From the NCBI RefSeq assembly GCF_029223525.1, contig NZ_JARHTQ010000002.1:372001-436000 (forward strand): DNA of 64,000 nucleotides, in the 5' to 3' direction. The DNA is from Streptantibioticus ferralitis. Lineage in GTDB: Bacteria > Actinomycetota > Actinomycetes > Streptomycetales > Streptomycetaceae. The notes beneath the pieces were generated by a model. It did not search any database. It saw only the letters and a list, made by a program, of their open reading frames with translations, and had not been told where the DNA came from. Positions 1 through 64,000 of this stretch are shown one piece after another. How positions within the stretch are numbered: the stretch's first letter is position 1; the number at the start of each line of letters is the position of its first letter. A program made the position numbers and the translations under genes.

Positions 1-294
1 CGCCGGGTGGGCAGCGAGATGGGTGCGTACGGTGACCCTGACCGCACCGCGATCCACGGTCCGGTGCTGGTCATCCAAGGCGGGGCCGACCAGGACGTAC
101 CGCCGCAGTGGACCTCGGCCGTGGTCCACAACCTGCGGTCGCTCGGTTCGCCCGCGGTCGTCGAGCGCACCTATCCGGGCCTCGACCACGACCAGGTGCT
201 CGGGCAGTCCGTCTGCGACCTGCTGACGTTCCTCGGCAGCCATGGAGGACGCTCCGCGGCCAACTGCGCCCCGTTCCAGACCGGCGTCGGCTGA
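1..294 (+). CDS. alpha/beta hydrolase, C-terminal part (5' end outside window)
   Basis: The frame is open to the left edge, so only the last 97 codons are visible. They form the end of an alpha/beta hydrolase fold: a strand VLVIQGGADQDVPP that places the catalytic acid in a loop, and the segment GLDHDQV that carries the catalytic histidine, followed by a helix DLLTFLGSH. The nucleophile serine must lie upstream. The arrangement resembles secreted lipases and prolyl-oligopeptidase-like esterases of actinomycetes. Substrate cannot be told. The fold is fairly sure, the subfamily is not. Confidence 0.7.
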   Translation, partial: RRVGSEMGAYGDPDRTAIHGPVLVIQGGADQDVPPQWTSAVVHNLRSLGSPAVVERTYPGLDHDQVLGQSVCDLLTFLGSHGGRSAANCAPFQTGVG

Positions 295-366
295 GGCCGG
301 GGCGGCGCGGCGGATCTTCGGCGCCCTCGACCGCCGCGCCGTGCGGGTCGGCCCCGAGCGGTGCGG

Positions 367-816
367 TCAGCCTGCGGCCGGTCGCGGCCGAGGGAGCGGG
401 ATGTGCTTCGTGCGATGCGCCATGGGCCGCTTCCTGGCCTGCTTCAGGGTGCTGCGCAGGCATTCCTCGACCAGCTTGACCTGCTCCAGCATCGCTCGCG
501 CCCAGTCCCGCTCGTGGGTGTACAGCTCCGAGGCGGCCTCGCGGATCGACAGCGACTCGGTCAGGCCGCGCAGTCCCGTCTGCATGGCGTGGACATCCGC
601 TTCCAGCCACAGTCGTACCATCGACGCCAGCTCCACCGGGTGGCGGTGCAGCGACTCCTCGTGCCACCAGCGTGCCGGAGCAAGGTCGAACAGCCAGTTC
701 TTGGCCGACTGCTCAAACCCCGGTGAGCCCGGCGGGCGCACCGAGCCCGGCCAGTTCGCGGGCGGTCGCTCGTGCGGGTAGGGGGACGAATCCGGGTGCG
801 GAGTGGAACGTGCCAT
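367..816 (-). CDS. conserved hypothetical protein, 149 aa
   Basis: I do not recognise a named family. The protein is soluble, with a proline-rich first 30 residues and then a mostly helical core rich in Trp, Glu and Arg (LAPARWWHEESLHRHPVELA, later ERDWARAMLEQVKLVEECL). There is no signal peptide or membrane segment. The ATG is preceded by a good ribosome site (GGGAG, about 7 nt away). Codon use fits the neighbours, and I believe similar proteins are common in Streptomyces. It converges on the truncated hydrolase to its left; no partner is implied. Confidence 0.6.
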   Translation of the reverse strand: MARSTPHPDSSPYPHERPPANWPGSVRPPGSPGFEQSAKNWLFDLAPARWWHEESLHRHPVELASMVRLWLEADVHAMQTGLRGLTESLSIREAASELYTHERDWARAMLEQVKLVEECLRSTLKQARKRPMAHRTKHIPLPRPRPAAG

Positions 817-1016
817 GTTGCGCTCCCTGGTTGATCACCTCATTGGCGAGGCTGTTTACGGATTACGCCGGGGGACGAGGAGCGGTGGGGGTGGTGTGGG
901 CCGGGGGCTCCTCGCGCACTGGGACCAGGATCTCCAGCAGCTAATTGTCAGCGAACGATATCTACTCACTGGTATGCGCACAAGGTTCCGAATTGCCAGC
1001 ACTGGCGCGAGAGGGC

Positions 1017-2060
1017 TCAGCGCGCCGCGGGGGTGGCCGCGAGTGTCTCCACCGAGGCTGCGACCGCGGCGGGGTCGGAGATCATGGTGAGGTGGCGGCC
1101 CCCGGGGATGATGGTGGGTGCCGGAGCGCCGATGCGTACGGCGGTCTGGGCCGGTGTCTGACGGCTGAAGACGTCGTCCTGCGCGCCGAAGACCACTGCC
1201 TTGGGCAGGTGCACATCGCGCAGCCGGGCCAACTGGTCAGCGGGCAGGCCGGGTACGCCGTCGCCGAGCATGCTCCACAGGCCCCCTTCGGCGCCGGACA
1301 CCTGGTAGGGCCGCCGCCATACGTCCACGCCCCTGCTGTCCAGCGCCGGGCACCCGGGCCCGCACCGCGAGTTGTACAGCCCGCGGATCAGCGAGTCGGA
1401 GCTGAGTCCGAGCCGCAGCAGGCTGGTGCGGTACGGATCGAGCAACACGTAACGGAACGCGGGCGGCGATCCGGCGCCGGTGTCGAGGGCGTCGCCGTCG
1501 AGGAGCATCAACCCGCCGATGCGTCCGGGCGCGCGCAACGCTGCCTTCGCCACCATGGCGGCCCCGCTGGAGTGGCCCACCAGCAGCGGACGACGGCCCG
1601 GACCGCCCAGATGCATCGCGTCCAGGAAGCCGAGGAGTTGTCGGGTGAGGTGGTCGACCGTGTACGGGCCGCGCCGTTGGCTGTAGCCGTCGCCGGTGAG
1701 GTCGAGGGCGTACACCCGGTGGTGGCGGGCGAGCAGCGGGGCGAGCCGCGACCAGGTGTCGACCGATTCGAAGGCGCCGTGCACCAGGACGATCGGGCTA
1801 CCGGTGTTCCCCCATGCCTGGTAGCGGGTGCGGACGTCGGCCGCCTGCACGTAGCTGAGCCCAGAAGGCGGTGCGGCCCGCTCGGCCGTGGCGGCGTTGT
1901 ACGCGAACGACGCCAGGGTCACCGCGACCAGTAGCCCGGCACAGGTCAGGGCTATGCGCCGGGTCCACCGCGCCAGCCGGGAGGGGGCGGCGGAGCGGGG
2001 CGGCGCCTCGTCGGCGGATCCGCGCGGGCCGTCGATCAGCTCTGTCTCGTCGTTCGTCAC
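1017..2060 (-). CDS. membrane-anchored alpha/beta hydrolase
   Basis: One transmembrane helix (ALTCAGLLVAVTLASFAYNA) follows a short cytoplasmic arm, then an alpha/beta hydrolase domain lies outside the cell. The oxyanion segment VLVHGAFES, the nucleophile elbow VGHSSGAA (Ser), the acid loop FGAQDDVFS (Asp) and GGRHLTM (His) give a complete triad. A tetra-Cys-like stretch RCGPGCPA in the cap may form a disulfide. I chose GTG at 2060 (GGAT nearby); an upstream GTG at 2117 would add 19 residues but has no ribosome site. Likely an esterase or epoxide-hydrolase-like enzyme; substrate unknown. Confidence 0.75.
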   Translation of the reverse strand: MTNDETELIDGPRGSADEAPPRSAAPSRLARWTRRIALTCAGLLVAVTLASFAYNAATAERAAPPSGLSYVQAADVRTRYQAWGNTGSPIVLVHGAFESVDTWSRLAPLLARHHRVYALDLTGDGYSQRRGPYTVDHLTRQLLGFLDAMHLGGPGRRPLLVGHSSGAAMVAKAALRAPGRIGGLMLLDGDALDTGAGSPPAFRYVLLDPYRTSLLRLGLSSDSLIRGLYNSRCGPGCPALDSRGVDVWRRPYQVSGAEGGLWSMLGDGVPGLPADQLARLRDVHLPKAVVFGAQDDVFSRQTPAQTAVRIGAPAPTIIPGGRHLTMISDPAAVAASVETLAATPAAR

Positions 2061-2505
2061 TGCGTGATCCAAACCGCGTGTCCTGGTGGTGAGGGCCTGG
2101 TCCTTGATGGAGGCCACCGCCGCCCGGCCGTTGGCGGTGGCGGCCGGGGCGGCACGCGCAGCATTGTGCCCCGCCCGGCTGTCCGCCCCGCGAGCAACCC
2201 TCGCTCCTGGTCCCCGTCCACGCGTCGCACCGCGGAAGGAATCCGGGGTACTCCGTCCGCAGCATTGACCGGGACATGGTCAAGGCCTACAGTCCCAAAT
2301 CGAGTTAGGAAACTTTCCTAACGGCTGGCTGGATCGGATTCTGCACCGCCACCGGCGACATGCTGGGGGCCGGGCCAGGACGAGCACGCCTACTTCGCCG
2401 ACTTCGAGTTGAGCACCCAGTGCATCGGCCCCTGAGCCTCCTCGCGGAGCAACGTGACATTGTACGCTGGGGTCCCGTAGGCCCATAGAGGACCGAGGAC
2501 CGCCG
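2061..2505. other. intergenic region between divergent genes
   Basis: No complete gene is visible. It holds the 19-bp palindrome described separately. It also has a short open stretch at 2376-2435 on the plus strand that ends in HAYFADFELSTQCIGP and a stop. This resembles the C-terminal strand of some secreted glycoside hydrolases (compare ...YADF...), so it could be a fossil tail, but 19 codons are too few to be sure. A sequence TGACATTGTACG at about 2455 may belong to the promoter of the GntR gene. Confidence 0.3.
2304..2322. promoter_or_regulatory. 19-bp perfect palindrome, ROK/CsnR-like operator
   Basis: GTTAGGAAA-C-TTTCCTAAC has 9-bp arms around one base. The core GGAAAcTTTCC matches what I recall of the box bound by ROK-family sugar regulators such as CsnR in Streptomyces (RGAAASTTTCY). 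No ROK regulator or sugar gene is adjacent. It lies about 245 bp upstream of the hydrolase start at 2060 and 184 bp before the GntR gene, so its present target is unclear. Confidence 0.55.
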
Positions 2506-3213
2506 ATGAGCCACCTCAAGCGCAGCTTGACCACCGTTCAGGAACGGCTGCGCGACAAGGTCGCCGATGCCCTGCACGCCGCGCTCATCGCCGGTGAACT
2601 CCGCCCAGGGGTGGTCTACTCGGCTCCCGCGCTCGCCGCCGACTTCGGCGTCTCGGCAACGCCCGTCCGGGAGGCCATGCTTGACCTGGCGCGCGAGGGA
2701 CTGGTCGAGCCGGTACGCAACAAGGGCTTCCGCATCACCGAGATGACGGAGAGCGATCTCGACCAGTACACCGAGATCCGCGCCCTCATCGAGGTGCCAA
2801 CCGTCGGCCTCGTCGCCAGGAGCGCCGACCCCGAGCGGCTGCGCGAACTGCGCCCGGTCGCGGAGGAGATCGTCACCTCCGCCCGGGCGCACGACCTCAT
2901 CGGCTACCTGGATGCCGACCGGCGGTTCCACCTCGGCCTGCTGTCGCTGGCCGGAAACGCCCGGTTGGTCGAGTCGGTGGACGATCTGCGCAAGCGCTCC
3001 CGCCTCTACGGGCTGACACGGCTGGACGAACGCGGTGAACTGGTGACCTCGGCCGAAGAGCACCTGGAACTGCTGGACCTGGTGGCCGCCGGTGACGTCG
3101 AGGGAGCCGAGGCCTGCATGGCCCGCCATATCGGGCACGTTCGCTCGCTGTGGGCGAAGGGCGGGGAAGAAGGCGGCGTCCGGCGTCCGTCTCTGAGGTC
3201 CGTCAGCCGCTGA
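2506..3213 (+). CDS. GntR-family transcriptional regulator (FCD type)
   Basis: 235 residues. The N-terminal winged helix (about residues 10-75) shows LRDKVADALHAALIAGELRPG and the recognition helix region FGVSATPVREAMLDLAREGL followed by NKGFRITEM, typical of the FadR/GntR group. The rest is an all-helical FCD ligand domain with the usual metal-binding acids and histidines (DADRRFHLGLL, EEHLELLDLVAAGD, ARHIGHVRSLW). The ATG at 2506 follows GAGGACC. It probably senses an organic acid or sugar acid; no enzyme gene next to it reveals which. Confidence 0.85.
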   Translation: MSHLKRSLTTVQERLRDKVADALHAALIAGELRPGVVYSAPALAADFGVSATPVREAMLDLAREGLVEPVRNKGFRITEMTESDLDQYTEIRALIEVPTVGLVARSADPERLRELRPVAEEIVTSARAHDLIGYLDADRRFHLGLLSLAGNARLVESVDDLRKRSRLYGLTRLDERGELVTSAEEHLELLDLVAAGDVEGAEACMARHIGHVRSLWAKGGEEGGVRRPSLRSVSR

Positions 3214-3327
3214 GGCATCCCAGCGCGCACTGCTGGTTCCTGACCCCTGGTCAGTGAAATTTCACATTACTGTGTTACCGGTCGCATCGCAGAGCTCTTC
3301 GCCCTTCACCGCCACTGTGGAGTGACC

Positions 3328-3881
3328 ATGGCCAAGCGCTCCGCCCAACTCGCCCTGGCCGCAGCCCTGTCCGCCGCACTGGCCGTACCGGCAATGGCTA
3401 CGAGCGCGCCGACAGCCCGTCCGGCTTCGATGCCTGGCGGACCAGACGGGGCGCCGACGCCGCTCTGCAGAAGGAGTACAACGCCTTCCTCGACCGGCAG
3501 ATCGCCCAGGTGGCCAAGCTCTGGGTGCCCACCACCACGTTCACGCCCATCGGCTCGCTGAAGTACGCGAGCGCCGCGCAGGTGCGTTCCGCCTTCATGA
3601 AGGCCACGCGGCTGACACCGGTGTGCCGGGGCAACGGCGGCTGGAAGAACAGACCCCGCTTCATCTGCACCGGCCGAATCGCGGCCGAACTCACCAACTC
3701 CGGCAACCGCGACCAGGTCTTCAAGGACATGTCCCACGCGGTCGACCACCTGATACTCGTCCGCACCACGAAGACCGCGAACAACCCGGCCGACATGAAC
3801 TGCTACTTCGGAGCGGTCACCATCAAGACGGATAGCCGCACCGGCACCGCCGACTACACCTGCGAGGGCCCGCTTCGCTGA
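3328..3881 (+). pseudogene. secreted protein with frameshift after the signal peptide
   Basis: ATG at 3328 (GGAG 5 nt before) starts a clear Sec signal peptide, MAKRSAQLALAAALSAALAVPAMA. That frame then turns into arginine-serine nonsense. From about 3390 a -1 frame reads as normal protein to 3881: GNGYERADSPSGFDAWRTRR, then QKEYNAFLDRQIAQVAKLWV and a compact domain with four cysteines (VCRG, FICTG, MNCYFG, YTCEG) ending at TGA. So the gene is one secreted small domain of about 160 residues after cleavage, split by a missing or extra base between about 3385 and 3400. It could be a real decay event or a sequence error. The domain family is unknown to me. Confidence 0.65.
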
Positions 3882-3887
3882 CGGCAG

Positions 3888-3922
3888 CCGCCGCGGCTGG
3901 TTTCGTTCGCCAGCCGCGGCGG
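3888..3922. terminator. bidirectional hairpin terminator
   Basis: CCGCCGCGGCTGG and CCAGCCGCGGCGG form a perfect 13-bp stem around a 9-nt loop (TTTCGTTCG). It sits between the ends of two convergent genes. There is no T-run, as is common in Streptomyces. Confidence 0.75.
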
Positions 3923-3945
3923 GGTCGAGCAGGGGAGTCGGACGC

Positions 3946-5868
3946 TCAGCGGCGCCGCGGTTCGTTCCAGATGCCGTTGATGGGTTCGGCGTACAGGTCG
4001 TTCTTGGTCAGACTGGGCAGGCGGAGTGCCGCCTCGACGGTGCGCAGCATGCTGTAGTGCGTGTAACGGTCCGCGGAGGTGCTGCCCGCCCGCACTCCCC
4101 GGGAGCCGAGGACGAGGGTGGGAACGCGCTGCAACGACTGCTGTCCGTCGGCCGCGTCCTCGTCCCAGGTGAGGATGAGCAGGGACCGCTGGGTCTTCCA
4201 CGCGGGGGAGTTGAAGATGGTCGGCAGGGTCTGGGAGAGCCAGGTGTCCCCGGCGGTGACGCCGCACCCCTCCATGTCGTAGCAGTCGTCGGCGCTGAGC
4301 CAGGAGAAGGTCGGGGTGGTCGAGGTCTTCTGCAGGTCGCTGCTCATCTGGGTGAGCGGCTGGAGGTGCGTCTTGCAGTTGACCGGGTTGTCCTTGACGT
4401 CCTTGAAGAAGTAGAAGGGCAGGTCGTCGATGGTGTACGCGCCGTGGGCGGTGGTGTCGCAGGGGCCCGCCGCGTTCTGCATGTAGCCGCGCCAGGTGCC
4501 GCCCGCCTTGGTCACCAGGTCACCGATGTGCGGGGCGTTGACCGTGCTGGCGAACGGGGTGTTGTCGTTGACGTTGAACAGGCTGCCACCGGCCATGGCG
4601 ACGTAGTTGGGGTCGCTCGGGTGCACTTCGGCTATGGCGTTGGTGAGGTTGGCACCCTTGGGGACCAGGCTGTTGATGTAGGGCGCGCCCGTCGTGTTGC
4701 CGATGATGCCGCGGTAGTCCTGGTTCTCCATCATCACGTAGAACACGTGGTCGTAACCGGGTACGTGGGGCTTCGGCGGAACGGGCTTCGGCGGCGCGGG
4801 TACCGGGGCGGAGATCTTGAGGGAGAGGTCGTCGACGTAACCCTGGCCGTGGCCTTGGCGGTTGGTGGGCTGCGGCCCGGTGACGGTCATCACCGTGCGG
4901 ATCGCGCGGGTGCCGACCGGGATCCTGCCGAGGGCCTGTTCGGGAAGCAGTTCGGTGGTGTAACGGCGCATCTGCGGGGTGACCGGCTTCAGCGTCGCCG
5001 ATCCCAGTACCTTGCCCTTGGAGCCCAGGAAGGTGCTGGTCACGGTGGCGTTGTCGCTGACGGCACCGGTGCCGCCCAGCCATCCGGTCAGGTTGTAGGT
5101 GACGTTGCCGCGGTCGATGCGCTTGGCGGCGGCGGACACGTCGGCGGTCTGGGTGCCGGTGCTGACCCCGCCACCGCCGCCGGAGAAGAAGTTCCTGCCG
5201 CGGCTCTTCGGGCCGGGGCTGGTGGGCGTCGGGTAGTTGGTGATGCCTTCGCCGCCCTTGGCGCCGTAGGCCGTGGCGTTGAGCAGGCCGGTGACCTGCC
5301 AACCGGGGACGGTGTTGGTGTCCACGCCGATCTGGGTGCCTTCGCCCAGCTCGGCGTCGCCGTTGACGATCAGGTTCGGTCCGCTGCCCGTCTTCGGTGC
5401 GGGCGGCGGGGTGGTCGGGGGCTGCGGTGTCGGCGCGGGCTGGACGGTGAGCTGGACCGGCCCGGCCAGTGCCGTGTAGCCGTCGTCGTGGAGGTAGTAG
5501 ACGTCGTACGTGCCGGGGGCCAGCGTGTAGGTGTCGAAGGTGACGGAGCCGCTGGCGTTGGGGGTGTACTGCCACATCGTCGAGGACTGCGTGCCCGGCT
5601 TGACGCCGGCGGGGTAGAGCCCGACCCAGTTCTTGGCACTGAGGTCGGCCGCGGGAGCCGAGTAGTTGAAGGTGACCGCCTCACCCTGGTGCACGGGTGC
5701 GGGGGTCGACTCGGTCAGTGTCGGCCCACCGGCCACGGCGGCCGAGGAGGCGGACGGCGCGGGTGCGGAGACAGCCTGAGAAGCGCCGGTGGCCGCCAGC
5801 GACAACGTCACCGTGGTCACCGTGGCGAGCTGGAAGCCTCTGCGGCGCCAGGAAAGTTGTTTAGACAT
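3946..5868 (-). CDS. secreted phosphoesterase (acid phosphatase type) with Ig-like N-terminal domains
   Basis: 640 residues from ATG at 5868; longer readings to 6057 add a tail unlike a coding start. Signal peptide about residues 1-34. Residues 45-140 look like an Ig-fold domain (NWVGLYPAGVKPG, GTYDVYYLHDDGYTAL), then a Pro/Thr linker, then a carbohydrate-binding-like sandwich starting NLIVNGDAELG. From about residue 370 the phosphoesterase domain (PF04185 type) runs: HVFYVMMENQDYRGIIGNTT supplies metal and catalytic residues, and ILTWDEDAADG is the second metal motif. The enzyme should release phosphate or a head group from an extracellular ester. No PHO box was found nearby. Confidence 0.82.
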   Translation of the reverse strand: MSKQLSWRRRGFQLATVTTVTLSLAATGASQAVSAPAPSASSAAVAGGPTLTESTPAPVHQGEAVTFNYSAPAADLSAKNWVGLYPAGVKPGTQSSTMWQYTPNASGSVTFDTYTLAPGTYDVYYLHDDGYTALAGPVQLTVQPAPTPQPPTTPPPAPKTGSGPNLIVNGDAELGEGTQIGVDTNTVPGWQVTGLLNATAYGAKGGEGITNYPTPTSPGPKSRGRNFFSGGGGGVSTGTQTADVSAAAKRIDRGNVTYNLTGWLGGTGAVSDNATVTSTFLGSKGKVLGSATLKPVTPQMRRYTTELLPEQALGRIPVGTRAIRTVMTVTGPQPTNRQGHGQGYVDDLSLKISAPVPAPPKPVPPKPHVPGYDHVFYVMMENQDYRGIIGNTTGAPYINSLVPKGANLTNAIAEVHPSDPNYVAMAGGSLFNVNDNTPFASTVNAPHIGDLVTKAGGTWRGYMQNAAGPCDTTAHGAYTIDDLPFYFFKDVKDNPVNCKTHLQPLTQMSSDLQKTSTTPTFSWLSADDCYDMEGCGVTAGDTWLSQTLPTIFNSPAWKTQRSLLILTWDEDAADGQQSLQRVPTLVLGSRGVRAGSTSADRYTHYSMLRTVEAALRLPSLTKNDLYAEPINGIWNEPRRR

Positions 5869-6372
5869 GTTGAGGACTGTGGTCGGTGATGTGATCCCTC
5901 GCACAACACGTGGATGACGGCATGGCGAACAGTTGATGGGCGGCGATGGTGTGCGGCCATCCGCGCTGAACTGCGCCCGGTTTACGGCGTTTTGTGGGGC
6001 CGGTGGCTGGGGTCCGTCCGGGAATCCGCCAACGGCCGCGCCCGCCAACACGCCCAAGTCGGCGAACCCGCCGTTGGCCGGGCGGGGCGCGGCGGGTGAA
6101 ATCGGACGAACGGGGATGTGTGGCGGGCGCCGTCGACCCGTTGTCCGGTTCCCGCGCGGCTGCTGGTCCGGGGTCTGCTGTGGTCCGGGTCGCGGGCGGC
6201 GCGCGGCTCTCCGGCCGGTTGAGCACGGGAGGGCGGCACTGGCAGGAAAGGGTCGCTCGCTGCGCAGTGATCACGCCAGTCTCAATTTCCCTCTGTAGTC
6301 GGCGACTTGCTCACGGTTACCGTTGCCGTGTTCGTTTCCACCGCTTCGATCCAAAGGATCCAAAGGAGACGT
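5869..6372. other. intergenic region between divergent secreted-protein genes
   Basis: 504 bp with no convincing gene. Long open frames here are GC-rich shadows on both strands. It must hold the promoters of the phosphoesterase (leftward) and the lectin (rightward). Just before the lectin there is a tandem GATCCAAAG-GATCCAAAG that ends in its ribosome site. I see no operator I can name. Confidence 0.5.
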
Positions 6373-6855
6373 ATGCGCACGTTAGCGCCCTTGGGGCGGT
6401 TCGTTGCCATCGCCGTGTCGGGTCTCGCGCTCGCCGCGATTCCCGTCTTCGCCGCACCGGCGCAGGCGACCCCCGCCCCGTCAGCCGGCCACCACGCCGC
6501 GGTCAAGCGACCGCTCGACAACGGCTACTTCCTGGCCGGCTCAACGCTCTTCCGCAACCAGGCCTGGACGTCCGGCAACGGGCGGGCGGTCCTGCGCCTA
6601 CAGCAGGACGGCAACCTGGTGCTGTACAAGGACGGCCGGGCCGCGTGGCAGGCCGTCGGAGCCTGGCCCAGCGGCACCAGTGCCGTGATGCAGGCCGACG
6701 GCAACTTCGTGGTGTACGCCCCGGGCGGCGTCCCGGTCTGGGCCTCGGGGACGTGGGGCTACGCCGGGGCCTACCTGGCTGTACAGGATGACGGCAATCT
6801 CGTCATCTACACCCCCGACGGCGTCCCGGTCTGGGCCTCCAGCACCGGAGACTGA
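6373..6855 (+). CDS. secreted B-lectin (mannose-binding, monocot-lectin fold)
   Basis: 160 residues; ATG at 6373 has a strong site AAAGGAG 4-5 nt upstream. A Sec signal peptide ends near VFAAPAQA. The mature protein is one beta-prism II domain with three mannose-binding motifs of the form QxDxNxVxY: QQDGNLVLY, QADGNFVVY and QDDGNLVIY, spaced at about 33 residues. Such domains bind mannose-type sugars and occur in lectin-like bacteriocins and in secreted actinomycete proteins. No catalytic domain is attached. The gene stands alone between a long intergenic region and a terminator. Confidence 0.88.
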   Translation: MRTLAPLGRFVAIAVSGLALAAIPVFAAPAQATPAPSAGHHAAVKRPLDNGYFLAGSTLFRNQAWTSGNGRAVLRLQQDGNLVLYKDGRAAWQAVGAWPSGTSAVMQADGNFVVYAPGGVPVWASGTWGYAGAYLAVQDDGNLVIYTPDGVPVWASSTGD

Positions 6856-6866
6856 CGCGTCGTGAA

Positions 6867-6902
6867 CTCCCCATGGCGGCGGCACCGCGCCGCCATGGGG
6901 AG
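6867..6902. terminator. bidirectional hairpin terminator
   Basis: CTCCCCATGGCGGCG and CGCCGCCATGGGGAG form a perfect 15-bp stem with a 6-nt loop, followed by CTTT. It lies between the convergent lectin and HIT genes and can serve both. Confidence 0.85.
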
Positions 6903-6940
6903 CTTTGCGGGTGTCCGGCATCCAACCGCGGCGGCGACCG

Positions 6941-7363
6941 TCACACCCGGTCCGCCTCCAGCGCGGTCCGCACGCGCATCGCCACGTCCGCCGCTTCCTG
7001 CTCCGAGGAGTAGCGCCTCCGGGGCCAGAAGAAGCCGCGCAGCCCGTCCTTGGGATTGCGGGGCACCACATGCACATGAAAGTGCGGCACCGACTGGCTG
7101 ATCCGGTTGTTGGCCGCGACGAACGACCCGGCGGCTTCCATGCCGCGCTCCACCGCCCCCGTGATCAGCTGGACCCGGGTGAAGAACGGCCCCACCTCCG
7201 CCTCGGGCAGGTCCATCAGGGTCTCCATATGCCGCTTGGGCACCACCAGCACATGGCCCGGAAACAGTGGTCGGGCATCCAGGAAGGCCACTGTCGTCTC
7301 GTCCTCGAAGACCCGGTGGGCGGCCGCCTCACCCGTCGCGATCGCACAGAAGATGCAGTTCAC
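6941..7363 (-). CDS. HIT-family nucleotide hydrolase/transferase
   Basis: About 140 residues. The N-terminal CIFC pair, the FLDARPLFPGHVLVVPKRH strand-turn and the histidine triad SVPHFHVHVVPR (His-x-His-x-His) are diagnostic; the middle triad histidine forms the nucleotidyl intermediate. The C-terminal part has the Trp-Pro and Arg-rich segment of actinobacterial HIT proteins. It likely cleaves a dinucleotide polyphosphate or adenosine phosphoramidate. Start: GTG at 7363 or TTG at 7375; neither has a strong ribosome site. Confidence 0.88.
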   Translation of the reverse strand: MNCIFCAIATGEAAAHRVFEDETTVAFLDARPLFPGHVLVVPKRHMETLMDLPEAEVGPFFTRVQLITGAVERGMEAAGSFVAANNRISQSVPHFHVHVVPRNPKDGLRGFFWPRRRYSSEQEAADVAMRVRTALEADRV

Positions 7364-7559
7364 GACGACAGTCAACTATCCGTCCGGCTGATCTGGCCGG
7401 TTAGGCGTGGGTGGGTTCCGCTCGCCCAGGGCGGAACCTCCGGCTCGCGACGGGAACCGCGGTCCCGGGCGCTGTTCCCGATACCGCCGCGGAGCGCGAA
7501 GCTGGAGGAGAGGGGGGTGTCGCGGGCGAGCGGCGTGGGCCGGTGCATGGAGGAGCGGG

Positions 7560-8702
7560 ATGAACGGCTCCGTACCGATCGGGAAGATCTTCGGAATACC
7601 CCTGCGGGCCCACTGGAGCGTGCTGGTGCTGCTGGTGCTGCTGGGGTACGGCCTCGGAAGGGGCACCATCCCCGCGCTGGCCCCGGGCCGGGGTACGGGC
7701 GTGTACACGGTGGCCGCGCTGCTCGGTGCACTGGCCTTGCTGGCGAGTCTGCTGCTGCATGAGTCGGCGCATGCCGTGGTGGCCCGCAGGCGCGGTGTGG
7801 TGGTGGAGGACATGACGCTGTGGGCGCTGGGCGGAGTCACCCGGATCGGGCGTGCCGAGACTCCGCGCGCGATGCTGCTGATCTCCGGCTGCGGTCCGCT
7901 GGCCAGCCTGCTGCTGGGCGGGATCGGGATCGGTGGTGCGGTGGCGGTACGTGCGGCGCTCGGTTGGAACGTGGCCGCGGCCGTCCTGTTCTGGGTGGGT
8001 TGGGCCAATCTGCTGCTCGCCGGGTTCAATCTGCTGCCCGCCGCTCCGCTGGACGGAGGGCGGATCGTGCAGGCCGTGTTGTGGGGGCGTACCGGCGATC
8101 GGGAGCGCGCGGAGCGGGCCGCCGGGCGCAGCGGGCAGGTCGTGGGAGCGCTGCTGGTGGGGCTTGGTGTCATCAGCTTCTTCCGCGGCGCCGCCAACGG
8201 CCTGTGGCTGATGCTCATCGGGTTCTTCCTATCCGGTACCGCGGGGGCGGAGGCCCAGCGCGCCACGCTGAGCGCCGCACTGCGCGGGGTTCCGGTGGCG
8301 CGCGCCATGTCGGCCCCCGTCGTGGCGAGCCCGGAGTGGCTGACGGTGAGCCGGTTCCTTGAGGAGATGGAGTCGCAGCGGCGGCATTCGGGTATACCGC
8401 TGCTCGACTTCGAGGGTCGGCCATCCGGCATGGTGACCATGCGTCAGCTTGCCATGGTGCCCGGGCCGGACCGTGACCACGTCCGGCTTCGCGACGTGGC
8501 CACGCCCCTGTCCCGTTGCACCGTCGCCGCCCCGGACGAGGACCTCGTCGAGGTGCTCGGCCGGGCGGGCCCTGCCGGCCCGCTGCGGATCCTGGTCGTG
8601 GACGGCGGCCGGCTCGTCGGCATCGTCACCGCACACGACATCTCGCGGCTCACCCAACTCCTCTCGGATCGCCGCCCGGTCAGGCGCGACGGCCCGCGGT
8701 GA
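7560..8702 (+). CDS. site-2 protease (M50, Rip type) with tandem CBS domains
   Basis: 380 residues from ATG at 7560, which follows GGAGGA; the frame upstream is not coding. Five or six membrane helices. Zinc ligands HESAH (His67, Glu68, His71) lie in the first conserved helix and the second motif NLLPAAPLDGGR supplies the third ligand. After about residue 240 two CBS modules follow (VARAMSAPVVASPEWL..., then VRLRDVATPLSRCTVAAPDE and LVVDGGRLVGIVTAHDI), which bind adenosine nucleotides in related proteins. It should cut a transmembrane substrate such as an anti-sigma factor, with the CBS part as a sensor. No substrate gene is adjacent. Confidence 0.9.
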   Translation: MNGSVPIGKIFGIPLRAHWSVLVLLVLLGYGLGRGTIPALAPGRGTGVYTVAALLGALALLASLLLHESAHAVVARRRGVVVEDMTLWALGGVTRIGRAETPRAMLLISGCGPLASLLLGGIGIGGAVAVRAALGWNVAAAVLFWVGWANLLLAGFNLLPAAPLDGGRIVQAVLWGRTGDRERAERAAGRSGQVVGALLVGLGVISFFRGAANGLWLMLIGFFLSGTAGAEAQRATLSAALRGVPVARAMSAPVVASPEWLTVSRFLEEMESQRRHSGIPLLDFEGRPSGMVTMRQLAMVPGPDRDHVRLRDVATPLSRCTVAAPDEDLVEVLGRAGPAGPLRILVVDGGRLVGIVTAHDISRLTQLLSDRRPVRRDGPR

Positions 8703-8866
8703 CGGACCCGGTCTGAACGCCGTCGCGCCGTGGCGCACCGCGTGGTCGCTCTCCCCAGGGCCGTGGGCGGCCTAGGGTCGATCCAACGGATCTGCGCCGG
8801 GTACCGGCTGAAGATCCGCCGGACAGGTTCCGGCCCACCGCCCGCCGACGATCACAGGAACCGACT

Positions 8867-9505
8867 ATGAACGCCCCGCCGCAACTCCCCGGCGTGCTGG
8901 CCGACTTGGCCCCGCTGCTCGATCACTGGGGGTACCTGGCGGTCGGCGGCCTGGTGTTCCTGGAGGACTTCGGCATTCCGGTGCCCGGGGAGACCTTGCT
9001 GATCGCTGCGGCGGTCTACGCGGGAGCAGGGCGCCTGAACATCTTCGTGGTCGCCGTGATCGCCTTCGTCGCCGCTGTCTGCGGCGACAACATCGGCTAC
9101 GTCATCGGCCGCTTCGGCGGCCACCGGCTCGTCACCCGCTACGGACGCTATGTGCTGTTGACCCCTGAGCGCATCGCCAAGGCCGAGTCGTTCTTCGCCC
9201 GGCACGGTGGGAAGGTCGTCACCGTCGCCCGGTTCATCGAGGGACTGCGTCAGGCCAACGGCATCATCGCCGGTCTGGCCGAGATGCCCTGGCTGCGGTT
9301 CCTGTTCTTCAACGCCGTGGGCGCGGCGCTGTGGGTCGGCACCTGGGTGACCGTCGGCGTTCTCGCCGGGGAGCACCTCGACACCCTCTATCCGGCGATC
9401 CAACGCTACGAGCTGTACGTACTGGCCGCGGTCGCGATGCTGATCCTCGTCCTCCTCACCCGCCGCCTGCGCCGCCGCAGGGCCGCCCAGAAGTCGGATT
9501 CCTGA
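8867..9505 (+). CDS. DedA-family membrane protein
   Basis: 212 residues, four to five membrane helices. The family core is present: LEDFGIPVPGETLLIAAAVY near the start, GDNIGYVIGRFGG, and the Arg-containing motif VARFIEGLRQANGIIAG, followed by a short basic tail RRLRRRRAA. DedA proteins flip undecaprenyl phosphate or phospholipids and support membrane homeostasis. ATG at 8867 follows AGGAA. Single gene, no operon partner except possibly the acylphosphatase 130 bp downstream. Confidence 0.9.
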   Translation: MNAPPQLPGVLADLAPLLDHWGYLAVGGLVFLEDFGIPVPGETLLIAAAVYAGAGRLNIFVVAVIAFVAAVCGDNIGYVIGRFGGHRLVTRYGRYVLLTPERIAKAESFFARHGGKVVTVARFIEGLRQANGIIAGLAEMPWLRFLFFNAVGAALWVGTWVTVGVLAGEHLDTLYPAIQRYELYVLAAVAMLILVLLTRRLRRRRAAQKSDS

Positions 9506-9635
9506 CGGCACCTCGGACGCCGGTGCGGCGTGGCCGTGCCATCCAACGGGTGAAACCTGATCAGCCGGAGTTCCCGGCCGGAACGTCTGGGCAGAAGATG
9601 TGCGGTGCCACCCGGTCGCTGACGATGAGGCAGGC

Positions 9636-9917
9636 GTGATCCGTAAGAGAGTGATCGTGTCCGGAGAGGTACATGGAGTGTTCTTCCGCGACACCTGCCG
9701 TCGTACCGCGCTGGAGCACGGCGTGGCGGGCTGGGTGCGGAACCTCCCGGACGGGACGGTCGAGGCCGTGTTCGCGGGCGCGCCGGACGCCGTGGAGCAG
9801 ATGGTGGCCTGGGCGCGCCAAGGCCCACCTCTGGCGATCGTCGACCGGGTGCTGGTCTACGACGAGGAACCCGAGGGACTCACCGGCTTCGAGATCCGCC
9901 CGACGCCAGGGGGCTGA
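9636..9917 (+). CDS. acylphosphatase
   Basis: 93 residues from GTG at 9636 (GAGG 5 nt upstream). The phosphate cradle GEVHGVFFRDTC carries the catalytic arginine, and GWVRNLPDGTVEAVFAG carries the catalytic asparagine, with normal spacing. The enzyme hydrolyses acyl phosphates such as acetyl phosphate and 1,3-bisphosphoglycerate. The end of the gene overlaps, antisense, the possible reading of the haloperoxidase fossil to the right. Confidence 0.92.
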   Translation: MIRKRVIVSGEVHGVFFRDTCRRTALEHGVAGWVRNLPDGTVEAVFAGAPDAVEQMVAWARQGPPLAIVDRVLVYDEEPEGLTGFEIRPTPGG

Positions 9918-9924
9918 GCGGCCT

Positions 9925-10159
9925 TCTCGTGGCGGAAGTCGAGCAGGGCCCTGTCGACCTCCTCGGCATGGGTCCAGCCGATGTCGTGCGGGCCGCCGGA
10001 GATCTCCACCAGTCGGCTGTCCTCGATGAGCGCGGGTAGGCGCCTGCGGGTGGCTGAGCGGGTACCCGTGGATCAGGCTCACGGGCTGCCCTCGCCGTGG
10101 TCCTCGTAGTACAGATCGATGCTCCCGGAGTTCTCCTGGCCCACAGTGACGTACGGCAT
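9925..10159 (-). pseudogene. non-heme haloperoxidase (alpha/beta hydrolase) with large internal deletion
   Basis: From ATG at 10159 the start reads MPYVTVGQENSGSIDLYYED and then HGEGSP, the classical N-terminus of non-heme chloroperoxidases. A lost base puts the next part SLIHGYPLSH in a second frame. It then jumps straight to the C-terminus in a third frame: RRLPALIEDSRLVEISGGP, HDIGWTHAEEVDRALLDF. About 200 residues of the normal ~275, including the nucleophile serine, are gone. The ends of the family match so well that decay is certain; function is lost. Confidence 0.85.
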
Positions 10160-10302
10160 CGTCTTCCCCGATCTCCGCCGCGCTCCGCCGAATCCGCCCC
10201 GGACGCACCAAGCTCCATCGCAACCGACGCCACCGGTGATCGCATCTCGGGCAGTCACGCACCGGCTGCCGTGTGCCGTCTTCGCCGGGTGGCCCCGAGC
10301 CG

Positions 10303-11484
10303 TCAGACCGCCTCCAGGATCGTGGCGTTGGCGAGGCCACCGGCTTCGCACATGGTCTGCAGGGCATAGCGCGCACCGCGCTGGCGCATGGCGTGGACGA
10401 GGGTCGTCATCAGCCGGGTTCCGCTGGCGCCCAGCGGGTGGCCCAGGGCGATGGCGCCGCCGTTGACGTTGACCTTCGCCGGGTCCGCGCCGGTCTCCTG
10501 CAGCCAGGCCAGGACGACGCTGGCGAACGCCTCGTTGACCTCGAACAGGTCGACGTCCGCCAACCGCAGCCCGGCGCGGCGCAGCACCTTCTCGGTTGCC
10601 GGTATCACACCGGTGAGCATCAGCAGCGGGTCGGACCCGGTGACCGCGAAACCGTGCAGCCGAGCCATCGGCCGCAGCCCGAGGCGGGCGGCGGTCTGGC
10701 TGGAGGTGATCAGCACGGCGGAGGCCCCGTCGTTGATCGGACTGCTGTTGCCCGCCGTGACCGACCAGTCGATCTGCGGGAAGCGCTCGGCGAAGACCGG
10801 GTCGGCGAAGGCCGGGCGCAGTCCCGCGAGGACGTCGGGGGTGGTGCCCGGCCGTACGGACTCGTCGGCCGTCACCACGTTGGCGCCGGTGGTGACGGGG
10901 GCGAGTTCGGCATCGAACAGGCCGTCAGCGTATGCCCGTGCCGCACGCTGGTGCGAGGTGGTGGCGAAGGCGTCCATCTGGTCCCGGTCGATGGACCACT
11001 TGGCGGCGATCAACTCGGCGCTGACGCCCTGCGGCACGAGGCCGTCGGGGTATCGGGCGGCGATCCCGGGGCCGAACGGGTCGGCGCCCGGCGGCACGTT
11101 GGACCACATCGGCACCCTGCTCATGGACTCGACACCGCATGCGACGACCAGGTCGTAGGCGCCGGAGATGACGCCCTGGGCCGCGAAGTGGACGGCCTGC
11201 TGGGAGGAGCCGCACTGCCGGTCGACGGTGGTCGCCGGGACGGACTCGGGGAATCCGGCGGACAACCAGGCGTTGCGGGTGGTGTTCATCGCCTGCTCGC
11301 CGACCTGGTCGACACAGCCGCCGATCACATCGTCGACCAGCGCGGGATCCACGCCGCTGCGGTCGATGAGGGCGCTCAGGGTGTGGGCGAGGAGCTGGAC
11401 CGGATGGACGGCGGCGAGCGCACCGCCCGGCTTGCCCTTCCCGATCGGAGTGCGTACGGCTTCGACGATGACGGCGTCATTCAT
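10303..11484 (-). CDS. acetyl-CoA acetyltransferase (thiolase)
   Basis: 393 residues from ATG at 11484 with AGGAGG 9 nt upstream. The nucleophile cysteine is Cys91 in VDRQCGSSQQAV, the catalytic histidine lies in NVNGGAIALGHPLGASGTR, and the second cysteine in MCEAGGLANA. Full-length thiolase fold. It catalyses the thiolytic step of beta-oxidation or the reverse condensation. It is divergent from an HxlR regulator 133 bp away, with several inverted repeats between them, so the regulator very likely controls it. Confidence 0.93.
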   Translation of the reverse strand: MNDAVIVEAVRTPIGKGKPGGALAAVHPVQLLAHTLSALIDRSGVDPALVDDVIGGCVDQVGEQAMNTTRNAWLSAGFPESVPATTVDRQCGSSQQAVHFAAQGVISGAYDLVVACGVESMSRVPMWSNVPPGADPFGPGIAARYPDGLVPQGVSAELIAAKWSIDRDQMDAFATTSHQRAARAYADGLFDAELAPVTTGANVVTADESVRPGTTPDVLAGLRPAFADPVFAERFPQIDWSVTAGNSSPINDGASAVLITSSQTAARLGLRPMARLHGFAVTGSDPLLMLTGVIPATEKVLRRAGLRLADVDLFEVNEAFASVVLAWLQETGADPAKVNVNGGAIALGHPLGASGTRLMTTLVHAMRQRGARYALQTMCEAGGLANATILEAV

Positions 11485-11545
11485 GTCCGGCTGCCTCCTG
11501 GGCGATCGGGTCGGCCGTTGTATGCCGGACAGCGTCGCCGTTGGG

Positions 11546-11596
11546 GTGGGTTTGAATTCTGAACCCACTCTAACTCGGTTAGTTTGAGAAGCAAAC
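11546..11596. promoter_or_regulatory. cluster of inverted repeats in the thiolase/HxlR divergon
   Basis: Three inverted repeats are packed in 51 bp: GTGGGTT...AACCCAC (11546-11568, 7-bp arms around TGAATTCTG), CTAAC-TCG-GTTAG (11570-11582) and GTTTG-AGAAG-CAAAC (11582-11596). The middle and last share a base. They sit exactly where a regulator could block both divergent promoters. HxlR proteins usually bind such repeats. Confidence 0.65.
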
Positions 11597-11617
11597 GCAC
11601 AGAACTATGCTGGGACG

Positions 11618-12127
11618 ATGAAGAACCCACGCCCGTGTTCGGTCGCCGACACGCTCGCCGTCGTCGGGGAGAAGCACTCCCTGCTGGTGCTCCGCGAGGC
11701 CTTCCTCGGCGTCCGGCGCTTCGACGCGATGGTCCGCAACATCGGCGCTCCGCGTGACGTCCTCGCCGCCCGGCTGCGGCACCTCGTCGAGGCCGGGGTG
11801 CTGGAGAAGGTCCCCTACAGCGAACGGCCGCAGCGCTTCGAGTACCTCCCCACCGCGGCGGGCTGGGAACTCCAGCCCGTGCTGCTGATGCTCATGAACT
11901 GGGGCGACCGACACCTCGCCGACCGGCCGCCGATGGTTTTGGAACACTCCTGCGGCGCCGACCTGGCCCCCGTCGTCGTCTGTGGGAACTGCGGCGATCA
12001 CGCGAACCGGGGCACGCTCACGCCGCGGGTAGCGGCCCCTGGCTGGACCACCACCGGCCCCGCCGACGACGGAAAGCCGCCCGCTGACCCCATCGGCTCC
12101 ACTGCAGCGGTCACGCGGGACCACTGA
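11618..12127 (+). CDS. HxlR-family transcriptional regulator
   Basis: 169 residues. The winged helix (residues about 8-100) begins CSVADTLAVVGEKHSLLVLR and has the family phrase FDAMVRNIGAPRDVLAARLRHLVEAGVLEKVPY then RFEYLPTAAGWEL. The C-terminal third carries a Cys cluster (HSCGADLAP, VVCGNCGDHA) seen in the subgroup that may hold a metal or sense thiol stress. It shares the control region with the thiolase. The stop is 49 bp before the next gene. Confidence 0.88.
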   Translation: MKNPRPCSVADTLAVVGEKHSLLVLREAFLGVRRFDAMVRNIGAPRDVLAARLRHLVEAGVLEKVPYSERPQRFEYLPTAAGWELQPVLLMLMNWGDRHLADRPPMVLEHSCGADLAPVVVCGNCGDHANRGTLTPRVAAPGWTTTGPADDGKPPADPIGSTAAVTRDH

Positions 12128-12176
12128 TCACCGGTTCAGGCGGCGCCCGGCGGCGATCTGGAGGCAAGCTGAGGAC

Positions 12177-13295
12177 ATGCTCCGTTGGCCGCCGAGGGGA
12201 TTCGGCCGTTCCTGGCAGCCTGGCCATGCGCCCGCGATGGTCGCGTTTCCGCTGGCGCTCATCGCCGTGATCTGCGTCGTCGACATACTGTCCCCGCCGC
12301 ACATCCATCTCGGCCCGCTGCTCGTGGCGGCCCCCGCGGTCACGGTGGCGTTCGCCGGAGTGCGGCTCACGGCGCTGATCGGTGTCCTCGCGGTCGGGGC
12401 GCAGGTGCTGATCGGGGTGATGAGAGGGGTGCTGGCCACCGCCAACCTGGAGGCCCAGATCGCCGCCCTGATCGTGGTGTCGGGCCTCCTCGTCGCCCTC
12501 TGCCTGGTACGTGACCGGCATGAGCGCCAGCTGCGCCAGGTGAGGTCGGTGGCCGAGGCCGCCCAGCACGTCCTGCTGCGGCCGCTGCCCCGCCGCAGCG
12601 GCCCACTGCGGATCGGCTGCCTCTACCTCCCGGCCGAGGAAGAGGCCGAAATGGGCGGGGACCTCTACGCGGCCGCCCGCACCCCCACCAGCACCCGGCT
12701 GCTCATCGGTGACGTCCGCGGCAAGGGCCTGGCCGCGATCAGCCATGCGGCCCTGCTGCTCGGCGCCTTCCGTGCGGCCGCCCACCGGCAGGCCACCCTG
12801 CCGCGGCTGGCTGTCCACCTCGACGGCGCCACCCGGTGGGACACCAGCCAGTGGCAAGGCGATGCGGACCAGGACACCGACGAGTCCTTCGCGACCGCCA
12901 CCTTCCTGGACCTCCCCGACCACGAGGCGGTCGTCCACCTGATCGCCTGCGGTCACCCGCCACCGCTGCTGTTCCACGACGACAGCGTGACCACGCTCCC
13001 GGCCAAGACCAGCCACCTGCCGATCGGCCTGGGCGGACTCATCGGTTCCAACACCTACGACGTCGAGACGTTCCCGTTCGAAGACGGCGACCTGCTGTTG
13101 TTCTACACGGACGGTGTGAGCGAAGCCCGCGACGCCGACGGGAGGTTCTACCCGCTCCGCGAACGGGCGGCGGCGTGGACCAGGTGCGAGCCCGAAGAAC
13201 TGATCCGCCATCTGTGCGCCGACCTGCTGGCCCACGTCGATGGCCACCTGGGCGATGACGCGGCGGTGGTCGCCATCCGGCGCGGCGCGGTCTGA
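12177..13295 (+). CDS. membrane SpoIIE-type PP2C phosphatase
   Basis: 372 residues. Three or four membrane helices in the first 110 residues (ALIAVICVVDILS, LLVAAPAVTVAFAGV, AALIVVSGLLVALCLV), then a PP2C/SpoIIE domain with all metal motifs: AEMGGDLYAA, LIGDVRGKGLAA, ACGHPPPLL, LFYTDGVSEARD and GDDAAVVAIRR. It should dephosphorylate an anti-anti-sigma factor in the sigma-B-like regulatory cascade. No partner switch genes are adjacent. ATG at 12177 follows GAGG. Confidence 0.9.
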   Translation: MLRWPPRGFGRSWQPGHAPAMVAFPLALIAVICVVDILSPPHIHLGPLLVAAPAVTVAFAGVRLTALIGVLAVGAQVLIGVMRGVLATANLEAQIAALIVVSGLLVALCLVRDRHERQLRQVRSVAEAAQHVLLRPLPRRSGPLRIGCLYLPAEEEAEMGGDLYAAARTPTSTRLLIGDVRGKGLAAISHAALLLGAFRAAAHRQATLPRLAVHLDGATRWDTSQWQGDADQDTDESFATATFLDLPDHEAVVHLIACGHPPPLLFHDDSVTTLPAKTSHLPIGLGGLIGSNTYDVETFPFEDGDLLLFYTDGVSEARDADGRFYPLRERAAAWTRCEPEELIRHLCADLLAHVDGHLGDDAAVVAIRRGAV

Positions 13296-13444
13296 CCCCT
13301 TCCGAGACGGTCATCCGGTGCCGGAGCCCGCGGCTGGGTCCGCGTGACCGTGAGTGTGCGCGGTCCGCCCGTGGTGCCGGCCGTCGCGAGCAACTGAGTT
13401 GCCCTGCACGGCAGTTCGGGTGCCCGCGGGCCGTAGCGCACCGG

Positions 13445-14500
13445 TCACTTGCCGGGCGGCGGAGGCAGCCGCAGATGGGCCAGGTCCGCGGGCACCGGGG
13501 CACTGGGCCGGACGAACGGCGGGGCCTGGTCCGCCGAGGCAGGGGCGTCGGCGAGCCGGAAGCGTTGGCGCAACCGCCGGTAGAAGTCGTCCGGGCCCAA
13601 CCGCAGCAGGCGCAGGCGCTCCGGAGCCTTGTAGGCGGCGACCCAGTCGCCGGGGTCCAGAACCCCGCGCAGTTGCCCGTCGATGCTGACCGCCACCTGC
13701 CCCGAGTTCGGCAGCACCCGCACCGCGATGGCCTCGTCCGCCGAGGCCACCACGGTGCGGTCGAAGGCCATGTGCGCGGCGACCGGGGTGAAGATGACCG
13801 CGTCCATGAAGGGGGAGACCACCGGCCCTCCGGCGGCGAAGCTGTAGGCGGTCGATCCCGTGGGGGTGGCCACGATGACCGCGTCGGCCGAGTAGGCGGC
13901 GAGCAACTGCCCGGTGATGTACACGGCCAGACTCGCCTGCCGGTCCCGGGCCAGCTTCTCGAAGACCACGTCGTTCACGGCGATGACGTCCAGGGCTACG
14001 CCCCAGCCGACCTCCGGGGGCGTGCCGGGGCGGGCCTTGGGTGGGGGCAGGGCCGGGCCGCGCCCGTAGCGCAGCAGGGCGTCCATGCCGACCGGCATCT
14101 CCAGGGGCCGCGACGCTCGCAGGGTGAGCATCATGCGTTCCTCGATCGTGGCCCGGCTCTCATGGACGGCGTCCAAGGCGCGCACGATCTCGTCGCTGGT
14201 GGTCTCGGTGAGGAAGCCGACCCGGCCCACATTCACGCCCAGCACCGCGGCACCGTTCTTGGCGGCGATGCGCGCGCCCCGCAGGAACGTACCGTCGCCG
14301 CCGAAGGTGACGATGAGATCGGGGTGGCCGGCGGCTGCCGCCTCCTCCTGGCCGCTGCGCCGGGGCGCGTCGCTGCGCCACACATCGATTTCGGTGCACG
14401 GGATGTCCCGGTCCGCGCACCAGGCGCGTACGGCGGCTGCCGCCGCGACGGCGAGGGGGCGGGCCTGGTGGACCACTAGGCCAAGGCGGTTGACAGGCAT
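13445..14500 (-). CDS. NAD kinase
   Basis: 351 residues from ATG at 14500 (GGAG 7 nt before). The kinase signature is complete: LIVTFGGDGTFLRGARIA with catalytic Asp, NVGRVGFLTE, the NAD site IVATPTGSTAYSFAAGGPVV and the second nucleotide loop VSIDGQLRG. Two segments are longer than in PpnK of E. coli: an insert rich in Pro after YGRGPALPPP and a 45-residue C-terminal tail. It makes NADP from NAD and ATP. It is the third gene of a leftward run after HAD and GH65, 118 bp downstream of GH65. Streptomycetes usually have another NAD kinase, so this may be a paralogue. Confidence 0.9.
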   Translation of the reverse strand: MPVNRLGLVVHQARPLAVAAAAAVRAWCADRDIPCTEIDVWRSDAPRRSGQEEAAAAGHPDLIVTFGGDGTFLRGARIAAKNGAAVLGVNVGRVGFLTETTSDEIVRALDAVHESRATIEERMMLTLRASRPLEMPVGMDALLRYGRGPALPPPKARPGTPPEVGWGVALDVIAVNDVVFEKLARDRQASLAVYITGQLLAAYSADAVIVATPTGSTAYSFAAGGPVVSPFMDAVIFTPVAAHMAFDRTVVASADEAIAVRVLPNSGQVAVSIDGQLRGVLDPGDWVAAYKAPERLRLLRLGPDDFYRRLRQRFRLADAPASADQAPPFVRPSAPVPADLAHLRLPPPPGK

Positions 14501-14617
14501 CGTCGTCTCCACGGTAGAGCGAACCGGAGCGCGCGGGCGCGCCCGGGACCGCGTACGGCGGACGGCCCCGCAGTCCAGGCCGCGCACACCCGGTGGCGGC
14601 AGGGGCGCACCGCGGCA

Positions 14618-16963
14618 TCACTCGCGGTGAGCGGGACGGCGGCCGGGGGGTGGCTCCGGTTCGGGGCGGGTGGTGGGGAGTGTGAGCGGCCGGGACTGCG
14701 GGCTCTTACTGGACACGGTGACCGCCTGGCCGCAGTGGCGGATCTCCAGCGGCGCCCCGTCCAGCAGGGTGTAGGTGGCGGTCGAGCCGGTGATCTCGAC
14801 CCGCAGCCGCCGCCGCAGGACCTGCACCGTGAAGGCGAGCCGCCCGAGTTTCTCGGGCAGCCGGGGCGCGAAGCAGAGCGTTCCGTCGGCGTGCCGCATG
14901 CCACCGAACCCCGCGACGAGGGTCAGCCAGGTCCCGGCGAGGGAGGCGATATGCAGGCCGTCGCGGGTGTTGTTCTCCAGGTCGTACAGGTCCATCAAGG
15001 CCGCCTCCGACAGATAGTCGAAGGCCAGCCGCAGATGGCCGACCTCGGCGGCCACGATCCCCTGGATGCACGCCGACAGCGACGAGTCCCGTACCGTCAG
15101 CGGCTCGTAGTACTCGAAGTTGCGCGCCTTCTGCTCCTCCTCGAAGGCGTCTCCTCGGATGAACATCGCGAACACCAGATCCGCCTGCTTGACCACCTGC
15201 TTGCGGTACAGGTCGAAGTACGGGAAGTGCAGCAGCAGCGGGTACTGGTCGGGCCGGGTGTGTGCGAAGTCCCACACCTGGTGGCGGGTGAAGTCCGCGG
15301 ACTGTTCGTGGACCCGCAGCGCGCTGTTGTACGGCAGGGTCATGGCTTCGGCGGCGTCCCGCCAGGCGGCGGCCTCCTCGTCGTCGACGCCGAGCGCGGC
15401 GGCCTGCTGCTCATGGCGCTCGACGGCGCTGGCGGCGTTCCGCAGGTTCTCCTGGGCCAGCAGGTTGGTGTAGACGTTGTCGTCCGCGACCGGGCTGTAC
15501 TCGTCGGGGCCGGTCACCCCGTCGATGTGGAAGCGGCCGTGCGGATCGTGGTGACCGAGCGACTGCCACAACCGAGCGGTCTCCACCAGCAGTTCCACCC
15601 CGGTGTCACGCTCGAACTCCTCGTCGCCGGCGGTCGACACATAGAGCGCGGCGGCATGCGCGATGTCCGCGTTGACGTGGAAGGCGGCGGTTCCGGCCGG
15701 CCAGTACCCGGAGCATTCCTGGCCGTCGATGGTCCGCCAGGGGAAGGCGGCCCCCTTCAGACCCAGCTGGCGGGCCCGCTCCCGGGCGGTGGGCAGGGTG
15801 CTCTGCCGCCAACGCAGAGCCTCGGCGACCGAGTCCGGAGCGGTGTGGGTGAGCAGTGGCAGGACGAAGCCCTCAGTGTCCCAGAACGAGTGCCCGTCAT
15901 AGCCGGAGCCGGTCAGGCCTTTCGCCGGGATCGCCCGCCGCTCGGCGCGGGCACCGGCCTGCAGTACGTGGAAGAGGGCGAAGCGGACGGCCTGTTGGAT
16001 CTCCTCATCGCCGTCGATCTCGACATCGGCGCACGCCCAGAAGTCGTCCAGGTATCCGCGCTGTTCGTCGAGCAGACCCTGCCAGGTGGTGCTGCGGGCG
16101 GCAGCGATCGCGGCCTCCACCTGGTCGCGTACGGCGGGCAGCGAGCGAACTGCCGACCAGCCGTAGGCGACCAGCTTCTCCAGCCGCAGCGTCTCGCCGG
16201 GCGCCAGCTCGCAGGTGACGGTGAGTCGGCCGACGTCCTCCATGCTCTCACTGGAGACCTGGGTGGCCGGCGGCCCCTGCACGGTGTGGTCGGTGGCCGC
16301 CGCGACCCGCAGGCCGCTCGCGGCGGTGCAGTGCACCAGCCGCATCCGCATGCCCTGGGAGTAGTGCTCCTCGGGCTCCAGTGGGGACTCCAGGGCGGCG
16401 GAGACCCGGGGATCGCCGGTGACCTGCGGCAGCTGCTCGTTGGCCACGAGCTCGGACTGGACGACCAGCCGCACCTTGGCGTTCAGCGGTTCCACTTCGT
16501 AGCAGATGGCGGCGATGGACCGCTGGGTGAGCGAGACCAGGCGGGTGGAGCGCACCCGGACGGTGACGCCGGAAGGCGAGGTCCAATCGCAGGTGCGGTA
16601 CAGGAACCCGCCGCGTAGATCGAGCACCCGCTCGTGCGAGCGCAACTGCCCGTAGCGCAGATCGAACGGCTCGTCATCGACCAGCAGCCGGATGATCTTT
16701 CCGTTGGTCACGTTGATCACCGTCTGGCCGGACTCCGGATAGCCGTAGCCCGCTTCCGCGTACGGCAGCGGATGTACCTCGTGCACTCCGTTGAGATATG
16801 AGCCCGGCAGGCCGTGCGGCTCGCCCTCGTCGAGGTTGCCACGCCAGCCGATGTGGCCGTTGGACAGGGCGAAGACCGACTCGGTCTGGGCGAGCACATC
16901 GAGGTGGAGGCTGGTCTCGCGCAGGCACCAGGGCTCGACCGCGAAGGCGTCGTGGCTGATCAT
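14618..16963 (-). CDS. glycoside hydrolase family 65 disaccharide phosphorylase
   Basis: 781 residues, normal for GH65. N-terminal super-sandwich domain ([14 protein letters not shown]-like opening), then an (alpha/alpha)6 barrel with the catalytic acid Glu488 in [15 protein letters not shown], then a small C-terminal beta domain. Phosphorylases of this family split an alpha-linked glucobiose with inversion to beta-glucose 1-phosphate. Candidates are maltose, trehalose, kojibiose or nigerose; I cannot choose. The start overlaps the stop of the upstream HAD gene (ATGA), which points to translational coupling and a joint pathway into glucose 6-phosphate. Confidence 0.9.
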
Positions 16964-17703
16964 GTGCGATCCTCCAGCAGCTCCGCGAGGTCCCGCACGA
17001 CGATGTCGGCGCCGTGCGCCCGCAGGGCGTCCGCCTGGCCGACCCGGTCGACGCCCACCACGTAACCGAAGTGGCCGCTTCGGCCCGCGTCCATGCCCGC
17101 CAGGGCGTCCTCGAACACGGCCGCAGCCACCGGCTCGACGCCAAGGTCGTGGGCAGCCTCCAGGAAGGTGTCGGGGTGCGGCTTCCCCGGCAGCTTGCGC
17201 TCCTTGGCGACGATGCCGTCGATCCGCACGTCGAAGCGCTTGTCCATGCCCACCGAGGCCAGGACATCGCGGCAGTTGGCACTGGACGAGACCACGGCCG
17301 TACGCAGACCGGCCGCGCGTACCGCCTCCACATAGCGGACGGATCCGGGGTACGCCTCGACGCCCTCCGTGTGGATCTTCTCCAGCAGCAGAGCGTTCTT
17401 GCGGTTGCCCAGGCCGTGCACGGTGTCGCGATCGGGCGGATCGTCATCGCTGCCCTCGGGCAACTCGATGCCGCGCGAGGCGAGGAACGCGCGTACCCCG
17501 TCGGCTCGCGGGCGCCCGTCGACGTACTCGTCGTAGTCGGCCACCGCGTCGAAGGGCCGGAAGCCCGGCCCGTCGCGGCGACGCAGGAACTCGTCGAACG
17601 TCGCCTTCCACGCGGCGGCGTGCACGACCGCGGTCTTGGTCAGCACGCCGTCGAGGTCGAACAGGCACGCCCGGATGCCGTCCGGGAGACCGATCTGTGT
17701 CAT
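16960..17703 (-). CDS. beta-phosphoglucomutase-like HAD hydrolase
   Basis: 247 residues from ATG at 17703 (GGGGAAG upstream). Motif [20 protein letters not shown] includes the nucleophile and acid/base aspartates plus the cap histidine; motif [10 protein letters not shown]; Lys in GKPHPDTF; motif [14 protein letters not shown]. This matches beta-phosphoglucomutase, which turns the beta-glucose 1-phosphate from GH65 into glucose 6-phosphate. Some actinobacterial versions are known to fuse the two enzymes; here they are separate but overlapping. Confidence 0.88.
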
Positions 17704-17918
17704 GGAACGCGCTTCCCCGCACCCTGTCCGCGGCATGCCTGATGCCGCCTCGGGCCAGCCGTACGCCGGAGAGTTGTCAGCCATGCCGACGAACCCCGGC
17801 ACGGCCGCCGCCGGCCATGACACCCGTACGGCGCTCACGGCGCGTTAGCGACCCCCGGCAGGACCGCGCCGTCACACTGGCTCGGGGGCGTGGTCGGACG
17901 AGAGCAGGTGAGGTCGCT

Positions 17919-19733
17919 GTGACGTTTGGGCTGGCTCCCCGCAAGGCGCTGCCGAGGGTGCCACTGCACCCTGGAGAGGGTGACAAGTCCCATCTGACCA
18001 GCATCGAGGGCCTGGCCGCGCTGTCCCTGGACGCGCTGAGCTCGGTGGCCTACGGTCCCGAGGCGATCGTGGTGGTGCTGATCGCCGCCGGGACCGGCGC
18101 CCTGACCTCGACGCTCCCGGTCACCCTGGTCATCACCGGCCTGCTCGCGGTGCTCGTCATCTCCTACTGCCAGGTGATCGCGGTCCACCCGGACGGCGGC
18201 GGGGCCTACGCGGTGGCCAAGCAGTCACTCGGGGCACGGGCCAGCCTGCTGGCGGCGGCGAGCCTGGTCGTCGACTACGTACTCACCGTGGCGGTCAGCC
18301 TCGCCGCGGGCGCCGCCAGCCTCGCCTCGGCCTTCCCGGCACTGGCCCACCATCTGCTGGCCGTCTGCCTGGCGGGCCTCGTGCTGCTCACCGCCGTCAA
18401 CCTGCGCGGCATCGCGGAGAGCGCGCGGGTGCTGATGCTTCCCACGGTGCTGTTCATCGTGAGCGTCCTCGGCATCATCGTCGCGGGACTACTGCGCTCC
18501 CACCCGGCCGCGACGGTCGGCAGCGTCCAGCCCGTGCACGCCACCCAAACCCTCGGTCTGCTCCTGCTGTTGAAGGCGTTCTCCTCCGGGTGCTCGGCAC
18601 TGACCGGAGTGGAAGCCATCGCCAACGGCGTACCGGTGTTCCGCGAACCGCGTGTCAAACGCGCTCAACGCACGGAACTGATGCTCGGCTCGCTGCTCGG
18701 TGTGATGCTCGTCGGCCTGTCGGTCCTGATCCGCCGCGACCATGTGGCACCGCGCGGCGGGGTGACGGTGCTGGCCCAACTGACCGCCGGGGCCTACGGA
18801 ACCGGGTGGGCGTACTACGCCACCAACCTCATCGTCACGCTCGCCCTCGCACTCGCCGCGAACACCAGCTTCGGCGGACTGCCCGTCCTGATGAGCCTGC
18901 TGGCCCGCGACCACCGCCTGCCGCACCTGTTCGCGCTGCGCGCGGAACGCCCGGTGTACCGGTACGGAGTCGTGGCGCTGGCCCTGCTGGCCGGCGCACT
19001 GCTCATCGCGGTGGACGGCGACACCCAGCGGCTGATCCCGTTGTTCGCGATCGGGGTGTTCATCGGCTTCACCATCAGCCAGGTCGGCCTGGTTCGGCAC
19101 TGGGCCGGACAGCGCCCGGACGGTTGGGTGCCGCGAGCGCTGATCAACGGCACCGGCGCCGTGCTCACCGCCGTCGCGTGCCTGGTCCTGCTCGCCACCA
19201 AGTTCGTCGCGGGAGCCTGGGTGGTGGTCATCGCGGTACCGCTGATGATGCTGCTGTTCACCCGGATCGAGCGCTACTACACCGCCGTTGGCATCGAGCT
19301 CGGGATCGGCAGCATTCCCGCCACGCCGACCAGGACCACCAGCCTGGTCATCGTCCCGTTGAGCGGAGTCAGCAAGCTCGCCGAAAGCGCGATCAGCGCC
19401 GCGCTGGCCCTGGGCGACGAGGTCATCGCGCTGTCCGTGCAACACGACGCCGCCACCGCCGACCGACTGCGGCGGACCTGGGAGGAGTGGGACCCCGGCG
19501 TGCCCCTCGACATCATCGACAGCCCGAACCGCTCCCTGGTCGGGCCCGTCATCGACTACGTACGGCGGGCCGCACACAACGGCAGACGGGTTGCCGTGCT
19601 GATCCCGCAGGTCGAACCGTGCCACCGGCGCTACGACATCCTGCAGGACCAGCGCGGCATTCTGCTGGCCACCGCCCTGCGCTACCGGACCGACACCGTC
19701 GTGTGCCTGCTTCCGTACCACCTGAGCCTGTAG
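17919..19733 (+). CDS. kimA: KimA-type potassium importer (APC superfamily)
   Basis: 604 residues from GTG at 17919 (AGGTGAGG upstream). The N-terminal phrase SLDALSSVAYGPEAI, the middle LLLKAFSSGCSALTGVEAI and the final LPYH are, from memory, nearly the same as in KimA (YdaO) of Bacillus subtilis, as is the length. About twelve membrane helices are followed by a cytoplasmic domain of about 150 residues (TTSLVIVPLSGVSKLAESAI onward). KimA is a proton-coupled high-affinity K+ importer, inhibited by c-di-AMP in Firmicutes. Placement beside kdp genes strongly supports a potassium role. I see no c-di-AMP riboswitch in its leader. Confidence 0.85.
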   Translation: MTFGLAPRKALPRVPLHPGEGDKSHLTSIEGLAALSLDALSSVAYGPEAIVVVLIAAGTGALTSTLPVTLVITGLLAVLVISYCQVIAVHPDGGGAYAVAKQSLGARASLLAAASLVVDYVLTVAVSLAAGAASLASAFPALAHHLLAVCLAGLVLLTAVNLRGIAESARVLMLPTVLFIVSVLGIIVAGLLRSHPAATVGSVQPVHATQTLGLLLLLKAFSSGCSALTGVEAIANGVPVFREPRVKRAQRTELMLGSLLGVMLVGLSVLIRRDHVAPRGGVTVLAQLTAGAYGTGWAYYATNLIVTLALALAANTSFGGLPVLMSLLARDHRLPHLFALRAERPVYRYGVVALALLAGALLIAVDGDTQRLIPLFAIGVFIGFTISQVGLVRHWAGQRPDGWVPRALINGTGAVLTAVACLVLLATKFVAGAWVVVIAVPLMMLLFTRIERYYTAVGIELGIGSIPATPTRTTSLVIVPLSGVSKLAESAISAALALGDEVIALSVQHDAATADRLRRTWEEWDPGVPLDIIDSPNRSLVGPVIDYVRRAAHNGRRVAVLIPQVEPCHRRYDILQDQRGILLATALRYRTDTVVCLLPYHLSL

Positions 19734-19790
19734 CCCGGAGACCTGGCCGCGCGGGGCCCGGCTCGGCCCCGCGCTCGGTCGACCGCGCCG

Positions 19791-19926
19791 CTACGGTGCT
19801 TCGGTGAGCCGCTGTGTCAGCCAGTCGGCGGTGGACGGCAGCCAGTCCGCCCCGGCGTTGCCGAGCAGATGGTCACCGTGCGGGACGAGCAGGTACTCGC
19901 CACCCGGCGCCTCGCGGGCGAGTCAG
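19791..19926 (-). pseudogene. alpha/beta hydrolase tail fossil
   Basis: The minus strand encodes LAREAPGGEYLLVPHGDHLL then GNAGADWLPSTADWLTQRLT and ends EAP-stop at 19791. This is the usual end of an alpha/beta hydrolase with the catalytic His in the HGDH turn. A TGA lies directly upstream and the rest of the gene is absent. The fragment sits in the 227 bp between the K+ importer and the DUF4118 gene. Confidence 0.6.
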
Positions 19927-19960
19927 CGACCCTGTAAGGAGGGAGACGGGAGGTACCGCA

Positions 19961-20710
19961 ATGCGTCGCTTCCTGGACAGGGACCTTGTCGCTGCCGCTG
20001 CCGGGCTGCTGGCTCCGCTCGCCGTGGCGGCGGCGCTCATACCCGCTCGTACGCACATCTCCAACACCGACGTCGCCCTGGTGCTGGTGGTGGTCGTCGT
20101 GGCGGTGGCCGCCAACGGACGCCGCCTCGCCGGTGCGCTCGCGGCGCTGTCGGCCGCCGTCTGGTTCGACTTCTTCTTCACCCGGCCCTACGAGCGGTTC
20201 GCCATCACCAAGTCCGCGGACATCCGTACCGCCGTTCTGCTGCTCCTGGTGGGCCTGGCGGTATCCCAGCTCGCCGCGCGGGCCAGGCGGCTGGAGGTGA
20301 TCGCCATCACCGATGCCCGCTACCTCGATCAGATCCACGCCACCGCTGAGCGGGCACAGACCGCCACATCGGCGAGCGAGGTGGTCGACCAGGTCAAGGG
20401 GCAACTGACCGATCTGCTGGCGCTGCGTGGCTGCCGCTTCGAGTACGGCTCGCTGCTCGGCCATCCGGCACAGCTGCGACCGGACGGCAGCGTGCTCGTG
20501 CGCCGAAAGCCCTGGGACGTCGAGGGCCAGGGCCTGCCGGACGAGGAGATCGAACTGCGTGCCTTCGGCAACGGCCGCTACCTCGGGCGGTTCATGCTGC
20601 GCCCCGCACCGGGCGCCAAACCGTCACTGCAGGCCCGTCTGGTCGCGGTCACCCTCGCCGACCAGGTCGGAGCGGCCCTGCACACGACGGGTACGGCAGG
20701 CGGGGAGTAG
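19961..20710 (+). CDS. DUF4118 membrane protein (KdpD-like sensor membrane domain)
   Basis: 249 residues from ATG at 19961, with GGGAGG upstream. Four close membrane helices (AAAAGLLAPLAVAAALIPA; DVALVLVVVVVAVAANGRRL; LAALSAAVWFDFFFTRPYERF; ADIRTAVLLLLVGLAVSQLA) match the DUF4118 block in the middle of KdpD. A helix and a GAF-like domain of about 110 residues follow. There is no kinase part. It looks like a free-standing copy of the KdpD sensor region, next to and convergent with kdpD. It may help sense potassium or turgor; that is inference. Confidence 0.8.
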   Translation: MRRFLDRDLVAAAAGLLAPLAVAAALIPARTHISNTDVALVLVVVVVAVAANGRRLAGALAALSAAVWFDFFFTRPYERFAITKSADIRTAVLLLLVGLAVSQLAARARRLEVIAITDARYLDQIHATAERAQTATSASEVVDQVKGQLTDLLALRGCRFEYGSLLGHPAQLRPDGSVLVRRKPWDVEGQGLPDEEIELRAFGNGRYLGRFMLRPAPGAKPSLQARLVAVTLADQVGAALHTTGTAGGE

Positions 20711-20751
20711 CCGTCGGCACACCGGCGTCGGTGCAGGAACGGCGCTCCGGC

Positions 20752-23298
20752 TCATTCGGCGGCCCGGTCCGCCGCCTCACCCACCTCGGGTGGCGGGAAA
20801 CGGTGCGCCGAGGTCGGGAAGTCCAGCGTCACGCAGAAGGCGGGTCCCTCGGTGGTGGGCTCCAAGGTGCCGCCCATCGCCTCGGTGAGGTCTCGCGACA
20901 GCCGCAGCGCAAGGCTGTCTGACAGGGCGTCAGGCAGCCCGGACGCCGAGGGGACGGCGGCTTCCGGGCCCGCTTGGTCCATGCCGTCCGTGACGCGGAT
21001 CCGCAGCCGGTCGGGCAGCACCTCAGCCGTAAGGGTCGGCGGTCGGCCCTTCGGGCTGCGTCGCAGTGCGTCGGCTCCCAGGGCGGTGAGGGCGCGGGTG
21101 AGGGCGGCGGCGTCGGCGATGATGTCGGGCATCCGCTCCGGCAGCTCAAGCAGGATCGTGTGGCCGCCGGGGCCGAGATCGTCCAGGACCGCGGCCAGCA
21201 CCTCGTCGAGGTCGACCGGGCGCAGATACAGATCGAGTGCTCCGGCGTGCAGACGGCCCAGTCGGTCGAGGTCGGAGACGAGCTGGACGGCGCGATGCAC
21301 CGCCGAGCGGGCGGTGCTGAGCAGACGGCCCTGTTCCTCCACCGATCCACCGGGGTGGAGATCATGTAGGCGCGCCAGGGCCGCTTCGGCCGAGTGCAGC
21401 GGGGTGCGCAGGTCGCGTCCCGCGGTGAGCAGCAGCGAGGTGCGGGTGCGTTCGACCGCGGCGACGGTGTCCGTCTCGGCGGCACGTTGCGCGAGTCGGC
21501 CGTGGGCGTGCGCCATCCCCAGCTGCGCCGCGCACGCGCTGAGTACCCGTTGGTCGTCGGCGCCCAGCGGACGGCCGCGCGCGGCCAACGTGAGATCGTC
21601 GTTGACCCGGCTCTCCAGGTCCGCCTCGTAGGGCCGCTCCGGCGGCCGCTCACCCGCGCTGGCGATGACGTACCAGCGGGGTCGGGAGCCGTGCTCCCGG
21701 TCGCGTTCCAGGAGGCTGACCGCCGCCAGGCCGAAGTACTCCCGTACCTGTTCGAGCAGGGTGGGCAGGCTTTGCCCGTGCATCATCGCGGTCGCCAGAC
21801 GACTCAGGGCGCGGGCTTCCGCGGTGGCACGCAGGGCCTGGTACGTCCGCTGAGCGGCGGTCCCCGCGGCCGTGCCGACCAGGGCGGCCGTGGCGATGAA
21901 CACCACCAGCGCGAGGATGTCGTTGATGTGCTCGACGTTCAGCGAGTGCAGGGGTGACGTGAAGTAGTAGTCGGCGAGCAGCCCGGCGGCCACCGCGGCG
22001 ATCAGCGCGGGGTACAGGCCGCCGACGAGGGCGATCACGACGACCAGCAGCAGGTAGAGCACCAGGTCGCTGGCGAGGCCGAGGTGGCCGCGCAGCGCGG
22101 TGAGCAGGAGCGTCAGCGCGGGCAGCAGCAGTGCCGTACCGGCCATCGCGGTCCAGTACCGTCGCGGCCCGGTGCCACGGGTCGGGTGCGGCAGCCGCAG
22201 CAGCGGAGCGGAGGCACCGGCTGCCTCCTCGTGGGTGACGATGTGCACGTCGATGGGTCCTGAGCCGTCGATCGTGCGCTTGCCCACGCCTGCCCGCAGC
22301 AGCGAGCGCATCCGGCCCCGGCGGCTCGCGCCCAGCACGATCTGGGTGACGTTCTCGGACCGGGCGAACTGCAGCAGCGCCTCGACGACGTCCTCGCTGG
22401 TGGCCTGGTGATAGCTGCCGCCCAGCGCCTCCACCAGGGCCCGCTGGTCGTCCAGGGCGGCCGGGTCGGCGTCGGCGAGACCGTCGCTGGGAACGACATG
22501 GACGGCCAGCAGTTCGCTGCCCGGCGTCTTGGCGGTGATCCGGGCCGCGCGGCGGATCAGGGTCTCGCCTTCCGGGCCGCCGGTGAGGCCCACCAGGATC
22601 CGCTCCCGGGTCTCCCAGGGAGCGGCGATGCCGTGCTCCGCGCGGTACCGCTGCAGACCCTCCTCCACCCGGTCGGCCAGCCACAGCAGGGCGAGTTCGC
22701 GCAGCGCGGTGAGGTTGCCCACCCGGAAGTAGTGGGTGAGAGCGGTCTCGATACGGTCCGGCGGGTAGATGTCGCCGTGCGCCAACCGGCGTCGCACCAC
22801 CTCGGGAGGCAGATCGACCAACTCGATCTGCTCGGCGCGCCGGGCCACCTCGTCGGGCAGCGTCTCGCGTTGCCTCACGCCGGTGATCTGCTCGACCACG
22901 TCGTTGAGGGACTCAAGGTGCTGGACGTTGAGCGTGGTGACGACGTCGGTACCGGCCTCCAGCAGTTCCTCGACGTCCTGCCAGCGCTTGGCGTTACGCG
23001 ATCCGGGCACATTGGTGTGGGCCAGCTCGTCGACCAGCGCCACCTGGGGGCGGCGGGCCAGTACGGCGTCTAGGTCCATCTCGGTGAAGCCGATTCCCCG
23101 GTAGGTCAGGGTGTGCCGGGGTACGGTCTCCATGCCCTCGGCCATGGCGGCGGTCGGCCGCCGTCCGTGCGGTTCCACGAACCCGACCACCACGTCGGTG
23201 CCCTGGGCGCGCAGGCGCTGGCCCTCCGCGAGCATGGCGTAGGTCTTGCCGACCCCGGGAGCGGCCCCGAGGTAGATCCGCAACCGTCCGAGTGCCAT
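20752..23298 (-). CDS. kdpD: KdpD-family sensor with a degenerate histidine-kinase core
   Basis: 848 residues, typical length. N-terminal KdpD domain with intact Walker A GAAPGVGKTYAM and Walker-B-like VALVDELAHTN; USP domain (about 245-365) with LGASRRGRMRSLL; four DUF4118 helices (about 395-490); GAF-like region; kinase core from about 615. In the core the H-box reads LLLTAGRDLRTPLHSA, so the phospho-accepting His is Arg628. The N-box reads GADALRRSP (Asn replaced by Asp), the G1 Asp-x-Gly-x-Gly is missing (VTDGMDQAG) and G2 Gly-x-Gly reads SLALRL. No stops or frameshifts are present. It should be unable to autophosphorylate, but may still bind nucleotide and ligands at its N-terminus. Good AGGAG ribosome site. 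Confidence 0.9.
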   Translation of the reverse strand: MALGRLRIYLGAAPGVGKTYAMLAEGQRLRAQGTDVVVGFVEPHGRRPTAAMAEGMETVPRHTLTYRGIGFTEMDLDAVLARRPQVALVDELAHTNVPGSRNAKRWQDVEELLEAGTDVVTTLNVQHLESLNDVVEQITGVRQRETLPDEVARRAEQIELVDLPPEVVRRRLAHGDIYPPDRIETALTHYFRVGNLTALRELALLWLADRVEEGLQRYRAEHGIAAPWETRERILVGLTGGPEGETLIRRAARITAKTPGSELLAVHVVPSDGLADADPAALDDQRALVEALGGSYHQATSEDVVEALLQFARSENVTQIVLGASRRGRMRSLLRAGVGKRTIDGSGPIDVHIVTHEEAAGASAPLLRLPHPTRGTGPRRYWTAMAGTALLLPALTLLLTALRGHLGLASDLVLYLLLVVVIALVGGLYPALIAAVAAGLLADYYFTSPLHSLNVEHINDILALVVFIATAALVGTAAGTAAQRTYQALRATAEARALSRLATAMMHGQSLPTLLEQVREYFGLAAVSLLERDREHGSRPRWYVIASAGERPPERPYEADLESRVNDDLTLAARGRPLGADDQRVLSACAAQLGMAHAHGRLAQRAAETDTVAAVERTRTSLLLTAGRDLRTPLHSAEAALARLHDLHPGGSVEEQGRLLSTARSAVHRAVQLVSDLDRLGRLHAGALDLYLRPVDLDEVLAAVLDDLGPGGHTILLELPERMPDIIADAAALTRALTALGADALRRSPKGRPPTLTAEVLPDRLRIRVTDGMDQAGPEAAVPSASGLPDALSDSLALRLSRDLTEAMGGTLEPTTEGPAFCVTLDFPTSAHRFPPPEVGEAADRAAE

Positions 23299-23677
23299 GG
23301 CCGTGCTCCTGCCGACTCGCCATGATCCATGATCATGCGCTCCGCACTCCCATGGTGCGCCCGGTCGGCCTTCGGGGCGGTGTTCGCGCCCGCGCCGCGT
23401 GTCCGGAATCCACGGGATCGGCTGCCGGGGCGACCGCCGCGATCACACGGCTGTGAACGGCGCCACCACTCAATCGGCTGCGGCGTGTCAAGAGCCCATC
23501 AAGGCGGGCATCGCTAGCGTCAGAGCTCCGCTGACAGGGGTCGCCAGCGGGGGCCGGCAGCCCTTCTCTGGGAAGGCCGGTTTCGGCCGACACCGCCCTC
23601 GGCTCCAGTGCCCCCATGTCCGTACGCCGCAGCCGAGCGGTCCTGTCCCGTCATTGCTCCGCGGGGGTGTGTCGCAC
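23299..23677. promoter_or_regulatory. control region between kdpD and the kdp structural operon
   Basis: 379 bp between divergent genes. A tandem CATGATC-CATGATC-ATG (23321-23337) lies just upstream of the kdpD ribosome site. Further right there are GC-rich short hairpins (for example GGCCG-GTTT-CGGCC near 23577). I looked for the conserved end of a c-di-AMP (ydaO) riboswitch and did not find it. Promoter elements for either side are not clear enough to place. Confidence 0.4.
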
Positions 23678-23761
23678 ATGTCGGATCTTGTCTTCATCGG
23701 CCTCACCATCGTGGCCTTCGCCCTCATCGGCCTGGCCGCCAGGGGGGTGGGCCGGCTGTGA
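23678..23761 (+). CDS. 27-aa single-helix membrane peptide upstream of kdpF
   Basis: ATG at 23678 encodes a peptide that begins MSDLVFIGLTIVAFALIGLA and ends ARGVGRL: one hydrophobic helix with a short basic end, clearly different from KdpF. Its stop overlaps the GTG start of kdpF (GTGA), so the two are translationally coupled. I believe similar peptides precede kdpF in other actinobacteria, but I know no name or function. It may be an extra subunit of the pump. Confidence 0.7.
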   Translation: MSDLVFIGLTIVAFALIGLAARGVGRL

Positions 23762-23847
23762 GCGTCGAGAACATCGTGGGCCTGATCGTCGCCGTGGGCC
23801 TGGTGCTCTATCTGGTGTGCTGCCTGATCTTCCCCGAGAGGTTCTAG
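23758..23847 (+). CDS. kdpF: KdpF, small subunit of the K+-transporting ATPase
   Basis: 29 residues from GTG at 23758, overlapping the preceding peptide by 4 nt. The sequence is one helix with the family ending CLIFPERF and opening VENIVGLIVAVGLVLYL. KdpF stabilises the KdpABC complex in the membrane. The next gene, kdpA, starts 114 bp further on. Confidence 0.9.
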   Translation: MSVENIVGLIVAVGLVLYLVCCLIFPERF

Positions 23848-23943
23848 GTGTGTTGTTCGGCGGATCCTGGTCCGGTCGCGGCCCGTTCGGCGCCGTGACA
23901 CCGATCCGTCGGGCAGGCGCCGGCCGCCTCCGCACTGGGTTCT

Positions 23944-23961
23944 GAACCGGAGAGGTTCTCC
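23944..23961 (+). promoter_or_regulatory. kdpA ribosome site inside two alternative hairpins
   Basis: The 18 bases before the kdpA ATG read GAACCGGAGAGGTTCTCC. GAACC can pair with GGTTC, or GGAGA with TCTCC; the two helices exclude each other and both involve the Shine-Dalgarno GGAGAGG. Confidence 0.5.
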
Positions 23962-25626
23962 ATGAACGACACTCTCGCGGGCTGGCTCCAGATCATCGCC
24001 CTGGTGGGCGCGCTGGCCCTGACCTTCCGGCCGCTGGGTGACCACATGGCCCACGTCCTCACCTCCCCTCGGCACTGGCGGGTGGAGCGCCTGATCTACC
24101 GGGTCGCCGGTGTGCACGCGGACGCCGACCAGCAGTGGTCCGCATATCTGCGCGGCGTCCTGGCGTTCGCCGCGGTCTCGGTGCTGTTCCTCTACGCCTT
24201 CCAGCGACTGCAGAACCACCTGCTGCTGTCCATCGGCATGAAGCCGGTCGCGCCGGATCTGGCGTTCAACACGGCGGCGTCGTTCGTCACCAACACCAAC
24301 TGGCAGAACTACTCGGGCGAGTCGACCATGGGCCATCTGGTGCAGATGGCCGGTCTCGCGGTGCAGAACTTCGTCTCCGCCGCGGTCGGCATCGCCGTGG
24401 TCGCCGCCCTGATCCGCGGTTTCACCAGGAAGAAGACCGACCGGGTCGGCAACTTCTGGGCGGATCTCACCAGGATCGTGCTGCGGGTGCTGCTGCCGAT
24501 CTCCTTCGTGATGGCGATCGTGCTGGTGGCCAGCGGCGTGATCGAGAACTTCCACGGCATCCAGTCGATCACCACCATCGCGGGAGACCACCAGAGCATC
24601 ACCGGTGGCCCGGTCGCCTCGCAGGAGGCCATCAAGGAGTTGGGCACCAACGGCGGTGGCTTCTACAACGCCAACTCCGCGCACCCCTTCGAGAACCCCA
24701 ACCCGTTCACCAACTGGCTTGAGATCTACCTGCTGTTGGTGATCGGATTCTCGCTCCCGCGTACCTTCGGCACGATGGTAGGGGACCGGCGCCAGGGCTA
24801 TGCCATCGTCGCCGTGATGGCTCTGATCTGGGCATCCTCCGTGGCCATCGTGACCGCCAACGAACTGCACAGCGTGAGCAGTTCGGTCGGACACACGGCC
24901 GGGGGAATGATGGAGGGCAAGGAGCAGCGGTTCGGGATCTGGGCATCGGCGCTGTTCGCCGTGTCCACCACGCTGACCTCCTGCGGAGCGGTCAACTCCT
25001 TCCACGACTCGTACACGCCGGGTGGCGGCGGGATGACGATCTTCAACATGATGCTGGGTGAGATCGCGCCCGGCGGCACGGGCTCCGGTCTCTACGGGAT
25101 CCTGATCCTGGCGGTCGTCGCGGTGTTCGTGGCCGGGCTGATGGTCGGCCGCACCCCTGAGTACCTGGGCAAGAAGCTGGGTGCTCGGGAGATGAAGTTC
25201 GCCTCGCTGTACATCCTGACCACCCCGGCGATCGTGCTGGTGGGGTCCGGGATCGCGATGGCGCTGCCGGGGGAGCGGGCCGCGATGCTCAACTCCGGTG
25301 CCCATGGCTTCTCCGAAGTGCTGTACGCGTTCACCTCGGCTGCCAACAACAACGGCTCGGCGTTCGCGGGCCTTTCGGCCGACACCGTCTGGTACAACAC
25401 CGCGCTCGGCCTGGCGATGATCTTCGGCCGCTTCCTGCCCATGGTGTTCGTCCTGGCGCTGGCCGGATCGCTCGCCAGGCAGCAGCCGGTGCCGGTCACC
25501 GCGGGCACGCTGCCCACGCACCGGCCGCAGTTCGTCGGCCTGCTCGCTGCCGTGATCCTCATCGTCGTCGGCCTCACCTACTTCCCCGCGCTGGCGCTGG
25601 GACCACTCGCGGAAGGGCTGCACTGA
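23962..25626 (+). CDS. kdpA: KdpA, K+-translocating subunit
   Basis: 554 residues, standard length, about ten membrane helices. The selectivity-filter loops are visible: [60 protein letters not shown] and [18 protein letters not shown], each with the glycine and polar residues that form the filter. KdpA takes K+ at very low concentration and passes it to KdpB. Its stop overlaps the kdpB start (TGATG). Confidence 0.96.
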
Positions 25627-27761
25627 TGCCTACAGCCACCGCTCAACCGCCGGTTTCCAAGGACCCGCTGGCCCCCAACGTCCACCGGGTGTCCGGTGGA
25701 CTGCTCGATGCCAGGCAACTGGTGACCTCCTTTCCCGACGCGCTGCGCAAGCTCGACCCGCGGACGATGGTCAGGAACCCGGTGATGTTCGTGGTCGAGG
25801 TCGGTGCCGTACTGACCACGCTGTCCGCGATCAAGGACCCGAGCGTCTTCGCGTGGGTGATCACCGCCTGGCTGTGGCTGACCGCGGTCTTCGCCAACCT
25901 GTCCGAGGCTGTCGCCGAAGGCCGCGGCAAGGCGCAGGCCGAGACGCTGCGCCGGACGAAGACCGACACCATGGCACGCCGGCTGACGGACGGTTGGCGG
26001 CCGGGCGCACCGGGCGTGGTGGAGGAGGAGGTCCCGGCGGCCGGGCTGCGGCTGGGGGATCACGTGGTCGTCGAAGCGGGCCAGATCATCCCCGGGGACG
26101 GCGATGTCGTCGAGGGCGTCGCCAGTGTGGACGAGTCGGCGATCACGGGTGAGTCGGCGCCGGTCATCCGTGAGTCCGGCGGTGACCGCTCGGCCGTCAC
26201 CGGGGGAACGAAGGTGCTCTCCGACCGCATCGTCGTGCGAATCACCTCCAAGCCCGGGGAGACCTTCATCGACCGGATGATCGCGCTGGTGGAGGGGGCG
26301 GCCCGGCAGAAGACACCCAACGAGATCGCGCTGAACATCCTGTTGGCCTCGCTGACCATCATCTTCATGGTGGCCGTGGTGACGCTGCAGCCGTTCGCCA
26401 TCTTCGCGGGCGCCGAACAGAGCATCGTCATCCTGGTGGCGCTGGTGGTGGCGTTGATCCCGACCACTATCGGTGCGTTGCTGTCCGCGATCGGCATCGC
26501 GGGCATGGACCGCCTCGTCCAGCGCAATGTGCTGGCGATGTCCGGTCGCGCGGTGGAGGCGGCGGGTGATGTGAACACCCTGCTGCTGGACAAGACCGGC
26601 ACGATCACGCTGGGAAACCGTCAGGCCGCCGAGTTCCTGCCGGTGAGCGGTGTGGAGATCGAGGAACTCGCGGACGCCGCCCAGCTGTCCTCCCTCGCCG
26701 ACGAGACTCCCGAGGGCCGCTCGGTGGTCGTCCTGGCCAAGGAGCGGTACGCACTGCGCGGGCGCACCGAAGGGGAGTTGGCCCGTGCCGAGTTCGTACC
26801 CTTCACCGCCCAGACCCGGATGTCGGGCGTGGACCTGAACAGCACCGAGGACAACCGGTCTTTGCGCAAGGGGGCGGCGACCGCGGTGATGAGCTGGGTC
26901 CGGGAACACGGCGGACATCCCACCGAAGAGGTCGGCCCGATCGTGGACGGCATCTCCGCCAGCGGGGGAACGCCGTTGGTGGTCGGTGAGGTCGCATGGT
27001 CCGAGGGCGCCCGCACGGCCCGGATCCTCGGTGTCATCCACCTCAAGGACGTGGTCAAGCAGGGGATTCGGGAGCGGTTCGACGAGCTGCGCCGGATGGG
27101 CATCAAGACCGTGATGATCACGGGTGACAACCCGCTGACCGCGCGGGCGATCGCGCAGGAGGCGGGCGTGGACGACTTCCTCGCGGAGGCCACTCCCGAG
27201 GACAAGATGGCGCTGATCAAGCGGGAGCAGTCGGGCGGCAAGCTGGTCGCGATGACCGGTGACGGCACCAACGACGCGCCCGCGCTGGCCCAGGCGGACG
27301 TGGGCGTGGCGATGAACACCGGTACCTCGGCCGCCAAGGAGGCCGGGAACATGGTGGATCTGGACTCCAACCCCACCAAGCTGATCGAGATCGTCGAGAT
27401 CGGCAAGCAACTGCTGATCACCCGGGGCGCGTTGACCACCTTCTCCATCGCCAACGACGTCGCGAAGTACTTCGCGATCATCCCCGCGATGTTCGCCAGT
27501 GTCTATCCGGGCCTGCACCGGCTGAACATCATGGGCCTGCACAGTCCGACCTCGGCGATCTCCTCGGCGATCATCTTCAACGCGCTGATCATCATCGCTC
27601 TGATCCCGCTCGCCCTGCGCGGCGTGCGCTACCGGCCCTCGTCGGCGGCCGCGCTGCTCAACCGCAACATCGTGCTGTACGGGTTCGGCGGACTGGTGCT
27701 GCCGTTCGTCGGCATCAAACTGATCGACCTGCTCATCCAGTTCATCCCCGGGCTGCACTGA
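25626..27761 (+). CDS. kdpB: KdpB, P-type ATPase subunit
   Basis: 711 residues. Phosphorylation motif [13 protein letters not shown] (Asp322), actuator motif [11 protein letters not shown], hinge [14 protein letters not shown] and [20 protein letters not shown] are all intact. Seven membrane helices in the usual arrangement, including the [11 protein letters not shown] region. It hydrolyses ATP to drive K+ uptake through KdpA. Overlaps kdpA by one base; kdpC follows after 21 bp. Confidence 0.97.
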
Positions 27762-27782
27762 CAGACAAGGAAGGCGCTCCTC

Positions 27783-28403
27783 ATGGCCGGCTCTCTCGCC
27801 CGCACGGCCCGCCACCACCTGGCGGCGTTGCGGATGCTGGTGGTGTTCACGGTCATCACGGGCCTCGCCTATCCGCTGGCGGTCACCGGCATCGCCCAGC
27901 TCGCGTTCTCCCACCACGCCAACGGGTCGGTGATCAGGGACGGTGGACGGCCGGTCGCCTCCTCACTCATCGGCCAGAAGTTCAACCTGCCGCCCCCGAA
28001 GGGGCGGACCACCGGTGCCCCCGACCCCAGGTGGTTCCAGCCCCGCCCGTCCGCGGGCGGCTATGACCCGGCGAAGTCCGGCGCGTCCAACCTCGGCCCC
28101 AACAACGCCGGTCTGGCGAAGGCCGTGACGGACCGCCGCGCCGCCGTGGCGGCCTTCGATGGCGTGCCCCCGAGCAGCGTTCCGGCCGACGCGATCACCG
28201 CTTCGGGCTCCGGGCTGGACCCGGACATCTCGCCCGCGTACGCCTACGAGCAGGTCAACCGGGTGGCGAAGGCACGCGCCGCGCCGCCGTCAGCGGTGCG
28301 AAAGCTGGTGGCCGACCATGTTCAGGGCCGCACCCTGGGCTTCCTGGGGCAGGAACATGTCAATGTCGTCGCGCTCAACCGCGCCCTGACCGCGCTGAAA
28401 TGA
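27783..28403 (+). CDS. kdpC: KdpC, K+-ATPase assembly subunit
   Basis: 206 residues. One N-terminal membrane helix (MLVVFTVITGLAYPLAVTGI), then a periplasmic-type domain with the family phrases SSLIGQKF, WFQPRPSAGGYDP, SGASNLGPNN, ASGSGLDPDISPAYAYEQVNR and a C-terminal VNVVALN. ATG preceded by AAGGA. KdpC assists coupling between KdpB and KdpA. Confidence 0.95.
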   Translation: MAGSLARTARHHLAALRMLVVFTVITGLAYPLAVTGIAQLAFSHHANGSVIRDGGRPVASSLIGQKFNLPPPKGRTTGAPDPRWFQPRPSAGGYDPAKSGASNLGPNNAGLAKAVTDRRAAVAAFDGVPPSSVPADAITASGSGLDPDISPAYAYEQVNRVAKARAAPPSAVRKLVADHVQGRTLGFLGQEHVNVVALNRALTALK

Positions 28404-28410
28404 GGGCGTG

Positions 28411-29106
28411 ATGCGCCGCCTCCTGGTCGTCGACGGCGAGCCGCAGATGCTACGGGCCCTGGACGTCAACCTGACCGCGCGACAGTATGCGGTGGCCACG
28501 GCTCACGACGGCACCAGCGCCCTGTGGCTCGCCTCCCGCACACCGCCGGACGCGGTCATCGTCAGCCTCGAACTCCCCGACATCGAAGGCGTCGACGTCA
28601 TCACCGGCCTGCGGGCTGGGACGCCGATGCCCATCATCGCGCTGTCCGAGCGCACGGACCCCGCCCACATGGTCGAGGCGTTGGACGCGGGGGCCGACGA
28701 CTGCCTGACGAAGCCGATCTCCATGGACGAGCTGGCCGCGCGGTTGCGCGCGGTGTTCCGCCGCTCGGACCAGTACCAGCCGCGGACCGCCGACGTCGGT
28801 GACTACACCGTCGACCTGTCCGGGTACACCGTCGTACCCAGGTCAGGGCACGGTGCCCCGGTGCACCTCACCCCGACCGAGTGGCGGCTGCTCGTCACCC
28901 TCCTGCGCCACCCCGACCGCCTGGTCACCGGCCACCAACTCCTGCGCGACATCTGGGGACCCGACCACGACCAGAACACCAACTACCTGCGCATCCACAT
29001 GTCGGCCCTGCGTCACAAACTCGAACCCGATCCGTCCCATCCGCGGTACCTGATCACCGAACCCGGCCTCGGCTATCGATTCCAGCCCGAGGGCCGGGCG
29101 GCGTGA
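28411..29106 (+). CDS. kdpE: KdpE-like response regulator lacking the phospho-accepting aspartate
   Basis: 231 residues from ATG at 28411; the ribosome site GAGGG overlaps the kdpC stop. The receiver aligns without gaps to KdpE, but the acidic pocket reads VVDGEP (Gly9 where E. coli has Asp9) and the phosphorylation site reads VIVSLELPD, with Ser52 in place of Asp52. The Ser/Thr switch (ALSER) and Lys (TKP) remain. The C-terminal OmpR winged helix is intact (HLTPTEWRLLVTLL, DHDQNTNYLRIHMSALRHKL, EPGLGYRF). It can still bind DNA but should not be phosphorylated normally, matching the degenerate KdpD. Confidence 0.92.
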   Translation: MRRLLVVDGEPQMLRALDVNLTARQYAVATAHDGTSALWLASRTPPDAVIVSLELPDIEGVDVITGLRAGTPMPIIALSERTDPAHMVEALDAGADDCLTKPISMDELAARLRAVFRRSDQYQPRTADVGDYTVDLSGYTVVPRSGHGAPVHLTPTEWRLLVTLLRHPDRLVTGHQLLRDIWGPDHDQNTNYLRIHMSALRHKLEPDPSHPRYLITEPGLGYRFQPEGRAA

Positions 29107-29307
29107 CGGGACGGCCATGTGTGGCGGCCGGTACCCGGAAGGCGGGTACTCCCGATCACCTCCCTGCTCGCGCGGACAGAACGGTCAGGGCCCGAACGGG
29201 CGCCGACCGACGCGCCCCCCGTGCGCCGCGTCCGCCAACGGGCCGAAGGCCATGGAGTGTGCGGGCCGAAAGTCCCCTTGCGGCGGAGCGTTGTCCGCAC
29301 GGGCCTG

Positions 29308-30117
29308 TCACCCGATCTTCCCGCTGATGTAGTCCTCGGTGGTCTGTTGCCGCGGAGTGCTGAAGATGCGCTCGGTCGGGCCGACTTCGACCAGTCGGCC
29401 GGGCTCGCCCACGGCGGGCATGGTCAGGAAAGCGGTGGTGTCCGCGACGCGGGCCGCCTGTTGCATGTTGTGGGTGACGATGACGACCGTGTACGTCTCC
29501 TTGATCTCCCTGATCAGGTCCTCGATCGTCAGGGTGGAGATCGGGTCCAGATGCGAGCAGGGCTCGTCCATCAGCAGGATCTCCGGATCCACCGCCAACG
29601 CCCGGGCGATGCACAGCCGTTGCTGCTGTCCGCCGGACAGGCTCCCGCCCGGCGCCTTGAGCCGGTCCTTGACCTCCGGCCACAACCCCGCCTTGGTCAG
29701 CGCCTGTTCGGCCAGGTCGTCGTGCGGGCCCCGGCCGAGCCGCCGGCCCAGGTGCAGCCCGGCCAGAACGTTGTCGCGGACGGACATGGTGGGGAAGGGG
29801 GTCGGTCGTTGGAAGACCATGCCGACCCGTTGGCGTATCTCGACCGGGTTGCTGTCCTTGGCGTAGATGTCGGCGTCGTCCAGCAGCACGCTGCCGGTCA
29901 CGCTGGCCCCGGGCACGGTCAGATGCAGGCCGTTCAGACAGCGCAGCAGGGTGGACTTGCCGCTGCCCGACGGGCCGATCAGGGCGGTGACCTGACGTGG
30001 CTCGATGGCCAGGTCGACGTCCGCCACCGCGGGACGGCCGTGGTAGGAGGCGGTCAGGTTGACCACGTCGAGACGGGCTGGGGCCGCGGTGTCGGAGGGC
30101 GGGGCTGGGGTCGGCAT
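29308..30117 (-). CDS. pstB: PstB, phosphate ABC transporter ATPase
   Basis: 269 residues from ATG at 30117 (AAGGAG upstream). Walker [11 protein letters not shown]-loop [12 protein letters not shown], signature LSGGQQQR, Walker B ILLMDEP and switch His in VTHN are complete, and the first 18 residues are a Pro/Ala tail. Last gene of the leftward pstSCAB operon, energising phosphate uptake. No phoU follows; the next gene is convergent. Confidence 0.95.
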
Positions 30118-30175
30118 CGCGGGCTCCTTCGCGGTGCGGCGGTCGGCGGCGGTGGTCGGTTGCTGAGTACGTGGT

Positions 30176-31054
30176 TCATCGGGCGCTCCGGGCGATACCG
30201 CGGCGGCTGAGGAGGCGGGCGCCAACGCTGAGCACCAGGACGATGATGATCAGGGTGAGTGTCCCGGCCCAGGCCCGGGCCTGGGCGGTGGCGAAACCGG
30301 TGATGGCGTTGTTGAAGATCTGCAGTGAGAGGGTGGACATCCGTCGGGTCGGGTTGGCCTCCAGGAACAGGTCGTTGCCCAGGGCCGTCAGCAGCAGTGG
30401 CGCGGTCTCGCCCATCGCGCGGGCCACTGCCAGCATGGCGCCGGTGATGATTCCGGAGCGGGCGGTGGGCAGCACGATGGACATCACGGTGCGGGCCCGG
30501 CTCACCCCGAGCGCCAGGCTGGCCTCGCGCAGCTCGTTGGGCACCAGCCGCAGCACCTCCTCGGTGGCACGGATGATCAGCGGCAGCATGATCAGGGCGA
30601 GCGCCACCGCCCCGGCCAGTCCGGAGAACCCGAAGTGCGCGACCCACAGCGCGTAGACGAACGCCCCGGTCACGATGGACGGCAGGCCGATCAGCACGTC
30701 GGTGAGGAAGCTGCACACCCTGGCCAGCCGGCCGCGGTACTCCACCAGGTGGATGGCAGCCGCGATACCGGCCGGCACCGACAGGCCGGTGGCGATGCCG
30801 ACGATGATCACCGAGCCGACGATGCCGTTCGCGAACCCGCCGCCCGCCTGCGAGGGCTCCCCCGGTGGCGTCTGTGTCAGGAACACCGGGCCGAGGTACT
30901 TCAGCCCCTGACCGGCCACATAGGCCAGGATCCACACCAGCAGGGCCACCACCCCGGCGGTGGCGAGCGCCAGCACCACGGTCATCACGGCATTGACGGC
31001 CAGGCGGTGTGACAGACCGCGGCGGACGGGGGAGGCGGGCATACGGGCGGTCAT
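30176..31054 (-). CDS. pstA: PstA, phosphate ABC transporter permease
   Basis: 292 residues from ATG at 31054, which overlaps the stop of pstC by one base. Six membrane helices with the ABC permease EAA-type loop [20 protein letters not shown] and [20 protein letters not shown]. It pairs with PstC to form the channel. Confidence 0.95.
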
Positions 31055-32049
31055 CACGCGATGTCCTCTCCGGTGCGCCGGACGATCAGCTTGCCAACAG
31101 TGTTGACGATCAGTGCGATGACCAGCAGCCATGCGCCCACCACCATCAGCGACTGCAGATGGAACGGCTCGGTGGACTCGGTGAACTCGTTGGCGATCAC
31201 CGAGGACATGGTGGCCCCCGGCCCGAGGATGCTCTTGGTGATCGAAAGGACGCTGTTGCCGATCACCATGGTGACCGCGATGGTCTCCCCGACCGCCCGG
31301 CCCAGACCGAGGACGGCGGCACCGGTGATGCCGGAGCGGGAACGCGGCAGTACGGCCATCCGCAGCATCTCCCATCGCGTCGCGCCCAGCGCCAGGGCGG
31401 ACTCCTTGTCCGCGGTGGGCACGGTGGCGAAGACCTCACGGCAGATCGCGGTGATGATCGGCAGGATCATGATCGCCAGCACGAGACCGGCCACCAGATA
31501 CGAGACGCCGAAGAACGGACCGGCGAACACCGGCCCGATGCCCGGGGCCGAGCCCAGCGTCCGCGACAGCCAGACGCCGGCCGGGCGGACGGCCGGGATC
31601 AGCGCGAAGATTCCCCAGAAGCCGTAGACCACCGAGGGGATCGCGGCCAGCAGGTCGACCAGGCCGGACAACGGCTTGCGCAGCCAGCCCGGCGCGACCT
31701 CGGTCAGGTACAGCGAGACGGCGACCGCGACCGGCACCGCCAGCACCATCGCGATCAGCGAGGTGACCGCGGTGCCGTAGACGAACTGCACGATGCCGTA
31801 CGGGTTCGGGTGCCGTGCGGTGGTGGTGGCTTCGGACGGTGCCCAGCGGTCGGAGCTCAGGAAGCTGAGGATCCCGTAGTGGCGTAGCGCGGGCCAGGCC
31901 TGCGCTACGAGGAACACGGCGGTCGCCACCAGCACGACGACCACGAGTGCCGCAGCGGCCCTGACGGCGTACCGGAAGACGGTGTCGGTGTCGCGCCACC
32001 GGGCGCGCACCCTCCGCCGTGTGGCGGGGGTGTCGGCGAGGGGGGTCAT
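31054..32049 (-). CDS. pstC: PstC, phosphate ABC transporter permease
   Basis: 331 residues. N-terminal helix AAAALVVVVLVATAVFLVAQ, then the characteristic GILSFLSSDRW region and the permease loop ESALALGATRWEMLRMAVLP with RSGITGAAVLGLGRAVGETI. Located 73 bp after pstS on the same strand, with a very strong hairpin between them. Confidence 0.95.
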   Translation of the reverse strand: MTPLADTPATRRRVRARWRDTDTVFRYAVRAAAALVVVVLVATAVFLVAQAWPALRHYGILSFLSSDRWAPSEATTTARHPNPYGIVQFVYGTAVTSLIAMVLAVPVAVAVSLYLTEVAPGWLRKPLSGLVDLLAAIPSVVYGFWGIFALIPAVRPAGVWLSRTLGSAPGIGPVFAGPFFGVSYLVAGLVLAIMILPIITAICREVFATVPTADKESALALGATRWEMLRMAVLPRSRSGITGAAVLGLGRAVGETIAVTMVIGNSVLSITKSILGPGATMSSVIANEFTESTEPFHLQSLMVVGAWLLVIALIVNTVGKLIVRRTGEDIA

Positions 32050-32073
32050 CTGTCTTCCCGGGGTCGGGCGGCT

Positions 32074-32115
32074 CCGGCGGCGGGAAGGCCTGGAGAGCGG
32101 CCTTCCCGCCGCCGG
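32074..32115 (-). terminator. 17-bp hairpin between pstS and pstC (attenuator)
   Basis: CCGGCGGCGGGAAGGCC and GGCCTTCCCGCCGCCGG form a perfect 17-bp stem with an 8-nt loop right after the pstS stop. There is no T-run. It likely lets only part of the transcripts continue into pstCAB or stabilises the pstS message, giving more binding protein than transporter, as known for pst operons of Streptomyces. Confidence 0.75.
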
Positions 32116-32122
32116 GTGCTGG

Positions 32123-33310
32123 CTACGTGACGGCGGGCTTGCCGTTGATGGTGACCTGCTTCAGCTGGTCCACGGCCAGTTTTTGCAGGTTCTTGCCGAG
32201 GGGGGCGTAGTTCAGGCTGGCGTTGAGGTCCTGTCCTTTGGACAGCACCCAGGAGAAGAAGTCCACCAGCGCGGTGCCCTTCGCCGCGTCCTTCTGGTTC
32301 CGGTAGAACAGCGCGTAGCTGGTGCCCGCGATCGGGTACGCGTTGGGGTCGGCGCTGTCGGTCAGTGAGGTGTTGAGGTTGGCCGGGAAGGTGATCCCGT
32401 TCACCGCCTGGGTGACGGTGGCGACGCACGGCTGGATGAACCTGCCCGCCTTGTTCTGCACCTGCCCGTACGTGCTGTTCTGCGCCAGCACGTAGTGCAG
32501 TTCCAGGAAGCCCAGTGCGCCTTCGGTCTGGTTGATCTGGCCGGACACGCCCTCGTTGCCCTTGCCGCCGATGCCGACCGGCCAGGCCACCGTCTTGCCC
32601 TTGCTCTCGCTCGGGCCGCCGAGCGTGCTCACCCAGGTCGGGGACTCCTTGGAGAGGTACTCCGTCCAGAGGCTCGTGGTGCCGGAACCGTCGGAGCGGT
32701 GGACCACCGCGATCGGCTCCTTCGGCAGCTTCACCCCGGGATTCAGTGCGGTCAGCGCCGGGTCGTTCCACGTCTTGATCTTCCCGGCGTAGATCTTGCC
32801 GAGCACGTCGCCGGTGAACTTCAGCCCCGATTTGACACCCGAAAGGTGGTACGTGGGCACCACCGCACCCAGCAGCAGCGGAATCTGCAGCACGGGGCCC
32901 TTGGCCTCGGCCTGCTCGGCCGGGGTCATTCCGGTGTCGCTCTGGCCGAAGTCCACCGTTCCGGCCTGGATCTGCGCCACACCGCCGCCGGAACCGATCG
33001 ACTGGTAAGCCACCTGTACGCCCGTGGCCTGGCTGTACGTCTTGGTCCAGTACGACATCATCGGCGCCACGAAGGTCGATCCCGCGCCCGAGAGGGTCTT
33101 GGCACCGTCGGGCAGCGGGGGGAACGGCGCCGGGAAGCCCGGCTTGTTGTCGCCGGTCCGGCCGCAGATCTGGTGGCCGAAGTCCGCGCCGGAGACGGAG
33201 CTGGACCCACCGCCGGGGCCGCTGCTGACGTTGTTCGTGTTGCCGCAGCCGGTGGCGACCAGCGCCACTGCGATCGCCGGAACGAGCCCGGCCAGGGCCT
33301 TGCGCGCCAT
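32123..33310 (-). CDS. pstS: PstS, phosphate-binding lipoprotein
   Basis: 395 residues from ATG at 33310. Lipobox LVATGCG gives a membrane-anchored lipoprotein. A Gly/Ser linker precedes the binding fold with phosphate contacts in LSGAGSTFVAPMM, SIGSGGGVAQIQAGTVDFGQ, VHRSDGSGTTSLWTEYL and the end GTSYALFYRNQ. First gene of the operon. I looked for PhoP boxes (11-nt GTTCACC-type repeats) in the about 110 bp upstream and found none; there is only an inverted repeat CCATTC-TAG-GAATGG at 33316-33330, partly covering the ribosome site. Confidence 0.95.
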   Translation of the reverse strand: MARKALAGLVPAIAVALVATGCGNTNNVSSGPGGGSSSVSGADFGHQICGRTGDNKPGFPAPFPPLPDGAKTLSGAGSTFVAPMMSYWTKTYSQATGVQVAYQSIGSGGGVAQIQAGTVDFGQSDTGMTPAEQAEAKGPVLQIPLLLGAVVPTYHLSGVKSGLKFTGDVLGKIYAGKIKTWNDPALTALNPGVKLPKEPIAVVHRSDGSGTTSLWTEYLSKESPTWVSTLGGPSESKGKTVAWPVGIGGKGNEGVSGQINQTEGALGFLELHYVLAQNSTYGQVQNKAGRFIQPCVATVTQAVNGITFPANLNTSLTDSADPNAYPIAGTSYALFYRNQKDAAKGTALVDFFSWVLSKGQDLNASLNYAPLGKNLQKLAVDQLKQVTINGKPAVT

Positions 33311-33417
33311 GGGATCCATTCTAGGAATGGCGGGCGACGCACGGCGCTTCGGTTACTGCGGATGCCCCAAGGGGCCGCCCTGGGACGCCGCGGCTGGAAA
33401 GGCGAGCCCCCGCCAGG

Positions 33418-34215
33418 TCAGGCCCGGATGACCTGCGGGCCCAGCAGCGCGTAGCGGTGCGCTTCCGCGCTGGACAGTCCGGTGTCGGTGATGATCACCT
33501 CGAAGTCGGAGACCTCCGCGAAACGACAGAAGCTGCTCGCGCCGAACTTGCCGTGGTGGCCCATGAAGATCCGTCGGCGCGACACCTCCAGCGCCTTGGC
33601 CTTCACATCGGCCACCACCGGGTCGGGGGTGGTGAGGCCGTATTCCCGGGAGATGCCGTTCGATCCCAGGTACGCCAGGTCGATGACGAAGCCCGAGAGC
33701 ATGGCGCACGCCCAGGACCCCACGGTCGCCAGCGTCCGGGCCCGGACCCGGCCGCCCAGCAGCAGGACGGTGGTGTTGGCCGACTCGACGACCGCGGCAG
33801 CCGTCGACAGCGATGCCGTCACCACCGTCAGGGGCCGATCGGTCGGCAGCAGCGCGGCGAGGAGCTGGGGCGTGTAGCCCTCGTCCACGAAGACGGTCTC
33901 CGCGCTGCCGAGGAGTTTGACGGCTTCCGCGGCGATCCGGCGTTTGTTCTCGACGTGCTGGGTGACGCGCTGGGCCAGGTTGGTCTCGAACCCCGCGCTT
34001 TCGACCGGATAGGCGCCACCGTGCGTACGGCGGACCAGGCCCCGGCGCTCCAGTTCGCGCAGATCCCGGCGAATGGTCTCCCGTACGACGCCGAACTCGG
34101 CTGCCGCGACGGCTACCTCCACCCGGCCGTGCCGGCGTGCCAGCGCCAGCAGCCGCTGGTGCCGCTCCTCCGCCCGCATCTCCTGCACCCGCTCCTCCTG
34201 CGACCGTTCGGACAT
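33418..34215 (-). CDS. DeoR/GlpR-family transcriptional regulator
   Basis: 265 residues. N-terminal HTH RHQRLLALARRHGRVEVAVA then FGVVRETIRRDLRELERRGLV and RTHGGAYPV are typical of the DeoR family. The sugar-phosphate-binding domain shows VFVDEGYTPQLLAA and VVTASLSTAA, and ends with the usual IITDTGLSSAE. It probably controls a sugar or sugar-phosphate gene not adjacent; the next gene leftward is pstS, 108 bp away. Confidence 0.9.
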   Translation of the reverse strand: MSERSQEERVQEMRAEERHQRLLALARRHGRVEVAVAAAEFGVVRETIRRDLRELERRGLVRRTHGGAYPVESAGFETNLAQRVTQHVENKRRIAAEAVKLLGSAETVFVDEGYTPQLLAALLPTDRPLTVVTASLSTAAAVVESANTTVLLLGGRVRARTLATVGSWACAMLSGFVIDLAYLGSNGISREYGLTTPDPVVADVKAKALEVSRRRIFMGHHGKFGASSFCRFAEVSDFEVIITDTGLSSAEAHRYALLGPQVIRA

Positions 34216-34489
34216 CTGGGGCTCGAACGCGTCCGCGAGAGAGAGTTATACCGCTGTTTCGCGTCCGCACCCGTCCGTTGCGAGCACATCCGCCCCTGGA
34301 CCACTTTCCGGCGGCGTTCGTCAGCCACGGCACCGCTCCCCATCCGCCGGAACTCCTGGAGCACATGACGCGCAGTTGGTCGCCGATCGCCCTGATCGTC
34401 GTCGGCCTTCGTGTTCGTCCGTATCGCCGGCGGCTCAACTACCCGGAACAGCACGCCCGTTGCCGTGGCTACCACCCACCCGGCGACGC

Positions 34490-34645
34490 CGGACCTGAAG
34501 GCATGGGCTGGTGGCCCGCGCACGAGAACTCCGGCGCCGTGGCAGCGGACGCGGGTCGGCCAGCCCAACGGGGCACTCAGGGGCGGCGCGAGCTGGACGA
34601 CCGGACTCCAAGGCGGAGCGCTGCGGCTCGACGGCGCGGCTCACC
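34490..34645 (+). pseudogene. LamG (concanavalin-like) domain fossil with frameshift
   Basis: In the 524-bp gap before the peroxidase gene, one frame reads MGWWPAHENSGAVAADAG, matching the opening of LamG domains (W..DE.SG..AADA.G). The next frame continues as VGQPNGALRGGASWTTG and LQGGALRLDGAAH, the typical following strands. Joining them needs one frameshift near 34550. Both ends are missing. The rest of the gap holds no gene I can support. Confidence 0.6.
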
Positions 34646-34739
34646 GGGCCATGGACGGCCACCGGATGCGGGGTGTGCCGGTGCGAAGGACAATGGACGA
34701 GGACGGGGGCGACCAGCACACCGGAGGAGGTGTGTGGGG

Positions 34740-35816
34740 ATGGCCTGCCCCGTCCGGGACGCGATTGCCCAGCCGGTGGTGAACCAGCCGACGACGGCGG
34801 CGATGTTTCTGGTGGTGACGATCGACCCGGGCGGCGAGCCCGTAGCACGGGAGTTGCTGCCGGAGTTGTCGGGGCTGCGGCGATCCGTCGGCTTCCGGGT
34901 ACCGACCGGCAACCTCACCTGTGTCGCGGGCATCGGTTCGGATGCCTGGGACCGCCTGTTCGGCGGGCCGCGCCCGGCCGAGCTGCATCCGTTCCGGGAA
35001 CTGGTCGGGGCCAGGCACCGCGCCCCCGCGACGCCCGGCGACCTGCTCTTCCACATCCGGGGCGGGCGGGAGGACCTGTGCTTCGGCCTGGCCTCGCTGA
35101 TCATGGGCCGGCTGCGCGGCGCCGTCACGGTCCGCGACGAGGTGCACGGGTTCAAATACTTCGACGAACGCGATCTGCTCGGCTTCGTGGACGGAACCGA
35201 GAACCCGGAAGGGCCCCAGGCGACAGCGGCGGCCCTGATCGGCGCCGAGGACCCCGAGTTCACCGGTGGAAGCTATGTGATCGTGCAGAAGTACCTGCAC
35301 GACCTGCAGGCGTGGGAGGCCTTGCCGGTCGAGGCCCAGGAGAAGGTGATCGGCCGTACGAAGCTGTCCGACATCGAACTGGACGACGCCGTCCAACCGG
35401 CCGACTCGCATGTCGCGCTGAACACGATCGTCGACCCCGACGGCACCCAGCGGCAGATCCTCCGCGACAACATGCCCTTCGGCAGCGCCGGGCGGGGCGA
35501 GTTCGGCACCTACTACATCGGATACGCCCGTACCCCTGCCGTCACCGAGCAGATGCTGGAGAACATGTTCCTGGGCACCCCGTCGGCCGCCCATGACCGG
35601 GTCCTCGACTTCTCCACGGCCGTGACCGGCACGCTGTTCTTCGTGCCCAGTGCCGACTTCCTCGACGACCTGCCCGATCCCTGCGGAACAGCCACCACGG
35701 CCGAGGCCGGCACGGCAGACACCGCACCCGAGGTCCGGCTTCCGTCGGTGGACGACGGATCGCTGGGGATCGGCAACCTGAAGGGGAGCGCCCCCGATGA
35801 AGAACCTGCATCGTGA
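34740..35816 (+). CDS. DyP-type heme peroxidase with encapsulin-targeting tail
   Basis: 358 residues from ATG at 34740 (GGAGGAGG about 10 nt upstream). Family motif GFVDGTENPEG carries the distal Asp; proximal heme His in ADSHVALNTIV; Arg in RQILRDNMPFG. After residue 310 the tail becomes acidic and ends with DDGSLGIGNLKGS, the consensus cargo-loading peptide (SLxIGxLKG) of family 1 encapsulins. No signal peptide. The gene overlaps the shell gene by 20 bp, so enzyme and compartment are made together. It oxidises dyes or phenolics with peroxide; the native substrate is unknown. Confidence 0.95.
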   Translation: MACPVRDAIAQPVVNQPTTAAMFLVVTIDPGGEPVARELLPELSGLRRSVGFRVPTGNLTCVAGIGSDAWDRLFGGPRPAELHPFRELVGARHRAPATPGDLLFHIRGGREDLCFGLASLIMGRLRGAVTVRDEVHGFKYFDERDLLGFVDGTENPEGPQATAAALIGAEDPEFTGGSYVIVQKYLHDLQAWEALPVEAQEKVIGRTKLSDIELDDAVQPADSHVALNTIVDPDGTQRQILRDNMPFGSAGRGEFGTYYIGYARTPAVTEQMLENMFLGTPSAAHDRVLDFSTAVTGTLFFVPSADFLDDLPDPCGTATTAEAGTADTAPEVRLPSVDDGSLGIGNLKGSAPDEEPAS

Positions 35817-36606
35817 ACTGGCGCCCATCTCCGACGCCGCATGGGCCGACATGGAGGAAGAGGCGCGGCGCACGTTCAAGCGCCATGTGGCAGGCCGCCG
35901 GATCGTCGACCTGCCGGAGCCGGGCGGTGTGGAACTGTCGGCGGTCGGCACCGGGCATCTGACGGCCATCGACCCTCCGGCGGACGGTGTGGTCGCCCGT
36001 ACCCGCCGGTCGCAGCCGGTCGTCGAGCTGCGGGTGCCGTTCAGCGTAGACCGCCAGCAGGTCGACGATGTCGAGCGCGGAGCCAGGGACGCGGACTGGC
36101 AGCCGGTGAAGGACGCCGCCCGGAAGATCGCGTTCGCGGAGGACCGGGCGGTGTTCGAGGGGTACCCGGCAGCGGGCATCGCGGGCGTCCGAGAAAGTAC
36201 GTCCAACCCCGCGCTGACCCTGCCGGCCGAGGTGCGCGACTACCCGACCGTCATCAGCCAGGCCGTGACCACCCTGCGGCTGGCGGGCGTTGGCGGCGCG
36301 TACACGGTGGCGCTCAGCGCCGACGCCTACACCGCCGTGAACGAGACGTCCGATCACGGATACCCGATCCACAAGCACATAGACCGGGTTCTGGACGGCG
36401 AGATCATCTGGGCACCCGCCATCGACGGAGCGTTCCTGCTGTCCACCCGCGGCGGTGACTTCGAACTGCGCATCGGCCAGGACGTGTCCATCGGCTATCT
36501 GTCCCATGACGACACGAGCATCCGGCTCTACTTCCAGGAGGCGCTGACGTTCCTGATGTACACCAGCGAGGCCGCGGTGGCGCTGGTGGCGCCGCCACAG
36601 GCATGA
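35797..36606 (+). CDS. encapsulin nanocompartment shell protein (family 1)
   Basis: 269 residues with the HK97 phage-capsid-like fold. The start MKNLHRELAPISDAAWADME, the middle ARKIAFAEDRAVFEGYPAAG, and the end YLSHDDTSIRLYFQEALTFL are characteristic of linocin/encapsulin proteins. ATG at 35797 lies inside the peroxidase gene; its ribosome site AAGGGGAG (35781-35788) is formed by codons of the targeting peptide. Shells self-assemble around the DyP cargo. Confidence 0.96.
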   Translation: MKNLHRELAPISDAAWADMEEEARRTFKRHVAGRRIVDLPEPGGVELSAVGTGHLTAIDPPADGVVARTRRSQPVVELRVPFSVDRQQVDDVERGARDADWQPVKDAARKIAFAEDRAVFEGYPAAGIAGVRESTSNPALTLPAEVRDYPTVISQAVTTLRLAGVGGAYTVALSADAYTAVNETSDHGYPIHKHIDRVLDGEIIWAPAIDGAFLLSTRGGDFELRIGQDVSIGYLSHDDTSIRLYFQEALTFLMYTSEAAVALVAPPQA

Positions 36607-36616
36607 GCCCGGGCTG

Positions 36617-36772
36617 GTGATGGACGCGGTAGCGGCCGGGGCGCGGCTCCTCGGGCTCGCCGAGGTCCAGTGGCGGAGCCCGGTGTGGAACGAGGGAGCG
36701 GTCCGCTGCTACGACCGCCTTGGCGCACACGCCGAGGAGAAGCTCCGCTGCACGTTGTCAGTGCCGGGCTGA
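36617..36772 (+). pseudogene. GNAT acetyltransferase C-terminal fossil
   Basis: Ten bases after the encapsulin stop a frame reads ARLLGLAEVQWRSPVWNEGA then VRCYDRLGAHAEEKLRCTLS and a stop. The phrase W..P.WN..A..(C/F)YDRLGA is the standard end of GNAT enzymes (motif B). The first two thirds of the enzyme are absent. A GTG at 36617 could start a 51-residue peptide, but that would lack the acetyl-CoA site. Confidence 0.6.
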
Positions 36773-36788
36773 CCCGAGTTGGCAGGGC

Positions 36789-39671
36789 TCAGGTCGGCTC
36801 GATCGCCACGATCTGCCCCGTGGCGCCGATCTCCGTGAACCGGTGGGTGAGCGCGGCGGCCGCGCGGTCGTCGTCTCGGTTGTGGTACAGCGCGATGGCC
36901 GTGTCGAGGTGGGCGGATCCCTCCTCGACGCGGCCCAGGCGGGACAGGAAGGCGGCGAACTGTGCTTCGGCGAGGCCTCGCAGATGCTCGTCGCCGGTGT
37001 AGGAGCTCAGCTCGATGACGCGGCGCCAGGTCGTCTCGGATTCCTCGGTCCGCCCCAGGCGGTCCAAGGCGGCGGCTTCGAAGAGCATCGCCCCCAGGTA
37101 CTGCTGACTGAGGGGCTTGCCCGCCATCAGGTGCCGGGCCCGCCTGGCTCGTCGCAGCACCTCCTCGGGCGCCGCGGACCGCAGGTCGGCGACACAGGCG
37201 CGGAGCAGGACGAACGCCTCCAGGCTCGGGTCGCCCGTCGCACGGGCCTCCTCCAGCGCTGTCGCGAAGCACCGTCCGGCGAGCTCGGGCCGGCCGAGGT
37301 CGAGGTGGATTCCGGCCAGCATGCCGACCGTGATCACGCGATGGCGGTCCCCTTCGGGGTGCAGCTTCAGCGCGCGCTCCAGATACGGAAGGGCCTCGTC
37401 GGGCCGGTTCAACTGACCGAGCACGATGCCCATCGAGGTGTGCGTCCTGGCCAGCGCGGCCGGGTCCGCCAATCGCCGCGCGGCCCGCAGACCCGCGGTG
37501 GCGCAGTCGAGCCAGCCGTTCAGGCCGGTGCAGACGTAGTAGCCCGCGGCGTTGTCGGCCAGCCGCCAGGCGCGGTCGTGGTCCCCCGAATCGGTGCAGA
37601 CATCGACCAGCGCCCGGATCACCGACGCCTCCGATCTCCACCAGACCATCGCGTCCCGGGTGTCCTTGAACCGTGGCAGGTCCTTCGGCCCCGCGCCCAG
37701 CGGCCTGCACGGGGTGCCGTCGTCTCCGAAGACCAGCACGCAGGCCGCGGCCGTCGCGGCGAGGTAGTAGTCGGCCAGCCGGGCTGCCGCCCGTGCCCGG
37801 TCCGCCTCGCCCACCTCCTCGTTCAGTACCTGCGAGCAGTAGAGCCGGACCAGGTCATGGGCCTGGTAGCGGCCGGGGCTGGACTCGTTGACCAGGTGCA
37901 GGGCGGCCAGCGCCACCAGCGCGCGGCGTCCGGCGGCCAGCGGCCGGTCGAGCAGCGCGGCGGCGGCCGTCGCGTCGATCTCGGTTCCCGGGTGCAGGGC
38001 GAGCAGCGGCAGCAGGCGCTCGGCTTCCGCAGGCAACTGGCGCCGGGTCAGGGCCAGTTCGCGCTCCACGCTGAGCTGGCAGGGCACACCGAGGGCGGCG
38101 AGCCGGGCCCGCTCGTCCTCCAACTCGCCGACCAGGTCGGCGACCGACCAGGCGGGACGGGCGGCGAGGCGGGCGAGGGCGATGCTCAGCGCCAGCGGCA
38201 GATGGTCACACAGCTCGACCAGCCGCCGCGACGCGCCGGGATCCTCCAGCGCACGCCGGTCACCGAGGCGCAGCCGCAGCAGTTCGTGGGCCGCCGTGGT
38301 GGTGAAGGTTCCGACCGGTTGGAAGGCGACGCCCTCCCGTGCGATCAGCTCCTCCAGCGCATGCCGACTGCACACCACCGTCACGGCCGGGCCGCGATCG
38401 GGCAGGAACGCAGCGACGTCATCGGTCCGCAAGACGTTGTCCAGGACGACCAGCACTCGGCGACCGCGGACGCGGTCCCGGTAGAGGGCCGAGCGCGCGG
38501 CCACGCCATCCGGGATCCCGTCCTCGGGCACGCCCATGGCCCGCAGGAACGTGTGCAGAACATCGCTGGGATCGGCTGGACCGCCGGTACTGAAACCCCG
38601 TAGATCGCCGAAGAGTTGCCCGTCCGGAAACCGGTCCGCGACGGCGTGGGCCCAGCGCACCACCAGCGAGGTCTTCCCGCTCCCGGCGGGCCCCGCGACG
38701 ACGGCCAGCCGCGCCATGGGCTCGGCGTCCGGCCCGCACATCTGGTCCAGCCGCGCCCACTCCTCGTTCCGCTCCACGAACCCGGTCAGCGCACGTGGCA
38801 GCAGGCGTGCCGCGAGGTAGGCGGCGGCTTGCGGCGGGGTGGTGTCGGCGCTCGGCTCAGCTGCCTGGGCGCACCCCGTCACCGTTGCCGCCAGCGCCGC
38901 GAGGGCCGGGTCGGCGCGCAGGATCCGCTCGTACAGGCTCTGCAGCCCGGGGCCCGGCGACACCCCGAGTTCGTCGGCCAGTTGGCGTTGGGCGTCGAGG
39001 AAGACACCGATCGCCTCGGCCTGGCGGCCACCGCGGTACAGGGCGAGCATGAGCAACTCACGCAGGCGTTCCCGCAGCGGATGCCGGGCGGCCAGCTCGC
39101 TCAGCTCGGCAACCACCTCGGCGTGCCTGCCGAGTTCCAGCCCGGCTTCCAGCCGCTGCTGGCCGGCGTTGAGCAACAGCTCGGTCAGCCGGTCGCGTTG
39201 GCTGGCCGCGAACGGGCCCGGCAGACCGGCCAGCGGGGTTCCCTGAGGCAGCGCCAGCGCTTCGGCCAGGATGTGTTCGGCCCGCTCCAGCTGTCCGGTG
39301 GCACGGGCTCGCGCCGCAGCACCGAGCGCGCCCTCGATGACACCGGCATCGACGCACTCGGCGGACACCTCGAGTGCGTACCCGCCGCCCACCGACACCA
39401 ACGGACCGGGCCTGCCTCCGGCCGGGTCCAGACTTCCGCGCAGTCTGGAGACGTAGCTGCGCAGCGTGCGGACGGCGGAAGCAGGCAACTCCTCGCCCCA
39501 GATCGCGTGCAGCAGTTCGTCCACGCCCACTGGACGCCCACCGCGCAGCAGCAACATGGCGAGCACCACCCGCTGCTGGGGAGATCCCACCACCAGTGGA
39601 GTGTCCGCACGCCAGGCCCGCACCGGGCCCAGCACCGCGAACCGCAGAGCGTCATCCGCTCGATCCGGCAT
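36789..39671 (-). CDS. AfsR-like SARP regulator with NB-ARC and TPR domains
   Basis: 960 residues from ATG at 39671 (GGAGGG upstream). Residues 10-105: OmpR-type winged helix (LRFAVLGPVRAWR, QQRVVLAMLLLRGG, VRTLRSYVSRLRGSLDP). About 105-255: bacterial transcriptional activation domain (LGRHAEVVAELSELAARHPL, GVSPGPGLQSLYERIL). Then NB-ARC ATPase with P-loop GPAGSGKTSLV and a later VLVVLDNVL; then TPR helices. Such proteins activate secondary-metabolism genes. Phased 11-nt repeats lie 130-190 bp upstream and suggest autoregulation or control of the divergent gene. Confidence 0.92.
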   Translation of the reverse strand: MPDRADDALRFAVLGPVRAWRADTPLVVGSPQQRVVLAMLLLRGGRPVGVDELLHAIWGEELPASAVRTLRSYVSRLRGSLDPAGGRPGPLVSVGGGYALEVSAECVDAGVIEGALGAAARARATGQLERAEHILAEALALPQGTPLAGLPGPFAASQRDRLTELLLNAGQQRLEAGLELGRHAEVVAELSELAARHPLRERLRELLMLALYRGGRQAEAIGVFLDAQRQLADELGVSPGPGLQSLYERILRADPALAALAATVTGCAQAAEPSADTTPPQAAAYLAARLLPRALTGFVERNEEWARLDQMCGPDAEPMARLAVVAGPAGSGKTSLVVRWAHAVADRFPDGQLFGDLRGFSTGGPADPSDVLHTFLRAMGVPEDGIPDGVAARSALYRDRVRGRRVLVVLDNVLRTDDVAAFLPDRGPAVTVVCSRHALEELIAREGVAFQPVGTFTTTAAHELLRLRLGDRRALEDPGASRRLVELCDHLPLALSIALARLAARPAWSVADLVGELEDERARLAALGVPCQLSVERELALTRRQLPAEAERLLPLLALHPGTEIDATAAAALLDRPLAAGRRALVALAALHLVNESSPGRYQAHDLVRLYCSQVLNEEVGEADRARAAARLADYYLAATAAACVLVFGDDGTPCRPLGAGPKDLPRFKDTRDAMVWWRSEASVIRALVDVCTDSGDHDRAWRLADNAAGYYVCTGLNGWLDCATAGLRAARRLADPAALARTHTSMGIVLGQLNRPDEALPYLERALKLHPEGDRHRVITVGMLAGIHLDLGRPELAGRCFATALEEARATGDPSLEAFVLLRACVADLRSAAPEEVLRRARRARHLMAGKPLSQQYLGAMLFEAAALDRLGRTEESETTWRRVIELSSYTGDEHLRGLAEAQFAAFLSRLGRVEEGSAHLDTAIALYHNRDDDRAAAALTHRFTEIGATGQIVAIEPT

Positions 39672-39800
39672 CGACGCCCTCCACCCCACAGCGTTCGAAG
39701 AATGAAGGCCGAGTCCCGCCAGGTTCCGGTGAGCCATCCGCGTTCCCCCGCGCAATGGCCGGCCAGCTCAGCGGTTCCGGCCGTCGCGAGCAAGCGAACT

Positions 39801-39861
39801 CTAACCTCGCGCCAGCCGATCGCCAACCTCACGTCCACCGATCGCCAACCCCGCACCATCC
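39801..39861. repeat. six 11-nt phased direct repeats, SARP operator type
   Basis: CTAACC, CCAGCC, CCAACC, TCCACC, CCAACC and CCATCC begin at 39801, 39812, 39823, 39834, 39845 and 39856: exact 11-nt spacing, one DNA turn each. SARP proteins bind heptamer repeats with this spacing. The array lies between the divergent AfsR-like gene and the secreted beta-helix gene. Confidence 0.75.
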
Positions 39862-40045
39862 ACGGGGTGGGACGGTAGACGTGCCGGTGCCCACGCCAGG
39901 CGGTCCTCGCGCCTGCGAAGACCCGCGGCCCACCGGACTACTCTGGCCTGCCCGTTGGCCCAGACCATCGCCGTGCCATAGTCCACCGTGGGCATCGAGT
40001 CCCCCCAACCATCGGTTTCACACCATGACGCATGAGGAGACGCCC

Positions 40046-41617
40046 GTGACACGGGCCAGACATCAGGTGCGCAAGCACCGCCGCCTGTTCATGGCGGCGG
40101 CAGCCGTGCTGGCCGGGGCGGCGGTTGCCGTCGTCGTCGAGACCGGAGCCCAGGGGGCCAACCACGCCCAACCGCGCGCCGCTTCCGCATCGTCCGCTCC
40201 CACCAGCGGGAAGTGGCTCGGACTGAGCCACGGCCACCTGGTCTACGGGCATGACGCGCAGGGCAACCGCATACCCGACTACTCGTACGCCGGGTACGAC
40301 GGCGGCGGTGTGGCGCTGCCGCAGGTGCCGGCCCGGGTGAACGTACCCGCTCCCGGGACCGGTGACGAGACCGCGACCATCCAGGCCGCCATCGACAAGG
40401 CGTCGGCGCTGCCGCTGGACGTCAACGGGTTCCGCGGCGCCGTCCAACTCGCCAAGGGCAGCTACCACATCGCGGGCCAGCTGCACATCACCGCCAGCGG
40501 TGTGGTCCTGCGCGGCGCCGGTACCAGCTCCTCGGGCACGACCCTGGTCGCCGACCAGCCGACCGTGCGCACCCTGCTGACCATCGGCGCCAAGTCCCGC
40601 TACACCACCGTCGGCACCGCGCAGCAGGTCACCGACGACTACGTTCCGGTCGGCGGCACCACCCTCACCCTTGGCAGCACCCAGGGGCTGTCGGTGGGGG
40701 ACGAGGTGGTGGTGGAGCGGCCGACCACTCAGGCGTGGATCGACGCGATCGGGATGACCGGCGCCTGGTCGCCGAACTGGAGCCTGAGGTCCGAGCGGAA
40801 GATCACCGCCATCAACGGCGACAGGGTGACCATCGACTTCCCGCTGACCACGGCACTGGAGAAGCAGTACACCCAGGCCACCGTCTACCGCTACAGCTTC
40901 CCGCGGATCGACCACGTCGGTGTGGAGAACCTCAGCGAAGACGGCCAGGCCATGTCCGCCGCTCCCGACTACTCCAAGTCCTTCTACAACGCGGCCCCTT
41001 GGGAGTTCAACGCGGTCGAGGACTCCTGGGTGAACAACGTCGTCTGGCACCACTTCGGGGGGAGCGGCCAGACCGCTCTCGGCCCGCAGAGCCGCCGGAT
41101 CTCGGTGCTGCACACCCAGGCACTGGACATGATCACCACGAACAGCTCGGCCCGCTCCGAGGCGTATCTGCTGCAGGGCCAGGAGAACCTGGTGCAGGAC
41201 TGCGCGGTGACCGCGGCCAAGATCCACGCCTTCTCCACCTACGGCCGCCAGGCCGGTCCCAACGCGTTCGCCAACTGCAAGGCCACACTGGTGAAGGACA
41301 CCTATGACGCCGGTGGCCATGAACGCTGGGGGAGCGGCACGCTCTACGACAACGTGAGCGTCGACGGCTCACTGCTGCTGGTCAACAACGGCAGCCGGGG
41401 CACCGGTCACGGCTGGTCCGACGCCAACAGCACCGCCTACAACTGCACCACCCAGCAGTACATGGTCGAGGAACCGCCCACCGCCCACAACTGGGCCATC
41501 GGCTGCACCGGAACCCTGATGAACGGCAGCGACGGACAGGTCCAGTCGTCCGGCCAACACACGATGCCGACCAGCCTGTACGCCCAGCAGCTGCTGGACC
41601 GCGGCGCGACGCACTGA
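40046..41617 (+). CDS. secreted right-handed beta-helix protein (pectate-lyase superfamily)
   Basis: 523 residues from GTG at 40046, which has GAGGAG 7 nt upstream; an ATG 7 codons earlier lacks a site. Arg-rich N-terminus and one hydrophobic segment (LFMAAAAVLAGAAVAVVVET) form a signal peptide. The mature part begins with a pectate-lyase-3 type opening (GDETATIQAAIDKAS, GAVQLAKGSYHIAGQLHI, VVLRGAGTSSSGTTLV) and continues as beta-helix turns with many Asn/Ser. A polysaccharide lyase or hydrolase role is likely; catalytic residues cannot be assigned. Divergent from the AfsR-like gene. Confidence 0.85.
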   Translation: MTRARHQVRKHRRLFMAAAAVLAGAAVAVVVETGAQGANHAQPRAASASSAPTSGKWLGLSHGHLVYGHDAQGNRIPDYSYAGYDGGGVALPQVPARVNVPAPGTGDETATIQAAIDKASALPLDVNGFRGAVQLAKGSYHIAGQLHITASGVVLRGAGTSSSGTTLVADQPTVRTLLTIGAKSRYTTVGTAQQVTDDYVPVGGTTLTLGSTQGLSVGDEVVVERPTTQAWIDAIGMTGAWSPNWSLRSERKITAINGDRVTIDFPLTTALEKQYTQATVYRYSFPRIDHVGVENLSEDGQAMSAAPDYSKSFYNAAPWEFNAVEDSWVNNVVWHHFGGSGQTALGPQSRRISVLHTQALDMITTNSSARSEAYLLQGQENLVQDCAVTAAKIHAFSTYGRQAGPNAFANCKATLVKDTYDAGGHERWGSGTLYDNVSVDGSLLLVNNGSRGTGHGWSDANSTAYNCTTQQYMVEEPPTAHNWAIGCTGTLMNGSDGQVQSSGQHTMPTSLYAQQLLDRGATH

Positions 41618-41630
41618 CGCTCGCCATCAT

Positions 41631-41662
41631 GTGGCCGCAGGGACCACCGTCCCTGCGGCCAC
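41631..41662 (+). terminator. hairpin terminator after the beta-helix gene
   Basis: GTGGCCGCAGGGAC and GTCCCTGCGGCCAC form a perfect 14-bp stem with loop CACC, 13 bp after the stop codon. Confidence 0.85.
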
Positions 41663-41704
41663 TGCGCTTTCCGTCAGGCCGGGGCCACTGCGCCTTTCGT
41701 CAGG
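41657..41704. repeat. 22-bp direct repeat, two copies
   Basis: Copies at 41657-41678 and 41683-41704 are identical at 20 of 22 positions (GGCCACTGCGC then YTTYCGTCAGG). The first overlaps the right arm of the terminator. The set lies just before a second SARP-type repeat array. Confidence 0.7.
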
Positions 41705-41734
41705 GCAGGTTGACGACCCGGCTCCAGTCGATCT

Positions 41735-41784
41735 TCAACCTGTCGTCAATCTGGCGTCAACCTGTCGAAAACCTTTCGTCAATC
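41735..41784. repeat. five 11-nt phased direct repeats, SARP operator type
   Basis: TCAACC, TCAATC, TCAACC, AAAACC and TCAATC begin at 41735, 41746, 41757, 41768 and 41779, exactly 11 nt apart, with GTC or similar in front of most units. An inverted half GGTTGAC lies just upstream at 41708. This resembles AfsR/SARP boxes with a GTCA core. The next gene downstream is the GNAT enzyme. Confidence 0.75.
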
Positions 41785-42002
41785 GCGCGGCGCGACCGTA
41801 CGCGTGTCGGCGCCGGACCACTCCTCGTCGACCCCAGGAAGCGCCGTCCGCGCGGCCTGTTGGCCCCATGCCCGACCTGCCTGACGCGACCCCGACAGGC
41901 CCTCACCAGCGCCCCGCGCCCCCCACGGCGAACTCCATCTCGCCTGCCCGGCCGCCGCTGGGCGCCCTCTCCCATCCCACCGCTGAAGGACCCAGGCCCC
42001 CA

Positions 42003-42704
42003 GTGCCCGCACCCGTATTCCTCTGCGGCCGCATCGTGCGGCTGGAGCCGCTCGCCGAGCACCACATCGAGGCCCTGACCGTGGCCGCGGGCGAGGATCG
42101 CGGCAGCTATGCCTTCACACCCGTGCCCAGCGGGGCGGAGGCGACGGAACGATACGTCGCCGATGCGCTGGCGGCCCAGGCGGCCGGACGGGCGCTGCCC
42201 TTCGCCACGGTGCGGGTGGCGGACGGCCTGGTGGTGGGCTCGACACGGTTCTGCGAGCTGGACTACTGGCAGGGACCGGTGATCTGGCCGCCGGCCCCGC
42301 ACGGCCCGCTCGGCGACCCGCTGACCGCGATCCCCGACGCCACCGAGATCGGCGGCACCTGGCTTTCCGCCCGCGCCCAGGGCACCGGGATCAACACCGA
42401 GGCCAAGCTGCTGATGCTGCGCCACGCCTTCGAGACCTGGGGGGTGCGGCGCGTCTCCATGCGCGCCGACGCCCGCAACACCCGCTCGCGCGCGGCGATC
42501 GAACGGCTCGGCGCGGTCCTCGACGGAGTCCACCGGGCGCACACCCGGGGCCTGGACGGCATGGTCCGGGGGACAGCGTTCTACTCGATCCTGGACGAGG
42601 AGTGGCCCCAGGTGCGGGTCCGGCTCGAACAGCGGGTCGCGGCGGACCCGGCGGCGGAAGCGGCCCCCGCGGCGGAAGGCGAGCGCCCGCTCGTCTCGGC
42701 GTAA
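42003..42704 (+). CDS. GNAT-family N-acetyltransferase (RimJ/RimL-like)
   Basis: About 233 residues from GTG at 42003; the frame extends to an ATG at 41868, which would add a Pro-rich 45-residue arm with no ribosome site. The start FLCGRIVRLEPLAEHHIEAL, the acetyl-CoA region GGTWLSARAQGTGINTEAKL and the end VRRVSMRADARNTRSRAAIE RLGA (written apart here) fit the Rim-type subgroup. Substrate may be a ribosomal protein, another protein or a small amine. SARP-type repeats lie upstream. Confidence 0.82.
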   Translation: MPAPVFLCGRIVRLEPLAEHHIEALTVAAGEDRGSYAFTPVPSGAEATERYVADALAAQAAGRALPFATVRVADGLVVGSTRFCELDYWQGPVIWPPAPHGPLGDPLTAIPDATEIGGTWLSARAQGTGINTEAKLLMLRHAFETWGVRRVSMRADARNTRSRAAIERLGAVLDGVHRAHTRGLDGMVRGTAFYSILDEEWPQVRVRLEQRVAADPAAEAAPAAEGERPLVSA

Positions 42705-42737
42705 CGGTCAGTTGAACACTCTGTTTGCACCGTTTCG

Positions 42738-42766
42738 TTGACAATGGATTGTGCGCCCGCTCATTC
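42738..42766 (+). promoter_or_regulatory. sigma-70-like promoter for a leaderless message
   Basis: TTGACA (42738-42743) is followed after 17 bp by TCATTC (42761-42766), a weak -10. Transcription would start close to 42773, directly at the ATG (42774) of the next gene, which has no ribosome site. This suggests a leaderless mRNA. Confidence 0.45.
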
Positions 42767-42773
42767 TGGTCGC

Positions 42774-43214
42774 ATGCCATCGAATCCCGATCCCTCGTCC
42801 GACCTCTTCGCCGCCCCCGATCCGGACCAGGCGCGAGCGCGCCGGGTGTACGCCTCGCTGGCCCGTATCGCCGAGCGGCACGCGGCCTCCGGCGCGCAGC
42901 GCCTCCGGCAGGCGCATCCGACGGTCCTCGGTCCGCACGAAGCCATCCGGCTGGTGTCGTTCCTGCTCGGCGGCGCCGCACTCGCCGAGGCGGGCGAGCC
43001 TGACGTGGACCACGCCGACATCACCGCCGCCCTGAGCCTGGTGCCGCTGGCTCGCGGCGAGATGGACGAACTGGAAGCCGGGCTTCTGCGGATGGCGCGG
43101 GGGCGCGGTATGACCTGGCAGGAGATCGCCTTCGGCCTGGGTCTCGGCACTCCCCAGGCCGCCAGGCAGCGCTATGAACGACTGGCCGGTCGTACCGCCG
43201 TCGAAGCGGAGTAG
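42774..43214 (+). CDS. small HTH-containing protein, probable DNA-binding
   Basis: 146 residues. N-terminal half is helical and unremarkable; near the middle DITAALSLVPLARGEMDELE leads into LLRMARGRGMTWQEIAFGLG LGTPQAARQRYERL (split here), a clear helix-turn-helix of the sigma-4 or Streptomyces small-regulator type. I do not recognise a named family but think related proteins are common in Streptomyces. No ribosome site; see the promoter entry. Confidence 0.65.
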   Translation: MPSNPDPSSDLFAAPDPDQARARRVYASLARIAERHAASGAQRLRQAHPTVLGPHEAIRLVSFLLGGAALAEAGEPDVDHADITAALSLVPLARGEMDELEAGLLRMARGRGMTWQEIAFGLGLGTPQAARQRYERLAGRTAVEAE

Positions 43215-43266
43215 GGCGCGGGCTCCGGGCGCGGTCGAGGCTTAGGGGGGAAGTTTCCGGCCAGCA

Positions 43267-43318
43267 TGTTGAAGTTTCAACAACGGCTCCCTATGATGGA
43301 GAAAGTTCAACATTGAAC
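43267..43318 (+). promoter_or_regulatory. yceI promoter flanked by two palindromic operators
   Basis: Operator 1 TGTTGAA-GT-TTCAACA (43267-43282, 7-bp arms) overlaps the -35 TTGAAG (43269-43274). After 17 bp the -10 TATGAT stands at 43292-43297. Operator 2 GTTCAA-CA-TTGAAC (43305-43318) covers the expected transcription start. The TTGAA..TTCAA type is bound by MarR-family repressors. No such gene is adjacent. Confidence 0.75.
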
Positions 43319-43342
43319 CAGTATCTCTCCGAGGAGTTCCCC

Positions 43343-43948
43343 ATGGGTCTGTTCAGCCGTAAGCCCGACACCGCCACCGAGGCCGCCCCGGTGCCCGCCG
43401 CCCAGGACCTGTCGCACCTCACCGGCATCTACGCCATCGACCCCACGCACAGCGAGATCGGCTTCGCCGTCCGCCATGCCATGGTCACCACCGTGCGCGG
43501 ACAGTTCTCCGAGTACGAGGGCAAGCTGCACCTGGACGGTGGCGACCCGTCCCGCTCCACCGCCGAGGTCCTGATCAAGGTCGCCAGCATCGACACCAAC
43601 CAGGAGCAGCGCGACGGCCATCTGCGCACCGGAGACTTCTTCGACGCCGAGACCCACCCCGAGATCGCCTTCCGCAGCACCTCCGCCCAGCAGCTCGACG
43701 CGGAGACGTACCGACTCACCGGCGACCTCACCATCAAGGGCACCAGCAAGCCGGTGTCGGTCGACTTCACCCTCAATGGCAGCGCCAAGGACCTGTACGG
43801 CAACGAGCGGGTCGGCTTCGAGGGCAGCACCACCATCAACCGCACCGACTGGGGGCTGACCTACAACGCCGCGCTGGAGACCGGTGGTGTCCTGATCGGC
43901 GAGAAGGTCAAGCTCACCTTTGACATCTCGGCCATCAAGTCGGCCTGA
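43343..43948 (+). CDS. YceI-family polyisoprenoid-binding protein
   Basis: 201 residues from ATG at 43343 with GAGGAG upstream. The lipocalin-like family core is clear: YAIDPTHSEIGFAVRHAMVT, GQFSEYEGKLHLDG, SVDFTLNG, GFEGSTTINRTDWGLTYN and GEKVKLTFDI. Instead of a signal peptide it has a short cytoplasmic-looking arm (MGLFSRKPDTATEAAP). YceI proteins carry isoprenoid lipids; in actinobacteria they often respond to oxidative or acid stress, consistent with a MarR-type operator. Confidence 0.92.
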   Translation: MGLFSRKPDTATEAAPVPAAQDLSHLTGIYAIDPTHSEIGFAVRHAMVTTVRGQFSEYEGKLHLDGGDPSRSTAEVLIKVASIDTNQEQRDGHLRTGDFFDAETHPEIAFRSTSAQQLDAETYRLTGDLTIKGTSKPVSVDFTLNGSAKDLYGNERVGFEGSTTINRTDWGLTYNAALETGGVLIGEKVKLTFDISAIKSA

Positions 43949-44006
43949 TCCACCGCCCGTTGGTACCCATCGCCATCGGCGATCCGCCGCGGAACGGCAC
44001 AGGCGC

Positions 44007-44990
44007 TCAGCTCAGAGCGCCTTCCGCCGCGGCGAGCGTCGCCGTGTGGCCGAACAGGCCCGGTAGGCCGCCCGAGTGCAGGAAGACCGTGCGTTGTCCG
44101 GCGGTCACGTCACCGTCCTCGATCGCCGCGATCAGACCGGCCATCGCACGTCCGGTGTAGATCGGATCGAGCACGATGCCCTCAGTGCGGGCGGCCACGG
44201 TCAGCGCGGCCATGACCGGATCGGTCAACACGCTGTATCCGCCGCCCACTTGGTCGAGGCGCAACCTCAACTCCGGCGCGCAGTGCGTGCCGGACAGCCC
44301 GCGGACCAGATCGGACACCGTCCGGGCCGGCTCGGCGACGGCACCGCAGTGGACCCCCAGCACCCGCTCGGGACCGAGCTGGTCGACGAGGCCCGCCATG
44401 GTGCCGCCGGAACCGACCGCGACGACGACGGTCGTCAGGTCCGGTGCCTGGGTGAGCAGTTCACGCCCGCACTCGACGTAGCCGCGCGCACCGATCACAC
44501 TCGAACCGCCGAGGGGGATCAAGGCCGGAACGGCGCCCTGCCGCCGCAGCCGCTCGGCCACCTGCCCGGCGGCGGCGTCAAGCGGCTCCCCGTGCACATC
44601 ACCGGCCCACACCACCGTGGCGCCGAAGAGTCCGTCGAGTGCGATGTTGCCCGACGACGAGGAGCCGGGCTCGCCGGCGAGCACGAGCACCACGTCGAGT
44701 CCCAGCCGTGCGCCAGCGGCGGCCGTCAGACGCGCGTGGTTGCTCTGCGGTGCGCCGGTGGTCACCAGTACCGTGGCGCCGTCGGCCAGCGCCGCGGCGC
44801 AGATCCACTCAAGCTTGCGCACCTTGTTCCCACCGCCGCCGAGACCGGTGAGGTCGTCGCGCTTGACCCACAGGTCGTCCGGGCCGAGCCCGAGAGTGCG
44901 GGCCAGCCGGGGCATCGGCTCCAGCGGGGTGGGCCAGGTACCGAACGTCACCCGCTGCGGGGTTCGGCTGTCCGAAATCTTCGTCACCAT
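44007..44990 (-). CDS. PLP-dependent D-cysteine desulfhydrase / ACC deaminase family
   Basis: 327 residues from ATG at 44990 (followed by GTG, either possible). The fold-type II tryptophan-synthase-beta-like core is visible: LWVKRDDLTGLGGGGNKVRK with the PLP-binding lysine, TTGAPQSNHARLTAAAGARL, SSGNIALDGLFGA and VAVGSGGTMAGL, then FLHSGGLPGLFG near the end. Members either break D-cysteine to pyruvate, ammonia and sulfide, or deaminate 1-aminocyclopropane-1-carboxylate. The sequence does not decide between the two. Single gene, divergent from the LtrA-like gene. Confidence 0.85.
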   Translation of the reverse strand: MVTKISDSRTPQRVTFGTWPTPLEPMPRLARTLGLGPDDLWVKRDDLTGLGGGGNKVRKLEWICAAALADGATVLVTTGAPQSNHARLTAAAGARLGLDVVLVLAGEPGSSSSGNIALDGLFGATVVWAGDVHGEPLDAAAGQVAERLRRQGAVPALIPLGGSSVIGARGYVECGRELLTQAPDLTTVVVAVGSGGTMAGLVDQLGPERVLGVHCGAVAEPARTVSDLVRGLSGTHCAPELRLRLDQVGGGYSVLTDPVMAALTVAARTEGIVLDPIYTGRAMAGLIAAIEDGDVTAGQRTVFLHSGGLPGLFGHTATLAAAEGALS

Positions 44991-45159
44991 CTCTCGTCCG
45001 CGACACGGGTGCGCGCGTCGGCAGATCATCCTGCCACGGCATCGATCACTCAACCTGACGAAGCCGCCCACGTCCAGGCGCCGGCCGACCATGCGCTCCG
45101 TCGCACCGTCCGCCACCCGACGTCGATGCCGGTAGCGGCTGGTCTGGAACAATCCCCGC

Positions 45160-46284
45160 GTGACCCGATCGAACAACCGGCCCGCGGCGGCGCAGAGTGT
45201 ACGGCCGCTGGAACTCTTCTTCGACCTGGTCTTCGTCTTCGCGATCACCCAGATCGCCACGGTCCTCGCCGCCCTGCCGACGGGGGTGGGCCTGGCCAGG
45301 GTCCTCGTCCTGCTGGCCATCACCTGGTGGATGTACGGGGGTTACGCCTGGCTCACCAACGCCCTGGACCTGGAGCGCACCGGCGCCCGGCTGTTGCTGC
45401 TGGTCGGTACGGCGGCGTTCTTCGTGATGTCGCTGGCCGTGCCGAGGGCGTTCGAGGCCGGTCCGTGGGGTGTGGTGCTCGGGGTGGCCTATCTGGTCGT
45501 GGTGCTGGTGCACACGGTCGGCTTCATCGGGACATCAGGTCATCGGGGCATCACCCGGATCGGGCCGCTCAATCTGGCCAGCGCGTTGATCGTGCTGGCC
45601 GCGGGCGTGGCTCCGGAGCCGTGGCGGCTGTGGGTGCTGGCGTTGGCCTGCCTGATGCAGGTACTGACCCCGTTCATCGGCCTTACCGGCGGCTTCACGG
45701 TCGGCATCGGGCATTTCGTGGAGCGGCACGGCCTCGCGGTGATCATTCTGCTCGGGGAGTCGATCGTGGAGGTCGGATCGGCCGCCACCGGACAGAACGA
45801 CCTGGTGACGGTCGTGACGGGCGCGCTGCTGGCCCTGGCGCTCAGCGCGGCGATGTGGTGGCTGTACTTCGACCGGGAGGAGCGGGACAGCGAACGGCTG
45901 ATGCGCCGCGTTCCGGTGCCGCGGCGCCCACGGGTGGCCGTGTACGCGTTCGGCTACGCGTACCTCGTCATGATCCTGGGTATCGCCGTCACGGCGGTCG
46001 GCATGCAGAAGGCGATCAACTCCTTCGACACGCCGCTGCACGGGCTGCCGTCGGGGCTGCTGCCGCTGGGCGCGGCACTCTTCCTGGCGGGCCTGGCGGC
46101 CTTCCATCGCGCCTTGGCCCGGACCTGGCCGGTGGCGCGACTGGTGGCCGCCGTCGCCGTCGGCGTCGCCGCCCCGGCCGCGCGATGGGTCGGTGGTTGG
46201 CTGGCGCTCGCCGCCACCACCGCGGTCCTGGTGTGCCTGGTACTGGCGAGCCGCGAACCGGCCCGGGCCACCGACCTGTCGTGA
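45160..46284 (+). CDS. low-temperature-requirement A (LtrA) family membrane protein
   Basis: 374 residues from GTG at 45160. The family opening RPLELFFDLVFVFAITQIA is exact in style, followed by about ten hydrophobic helices and motif GLAVIILLGESIVEVGSAA. LtrA proteins are integral membrane proteins of unknown function, first linked with growth at low temperature in Listeria. No ribosome site is evident; the start may be leaderless. Confidence 0.88.
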   Translation: MTRSNNRPAAAQSVRPLELFFDLVFVFAITQIATVLAALPTGVGLARVLVLLAITWWMYGGYAWLTNALDLERTGARLLLLVGTAAFFVMSLAVPRAFEAGPWGVVLGVAYLVVVLVHTVGFIGTSGHRGITRIGPLNLASALIVLAAGVAPEPWRLWVLALACLMQVLTPFIGLTGGFTVGIGHFVERHGLAVIILLGESIVEVGSAATGQNDLVTVVTGALLALALSAAMWWLYFDREERDSERLMRRVPVPRRPRVAVYAFGYAYLVMILGIAVTAVGMQKAINSFDTPLHGLPSGLLPLGAALFLAGLAAFHRALARTWPVARLVAAVAVGVAAPAARWVGGWLALAATTAVLVCLVLASREPARATDLS

Positions 46285-46381
46285 CGCGACGTTCCGGCGG
46301 CCGGTTCGGGTAGCGACGGAGCGGGCAGCCGGTGGGACGCCATCTCGCGCAGGCCGTGGCGGGCGGCAGTGCACAGCGCGC

Positions 46382-49300
46382 TCACCGCGGCGGGACCGTT
46401 TCGACGGAGCCGTGGCCGAGGAGTTCGTGGAGCAGCCGGCTGGCGGGCAGGGCGGTGTGCAGATAGACGTGCTCGCGGCGGTGTTCGATGACGGCGAGCA
46501 TCCTGCGGAGGGTGTCCTGCGCCTCCTTCGCCCGCCCGGCGTGGTGTTGGGCCTGGCCGAGCAGGCCCAGATGGAGCGGGAGGCGCAGGTTCGTTCTGGA
46601 GAGCCGGAGTTCGGCCATCGAGGCCTGCAACTGCGCGATGCCGTCGTCCTCATGGCCGGAGTGTGCCAGGGCCCATCCCTCGGGCAGGCGCAGCATCGCC
46701 TTCCAGTAGAGCAGTCCGTGCTCGCCCGCCACCCGTGCGCCCTCCGCGCTGGACGACCGGGCCGTGCCGACATCGCCCTCCCAGGCCGCCAGGACCGCGT
46801 CCACGTACAGGGCGAAGGCCCGGTCGGAGGGCCGGCTCTCGTACTCGGTCAGGTGCAGCAGCTCCCGGCGTCGCGCCGCGGCCGTATCGCGGTCGCCCAA
46901 CAGCCAGTGGGTGAAGGCGTCGTAGGAGCGGCAGGAGACGCGGGGATCGTGCTGGAATGTCCGAGCCAGCAGGTGGCCCTGGCGGGCAAAACGATCCGCC
47001 ATCTCGACGCCGCGCTCCAGTTCCGTCAGCGCCTCGGGGAGCCGGCCTCGGATGTGCAGCACGATGCCGCCGCCGTACGCCGCGCCGAGCAGGGCCACCG
47101 GGTGGCGCGTCCGGTCGGCGAGCTCCCGCAGCAGACCGGAGTTCTCCCGGGACTCGTCGTAGCGGCCGGTGACCAGAAGCGCCGCGCACAGCGCCCACAG
47201 CACCGACGGGTCCTCGGGTGCGTGCGTGAGGGCGTTCAGGGCGCGGCCCCGGTCGAGCGCCGCCTCGGCCTCGGCGTCGCCGTAGCCGCGTACCATGGCC
47301 AGCACCTGCCCGAGCTGGATGTGCAGCCGCTGCTCCAGGCCAGGGGCCGAAGCGGCGTCAGAAGGCAGGTAGCCGACCAGATGCACGGCGCGGCGCAGCC
47401 AGGTCTCCACCTGCTCGTACGCCAAGCGGTGCTCGGCGTGCTCGGCGGCACGCAACAGCCGGGGCAGCGCCCGCTCCGCCGGTAGCGCGCCCTTGGCGTG
47501 CCAGGTGTGGTGGGCGACCCGCTCGCTCTCCTCGCCGCCCATCCGCCCGTGCCCTCGGGCCCCCAGCGCCTCGGCGACCCTGGCGTGCAGCTGATGGCGC
47601 TCCTCGCGGGAGAGTTCGCCGATGAGCGTCTCCTGGACCAGGGCATGGGCGAAGTGCAGCCGTCCGGGGTGGTGCGGGTCCTCGCCGAGCAGATCGGCCC
47701 GGATCGCCGACTCCAGTGCCGCGGTGACCGGTTCGTCCCTGGTGGCGGTGCGGTGCAGCAGGTCCGTGTCCACCTCGGTGCCGATCACGGCGCACAGCCG
47801 CAGCACCCGCAGGACCGGTTCCGGCAGCGCGCTGAACCGCTGGCGCAGCGCCTCACGCACACCGGTCGGGATCTGGGCGAGGAGCACGTCCGCGGCGCCG
47901 GGGTCGTGCAGCCGCCGCACGTCGCCGAGCAGGGAGAGTAACTGCATGACGAAGTACGGGTTGCCCTTGCTGCGCTGGTGCAGCGCTTCGATGACCTCCG
48001 CGCCCACGCCCGGTCCGGCCTGTGCCTGGACCAGGGCCGCGACGGCGCCGCGGGACAGCCCGCTGAGCCTCAGCGTCTCCGTCCTGGGGCCCCTGAGCAG
48101 CTCGGTCAGCATCCGGCGCATCGTGGCGTCGGACTCGATCTCCAGGTCCCGGGCGGTCAGCACGACGCTGAGCGGATGCCCCTGACGGCGGGTTCCGAGC
48201 AGCCTGAGCAGGTCGAGGGAGGCGGTGTCGGCCCAGTGCAGGTCCTCCAGGAGGAGCACCAGCGGGCGTCCCGCGGACAGGGTGAGCAGGACCTCGCAGA
48301 CCGCGTCATGGGTGAGGAACCGCGCCTGGGCCCAGTCGACTTCGGAGCCCTGGCCGCCCTCGGGTCCGGCCGACCGCTCGGGCATCAGCGGAGCGAGGTG
48401 GGTGCCGAACGGCGCTGCCGCGGTGCGGAAGTCGTCAGGGCGGGTGGCCGCCAGCTGCCGCAGGATTTGCGTCCACAACCAGTACGGCGGGACTCCCTCG
48501 CCCGGGAAGCAGTGGCTCCAGAGCACTTCAAGGTGCTTGTCCGCTTCCAGGCCCTGGTCCGCGGCTTCCAGACGTGGCGCGAGCTCCATCAGCAGACGTG
48601 TCTTCCCGACCCCGGCCGGGCCGAGCACGGCGGCCATGTGCCCCTGTCCGGTGAGCGCGCTGGCCGCCGCGCCGACCAGGCGGTGCAACTCCTGGTCCCG
48701 GCCGGTGAAGGGGCCCGGGGCCGCGGCGTCCACGGGGCCGGGCCCGGTCCGCTCGGCATCCGCGGGCCGCAGGGGCCCGGCATCAGTGGCCGGTGTGATC
48801 TGCGCGGGCTCGGCGACCGGCTCGTCGGCGGGACCGCCGTCGCCGAGTTCCTGCCGGAGGATGGCGGTGTGCACTCGCTGGAGTTCGACGGCGGTGTCCA
48901 CGCCGAACTCCTCGACCAGCAGGCTGCGCGTCCGCTCGTACACCGCCAGTGCTTCGGCCTGCCGCCCGAGGCGGGACAGCGCGGTCATCAGGTGGCCGAC
49001 GAGGCGTTCGCGCGTGGGGTGTCGGCGTACCTCCCGGTCCAGTTCGGCTACCACCTCGTCGGCCGCCCCGAGAGCAAGCCGGGCTTCGGCACAGGACTCC
49101 AGCGCGGTGAGCCGGAGTTGCTCCAGGCGCGTGCTCTCATCGGCGAGCGGCGGGTGGGCGCCGAATTCGGTGTACGGGGAGCCGCGCCACAATGCCAGTG
49201 CCTCGGTGAGGCGGTCACGTGCGGCGAGTGGGTCTCGTCGGTCCAGGAACTGCCGTCCCTCGGTCACCAGCTGCTCGAATCGGCAGACGTCGACCTGCTC

Positions 49301-49663
49301 TGGGGCGAGTTGGAGTAAGTAGCCGGGTGCCTGGTAGCGCAGCGCTGAGGGCTCGTCCCGTCCGGACGGAGGGTCCAGCACGCGGCGCAGATGGGAGATG
49401 TGGCTCTGCAGGGTGGCGACGGGACGCCGTGGCGGCGCGTCCCGCCACAGCTCCTCGACAAGCAGTTCGGTGGGGACAACTCGGCCCAGCCGTATGAGCA
49501 GTAGGGCGAGCAGCGTCCGTCGGCGCGGTGGGCCGAGCGGGAGATCATGCCCGTCCAGCTGTGCCGACATGGGGCCCAGGACGCGCAGCAGCGGCCCGGA
49601 CGGGTCGGCCTGCCCCGGCCGGGGCGGCGGGATCGGCGTCTGTGTGGACATGTCGGCCCCCAT
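46382..49663 (-). CDS. SARP regulator with AAA-type ATPase and TPR region
   Basis: 1093 residues from ATG at 49663, or 1089 from ATG at 49651. Residues 25-115: winged helix (LLRVLGPMSAQLDGHDLPLG, RRRTLLALLLIRLGRVVPTE, VATLQSHISHLRRVLDP). About 115-270: activation domain with VCRFEQLVTEGRQFLDR and TRERLVGHLMTALSRLGRQA. Then STAND/AAA ATPase with P-loop LGPAGVGKTRLL and Walker B PLVLLLEDLHWAD; then TPR-like helices. There is no C-terminal LuxR domain. Likely a pathway-specific or stress-linked activator; target genes unknown. Direct repeats lie upstream. Confidence 0.92.
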   Translation of the reverse strand: MGADMSTQTPIPPPRPGQADPSGPLLRVLGPMSAQLDGHDLPLGPPRRRTLLALLLIRLGRVVPTELLVEELWRDAPPRRPVATLQSHISHLRRVLDPPSGRDEPSALRYQAPGYLLQLAPEQVDVCRFEQLVTEGRQFLDRRDPLAARDRLTEALALWRGSPYTEFGAHPPLADESTRLEQLRLTALESCAEARLALGAADEVVAELDREVRRHPTRERLVGHLMTALSRLGRQAEALAVYERTRSLLVEEFGVDTAVELQRVHTAILRQELGDGGPADEPVAEPAQITPATDAGPLRPADAERTGPGPVDAAAPGPFTGRDQELHRLVGAAASALTGQGHMAAVLGPAGVGKTRLLMELAPRLEAADQGLEADKHLEVLWSHCFPGEGVPPYWLWTQILRQLAATRPDDFRTAAAPFGTHLAPLMPERSAGPEGGQGSEVDWAQARFLTHDAVCEVLLTLSAGRPLVLLLEDLHWADTASLDLLRLLGTRRQGHPLSVVLTARDLEIESDATMRRMLTELLRGPRTETLRLSGLSRGAVAALVQAQAGPGVGAEVIEALHQRSKGNPYFVMQLLSLLGDVRRLHDPGAADVLLAQIPTGVREALRQRFSALPEPVLRVLRLCAVIGTEVDTDLLHRTATRDEPVTAALESAIRADLLGEDPHHPGRLHFAHALVQETLIGELSREERHQLHARVAEALGARGHGRMGGEESERVAHHTWHAKGALPAERALPRLLRAAEHAEHRLAYEQVETWLRRAVHLVGYLPSDAASAPGLEQRLHIQLGQVLAMVRGYGDAEAEAALDRGRALNALTHAPEDPSVLWALCAALLVTGRYDESRENSGLLRELADRTRHPVALLGAAYGGGIVLHIRGRLPEALTELERGVEMADRFARQGHLLARTFQHDPRVSCRSYDAFTHWLLGDRDTAAARRRELLHLTEYESRPSDRAFALYVDAVLAAWEGDVGTARSSSAEGARVAGEHGLLYWKAMLRLPEGWALAHSGHEDDGIAQLQASMAELRLSRTNLRLPLHLGLLGQAQHHAGRAKEAQDTLRRMLAVIEHRREHVYLHTALPASRLLHELLGHGSVETVPPR

Positions 49664-49774
49664 CGTTCCGAGGCATGCGGCGGCGCTGGCGGACGGGCCT
49701 CGATGTACCCAGGACCGGCCAGACGTGATCTTGGCATACAGAACGGACTATTCCAAGATCGCCAAACGGCCGGG

Positions 49775-49833
49775 GGCAACCGATCGGCAAGCAGGACGGC
49801 AAAGTTCCGACGCTGACGGCAAGGTACCGGCAA
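49775..49833. repeat. five GGCAA direct repeats upstream of the second SARP gene
   Basis: GGCAA begins at 49775, 49786, 49798, 49818 and 49829, i.e. spacing 11, 12, 20 and 11. The last two units (GGCAAGGTACC, GGCAAGGTGCC) differ at one base. This looks like an imperfect SARP operator about 110-170 bp before the gene. The rest of the 49664-50188 gap holds nothing else I can support. Confidence 0.55.
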
Positions 49834-50188
49834 GGTGCCACCAGCATCCGGACCAGGCCGCGCGACGCGTACCGCATGGTCACCCGCACGGTCACACCCA
49901 GCACTTCGGCGTCATGGACGACGGGCGGCGAGTTCGCGGCGAACGCATGCCGCTCGCACCGGTCCTCGGCACCGGACGGCCTGACCGGGCGTCGGCAGTG
50001 TGGAGCGGGGCGCGCGATGCCGTAGGGAGTGGGATCATCCGCGCCCCATGCGCAACAGCTCCGCGCACCGACCTCCGCGAGGTCTCGCCGAGGCGTGGCG
50101 GCAGGCTTGGCCGAACGGTCGACCACCGGCTGCTTCCAGCCGTTTCGCGAGCTGGGGCGGCCGGCGGCGGCATGCCGTCTGCCAGGCC

Positions 50189-50443
50189 CTACGCCAGCGC
50201 GACCCCGCTGGGCTCGGCCGACAGTCCCAGTGAGGTACGGGCAACGATCTTCAGCGTCCTGGCGTCGATCGCGTCCACCGCGCTGGAGGCATTGGCGGAC
50301 ACCCAGATGGTGCTGTTGGTCGCGGTGATCCCGGTCGGTACGTGGTTCACCCGTACCGTGCGGAGCACCGTGTTGTGGGCGGCGTCGATCACCGTCACGG
50401 TGTCGTCGTTGGCGCCTGTCACATAGAGATCGGGCGCCCGTTC
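50189..50443 (-). pseudogene. YVTN beta-propeller repeat fossil
   Basis: The minus strand reads [20 protein letters not shown], then TVLRTVRVNHVPTGI and STIWVSANASSAVDAIDART, ending GLSAEPSGVALA and a stop. Two YVTN/YncE-type blades are recognisable. The start of the gene is replaced by the phospholipase fossil in another frame, so no complete propeller exists. Confidence 0.75.
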
Positions 50444-50687
50444 GGCAGTGTGGCGGCGTGCGGGTCCTCGAATCGGCGTACCTCGTGCATGGTGCCGAAG
50501 TAGTGGTCGAACGACCGGTTCTCCTGCATCAGGATGACGACGTGTTCGATGTCGTTCAGGGACCTTGGGCGCCGCATCGGTTCCGCCATGGCGCGCCGCA
50601 GGTTCGGTGGGAGAAGAGATGCCGCGGCGGCGACACCACCGACGCCCAGGGGGACTTGAGTATCTGCCGACGCGAGAACTCGGGCAT
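50438..50687 (-). pseudogene. phospholipase C (phosphoesterase family) N-terminal fossil
   Basis: ATG at 50687 begins [11 protein letters not shown], a twin-arginine signal. A frameshift then leads to [20 protein letters not shown] and [25 protein letters not shown] (split here), the hallmark of bacterial non-specific phospholipase C. The frame stops at the junction with the propeller fossil; more than 90 percent of the enzyme is missing. Confidence 0.8.
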
Positions 50688-50848
50688 GATCACCTCAGTG
50701 CCAGGATCGGGCGCGCGCCCCAGCACACATCAAGTCGCCGTCCGGCACGGGTTATTGGCCCGGACCGAGGTAGAGCCCAGGACACGCAGGGGTGAGAAGC
50801 GGACACCCGGACACTACCGGCACCGCCCTTGATGTCCACGGGCGCACG

Positions 50849-50884
50849 ATCGGACCGAAGGCACCGCGGTGCCTTCGGTCCGAT
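50849..50884. other. 36-bp perfect palindrome
   Basis: ATCGGACCGAAGGCACCG followed by its exact reverse complement. It is about 90 bp after the stop of the leftward secreted-protein gene and could be its terminator, but there is no loop and no T-run. As DNA it could form a cruciform or bind a large dimer. Confidence 0.7.
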
Positions 50885-50971
50885 AAGGCCGTCAGGTGGT
50901 GGACAGCCCCTGCGCAGGGCACACCGACGCACCTGTCGGGAGATGCCCGCGGACATGGCGCCGGTCGGCGG

Positions 50972-51439
50972 TCAGAACACGAACGGGCCAGGGTCCTGCG
51001 CCGAGGTGGCGTTGCAGGTCGCCGTGATCCCGAAGACCGTGACCTGCAGCGATGTGGCCTGCAGACCGTCACCGGAGGGAACGGTCCCGGTGAGCGGTCC
51101 GGTGGTCACCGCTGATCCGGCAGGTATGTCCGGGTTGGAGTTGCCGGTCAGCGTCACCGTCGCGGAGTTGCTGTCGGTCATTACGAGGGATGAACTCACC
51201 GAGTTGGCTGAAATGTCGATGGGCGCGGTGATCGCCGAGGTGGAGAGGGTGATCGTCGCGGTGCTGCCATCCTGGGTGGCCGTGAGCGTCGCCGATCCCG
51301 AGCCGTAGGAGCCGCAGTCGAACGACACCGTGGCCGTGTCGGGCGAAACCGCCCCCGCGTACGGGGCCATCACCAATGTGCCCGCGACAATCACACCAGA
51401 GCCAAGCACCGCGCCGATCCCGAGCCTTCTGTGCCGCAT
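50972..51439 (-). CDS. secreted protein of unknown function, 155 aa
   Basis: ATG at 51439 has AAGGAG 8 nt upstream. Signal peptide about 1-30 (IGAVLGSGVIVAGTLVMA, cleavage after AGA). The mature part is Ser/Thr/Gly-rich, low in charge, with two cysteines (FDCGSYGS near the start and ITATCNATS near the end) likely forming a disulfide, and strand-like repeats such as DGSTATITLSTSAIT. It looks like a single beta-sandwich. I do not recognise the family. Confidence 0.7.
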   Translation of the reverse strand: MRHRRLGIGAVLGSGVIVAGTLVMAPYAGAVSPDTATVSFDCGSYGSGSATLTATQDGSTATITLSTSAITAPIDISANSVSSSLVMTDSNSATVTLTGNSNPDIPAGSAVTTGPLTGTVPSGDGLQATSLQVTVFGITATCNATSAQDPGPFVF

Positions 51440-51734
51440 GATGGTTTCTCCTTCCGGAGCACAACAGTGGGGGGAACCGGCGGTGCCGACTGCTCTCATA
51501 CCGGGCGCAGGGCATCGATCAGTGATGAACCGGCATTCGTGCGGGACAGCGGCTCAAAACTCACGCCGAACGCTTGATGCCTGACGGGTAGTCGGTCTAC
51601 CGGTCCAGGGCCCATTGATGCACGCCTTCCTTGAGACAACAAGCCTCGATGCCAAGGTTTTTTGTCGTGCCCCGGTCATGAACATAAGTCAAGGTGCGTC
51701 GGATGAAGGGCTGTTGAATCCACCGCAGACGCCC

Positions 51735-51768
51735 GACAGGGCGGCGGCACCTGTGGGTGCCACCGCCC
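51735..51768 (-). terminator. hairpin terminator after the first transglycosylase gene
   Basis: CAGGGCGGCGGCACC and GGTGCCACCGCCCTG pair over 15 positions with one C-A mismatch and a 4-nt loop, 35 bp downstream of the stop of the leftward gene. The remaining bases between 51440 and 51734 hold only promoter-sized sequence and no gene. Confidence 0.75.
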
Positions 51769-51802
51769 TGTACGGCGTGCGGGTGTCGCGAGTCGCGGCC
51801 GC

Positions 51803-52255
51803 TCAGTAAGCCGAGTTGACGTGGTCGATCGAGCCGTACCGGTGCGCCGCGTAGTTGGCGGAGGCGGTGATGTTGGCGACCGGGTCGTAGATGTTCGAGG
51901 ACGTACCGGCCACGTGGTAGGCCTTGAACGTCGGGTCGATCACCTGCATGAGCCCCTTGGAGGGGGTGCCGATCTTGGCGTTGGAGTCCCAGTTGTTGAT
52001 GGCGTTGGGGTTGCCGGCGGACTCACGCATCAGGTTGCGGTGGATGCCCTCGTAGCTGCCCGGGATGCCCTTGCTGTGCATGACGGACAGGGACTGCTTG
52101 ATCCAGCTGTCGACGCTGCCGGGGGTGGCTGCCGAGGCGCTCGGGGCGGCGACGGTCGCGGCCAGTACCGAGAGGCCGGCGGCGGCGATGCCACTGATTG
52201 CGAACTTGCGGGCCTTGGACAGACGGCGGGTCGAAGACGTGTTGGAACGCAGCAT
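51803..52255 (-). CDS. secreted lytic transglycosylase-like protein (no LysM)
   Basis: 150 residues. Signal peptide to about residue 43 (FAISGIAAAGLSVLAATVAA...SASA). The SLT domain shows IPGSYEGIHRNLMRESAGNP with the likely catalytic Glu, INNWDSNAKIGTPSKGLMQV, and a Tyr-rich end NYAAHRYGSIDHVNSAY. It should cut peptidoglycan glycan strands during growth or spore germination. It is a paralogue of the LysM protein 4.2 kb away, with which it also shares an upstream element. Confidence 0.88.
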   Translation of the reverse strand: MLRSNTSSTRRLSKARKFAISGIAAAGLSVLAATVAAPSASAATPGSVDSWIKQSLSVMHSKGIPGSYEGIHRNLMRESAGNPNAINNWDSNAKIGTPSKGLMQVIDPTFKAYHVAGTSSNIYDPVANITASANYAAHRYGSIDHVNSAY

Positions 52256-52426
52256 GCGGGGGTTACCTCATTTCGTCGGGGACTCCGTAAGCATTAACCA
52301 GGCATAACGGGTAAAACAAGACATAGCTTTCGGTGCCCCCTACGAAGGCGCTTCGTATGCGTTAATCACTGCGCAGTAAAACCGTTGCGGCATCGGGCCT
52401 GCGGGCCGCTGAATCCAACTAACCGG

Positions 52427-52516
52427 CTTCGTATGTGACCTGCCTCATATCGCCGTCATCACAGCGAAGGCCCGCCAATGTGACCTGGGTCATATTGCCT
52501 GCGTCACACGGCGCGG
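52427..52516 (-). promoter_or_regulatory. duplicated regulatory element upstream of transglycosylase 1
   Basis: Plus strand: CTTCGTATGTGACCTGCCTC... and then ATGTGACCTGGGTCATAT TGCCTGCGTCACACGGCGCGG. The second copy aligns with the single copy upstream of the other transglycosylase. TGTGACC-TG-GGTCATA is a near palindrome of the Crp type. A second inverted repeat CTACGAAG-GCG-CTTCGTA lies nearer to the gene (about 52340-52357). Confidence 0.6.
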
Positions 52517-52670
52517 ACCGCCGAAAGGAAAAGCCCACAGAAAAGCCGTGGCCGAGGAATGCGGGACCCGGGGAATTACGGAACGTCTCCGCTCACGCCT
52601 CCGGTCGCTCACCGCCGCGGGGCACCGAGTCCCCCTCGCGCGGGAGGCGACAGGCGATGGGACCAACGGC

Positions 52671-53531
52671 TCAGCGCTCGGCTGCCGCGATGGCGGCGAA
52701 CTTCTGAAGGAGACGGCTACGGCGGGTGCCCTGCCAGGCGAGGCACACCTGGTTGGGGCTGAGGTCGCTGACAGCGATGTGCACGACGTCCGGGCGGGCG
52801 TAGAAGGTCGCCGCGGATACCGGCAGGATCACCATCCCGTGCCCAGCGGCGACGTGCTCGAGCTTCTCCTCGACGGAATGGAAGACCGGCAGGCGGCCGG
52901 GCGCCCGGACGCCTTCCGCAGTGGCCACGTCGCGCCACTCCGGGACCGCTTCGGGATCCTGTAGCAGGTGCTCGTCGGCCAGGTCGGCGACGGCGACCAC
53001 GTCCTTGTCCGCCAACCGGTGCTCGGCGGGCAGCACGGCCATGCGCGGCTCGGTCCACAGCGGCACGACCCGCAGTCCCCGCCGGTCGATGGGGAGGCGG
53101 ACATAGCCGACGTCGACCCTGCCGTCGTGGATCACCTCGACCTGGTTCTCCCAGCTGGTACGCAGTACGTCCACGGTCAGCTCCGGGTGGCGCCGGCCGA
53201 GGGCGCGTACGGCGCGGGTGACGATCAGGCCGGGCATGAAGCCCACGGTGAAGGTGTTCCGGTCGTGTGCGGCACGTGCCGCGCGGCGGCGCAGCGCCTG
53301 GGCGTTGGCCAGCAGCGGTCGGGCGTCGGCCAGCACCTGCTCGCCTGCCGCGGTCAGCTGCGTGCCGTGTTTACCGCGGATGAGCAGCTGCACCTTCAGC
53401 TCGTTTTCGAACGCCCTGATCTGGCGGGAGAGCACCGGCTGCGCGATGTGCAACGCCTCGGCCGCGCGTCCGAAGTGCAGCCGCTCGGCCACCTCGACGA
53501 AGTAGCGCAGCTTGCGCAGATCCACATCCAC
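52671..53531 (-). CDS. LysR-family transcriptional regulator
   Basis: 286 residues from GTG at 53531 with GGGAGG 9 nt upstream. HTH: LRKLRYFVEVAERLHFGRAA then LHIAQPVLSRQIRAFENELK. Effector domain: FTVGFMPGLIVTRAVRAL, VDVGYVRLPIDRRGLRVVPL and AAGHGMVILPVS. It belongs to the benzoate/aromatic-type LysR group by its HTH wording. Divergent from the SDR gene 125 bp away, which it probably controls. Confidence 0.92.
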   Translation of the reverse strand: MDVDLRKLRYFVEVAERLHFGRAAEALHIAQPVLSRQIRAFENELKVQLLIRGKHGTQLTAAGEQVLADARPLLANAQALRRRAARAAHDRNTFTVGFMPGLIVTRAVRALGRRHPELTVDVLRTSWENQVEVIHDGRVDVGYVRLPIDRRGLRVVPLWTEPRMAVLPAEHRLADKDVVAVADLADEHLLQDPEAVPEWRDVATAEGVRAPGRLPVFHSVEEKLEHVAAGHGMVILPVSAATFYARPDVVHIAVSDLSPNQVCLAWQGTRRSRLLQKFAAIAAAER

Positions 53532-53550
53532 CAGGGCGGCCTCCCACAAG

Positions 53551-53572
53551 GTGATACCTACAGGGGTATTAC
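53551..53572. promoter_or_regulatory. LysR-type operator in the LysR/SDR divergon
   Basis: GTGATACC-TACAGG-GGTATTAC: 8-bp arms with one mismatch; the inner ATAC...GTAT is the classical LysR box form. It sits 20 bp from the regulator start. Confidence 0.7.
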
Positions 53573-53655
53573 CCGGGAGCGGAAGGGTCTTGGACGCGGC
53601 GGTGCCGGCCGCAGCACCGTGAGTGGCGTCCAGGCACGAACGAAAGGATCTCGTC

Positions 53656-54375
53656 ATGGATCTGCACGGGCAACGCGTGGCCGTCCTCGGTGGTACCTCC
53701 GGCATCGGGCTGGCCACCGCCATCGCGGCCGCCGAGCAGGGGGCCGACGTCACCGTCGTCTCCAGTCGGCGCACCAGCGTGGACCGCGCGCTTGACCGGC
53801 TGCCGCCAGGCGCTCGGGGGCGGGTCGCGGATCTGACCGACGCCGCACAGGTGAGCACGCTCTTCGAGGAACTGGGCGAGATCGACCACCTGGTGTACAC
53901 CGCGGGCGAGCCGCTGGCGCTGACGAGCCTCGACAGCCTCGATCTGGACACCGCCAGGAGCCTCTTCACGCTGCGCTACTTCGGCGCACTGTCGGCGGCA
54001 CAGGCCGCGGCGCCGCATCTGCGGCCCGGCGGATCGATCACGTTGACCACCGGCATCGCCAAGGACCGCCCCGGACCAGGGTGGAGTACCGCGGCCGGCG
54101 TCTGCGGCGCCGTCGAGGCCCTCACCCGAGCGCTGGCCGTCGAGCTGGCGCCGATCCGGGTCAACGCCGTCTCTCCAGGAATCGTGCGATCGCCGCTGTG
54201 GTCCCAGATGACCGGAACCGAACGAGAGCGGATGTACGAGGAGCAGGGCGCCGCCCTGCCGGTCGGACGTGTCGGCGAAGTCGAGGAGATCGCGCAGGCA
54301 TACCTGTACTGCATCACTCAGACGTTCGCCACCGGAACCGTCCTCACCGTCGACGGCGGCGCCCTCCTCGTCTGA
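53656..54375 (+). CDS. atypical short-chain dehydrogenase/reductase
   Basis: 239 residues from ATG at 53656 (AAAGGA upstream). NAD(P) site VAVLGGTSGIGLATAIAAAE and the LVYTAGEPL strand are intact. The usual catalytic Tyr-x3-Lys is not: at its place stands GWSTAAGVCGAVEALTRALA, so Tyr is Ala and Lys is Cys. The rest (VRVN-type IRVNAVSPGIVRSPLWSQM and GTVLTVDGG) is well kept. This non-canonical subgroup seems to exist in other Streptomyces. It may work by another mechanism or as a binding protein. Confidence 0.88.
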   Translation: MDLHGQRVAVLGGTSGIGLATAIAAAEQGADVTVVSSRRTSVDRALDRLPPGARGRVADLTDAAQVSTLFEELGEIDHLVYTAGEPLALTSLDSLDLDTARSLFTLRYFGALSAAQAAAPHLRPGGSITLTTGIAKDRPGPGWSTAAGVCGAVEALTRALAVELAPIRVNAVSPGIVRSPLWSQMTGTERERMYEEQGAALPVGRVGEVEEIAQAYLYCITQTFATGTVLTVDGGALLV

Positions 54376-54423
54376 TCCGCCCTACTGGGACGCGATGTTG
54401 TCAGAGAGCGGCACCCGGCGGGT

Positions 54424-56184
54424 TCACGCCCCCAGCAACTGTTTCAGGAACGGGCTGGAGAAGACCGCCGCCGGGTCGTAGCGGTGCAGTGTGGCCACGG
54501 CGTCGCTCCACTGTGCGCCCGCGGGCAGGCCGGTGCGGAAGGCGTCCGGCCAAGTGGTGCCGATCACCGTGGAGTTGGTCCAGGGGCCGCCGGAGGCGGT
54601 GTGCGCCCAGCCCTTGGACCACTCGGGGCGGACCATCGACCAGCCGGTGTAGTGGCCGAGGATCCACTGGTCCAACTGGGCGAAGAACGCAGCGGAGTTC
54701 GGCGTACCGGGGTAGGTGGCGAAGTCCAGCCAGACGACGGTGTCCCACTCCGGGTGGTCAGGTCTCGCCCGGGCCGGCGAGAGCAGCGCTTCCGCGCCAC
54801 CGCCCACCGCGGCGGGCGTGTCCACGCCGGTGATGCGCAGTTCGACCGGGCAGTTCACCGGATACTGCCCGGCGTTCTGCGCCGCGGTGACCTGGGCCTG
54901 GTACGTGACGTAGAAGTCGTGCACCACCCGCTGCACATCGGCACGGGCGCAGAGCACCGCCCAACCGCCCTCGAAGATCCGCAGCGTGGTCGGCTGGACG
55001 TACAGCATGACGTTCTTGGACCAGCCCCAGACATCCCAGATCCCGAGCGCGATCATCGCGGACCCGGCGGTGGCCATCTCACCGTTGGTGAAGGTCGGGG
55101 TGAGCCCGCCGTCGCCCTGCAGGATCCGCTTGATCTGGTCGGACACGGCCTGGCTGACCTGGTTGGCGAAGGTGTACGGGTAGGGCGCGTCCAACTGGGT
55201 GCAGAACCACGGCTTGTCGGGCGCGACGCTCCACACCTTGAGCCAGGGGATGGTGGTGAACGGGAACCAGATGGCCTCCACCCGCCCGGTTGCGCTGAGG
55301 TACTGGTCCAGGTTGGAGCTGCTGCTGCCGGGCGCGCCGAAGAGGTCGCTCACCTGGATGTCGAACCAGTTCTGGCAGCGCATCCGGGAGTTGACCGGGA
55401 CCTGCAGGGTCACTTCGGTGACGAAGGCCCGACCCAGGTGGACCAGGAAGGCTCCGATGTCCGGATCGTCGCGTTGGAAGGTCCGCAGTAGATAGCGGGC
55501 CGATGCCGGGTCCCAGACCACGGCGGTGAGGAAGAGGACCAGATTGCTCAGCGTGCCGAAGGCCGAGCCGGCCGGCGGCTGCTCGCCGGAGACCGGCAGC
55601 CCGGTACCGTGCGCGCCGATGGCCAGGGCGCCGCCGACCGTCAGGTCGCCGGGAGCGGGGATCGCGGCGAAGCCGAGACCCGCGCTCTCCAGCGCGGCGT
55701 GCACGGCGTCCAAGGTGGCGCCCGCCTGCGCGGTGATGCTGCCGGGGTTGCCGGGGTGCACAGTGATCGCGGTGAGCCGCGGTTTGGTGTCGACGAGCAT
55801 GGTGTGCGAGACGTCCTGGCCGTCGCTTGCCAGGAACGGCGCCCAGTTGTGGCCCTGCCCCAGTGCGCGCAGTTGGTAGCCGTGGGCCAGTGCCCAGTTC
55901 GCGAGGGCGACCACGTCATCGGCTGTGCCGGGCACGGCCGTCCACACCTGGTCCAGCGCGATCTGCTCGGACCAGTTGGAGAAGGCCTGTTGGGTCAGCG
56001 TGATACCGGGCGGGAATTCGGGTGGCGGGGAGATCGTCGCGGCGTCGGCGGTCAACCGGAACAGCGGCGTCCAGCCGGTGGCGGTGACCACCGCGGCCCC
56101 GGCTGCCGCGCCGAGCAGGGCGCGTCGGCTGGGGCCGGCGGGGGGATCGGGGTTGACCGGCACGGAGTCTCTCACTGGGTCCAT
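54424..56184 (-). CDS. secreted cholesterol oxidase (FAD, vanillyl-alcohol-oxidase fold)
   Basis: 586 residues. Twin-arginine signal SRRALLGAAAGAAVVTATG. FAD_binding_4 domain from about residue 75; the motif LGQGHNWAPF holds the histidine that probably binds FAD covalently, and GDLTVGGALAIGAHGTGLPV the pyrophosphate loop. From about residue 270 comes the cholesterol-oxidase substrate domain, with PVELRITGVD containing the Glu-x-Arg pair used by the type II enzyme of Brevibacterium. It oxidises a 3-beta-hydroxysterol to the ketone with peroxide release. Single gene, with a palindromic operator upstream. Confidence 0.9.
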   Translation of the reverse strand: MDPVRDSVPVNPDPPAGPSRRALLGAAAGAAVVTATGWTPLFRLTADAATISPPPEFPPGITLTQQAFSNWSEQIALDQVWTAVPGTADDVVALANWALAHGYQLRALGQGHNWAPFLASDGQDVSHTMLVDTKPRLTAITVHPGNPGSITAQAGATLDAVHAALESAGLGFAAIPAPGDLTVGGALAIGAHGTGLPVSGEQPPAGSAFGTLSNLVLFLTAVVWDPASARYLLRTFQRDDPDIGAFLVHLGRAFVTEVTLQVPVNSRMRCQNWFDIQVSDLFGAPGSSSSNLDQYLSATGRVEAIWFPFTTIPWLKVWSVAPDKPWFCTQLDAPYPYTFANQVSQAVSDQIKRILQGDGGLTPTFTNGEMATAGSAMIALGIWDVWGWSKNVMLYVQPTTLRIFEGGWAVLCARADVQRVVHDFYVTYQAQVTAAQNAGQYPVNCPVELRITGVDTPAAVGGGAEALLSPARARPDHPEWDTVVWLDFATYPGTPNSAAFFAQLDQWILGHYTGWSMVRPEWSKGWAHTASGGPWTNSTVIGTTWPDAFRTGLPAGAQWSDAVATLHRYDPAAVFSSPFLKQLLGA

Positions 56185-56244
56185 GGCAAGCCCCTTGCTG
56201 GGTGGGGGAGGGGTGCGGTGCGGACTCCTGGGGGGAGAGTAGGT

Positions 56245-56257
56245 TGACGGACCGTCA
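56245..56257. promoter_or_regulatory. TetR-type palindrome upstream of cholesterol oxidase
   Basis: TGACGG-A-CCGTCA, perfect 6-bp arms, 61 bp before the start of the oxidase gene on its promoter side. The form is common for TetR-family operators. No TetR gene is adjacent; one lies 4 kb away but its own operator differs. Confidence 0.5.
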
Positions 56258-56405
56258 GGTACAATGCGCGTGCTGATGGTCGTTTCCGGCCGTCGGCCCG
56301 CGCGCGTCGTCTCGGTCCACGGCCGCGGGGCCTGCGGGGATGAGCCGTCAGAAGCGACCTCGCGGCAGCGGTAGCGGGCTTCCGCGGCGAGGAGCCGACG
56401 AACGA

Positions 56406-56464
56406 CGAACCGCCGCGGGTGACGGACGGACCATCAGGTCCGGAGTGTCACCCGCGGCGGTTCG
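56406..56464 (-). terminator. 18-bp hairpin terminator after the LysM transglycosylase
   Basis: CGAACCGCCGCGGGTGAC pairs perfectly with GTCACCCGCGGCGGTTCG. The 23-nt loop contains a small inner pair GGAC/GTCC. It begins 22 bp after the stop of the leftward gene. Confidence 0.85.
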
Positions 56465-56485
56465 GGAATACGACGGCGGAGTCGA

Positions 56486-57211
56486 TCAGTACGCGCTGTT
56501 GACGTTGTCGATCGAGCCGTAGCGGTGGTACGCGTAGTTGCACGCGGCGGTGATGTTCGCGACCGGGTCGTAGATGTTCGTCGAGGTGCCTGCCACGTGG
56601 TAGGCGGTGAACGTCGGCTGGATGACCTGGAGCAGACCGATGGAGGGGTGGCCGGCGGCGGCGTTGGAGTCCCACAGGTTGATGGCGTTGGGGTTGCCGG
56701 AGGACTCGCGCATGATGTTGCGGTGGATGCCGTCGTAGCTGCCGGGGATGCCCTTCTGCTGCATGATCGCCAGCGCGTGCTTGATCCAGCCGTCCAGGTT
56801 GTTCGCGTACGTCTGGGTGCTGGTCGTCGCCGAGGCGGTCTTGGCCACGGCGGCCTTGACCGCGGTGGTCTTGGTGGCGGTGGCCACGGCCGGGACAGCC
56901 TTCGCCGTGGTGGAGGCGGCCGACCCGGTGGGAAGGCTCAGCTGCTGTCCGGGCTGAATGATGTAGGGGCTCGCGATGCCGTTGATCGCTGCGATGGCCT
57001 GCCAGCCTCCGGGCACGTGCTCGGCCTGAGCGATGTGCGAGAGGTTGTCGCCGGACACGACGGTGTACGTGGCCGGAGCGGAGTCCGCGGTGGCGGCCTG
57101 AGCCGCTCCGGGCGTGACCACGCAGCTGACGGCGATCGTACCGGCGATGACGGCGCCACCGGCGAATCCGAGGCGCGTACGGGGCAGGCGGGTGAAGGCA
57201 GGAATGTGCAT
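56486..57211 (-). CDS. secreted LysM-transglycosylase (Rpf/SLT-like)
   Basis: 241 residues. Signal peptide to about residue 39 (ending AQA). LysM domain 47-93: ATYTVVSGDNLSHIAQAEHV, GWQAIAAINGIASPYIIQPG, QQLSLP, which binds peptidoglycan. A Thr/Ala-Lys linker follows, then the SLT domain with IPGSYDGIHRNIMRESSGNP (catalytic Glu) and INLWDSNAAAGHPSIGLLQV, ending YAYHRYGSIDNVNSAY, almost the same as the smaller paralogue. GAAGAGG precedes the ATG. Confidence 0.92.
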   Translation of the reverse strand: MHIPAFTRLPRTRLGFAGGAVIAGTIAVSCVVTPGAAQAATADSAPATYTVVSGDNLSHIAQAEHVPGGWQAIAAINGIASPYIIQPGQQLSLPTGSAASTTAKAVPAVATATKTTAVKAAVAKTASATTSTQTYANNLDGWIKHALAIMQQKGIPGSYDGIHRNIMRESSGNPNAINLWDSNAAAGHPSIGLLQVIQPTFTAYHVAGTSTNIYDPVANITAACNYAYHRYGSIDNVNSAY

Positions 57212-57431
57212 GTGAGCAGACCTCTTCCGGGGGGCTTGTCCGCAGTTGCCGGTCCCCTCGGCAAAAAGCCCGCATTTCGATAGCGGAGCGCTGCGGCTTG
57301 GACATTCTTAGCCGCTGGGAAATAGGTCGACAATTACCGATTTACTAAGTTGGCTAGTGGGTCGGCCGAGCGGTGCAGGGCTCTGGCCCCGACGTTTTGG
57401 TGCCGTAAGGACCGCATAAGCCACTAGGTGC

Positions 57432-57476
57432 CTTCGTAAGTGATTTGCGCCCTATGCTGTGCGTCACACCGTGCGG
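57432..57476 (-). promoter_or_regulatory. regulatory element upstream of transglycosylase 2
   Basis: CTTCGTAAGTGATTTGCGCC then CTATGCTGTGCGTCACACCGTGCGG. It matches the duplicated element before the paralogous gene, in the same orientation and at a similar distance (about 220 bp). Farther out, 57564-57575 is a 12-bp perfect palindrome CGTATTAATACG. The remainder of 57212-57686 holds no gene. Confidence 0.6.
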
Positions 57477-57686
57477 GCATCAGAATGGACGCAATGTGAC
57501 GTTGCGGGTGCGGGATGTGTGCGCCCCGGGGATTGTGCGGTGTGCCGGTGGATAGTGCCAGGTCGTATTAATACGTAGCCGACTTTTCGCGGAAAAGCCA
57601 CTATAGGGGCATAAGTGAACCAGTTATGCAATGCAGATAAATCGGACATATGGCGACTTTTGTGTCTGCCGACGTCCGGGCCGCAG

Positions 57687-59783
57687 CTAGGCCCCCGCCT
57701 CTTGTCCGCCATCGGGTATGGGCTGCTCGCACCAGATGGTCTTGCCCTCGCGGGTGTGCCGGGTGCCCCAGCGCTGAGTGAGTTGGGAGACCAGAAGGAG
57801 CCCGCGTCCTCCCTCGTCGAAGACTCGCGCACGGCGCATGTGCGGGGCGGTGTTGCTGTTGTCGGAGACCTCGCAGATGAGTGTCCGGTCTCGGATGAGC
57901 CGCAGCTCGATGGGCGGCCGGGCATAGCGGATCGCATTGGTGACCAACTCGCTCACGACGAGTTCGGTGACGAAGGCCGCCTCGTACAGCCCCCAACAGG
58001 CGAGTCGGCGCGCGGCCCAGGCACGGGCGTCGGCTACGGCGGCGGGGTCCTGCGGTATGTCCCGGACCGCGACCTGGTCCGACGCCAGCGCCTTCGTGCG
58101 GGCGATGAGCAGGGTCACGTCGTCGGAGGGGGGCTCGGGGCGCACGTCCTCGAACACCGCCTCGCACAGCGCCCGGGGTGACAGCGAAGGCCGGGCGAGC
58201 GCGCGGCGCAGCCGCTCCATGCCCTCGTCGACATCACGTTCCCGGGAGGCGATCAGGCCGTCGGTGTAAAGGGCGAACACACTGCCTTCGGCGACTTCCG
58301 CCTCGGTCGACTCGAACGGCAGGTTGCCCAGCCCGAGTGGGGGGCCTGGCGGCAGCTCAAGGAACTCGGCCGTCCCCTCAGGGGCCAGAACGGCGGGTGG
58401 CGGGTGTCCGGCGCGGGCGATGGAGCAGCGCCGGGAGACCGGATCGTAGATGGCGTACGTGCATGTGGCGCCCTGCTCGGCGGCCTCGCCCCCCGGGTCG
58501 TCCTCGGTGGCCAGGCGCGTGACGAGGTCGTCCAAGTGGGTCAGAAGCTCGTCCGGAGGCAGGTCCACGTCGGCGAGGGTGCGTACCGCGGTCCGCAGGC
58601 GGCCCATGGCCGCTGACGCCTTGATGCCACGGCCGACGACATCGCCGACCACCAGGGCCACGCGCGCCCCCGACAGCGGGATGACATCGAACCAGTCACC
58701 GCCCGCACCGCTCTGTCCAGCCGCGGGAAGGTAGCGGGAGGCGACGTCGACCGCCGCCTGTGCCGGAAAGCGCTGTGACAGCAGACTGTGCTGGAGCGTG
58801 AGGGCCGCGGTGCGCTCGCGGGTGAAGCGGCGGGCGTTGTCCAGGCAGAGCGCGGCGAACGCGACCAGTTCCTGCGCCAGCAGTCGGTCGTCGTCGGTGA
58901 AACGGTCCGAGCCGCGCCGGTAGAAGATCGCGACACCGAGGATCGCGCCTCGCGCGGATATCGGCACCGGCATGATCGACTGGAACTTGAACTCCCGGAA
59001 GCGCGCGGCTCGCGCGGGGTCCACGGCCAGCCATGACTGCATGACCGGGTCGGGCGTACGGAGAATGGCGGTCTGGCCGGTTGCCATGCAGCGCACCGGG
59101 GGCGACTGCGGCGGGTAGAAGTCCACTTCCCCCGGCTTGCGTACGGCCTCCGGTTCGCCTTCCAGCACGGAGCGGTTCGCCATACGGCGCAGTGCCACGG
59201 TCCGGGTGAAGGGGCCGGGCTCGTCGCCGCTGAGCACGGTGTCCAGAAGGTCGACGGTGATCCAGTCGCAGATCCGGGGTACGGCGGTGTCGGCGAGTTC
59301 CTGGGCTGTGCGCATCAGGTCGAGCGTGGTGCCGACGCGGGTGGTGGCCTCGTTGAGCAGGGCCAGTCGCTCCTGGGCGCGGCGGTGCTCGGTCACGTCG
59401 TCGACGGTCGCGCAGACGCCGATGACATCCCCTTGCTGGTCGTGCAGTGGCGCGGCAGTCGAGGCGAAGACCCGGTCTTGACCGGGATCAGCCGCCGTGC
59501 GCCCGCGGATCTCGCGGGCGGGGACCGCCTCACCCGTGGCGAGCGCATGCCGCAAACAGCGTTCCCATGTCGTCGCATCGGGGCCGAAGACCAACTCCGA
59601 CAGGCGCCGTCCTCGGCCGTCCCTCGGCGGGGCGCCGAGGAGGCGGTCCATCGCGGCGTTCTGCCGTATACAGCGCAGATCGGTGTCGTAGACCGCTACC
59701 GCGATGGGCGACTGGCTGAACAGCCAGTCCAGTATGGCCTGTTCCTCAACCGCGGACCGGAGCCGGCCGGGCGTCGCCGCCAT
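57687..59783 (-). CDS. PAS-GAF-SpoIIE phosphatase with anti-sigma-type HATPase
   Basis: 698 residues. PAS domain about 15-135 (WLFSQSPIAVAVYDTDLRCI, then VIGVCATVDDVTEHRRA), GAF about 150-330, PP2C/SpoIIE about 345-560 with GAGGDWFDVI, VVGDVVGRGIKASAAM, ARAGHPPPAVL, ALYTDGLIASRERD and PSDDVTLLIAR, and a RsbW-like HATPase about 580-690 with VVSELVTNAIRYARPP and DEGGRGLLLVSQL. It combines a sensor, a phosphatase for an anti-anti-sigma factor and a possible kinase for the same partner, a layout frequent in Streptomyces. Confidence 0.92.
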   Translation of the reverse strand: MAATPGRLRSAVEEQAILDWLFSQSPIAVAVYDTDLRCIRQNAAMDRLLGAPPRDGRGRRLSELVFGPDATTWERCLRHALATGEAVPAREIRGRTAADPGQDRVFASTAAPLHDQQGDVIGVCATVDDVTEHRRAQERLALLNEATTRVGTTLDLMRTAQELADTAVPRICDWITVDLLDTVLSGDEPGPFTRTVALRRMANRSVLEGEPEAVRKPGEVDFYPPQSPPVRCMATGQTAILRTPDPVMQSWLAVDPARAARFREFKFQSIMPVPISARGAILGVAIFYRRGSDRFTDDDRLLAQELVAFAALCLDNARRFTRERTAALTLQHSLLSQRFPAQAAVDVASRYLPAAGQSGAGGDWFDVIPLSGARVALVVGDVVGRGIKASAAMGRLRTAVRTLADVDLPPDELLTHLDDLVTRLATEDDPGGEAAEQGATCTYAIYDPVSRRCSIARAGHPPPAVLAPEGTAEFLELPPGPPLGLGNLPFESTEAEVAEGSVFALYTDGLIASRERDVDEGMERLRRALARPSLSPRALCEAVFEDVRPEPPSDDVTLLIARTKALASDQVAVRDIPQDPAAVADARAWAARRLACWGLYEAAFVTELVVSELVTNAIRYARPPIELRLIRDRTLICEVSDNSNTAPHMRRARVFDEGGRGLLLVSQLTQRWGTRHTREGKTIWCEQPIPDGGQEAGA

Positions 59784-60170
59784 CAGTAGTCACCGCCCGC
59801 ACTCCACTGCGGCAACGACCGGCCAGGTGATCACGACGACGCCCGCGGCGAACGCATCCGGCGCATCCGGTACCCGCTTGTGCGCAAGGCGGTCGCAAGC
59901 ATCCATATCGCCTCGTCTCGCTCCCGCAAGCAGTCGGCTACGCCTGGCTGATCACCAAAACGCTCATGACCAGCATGCTCCCCAATCAGGGCCGGTACAA
60001 CCGGATCAACCCCGTTCTGTCGGGTTGCGTCCTTTGTGGGGTAGGGCGGCATGGGGCTGCCTGAGCGCTTGGTGTCGCGGTTGCCTCCGGTAAGCGCAAC
60101 TCGTAGTCCCTGAACGGGATTTCGGTGCCCGGTGGTCACCGCGTCGGCGCACTTCGGCGCCCAGTCGCCG
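59784..60170. other. intergenic region, possible short or decayed ORF
   Basis: 387 bp. A 102-codon leftward frame at 59831-60139 (DPVVPALIGEHAGHERFGDQ, CLRERDEAIWMLATALRTSG) has poor GC in third positions compared with its neighbours and no ribosome site. It may be a fragment of foreign DNA; I cannot name it. No RNA gene is seen. Confidence 0.3.
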
Positions 60171-60806
60171 TCATCGGGCTGCCGGGGGCCTGGTCAGGGC
60201 GCCGTACAGGAAGAGCTCCACCAGTTCCTGGTCGGTCAGCGGGGCGGGGGCGCCGGGGCGGCCGGCGGACAGCAGCAGTAGCTGGAAGGCGTCGGCCAGG
60301 CGGTCCGGGGACAGTCGCAGGGCTTCCTGGTCGGGGTCGAAGAGGGCGGCCAGGGCCGCACGTGGTGCGGCCAGTCCCGCTTCGCGGTCCGGCAGGCTGT
60401 CCCCTTCCTTGGGCTGGGGACGTGCCGGACGTTCCAGCCGCCCGGCGGCGGCCAGCGCGCCCGTCACGGCGCCTATACGGGCCATATGGCCGCGCATGAC
60501 CTCGGCGGCCTCGGTGAGGCGGTCGGCGAGTGGCTGGTCCAGCGAGATCGAGGCCAGGTGCGCGACGGTGTCGTCGGAGCGCAGGGCCTCGGCCATGCAG
60601 GCCGCGAGCAGGGCGTCCTTGTCCGAGAAGGCCCGGAAGATCGTGCCTTCTCCGATGCCCGCGGCGCGGGCGATCTTCGCCGTGGTCACGGAAGCGCCGT
60701 ATTCGATGACGAGGGGAAGGGCCGCGGTGACGATCATCGCGCGGCGCTTGTCGGGGTCCATGGCCGGCGCGCGGCGCCGCGAGGGTGTGGAAGAAGTCTT
60801 CGCCAT
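60171..60806 (-). CDS. TetR-family transcriptional repressor
   Basis: 211 residues. HTH: RRAMIVTAALPLVIEYGASV then TTAKIARAAGIGEGTIFRAF SDKDALL (split here). The ligand domain is helical and variable. A 22-bp palindrome lies 11 bp upstream of the ATG, so autorepression is very likely. Related repressors often control a drug exporter, but none is adjacent. Confidence 0.92.
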   Translation of the reverse strand: MAKTSSTPSRRRAPAMDPDKRRAMIVTAALPLVIEYGASVTTAKIARAAGIGEGTIFRAFSDKDALLAACMAEALRSDDTVAHLASISLDQPLADRLTEAAEVMRGHMARIGAVTGALAAAGRLERPARPQPKEGDSLPDREAGLAAPRAALAALFDPDQEALRLSPDRLADAFQLLLLSAGRPGAPAPLTDQELVELFLYGALTRPPAAR

Positions 60807-60816
60807 GCTTCACTGT

Positions 60817-60838
60817 ACGGAGTGAGTGCTCACTCCGT
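60817..60838. promoter_or_regulatory. 22-bp TetR operator
   Basis: ACGGAGTGAG-TG-CTCACTCCGT, perfect 10-bp arms, directly upstream of the tetR start codon. Confidence 0.85.
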
Positions 60839-60900
60839 CAATAGGTGTGCGGCGGCCGCCGGCGGACCCGGTGGGCGCGGCAGCAGGCTGGCGTTGCCGC

Positions 60901-61158
60901 TCAGGGGGATCGGCTCCAGGAAGGGAGCACGCCTGGGGTTGTCGGGCAGCTGAGGCGGGCCTGGGCGGCGTGACGGAAGGCGGTGATCAGGCGGCTGCGG
61001 TCATCCGCGCGGGTGGCGAGGACAACGTGGCCGGGCCCGACGCCTTCCAGGGGGTGCGGCGAGGTCGGGGCGTACGTGGACTGCCAGGGCGCCGAGGGGG
61101 CGATGGCGACGGCGTCCCCTGCGGCGATGATTTCGAGTGTCCGTGCGTACTCCCGGAC
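60901..61158 (-). pseudogene. LysR-regulator C-terminal fossil
   Basis: The minus strand reads VREYARTLEIIAAGDAVAIA, PSAPWQSTYAPTSPHPLEGV and GPGHVVLATRADDRSRLITA, ending at a TGA at 60901. This is the last third of a LysR effector domain (compare ...EALELVAAGLGVALLP... and ...VVLAWR..DRS.L..AF). No HTH part remains upstream. A 12-bp palindrome AGTTGCGCAACT at 61280-61291 may be an old operator. Confidence 0.65.
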
Positions 61159-61394
61159 GGCGACGCCAGGTGTCCATCACCCATGCGGCCACGAGCGCAC
61201 CCCCGGCCCGGGACGGTGCCCGGGCACGACACCTGTCGTTCACCGGGCCATCCGTGCTGCGCGCGGTCCATGCGTGAGAAGTTGCGCAACTAGGGAACTG
61301 CAGTGGCGAGTTGTCGCGTCGCTCCAAACAGGAAGGGCCGGTGGGCGAGACACGAACCACGGCGAAGTGAGAGCGCAGCGACCGGAGGAAGTCG

Positions 61395-62063
61395 ATGGGG
61401 GAGCTTTCTGCATCGCGATCGTTGATGGGGACGCCTATGAGCAGCCCCGGCTACCTGTTGCGGGAGGACCGGGGTGATTTCGGCCAGGTGCTGCAGCAGG
61501 CCCTGACCTCCGCGGAGATCCAGGAGGCTTTGCACGACACGGCCGACGCGGTCAACATCGAGCAACTGCGTACCGGGGCGTTCACGGCGAGTGAGTACAT
61601 CGCGGCCAGCGCGGCCGCGGAGTACCAGGACTACGTGCGCGAGCGCGCGGCCGTCCACCCGCAGGGGGCTCGCGGCGAGCGGACCAGCAGTGGAGATCGG
61701 GCGCAGCACGGGCGCGGGCAGCTCGGGGCAGCGTTGGCCGTGCTCGTTCCGGTCCTCGGCGGCGTAGCGGCCGCGGTCTTCCTCCTGATCGGCTACGGTC
61801 TGCGGCTCGCCGCTGCCTGGCCTCAGTTCTCGGGCACGTTGGTGGCCACGGGCTGGGCGGCAGCAGGGATCTCCGCGGTGGTCGCACTGTCTGACGCGGT
61901 CGGCCTGCTGGCCAGCGCGGCGCGCAACCGCCCGGTGCCGACCGGCGATCACAGCGCGGAGGTCGACCGCGCCCGCGCCATCTGGCAGGCGGCGCTGCTG
62001 GAGCGCGGCATCATGCCGTATCTACGCCGCCGGCTGCCGCAACGGCAGCCCGCACAACGCTGA
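61395..62063 (+). CDS. membrane protein of unknown function, 222 aa
   Basis: ATG at 61395 has a strong site GGAGGAA 6 nt upstream; inner ATGs at 61425 and 61437 are weaker. A soluble first half with acidic helices (DFGQVLQQALTSAEIQEALH, ASEYIAASAAAEYQDYV) leads to two membrane helices (LAVLVPVLGGVAAAVFLLIG; GTLVATGWAAAGISAVVALS) and a basic cytoplasmic tail. I know no named family. Confidence 0.7.
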   Translation: MGELSASRSLMGTPMSSPGYLLREDRGDFGQVLQQALTSAEIQEALHDTADAVNIEQLRTGAFTASEYIAASAAAEYQDYVRERAAVHPQGARGERTSSGDRAQHGRGQLGAALAVLVPVLGGVAAAVFLLIGYGLRLAAAWPQFSGTLVATGWAAAGISAVVALSDAVGLLASAARNRPVPTGDHSAEVDRARAIWQAALLERGIMPYLRRRLPQRQPAQR

Positions 62064-62148
62064 ATCCGACAACCCGTGACGGGGACGTTCCGGTGGCGAA
62101 AGCAGGCGTACCGGGCCCGCGCCCACCCCGAGGAGTGAGAACGGACAA

Positions 62149-62183
62149 GCCCCGGGGCGCACGGTGGTGCCGTCACCCGGGGC
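62149..62183. terminator. bidirectional hairpin between convergent genes
   Basis: GCCCCGGG and CCCGGGGC form the outer 8-bp stem; an inner pair ACGG/CCGT lies in the 19-nt loop. It lies between the membrane protein and the LCP gene, which converge. Confidence 0.65.
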
Positions 62184-62207
62184 CTGCCGTTCATGCTGTG
62201 TCGGGCG

Positions 62208-63797
62208 TCAGTTGACGCAGGGGACGCCGCCCTCCTTCACCGAGTCACCCGCGAAGGCACTGTCGGGCGGCGTCGAAGGCGAGCTCGACGGGGAGCTCGA
62301 CTGGGCCGTTCCGGAGGAACCGGTCGGGTCCGTGGCGGGCGGGGTGAAGTCCGTGCCAAGGGTGACCCGGACGTGACCGGCCGGAACCGAGGCGCTGGAG
62401 ACGGCCGCGGCGGTACCGAGACGGGAGACGATCTGCTGGGCCGCCTGCTGTGCGCCCGCGCCGTAGACGATCGTGGTCTTGAGCTGCGTCGCGGCGTTGG
62501 ACGTCTGTCCCGCCGTGTAGCCGAGCGCGGTCAGGGCCTTGAGCTCGTCGGCGGCCGCGCCGGTCTTGCCCGAGCCGTTGAACACGTCGACGGTGGCGGG
62601 CTTGGCCTTGGCGGACGGTTTGGCGCCGCCGCTGCCGGGGGAGGGAGACGGGTCATGGCCGATCGTCGCCTGCACGATGGACCTGATCTGGTCGACGTTG
62701 ACGAGGTTGACGTCCTCGTTGTTGCGGTTGCCGAAGCCGGCGATCGGCAGGGTGTGGAAGACCACGTTGCCGCCGGTGAGGTTGGTGGCCTGCTGGGCGA
62801 AGTCGAGCACGTCGAACTTGTTGTCGATGACCAGGTCCTTCTTCACCACGCCGAACAGCCCCTGGAGCTTGCCCAGATCACCGAAGACCCCCTCGGTCTT
62901 CAGCTTGTGGGTCACCGAGGAGATGAACGCCTGCTGGCGGTGGGTGCGGTCCAGGTCTCCGCCGTCGAGTCCGTGCCGCTGCCGGACGAACGCCAGTGCC
63001 TGCTTGGGGTTGAGGTCCTGGACTCCGGCGTGGAAGTTCGCACCGGAGTACCAGTCGTGGACCGGGTGCTTGAGGCAGACCTGGATGGGCTGGAGGACCT
63101 TGGCGATGTCGTAGAAGCCGAGCAGGTTCACTTCCGCGAAGTGGTCGATCGGCACGCCCAGGAAGTTCTGCACGGTGGCCAGCGTCGCCTCGCGTCCGGC
63201 CTCGCGGCTCTGCGCCTCCAGGTCGGCGCCCTTGACGCCCTGGCCGGCAAGCTTGTCGTGGGCGCCCGTGTAGGCGTTGGCGTACGCCTCCTTGATCTTG
63301 AAGTGCCCCTGCGCCGAGCCGTCTCCGTTGAAGGTCTGCACGTAGTCGTCGCGGGGGATGGAGAACGCGGTGACCTTGCCGCCGTCCGCGGGTATGTGCA
63401 TCAGGATCAGCGTGTTGGTGTTGTAGTACCCGATGTCGCTTGATCCGGCGTGCAGTTGGTCCTGGACGAACTCCTTGGGGAGGTCGTTGCCGTTCATGTC
63501 CTTGCGCGAGTCCAGGCCGATCAACAGCAGGTTCACCGAGTTGTCGAGGTGCTTCGGCGCGTGCTGGCCCAGCTTGTCGAGCGCGTCCGAGGTGTTCAGG
63601 CCGCTGGTGATCCAGTGGTACGCGGCCCAGGAGACCCCGCTGGCCGCCAGCACCGCCGCTGAGGACAGGCACACCGCGACCCGCCCGACGACCACCAGCG
63701 GAGAGCGTCGCGCCGCGCCCCGGGCCGACTTGCTGTTCCGCCGAGCGGCCCGCCCGCCCGCTCGCCTGGGTGACTCGGCACCGTGTTCGTCACGCAC
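62208..63797 (-). CDS. LytR-CpsA-Psr (LCP) family cell-wall glycopolymer ligase with LytR_C domain
   Basis: 529 residues from GTG at 63797 (GGGAGGAAT upstream). Basic cytoplasmic arm, one membrane helix about 35-60, then the LCP domain with LLLIGLDSRKDMNGND, YYNTNTLILMHIPADGGKVT, FSIPRDDYVQ (conserved Arg) and LAFVRQRHGLDGGDLDRTHR. A LytR_C domain follows (ATVDVFNGSGKTGAAADELK, SRLGTAAAVSSASVP). LCP enzymes move teichoic-acid-like polymers from lipid carriers to peptidoglycan. The start overlaps the stop of the upstream gene by 8 bp. Confidence 0.93.
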   Translation of the reverse strand: MRDEHGAESPRRAGGRAARRNSKSARGAARRSPLVVVGRVAVCLSSAAVLAASGVSWAAYHWITSGLNTSDALDKLGQHAPKHLDNSVNLLLIGLDSRKDMNGNDLPKEFVQDQLHAGSSDIGYYNTNTLILMHIPADGGKVTAFSIPRDDYVQTFNGDGSAQGHFKIKEAYANAYTGAHDKLAGQGVKGADLEAQSREAGREATLATVQNFLGVPIDHFAEVNLLGFYDIAKVLQPIQVCLKHPVHDWYSGANFHAGVQDLNPKQALAFVRQRHGLDGGDLDRTHRQQAFISSVTHKLKTEGVFGDLGKLQGLFGVVKKDLVIDNKFDVLDFAQQATNLTGGNVVFHTLPIAGFGNRNNEDVNLVNVDQIRSIVQATIGHDPSPSPGSGGAKPSAKAKPATVDVFNGSGKTGAAADELKALTALGYTAGQTSNAATQLKTTIVYGAGAQQAAQQIVSRLGTAAAVSSASVPAGHVRVTLGTDFTPPATDPTGSSGTAQSSSPSSSPSTPPDSAFAGDSVKEGGVPCVN

Positions 63798-64000
63798 CGC
63801 TATTCCTCCCGTTACGCCTGGACCGGATGAGTCGCACCGCCAGCACGGCGATCAGCGTGACCTCGGCCGCCCCCATGGCCGGGAACGCGTCAACTGCCCA
63901 GTGCACCGCTGATGTTGTCAGCTTGCCATGGGACCCGGAGGTGTTCGCCACCTGCTCGGCGACAATGGTGATCGCCGCCACCACCAGCGGTGGCGCGGAC
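63790..64000 (-). CDS. membrane protein, C-terminal part (5' end outside window)
   Basis: The frame is open to the right edge. The visible 69 codons hold two hydrophobic segments (APLVVAAITIVAEQVANTSG; AAEVTLIAVLAVRLIRSRR) and a basic end NGRNSGA. A possible GTG at 63984 is only an internal codon. It ends within the start of the LCP gene, so the two are coupled, which hints at a role in envelope biogenesis. The family cannot be told. Confidence 0.55.
   Translation of the reverse strand, partial: SAPPLVVAAITIVAEQVANTSGSHGKLTTSAVHWAVDAFPAMGAAEVTLIAVLAVRLIRSRRNGRNSGA

Follow-up and report, generated by a model that had tools for sequence, protein, structure and literature searches.

Introduction

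A study of 2024 showed that KdpD of Escherichia coli houses two kinases in a single polypeptide. As described in the accessible part of that study (PMC11018627), its N-terminal serine kinase phosphorylates KdpB at Ser162 and shuts the pump, an activity that needs G36, K37, T38, D109, E110, and R190, but not His673 or the DHp/CA domains. The same part describes short or truncated, Deinococcus-type KdpDs that lack the histidine kinase (HK-less), most of which occurred without KdpE in a survey that did not count further variants wherever a full-length KdpD occurred. Kinase folds that have lost catalysis are represented by the pseudo-histidine kinases DivL and laboratory-evolved ChrS (PMC9491836, available portion), and receivers without a phosphorylatable Asp by the DNA-binding regulators WhiI and CmrT (PMC12632262, available sections); the latter source reports the His to be missing in 0.9% of HisKA domains and the Asp in 2.0% of receivers.

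Here we compare with these systems a kdp locus of Streptantibioticus ferralitis in which a full-length KdpD and a KdpE, termed KdpDdeg and KdpEdeg, both lack their phosphorylation sites. KdpDdeg has the domain order of E. coli KdpD and equivalents of its Walker A/B and Arg190 residues, but its histidine-kinase core is dead by substitution and two intact KdpDs are encoded in the same genome. With the HK-less forms it shares a serine-kinase part without a histidine kinase, yet it is full length, with membrane and GAF regions and a dead core of folded length, and the genomes of its clade have KdpE. Like DivL, which its core matches (E 2.4e-5), and ChrS, it keeps the kinase fold without catalysis, but its chain also retains another kinase domain, unrelated to the first. 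KdpEdeg resembles WhiI and CmrT, but is a KdpE descendant inside a kdpFABC operon, and one case among the KdpEs examined. HK-less KdpDs are already known as short or truncated proteins; what is new here is a full-length clade beside intact KdpDE. To find both the His and the Asp missing next to a single pump is unusual, but each was lost in a history of its own.

Materials and methods

The window analyzed is a 64,000-nt stretch of the S. ferralitis genome (GCF_029223525.1, NZ_JARHTQ010000002.1, positions 372,001-436,000, forward strand), and all coordinates are positions within it. The clade sample was drawn using peptide patterns of the window KdpD (80 of 107 kept) and a strict cut-off, so that clade breadth is a lower bound and is biased towards the window sequence. 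KdpD matches below 600 bits were excluded, and copies identical in their first 300 residues were merged (L017, L018, and L022 are represented by L108, L109, and L111). Four sequences truncated by the ends of their loci (L010, L011, L097, and L098) were excluded from the tree and counts, and L025, which has lost its N-terminus, from the 33-row tables. Invariant columns were counted ignoring gaps, in clade rows and in intact rows. The USP motif for c-di-AMP was taken as (A/G/C)-X-S-X-S-X2-N-(Y/F), as given in the available part of PMC8214093.

Results and discussion

Organization of the locus

Both regulatory genes are complete and free of stop codons, and they flank kdpFABC (Table 1), as the original prediction had stated. 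The KdpEdeg gene starts 4 bases past the kdpC stop. Operator-like repeats upstream of kdpF are conserved in both congeners in a scan of the loci at hand; they form a putative operator, to which a regulator may bind.

Table 1. Features of the kdp locus, given as positions within the window.
Feature	Position	Strand	Basis
KdpDdeg, 848 aa, full length, histidine-kinase core dead	20752..23298	-	Pfam, H-box alignment, clade tree
KdpD domain with Walker A/B, KdpDdeg residues 1-220; serine-kinase domain by homology	22639..23298	-	
USP domain without published c-di-AMP motif, KdpDdeg residues 221-360	22219..22638	-	Pfam, motif scan
Membrane DUF4118 domain, KdpDdeg residues 388-490	21829..22137	-	Pfam
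Dead DHp and CA core, KdpDdeg residues 606-828	20815..21483	-	Alignment, dN/dS
Arg628 codon (CGC) of KdpDdeg	21415-21417	-	
Operator-like repeat pairs, GTCAA-N6-ATCAA and GTCAG-N6-GCTGA, 11-bp spacing, upstream of kdpF	23487..23535	+	
kdpF, 29 aa	23758..23847	+	By-eye reading
kdpA	23962..25626	+	
kdpB, TGES motif, likely substrate of KdpDdeg	25626..27761	+	
kdpC	27783..28403	+	
KdpEdeg, orphan KdpE, pseudo-receiver (Ser53, Gly10), DNA-binding domain kept	28408..29106	+	

The histidine-kinase core of KdpDdeg

The H-box of KdpDdeg reads AGR628DLRTP, compared with VSHDLRTP in both other KdpDs of the genome. Alignment against these intact paralogues reproduced every core loss that had been read from the window: Arg for the H-box His, Asp for the Asn of the N-box, Met and Gln for the glycines of G1, and Ser, Ser, and Ala for the three glycines of G2. 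No Pfam match to HATPase_c was found in KdpDdeg at E<=0.001, against approximately 91 bits in each intact paralogue, while its DUF4118, USP, and KdpD domains scored above their cut-offs. Judged from these residues, His-Asp phosphotransfer as known would be impossible for KdpDdeg. At 430 bits it lies below the NCBIfam KdpD cut-off (1123 bits), as do the intact paralogues (518 and 483 bits), and it falls short of the KdpD_non_kinase model (NF038185; 373 positions spanning KdpD/USP, at least 550 bits), scoring 353.5 bits over residues 4-356, with the intact paralogues at 349 and 325 bits.

In the KdpD tree, KdpDdeg falls in a single, old clade of 33 sampled actinobacterial KdpDs from three families. 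G1 and G2 are intact in none of the 33, and only 2 have the N-box Asn. The H-box site holds Arg in 24 members, His in 5, and Gly in 2, and is deleted in 2, compared with His in all 57 intact rows; the orthologue alignment suggested as a check thus yielded no alternative His in register, and an alternative phospho-residue at this site was rejected on the same counts. Parsimony places 5 changes at the site across all rows having a residue there, so the His of the five members was either kept or regained.

Retention of the serine-kinase domain

Invariant columns in the clade number 112 of 220 in the serine-kinase domain (58 in intact rows) and 38 of 140 in the USP domain (27 in intact rows), whereas in DHp and CA they number 2 of 70 and 8 of 113 (15 and 26, respectively, in intact rows). 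Equivalents of the E. coli residues G36, K37, D109, E110, and R190 are conserved in 33/33 clade KdpDs and T38 in 32/33, the remaining one having Ser; Walker A GKT, Walker B DE, and the Arg190 equivalent are all present in KdpDdeg itself, bearing out the prediction that Walker A had been kept. The adenine-binding position 39 (Trp in E. coli) is Tyr throughout the clade, and Tyr, Phe, or Val in the 57 intact rows. The window KdpB has the TGES serine; given that TGES doubles as a catalytic motif of P-type pumps (PMC7535926, available part), its conservation is no independent evidence for a serine-kinase target. The published c-di-AMP motif occurs in 0/33 clade USP domains, yet also in 0/57 intact rows, and control of KdpDdeg by c-di-AMP of the Staphylococcus aureus type is unsupported.

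We consider it somewhat probable that KdpDdeg is a dedicated serine-kinase brake on the pump carrying a dead histidine-kinase module, and that KdpEdeg is an unrelated orphan pseudo-receiver. This reading builds on the observed motif losses, retained serine-kinase residues, monophyly, selection pattern, linkage, and orphan history, while the activity, target, and input of the serine kinase, and DNA binding by KdpEdeg, are what we infer from sequence. KdpDdeg would have specialized for its second enzyme, the N-terminal Walker A/B domain, which under plentiful K+ would phosphorylate the TGES serine of the neighboring KdpB and switch the pump off, with the USP, membrane, and GAF regions that the protein still has providing control. 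The core, catalytically dead, would persist for a structural role in dimerization or coupling, and kdp transcription would fall to intact KdpDE pairs encoded at other loci. KdpEdeg would be a leftover of a pair whose kdpD, once located between kdpC and kdpE, disappeared before the phosphorylation pocket changed; it may now be, at most, a phosphorylation-independent kdp operator binder translated with the pump. The intact KdpDs of the same genome could perform the same serine phosphorylation.

Origin of KdpEdeg

KdpEdeg has Ser53 (AGC) at the phospho-acceptor site, equivalent to Asp52 of E. coli, and Gly10 (GGC) in place of the second acidic residue, Asp9; both match the substitutions first reported. 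The first Asp, the T/S-position Ser, and the Lys of KP are still present. Response_reg scored 80 bits and Trans_reg_C 81.8 bits, and the OmpR-type DNA-binding domain, whose best relative among solved structures is E. coli KdpE, has been kept as expected. With a receiver fold lacking its Asp, the protein can be classed from its residues as a pseudo-receiver regulator. Its sister is an orphan KdpE (support 99/96) that keeps Asp52 and adjoins an in-frame remnant of a different kdpD; among the KdpEs examined, KdpEdeg alone has lost Asp52. KdpEdeg is an orphan too: relatives show that a different, intact kdpD once stood between kdpC and kdpE and was lost.

It is possible, if doubtful, that KdpEdeg is functionless and has been decaying since that loss. 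Its orphan state and solitary loss of Asp52 are consistent with decay. So is the DNA-binding domain, where, at positions invariant among four intact KdpEs, KdpEdeg has six changes unique to it and its relative has two. Against this, the frame is open, there are zero indels relative to the sister, and dN/dS (0.32) is close to that of two intact KdpEs at similar distance (0.295).

Selection on KdpDdeg

Neither sister genome has a disrupted KdpDdeg frame, and dN/dS is 0.10-0.14 for the N-domain and 0.28-0.39 for the dead core. Core values of 0.279 and 0.354, compared with 0.105 and 0.139 in the intact paralogue, are raised about 2.6-fold but remain far under 1, and those of the serine-kinase and USP domains are similar to the paralogue's. 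KdpDdeg is therefore maintained by selection, and a dead core under constraint must do something. One candidate role, which we regard as rather unlikely, is that KdpDdeg mainly modulates intact KdpD by dimerizing with it and so weakening or diverting the kinase or phosphatase activity of the latter, with the serine-kinase domain secondary. Intact KdpDs coexist in the genome, the core has newly fixed residues in the clade (Arg799 and Asp803, with a DDLGPGG stretch as a further candidate) in addition to its persisting constraint, and there is precedent in the ChrS pseudokinase, which heterodimerizes with HrrS (PMC9491836, available portion). However, conservation is close to its lowest in the DHp dimer helices, which L038 and L040 have lost by deletion; constraint peaks in the serine-kinase domain, and the gene adjoins the pump rather than an intact kdpDE pair.

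Genomic linkage

In the 28 other clade loci, kdpA, B, or C lies near KdpDdeg in 21 (within 600 bp in 18), and no kdpABC gene is nearby in 7, while kdpE was found near it in none within the flanks examined. A KdpE with its Asp is present in 28/28 clade genomes and KdpB in 27/28 (L039 had none at E<=1e-150), and a KdpD-like ORF, counted whatever its H-box, adjoins 29 of 30 KdpE loci. These counts bear on the original prediction, in which parallel loss in two partners had been selected to give a switch working without phosphotransfer, KdpDdeg binding a ligand or nucleotide and holding KdpEdeg directly. Selection on KdpDdeg and the loss of His-Asp transfer stand, but the matched pair does not: the missing linkage to kdpE within the flanks examined and the position of KdpEdeg in the KdpE tree reject a co-evolved dead pair. 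Although both genes flank kdpFABC and lack their phosphorylation sites, such a switch now seems very improbable, given the separate history of KdpEdeg and the fact that in both congeners KdpDdeg is present and no such KdpE passes the cut-off applied; direct holding is likewise unsupported, all 28 clade genomes carrying a KdpE with its Asp.

Decay of KdpDdeg is more improbable still. One copy (L025) is truncated, having lost its serine-kinase domain, and a single base toggles the His codon (CAC/CGC), but 33 full members in one clade across three families and the low N-domain dN/dS argue against it, and simple decay is rejected by the selection pattern, which also answers the neutral-decay check proposed at the outset. 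Least credible is conversion of the His-Asp pair into a serine system, in which KdpDdeg would phosphorylate both KdpB and Ser53 of KdpEdeg and so control pump activity and transcription. The Asp-to-Ser change and the common locus are what speak for phosphorylation at Ser53, which has no TGES context around it.

Implications

A striking double loss can come from two unrelated histories. The annotation of actinobacterial proteins as KdpD sensor histidine kinases calls for caution, as some that bear it are no histidine kinases. The KdpDdeg clade is a natural separation-of-function series, in which several sites of the histidine kinase have been inactivated and the tested serine-kinase residues persist, and whose members mostly adjoin the pump in genomes with intact KdpE. 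It allows the serine-kinase role of KdpD to be tested separately from its transcriptional role.

Motif losses and genomic setting

The reading frames of the window KdpD with a dead histidine-kinase core (KdpDdeg) and of the KdpE-like pseudo-receiver protein (KdpEdeg) are stop-free at the coordinates of the original prediction, and reading the residues in the sequence confirmed the motif losses described for both. Pfam assigns KdpD, USP, and DUF4118 domains to KdpDdeg (848 aa) and matches HisKA weakly; HATPase_c gave no match, compared with ~91 bits in each of the other two KdpDs of the genome. Its H-box reads AGRDLRTP (Arg628 codon, CGC), the N-box has Asp in place of Asn, the G1 glycines are replaced by Met and Gln, and those of G2 by Ser, Ser, and Ala. 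KdpEdeg reads VVDGEPQ and VIVSLELPD at the positions of VVDDEPQ and IVLDLGLPD in the intact KdpE on contig C34, and it retains the T/S-position Ser and the KP lysine.

The surrounding genome (8.8 Mb) encodes three KdpDs (E≤1e-5), namely KdpDdeg and two with intact motifs, each of which adjoins a KdpE having its Asp. Three kdpB genes of at least 74% identity were found: that of the window, one on contig C23 with kdpA and kdpC, and one on contig C37, which is full-length, 74% identical to the window KdpB, and keeps TGES, with no match to kdpA or kdpC within 19 kb. By eye, its neighbours are purK/purE, a dipeptidase gene, and a UDP-glucose dehydrogenase gene. Other window features are summarized in the table. 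The DUF4118-only gene has counterparts near KdpDdeg in L017, L020, L026, L030, L031, and L032.

Locations of features discussed in the text (window positions unless a locus, L, is named)
Feature	Location	Strand
ORF, KimA-like K+ transporter from about residue 391 (best solved relative KimA 6s3k, E 7.5e-127); true start probably far downstream of listed start	16791-19733	plus
Membrane protein with DUF4118 only	19814-20710	plus
KdpDdeg	20752-23298	minus
Cys589 codon of KdpDdeg	21532-21534	minus
Operator-like repeats	23487-23535	
kdpFABC	23758-28403	plus
KdpEdeg	28408-29106	plus
Downstream gene resembling the end of pstB (by eye from DNA)	about 29308-30225	minus
kdpB of contig C37	L106:8913-11054	
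Tandem kdpABC-kdpE modules of G009, kdpD remnant in the second	L101:2338-13998	
C-terminal remnant of intact-type kdpD near DUF4118 gene, G002	L108:7608-7793	opposite

A clade of KdpDs with a degenerate kinase core

KdpDdeg belongs to a clade. Searching with C-terminal patterns of this protein identified 28 other loci, in named genomes (L017-L040, L045, L050, L051, and L072), and a strict search (E≤1e-275) gave matches in 9 of the 394 genomes of the family, its own counted. In a tree of 91 KdpDs (residues 1-600 only, quick search, root not fixed), a branch with SH-aLRT support of 100 separates the 33 distinct full members from the rest; these members belong to Streptomycetaceae, Micromonosporaceae (Dactylosporangium), and Streptosporangiaceae (Microtetraspora). 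Intact G1 and G2 occur in none of these 33 rows and the N-box Asn in two, while the His position is Arg in 24, Gly in 2, deleted in 2, and His in 5; five changes at this site are required by the tree, and in most members inspected the Arg codon CGC is one base from His CAC. The L038 and L040 genes have an in-frame deletion of the DHp region with the H-box, the N-domain and the DDLGPGG stretch remaining.

Residues were mapped onto E. coli K-12 KdpD, in which G36, K37, T38, D109, E110, and R190 are reported as needed for KdpB serine phosphorylation (PMC11018627). Five of these are retained in 33/33 clade rows, and T38 in 32, with Ser in one. Position 39, Trp in E. coli, is Tyr in all 33 clade rows and Tyr (40), Phe (16), or Val (1) in intact rows. 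Columns invariant in the clade versus the 57 intact rows, gaps ignored, numbered 112 vs 58 of 220 in the serine-kinase domain, 38 vs 27 of 140 in USP, 12 vs 7 of 116 in the membrane part, 17 vs 2 of 110 in GAF, 2 vs 15 of 70 in DHp, 9 vs 4 of 40 in residues 676-715, and 8 vs 26 of 113 in CA; because the intact rows span a wider sample, weight can be given only to the reversal seen in DHp and CA. Within the core, residues 676-715 (LRPVDL...DDLGPGG) depart from this pattern; the stretch is not wholly new, since the intact KdpD L041 already has LDDLGPAGH. In the GAF region, residue 589 is Cys in 33/33 clade rows, against Phe (53), Ile (2), or Leu (2) in the intact ones.

Nei-Gojobori dN/dS values were computed for the window against two sister genomes, pairs that share lineages and are not independent. 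Values for KdpDdeg were 0.141 and 0.138 in the serine-kinase domain (0.160 and 0.187 in the intact C34 paralogue) and 0.103 and 0.096 in USP (0.076 and 0.100). The dead core gave 0.279 (95% 0.185-0.427) and 0.354 (0.230-0.507), compared with 0.105 (0.058-0.176) and 0.139 (0.081-0.230) in the paralogue, and fell to the intact level in 0/1000 bootstraps of either pair; the sister-sister pair gave 0.388 and 0.143, respectively. Constraint on the KdpDdeg core is thus relaxed yet not absent, and in the clade it is also looser on the membrane part (0.32-0.38 vs 0.19-0.28).

Linkage to the pump and to KdpE

Within flanks of up to 10 kb, some contigs ending sooner, kdpA, B, or C accompanies KdpDdeg in 21 of 28 clade loci (within 600 bp in 18; same strand in 12, opposite in 9), and kdpE in none. 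On contig C30 of the sister species G001 (L018, L109, L121), KdpDdeg-kdpFABC is followed by an intact kdpDE pair ~6.6 kb past kdpC, beyond the flank; a KimA-like gene comes with this pair. KdpE is present in 28/28 clade genomes (E≤1e-55), its Asp being kept in all 30 copies fetched, 29 of which adjoin a KdpD-like ORF. KdpB was found in 27/28 (E≤1e-150), with no match at this threshold in Dactylosporangium sucinum (L039). According to PMC11018627, KdpDs lacking the histidine kinase occur mostly in species without KdpE, and species with both variants were represented in that survey by full-length KdpD only.

KdpEdeg as an orphan

The original prediction treated KdpDdeg and KdpEdeg as partners altered together; two separate histories replace this interpretation. 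The closest relative of KdpEdeg (support 99/96) comes from G009, which represents a different genus of the family. This KdpE keeps Asp52 but has VDNEP, and its gene follows kdpABC and a kdpD remnant in which ~94 residues of the N-terminus and 85 of the C-terminus are left in a single frame. In the tandem copy upstream, kdpE comes after kdpABC without an intervening kdpD, and the encoded KdpE has VGDEP and Asp52. At the place of KdpEdeg, G002, the other sister species, carries an intact kdpD, with kdpE absent within 8 kb, and in G001 neither gene directly follows kdpC; in the window, four bases separate the kdpC stop from the KdpEdeg start. From the remnant and these layouts, the simplest history of KdpEdeg is loss of an intact kdpD from the kdpC-kdpE gap, with KdpDdeg, across the pump, being a different gene from the one lost.

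Searches with KdpEdeg matched four others in 394 genomes (E≤1e-95), all with Asp, and its own genome alone in an overlapping order-level set of 293 (E≤1e-85), thresholds that a more diverged dead KdpE would escape. Its dN/dS against its relative was 0.32, compared with 0.295 for two intact KdpEs at like distance.

Upstream of kdpF, GTCAA-N6-ATCAA and GTCAG-N6-GCTGA are common to the three congeners, with small changes in G001 and G002. These are 11-bp repeats such as OmpR-type regulators recognize; the promoters of G009 and G087 have similar repeats, by eye. Given that both sisters lack KdpEdeg, intact KdpE is the likelier ligand of this putative operator.

Implications for Kdp regulation

A literature search, covering few subscription journals, found no published account of a clade of full-length KdpDs with a dead histidine kinase. 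In PMC11018627, E. coli KdpD without DHp/CA is reported still to phosphorylate and inhibit KdpFABC, and the K+ response of the serine kinase is seen in native-like membranes. KdpDdeg looks like an evolved counterpart of this truncated protein, with the sensing domains kept. As the c-di-AMP motif of PMC8214093 is absent from clade and intact rows alike, its likelier input would be K+ sensed through the membrane and GAF parts. These readings of KdpDdeg and KdpEdeg are directly open to test.
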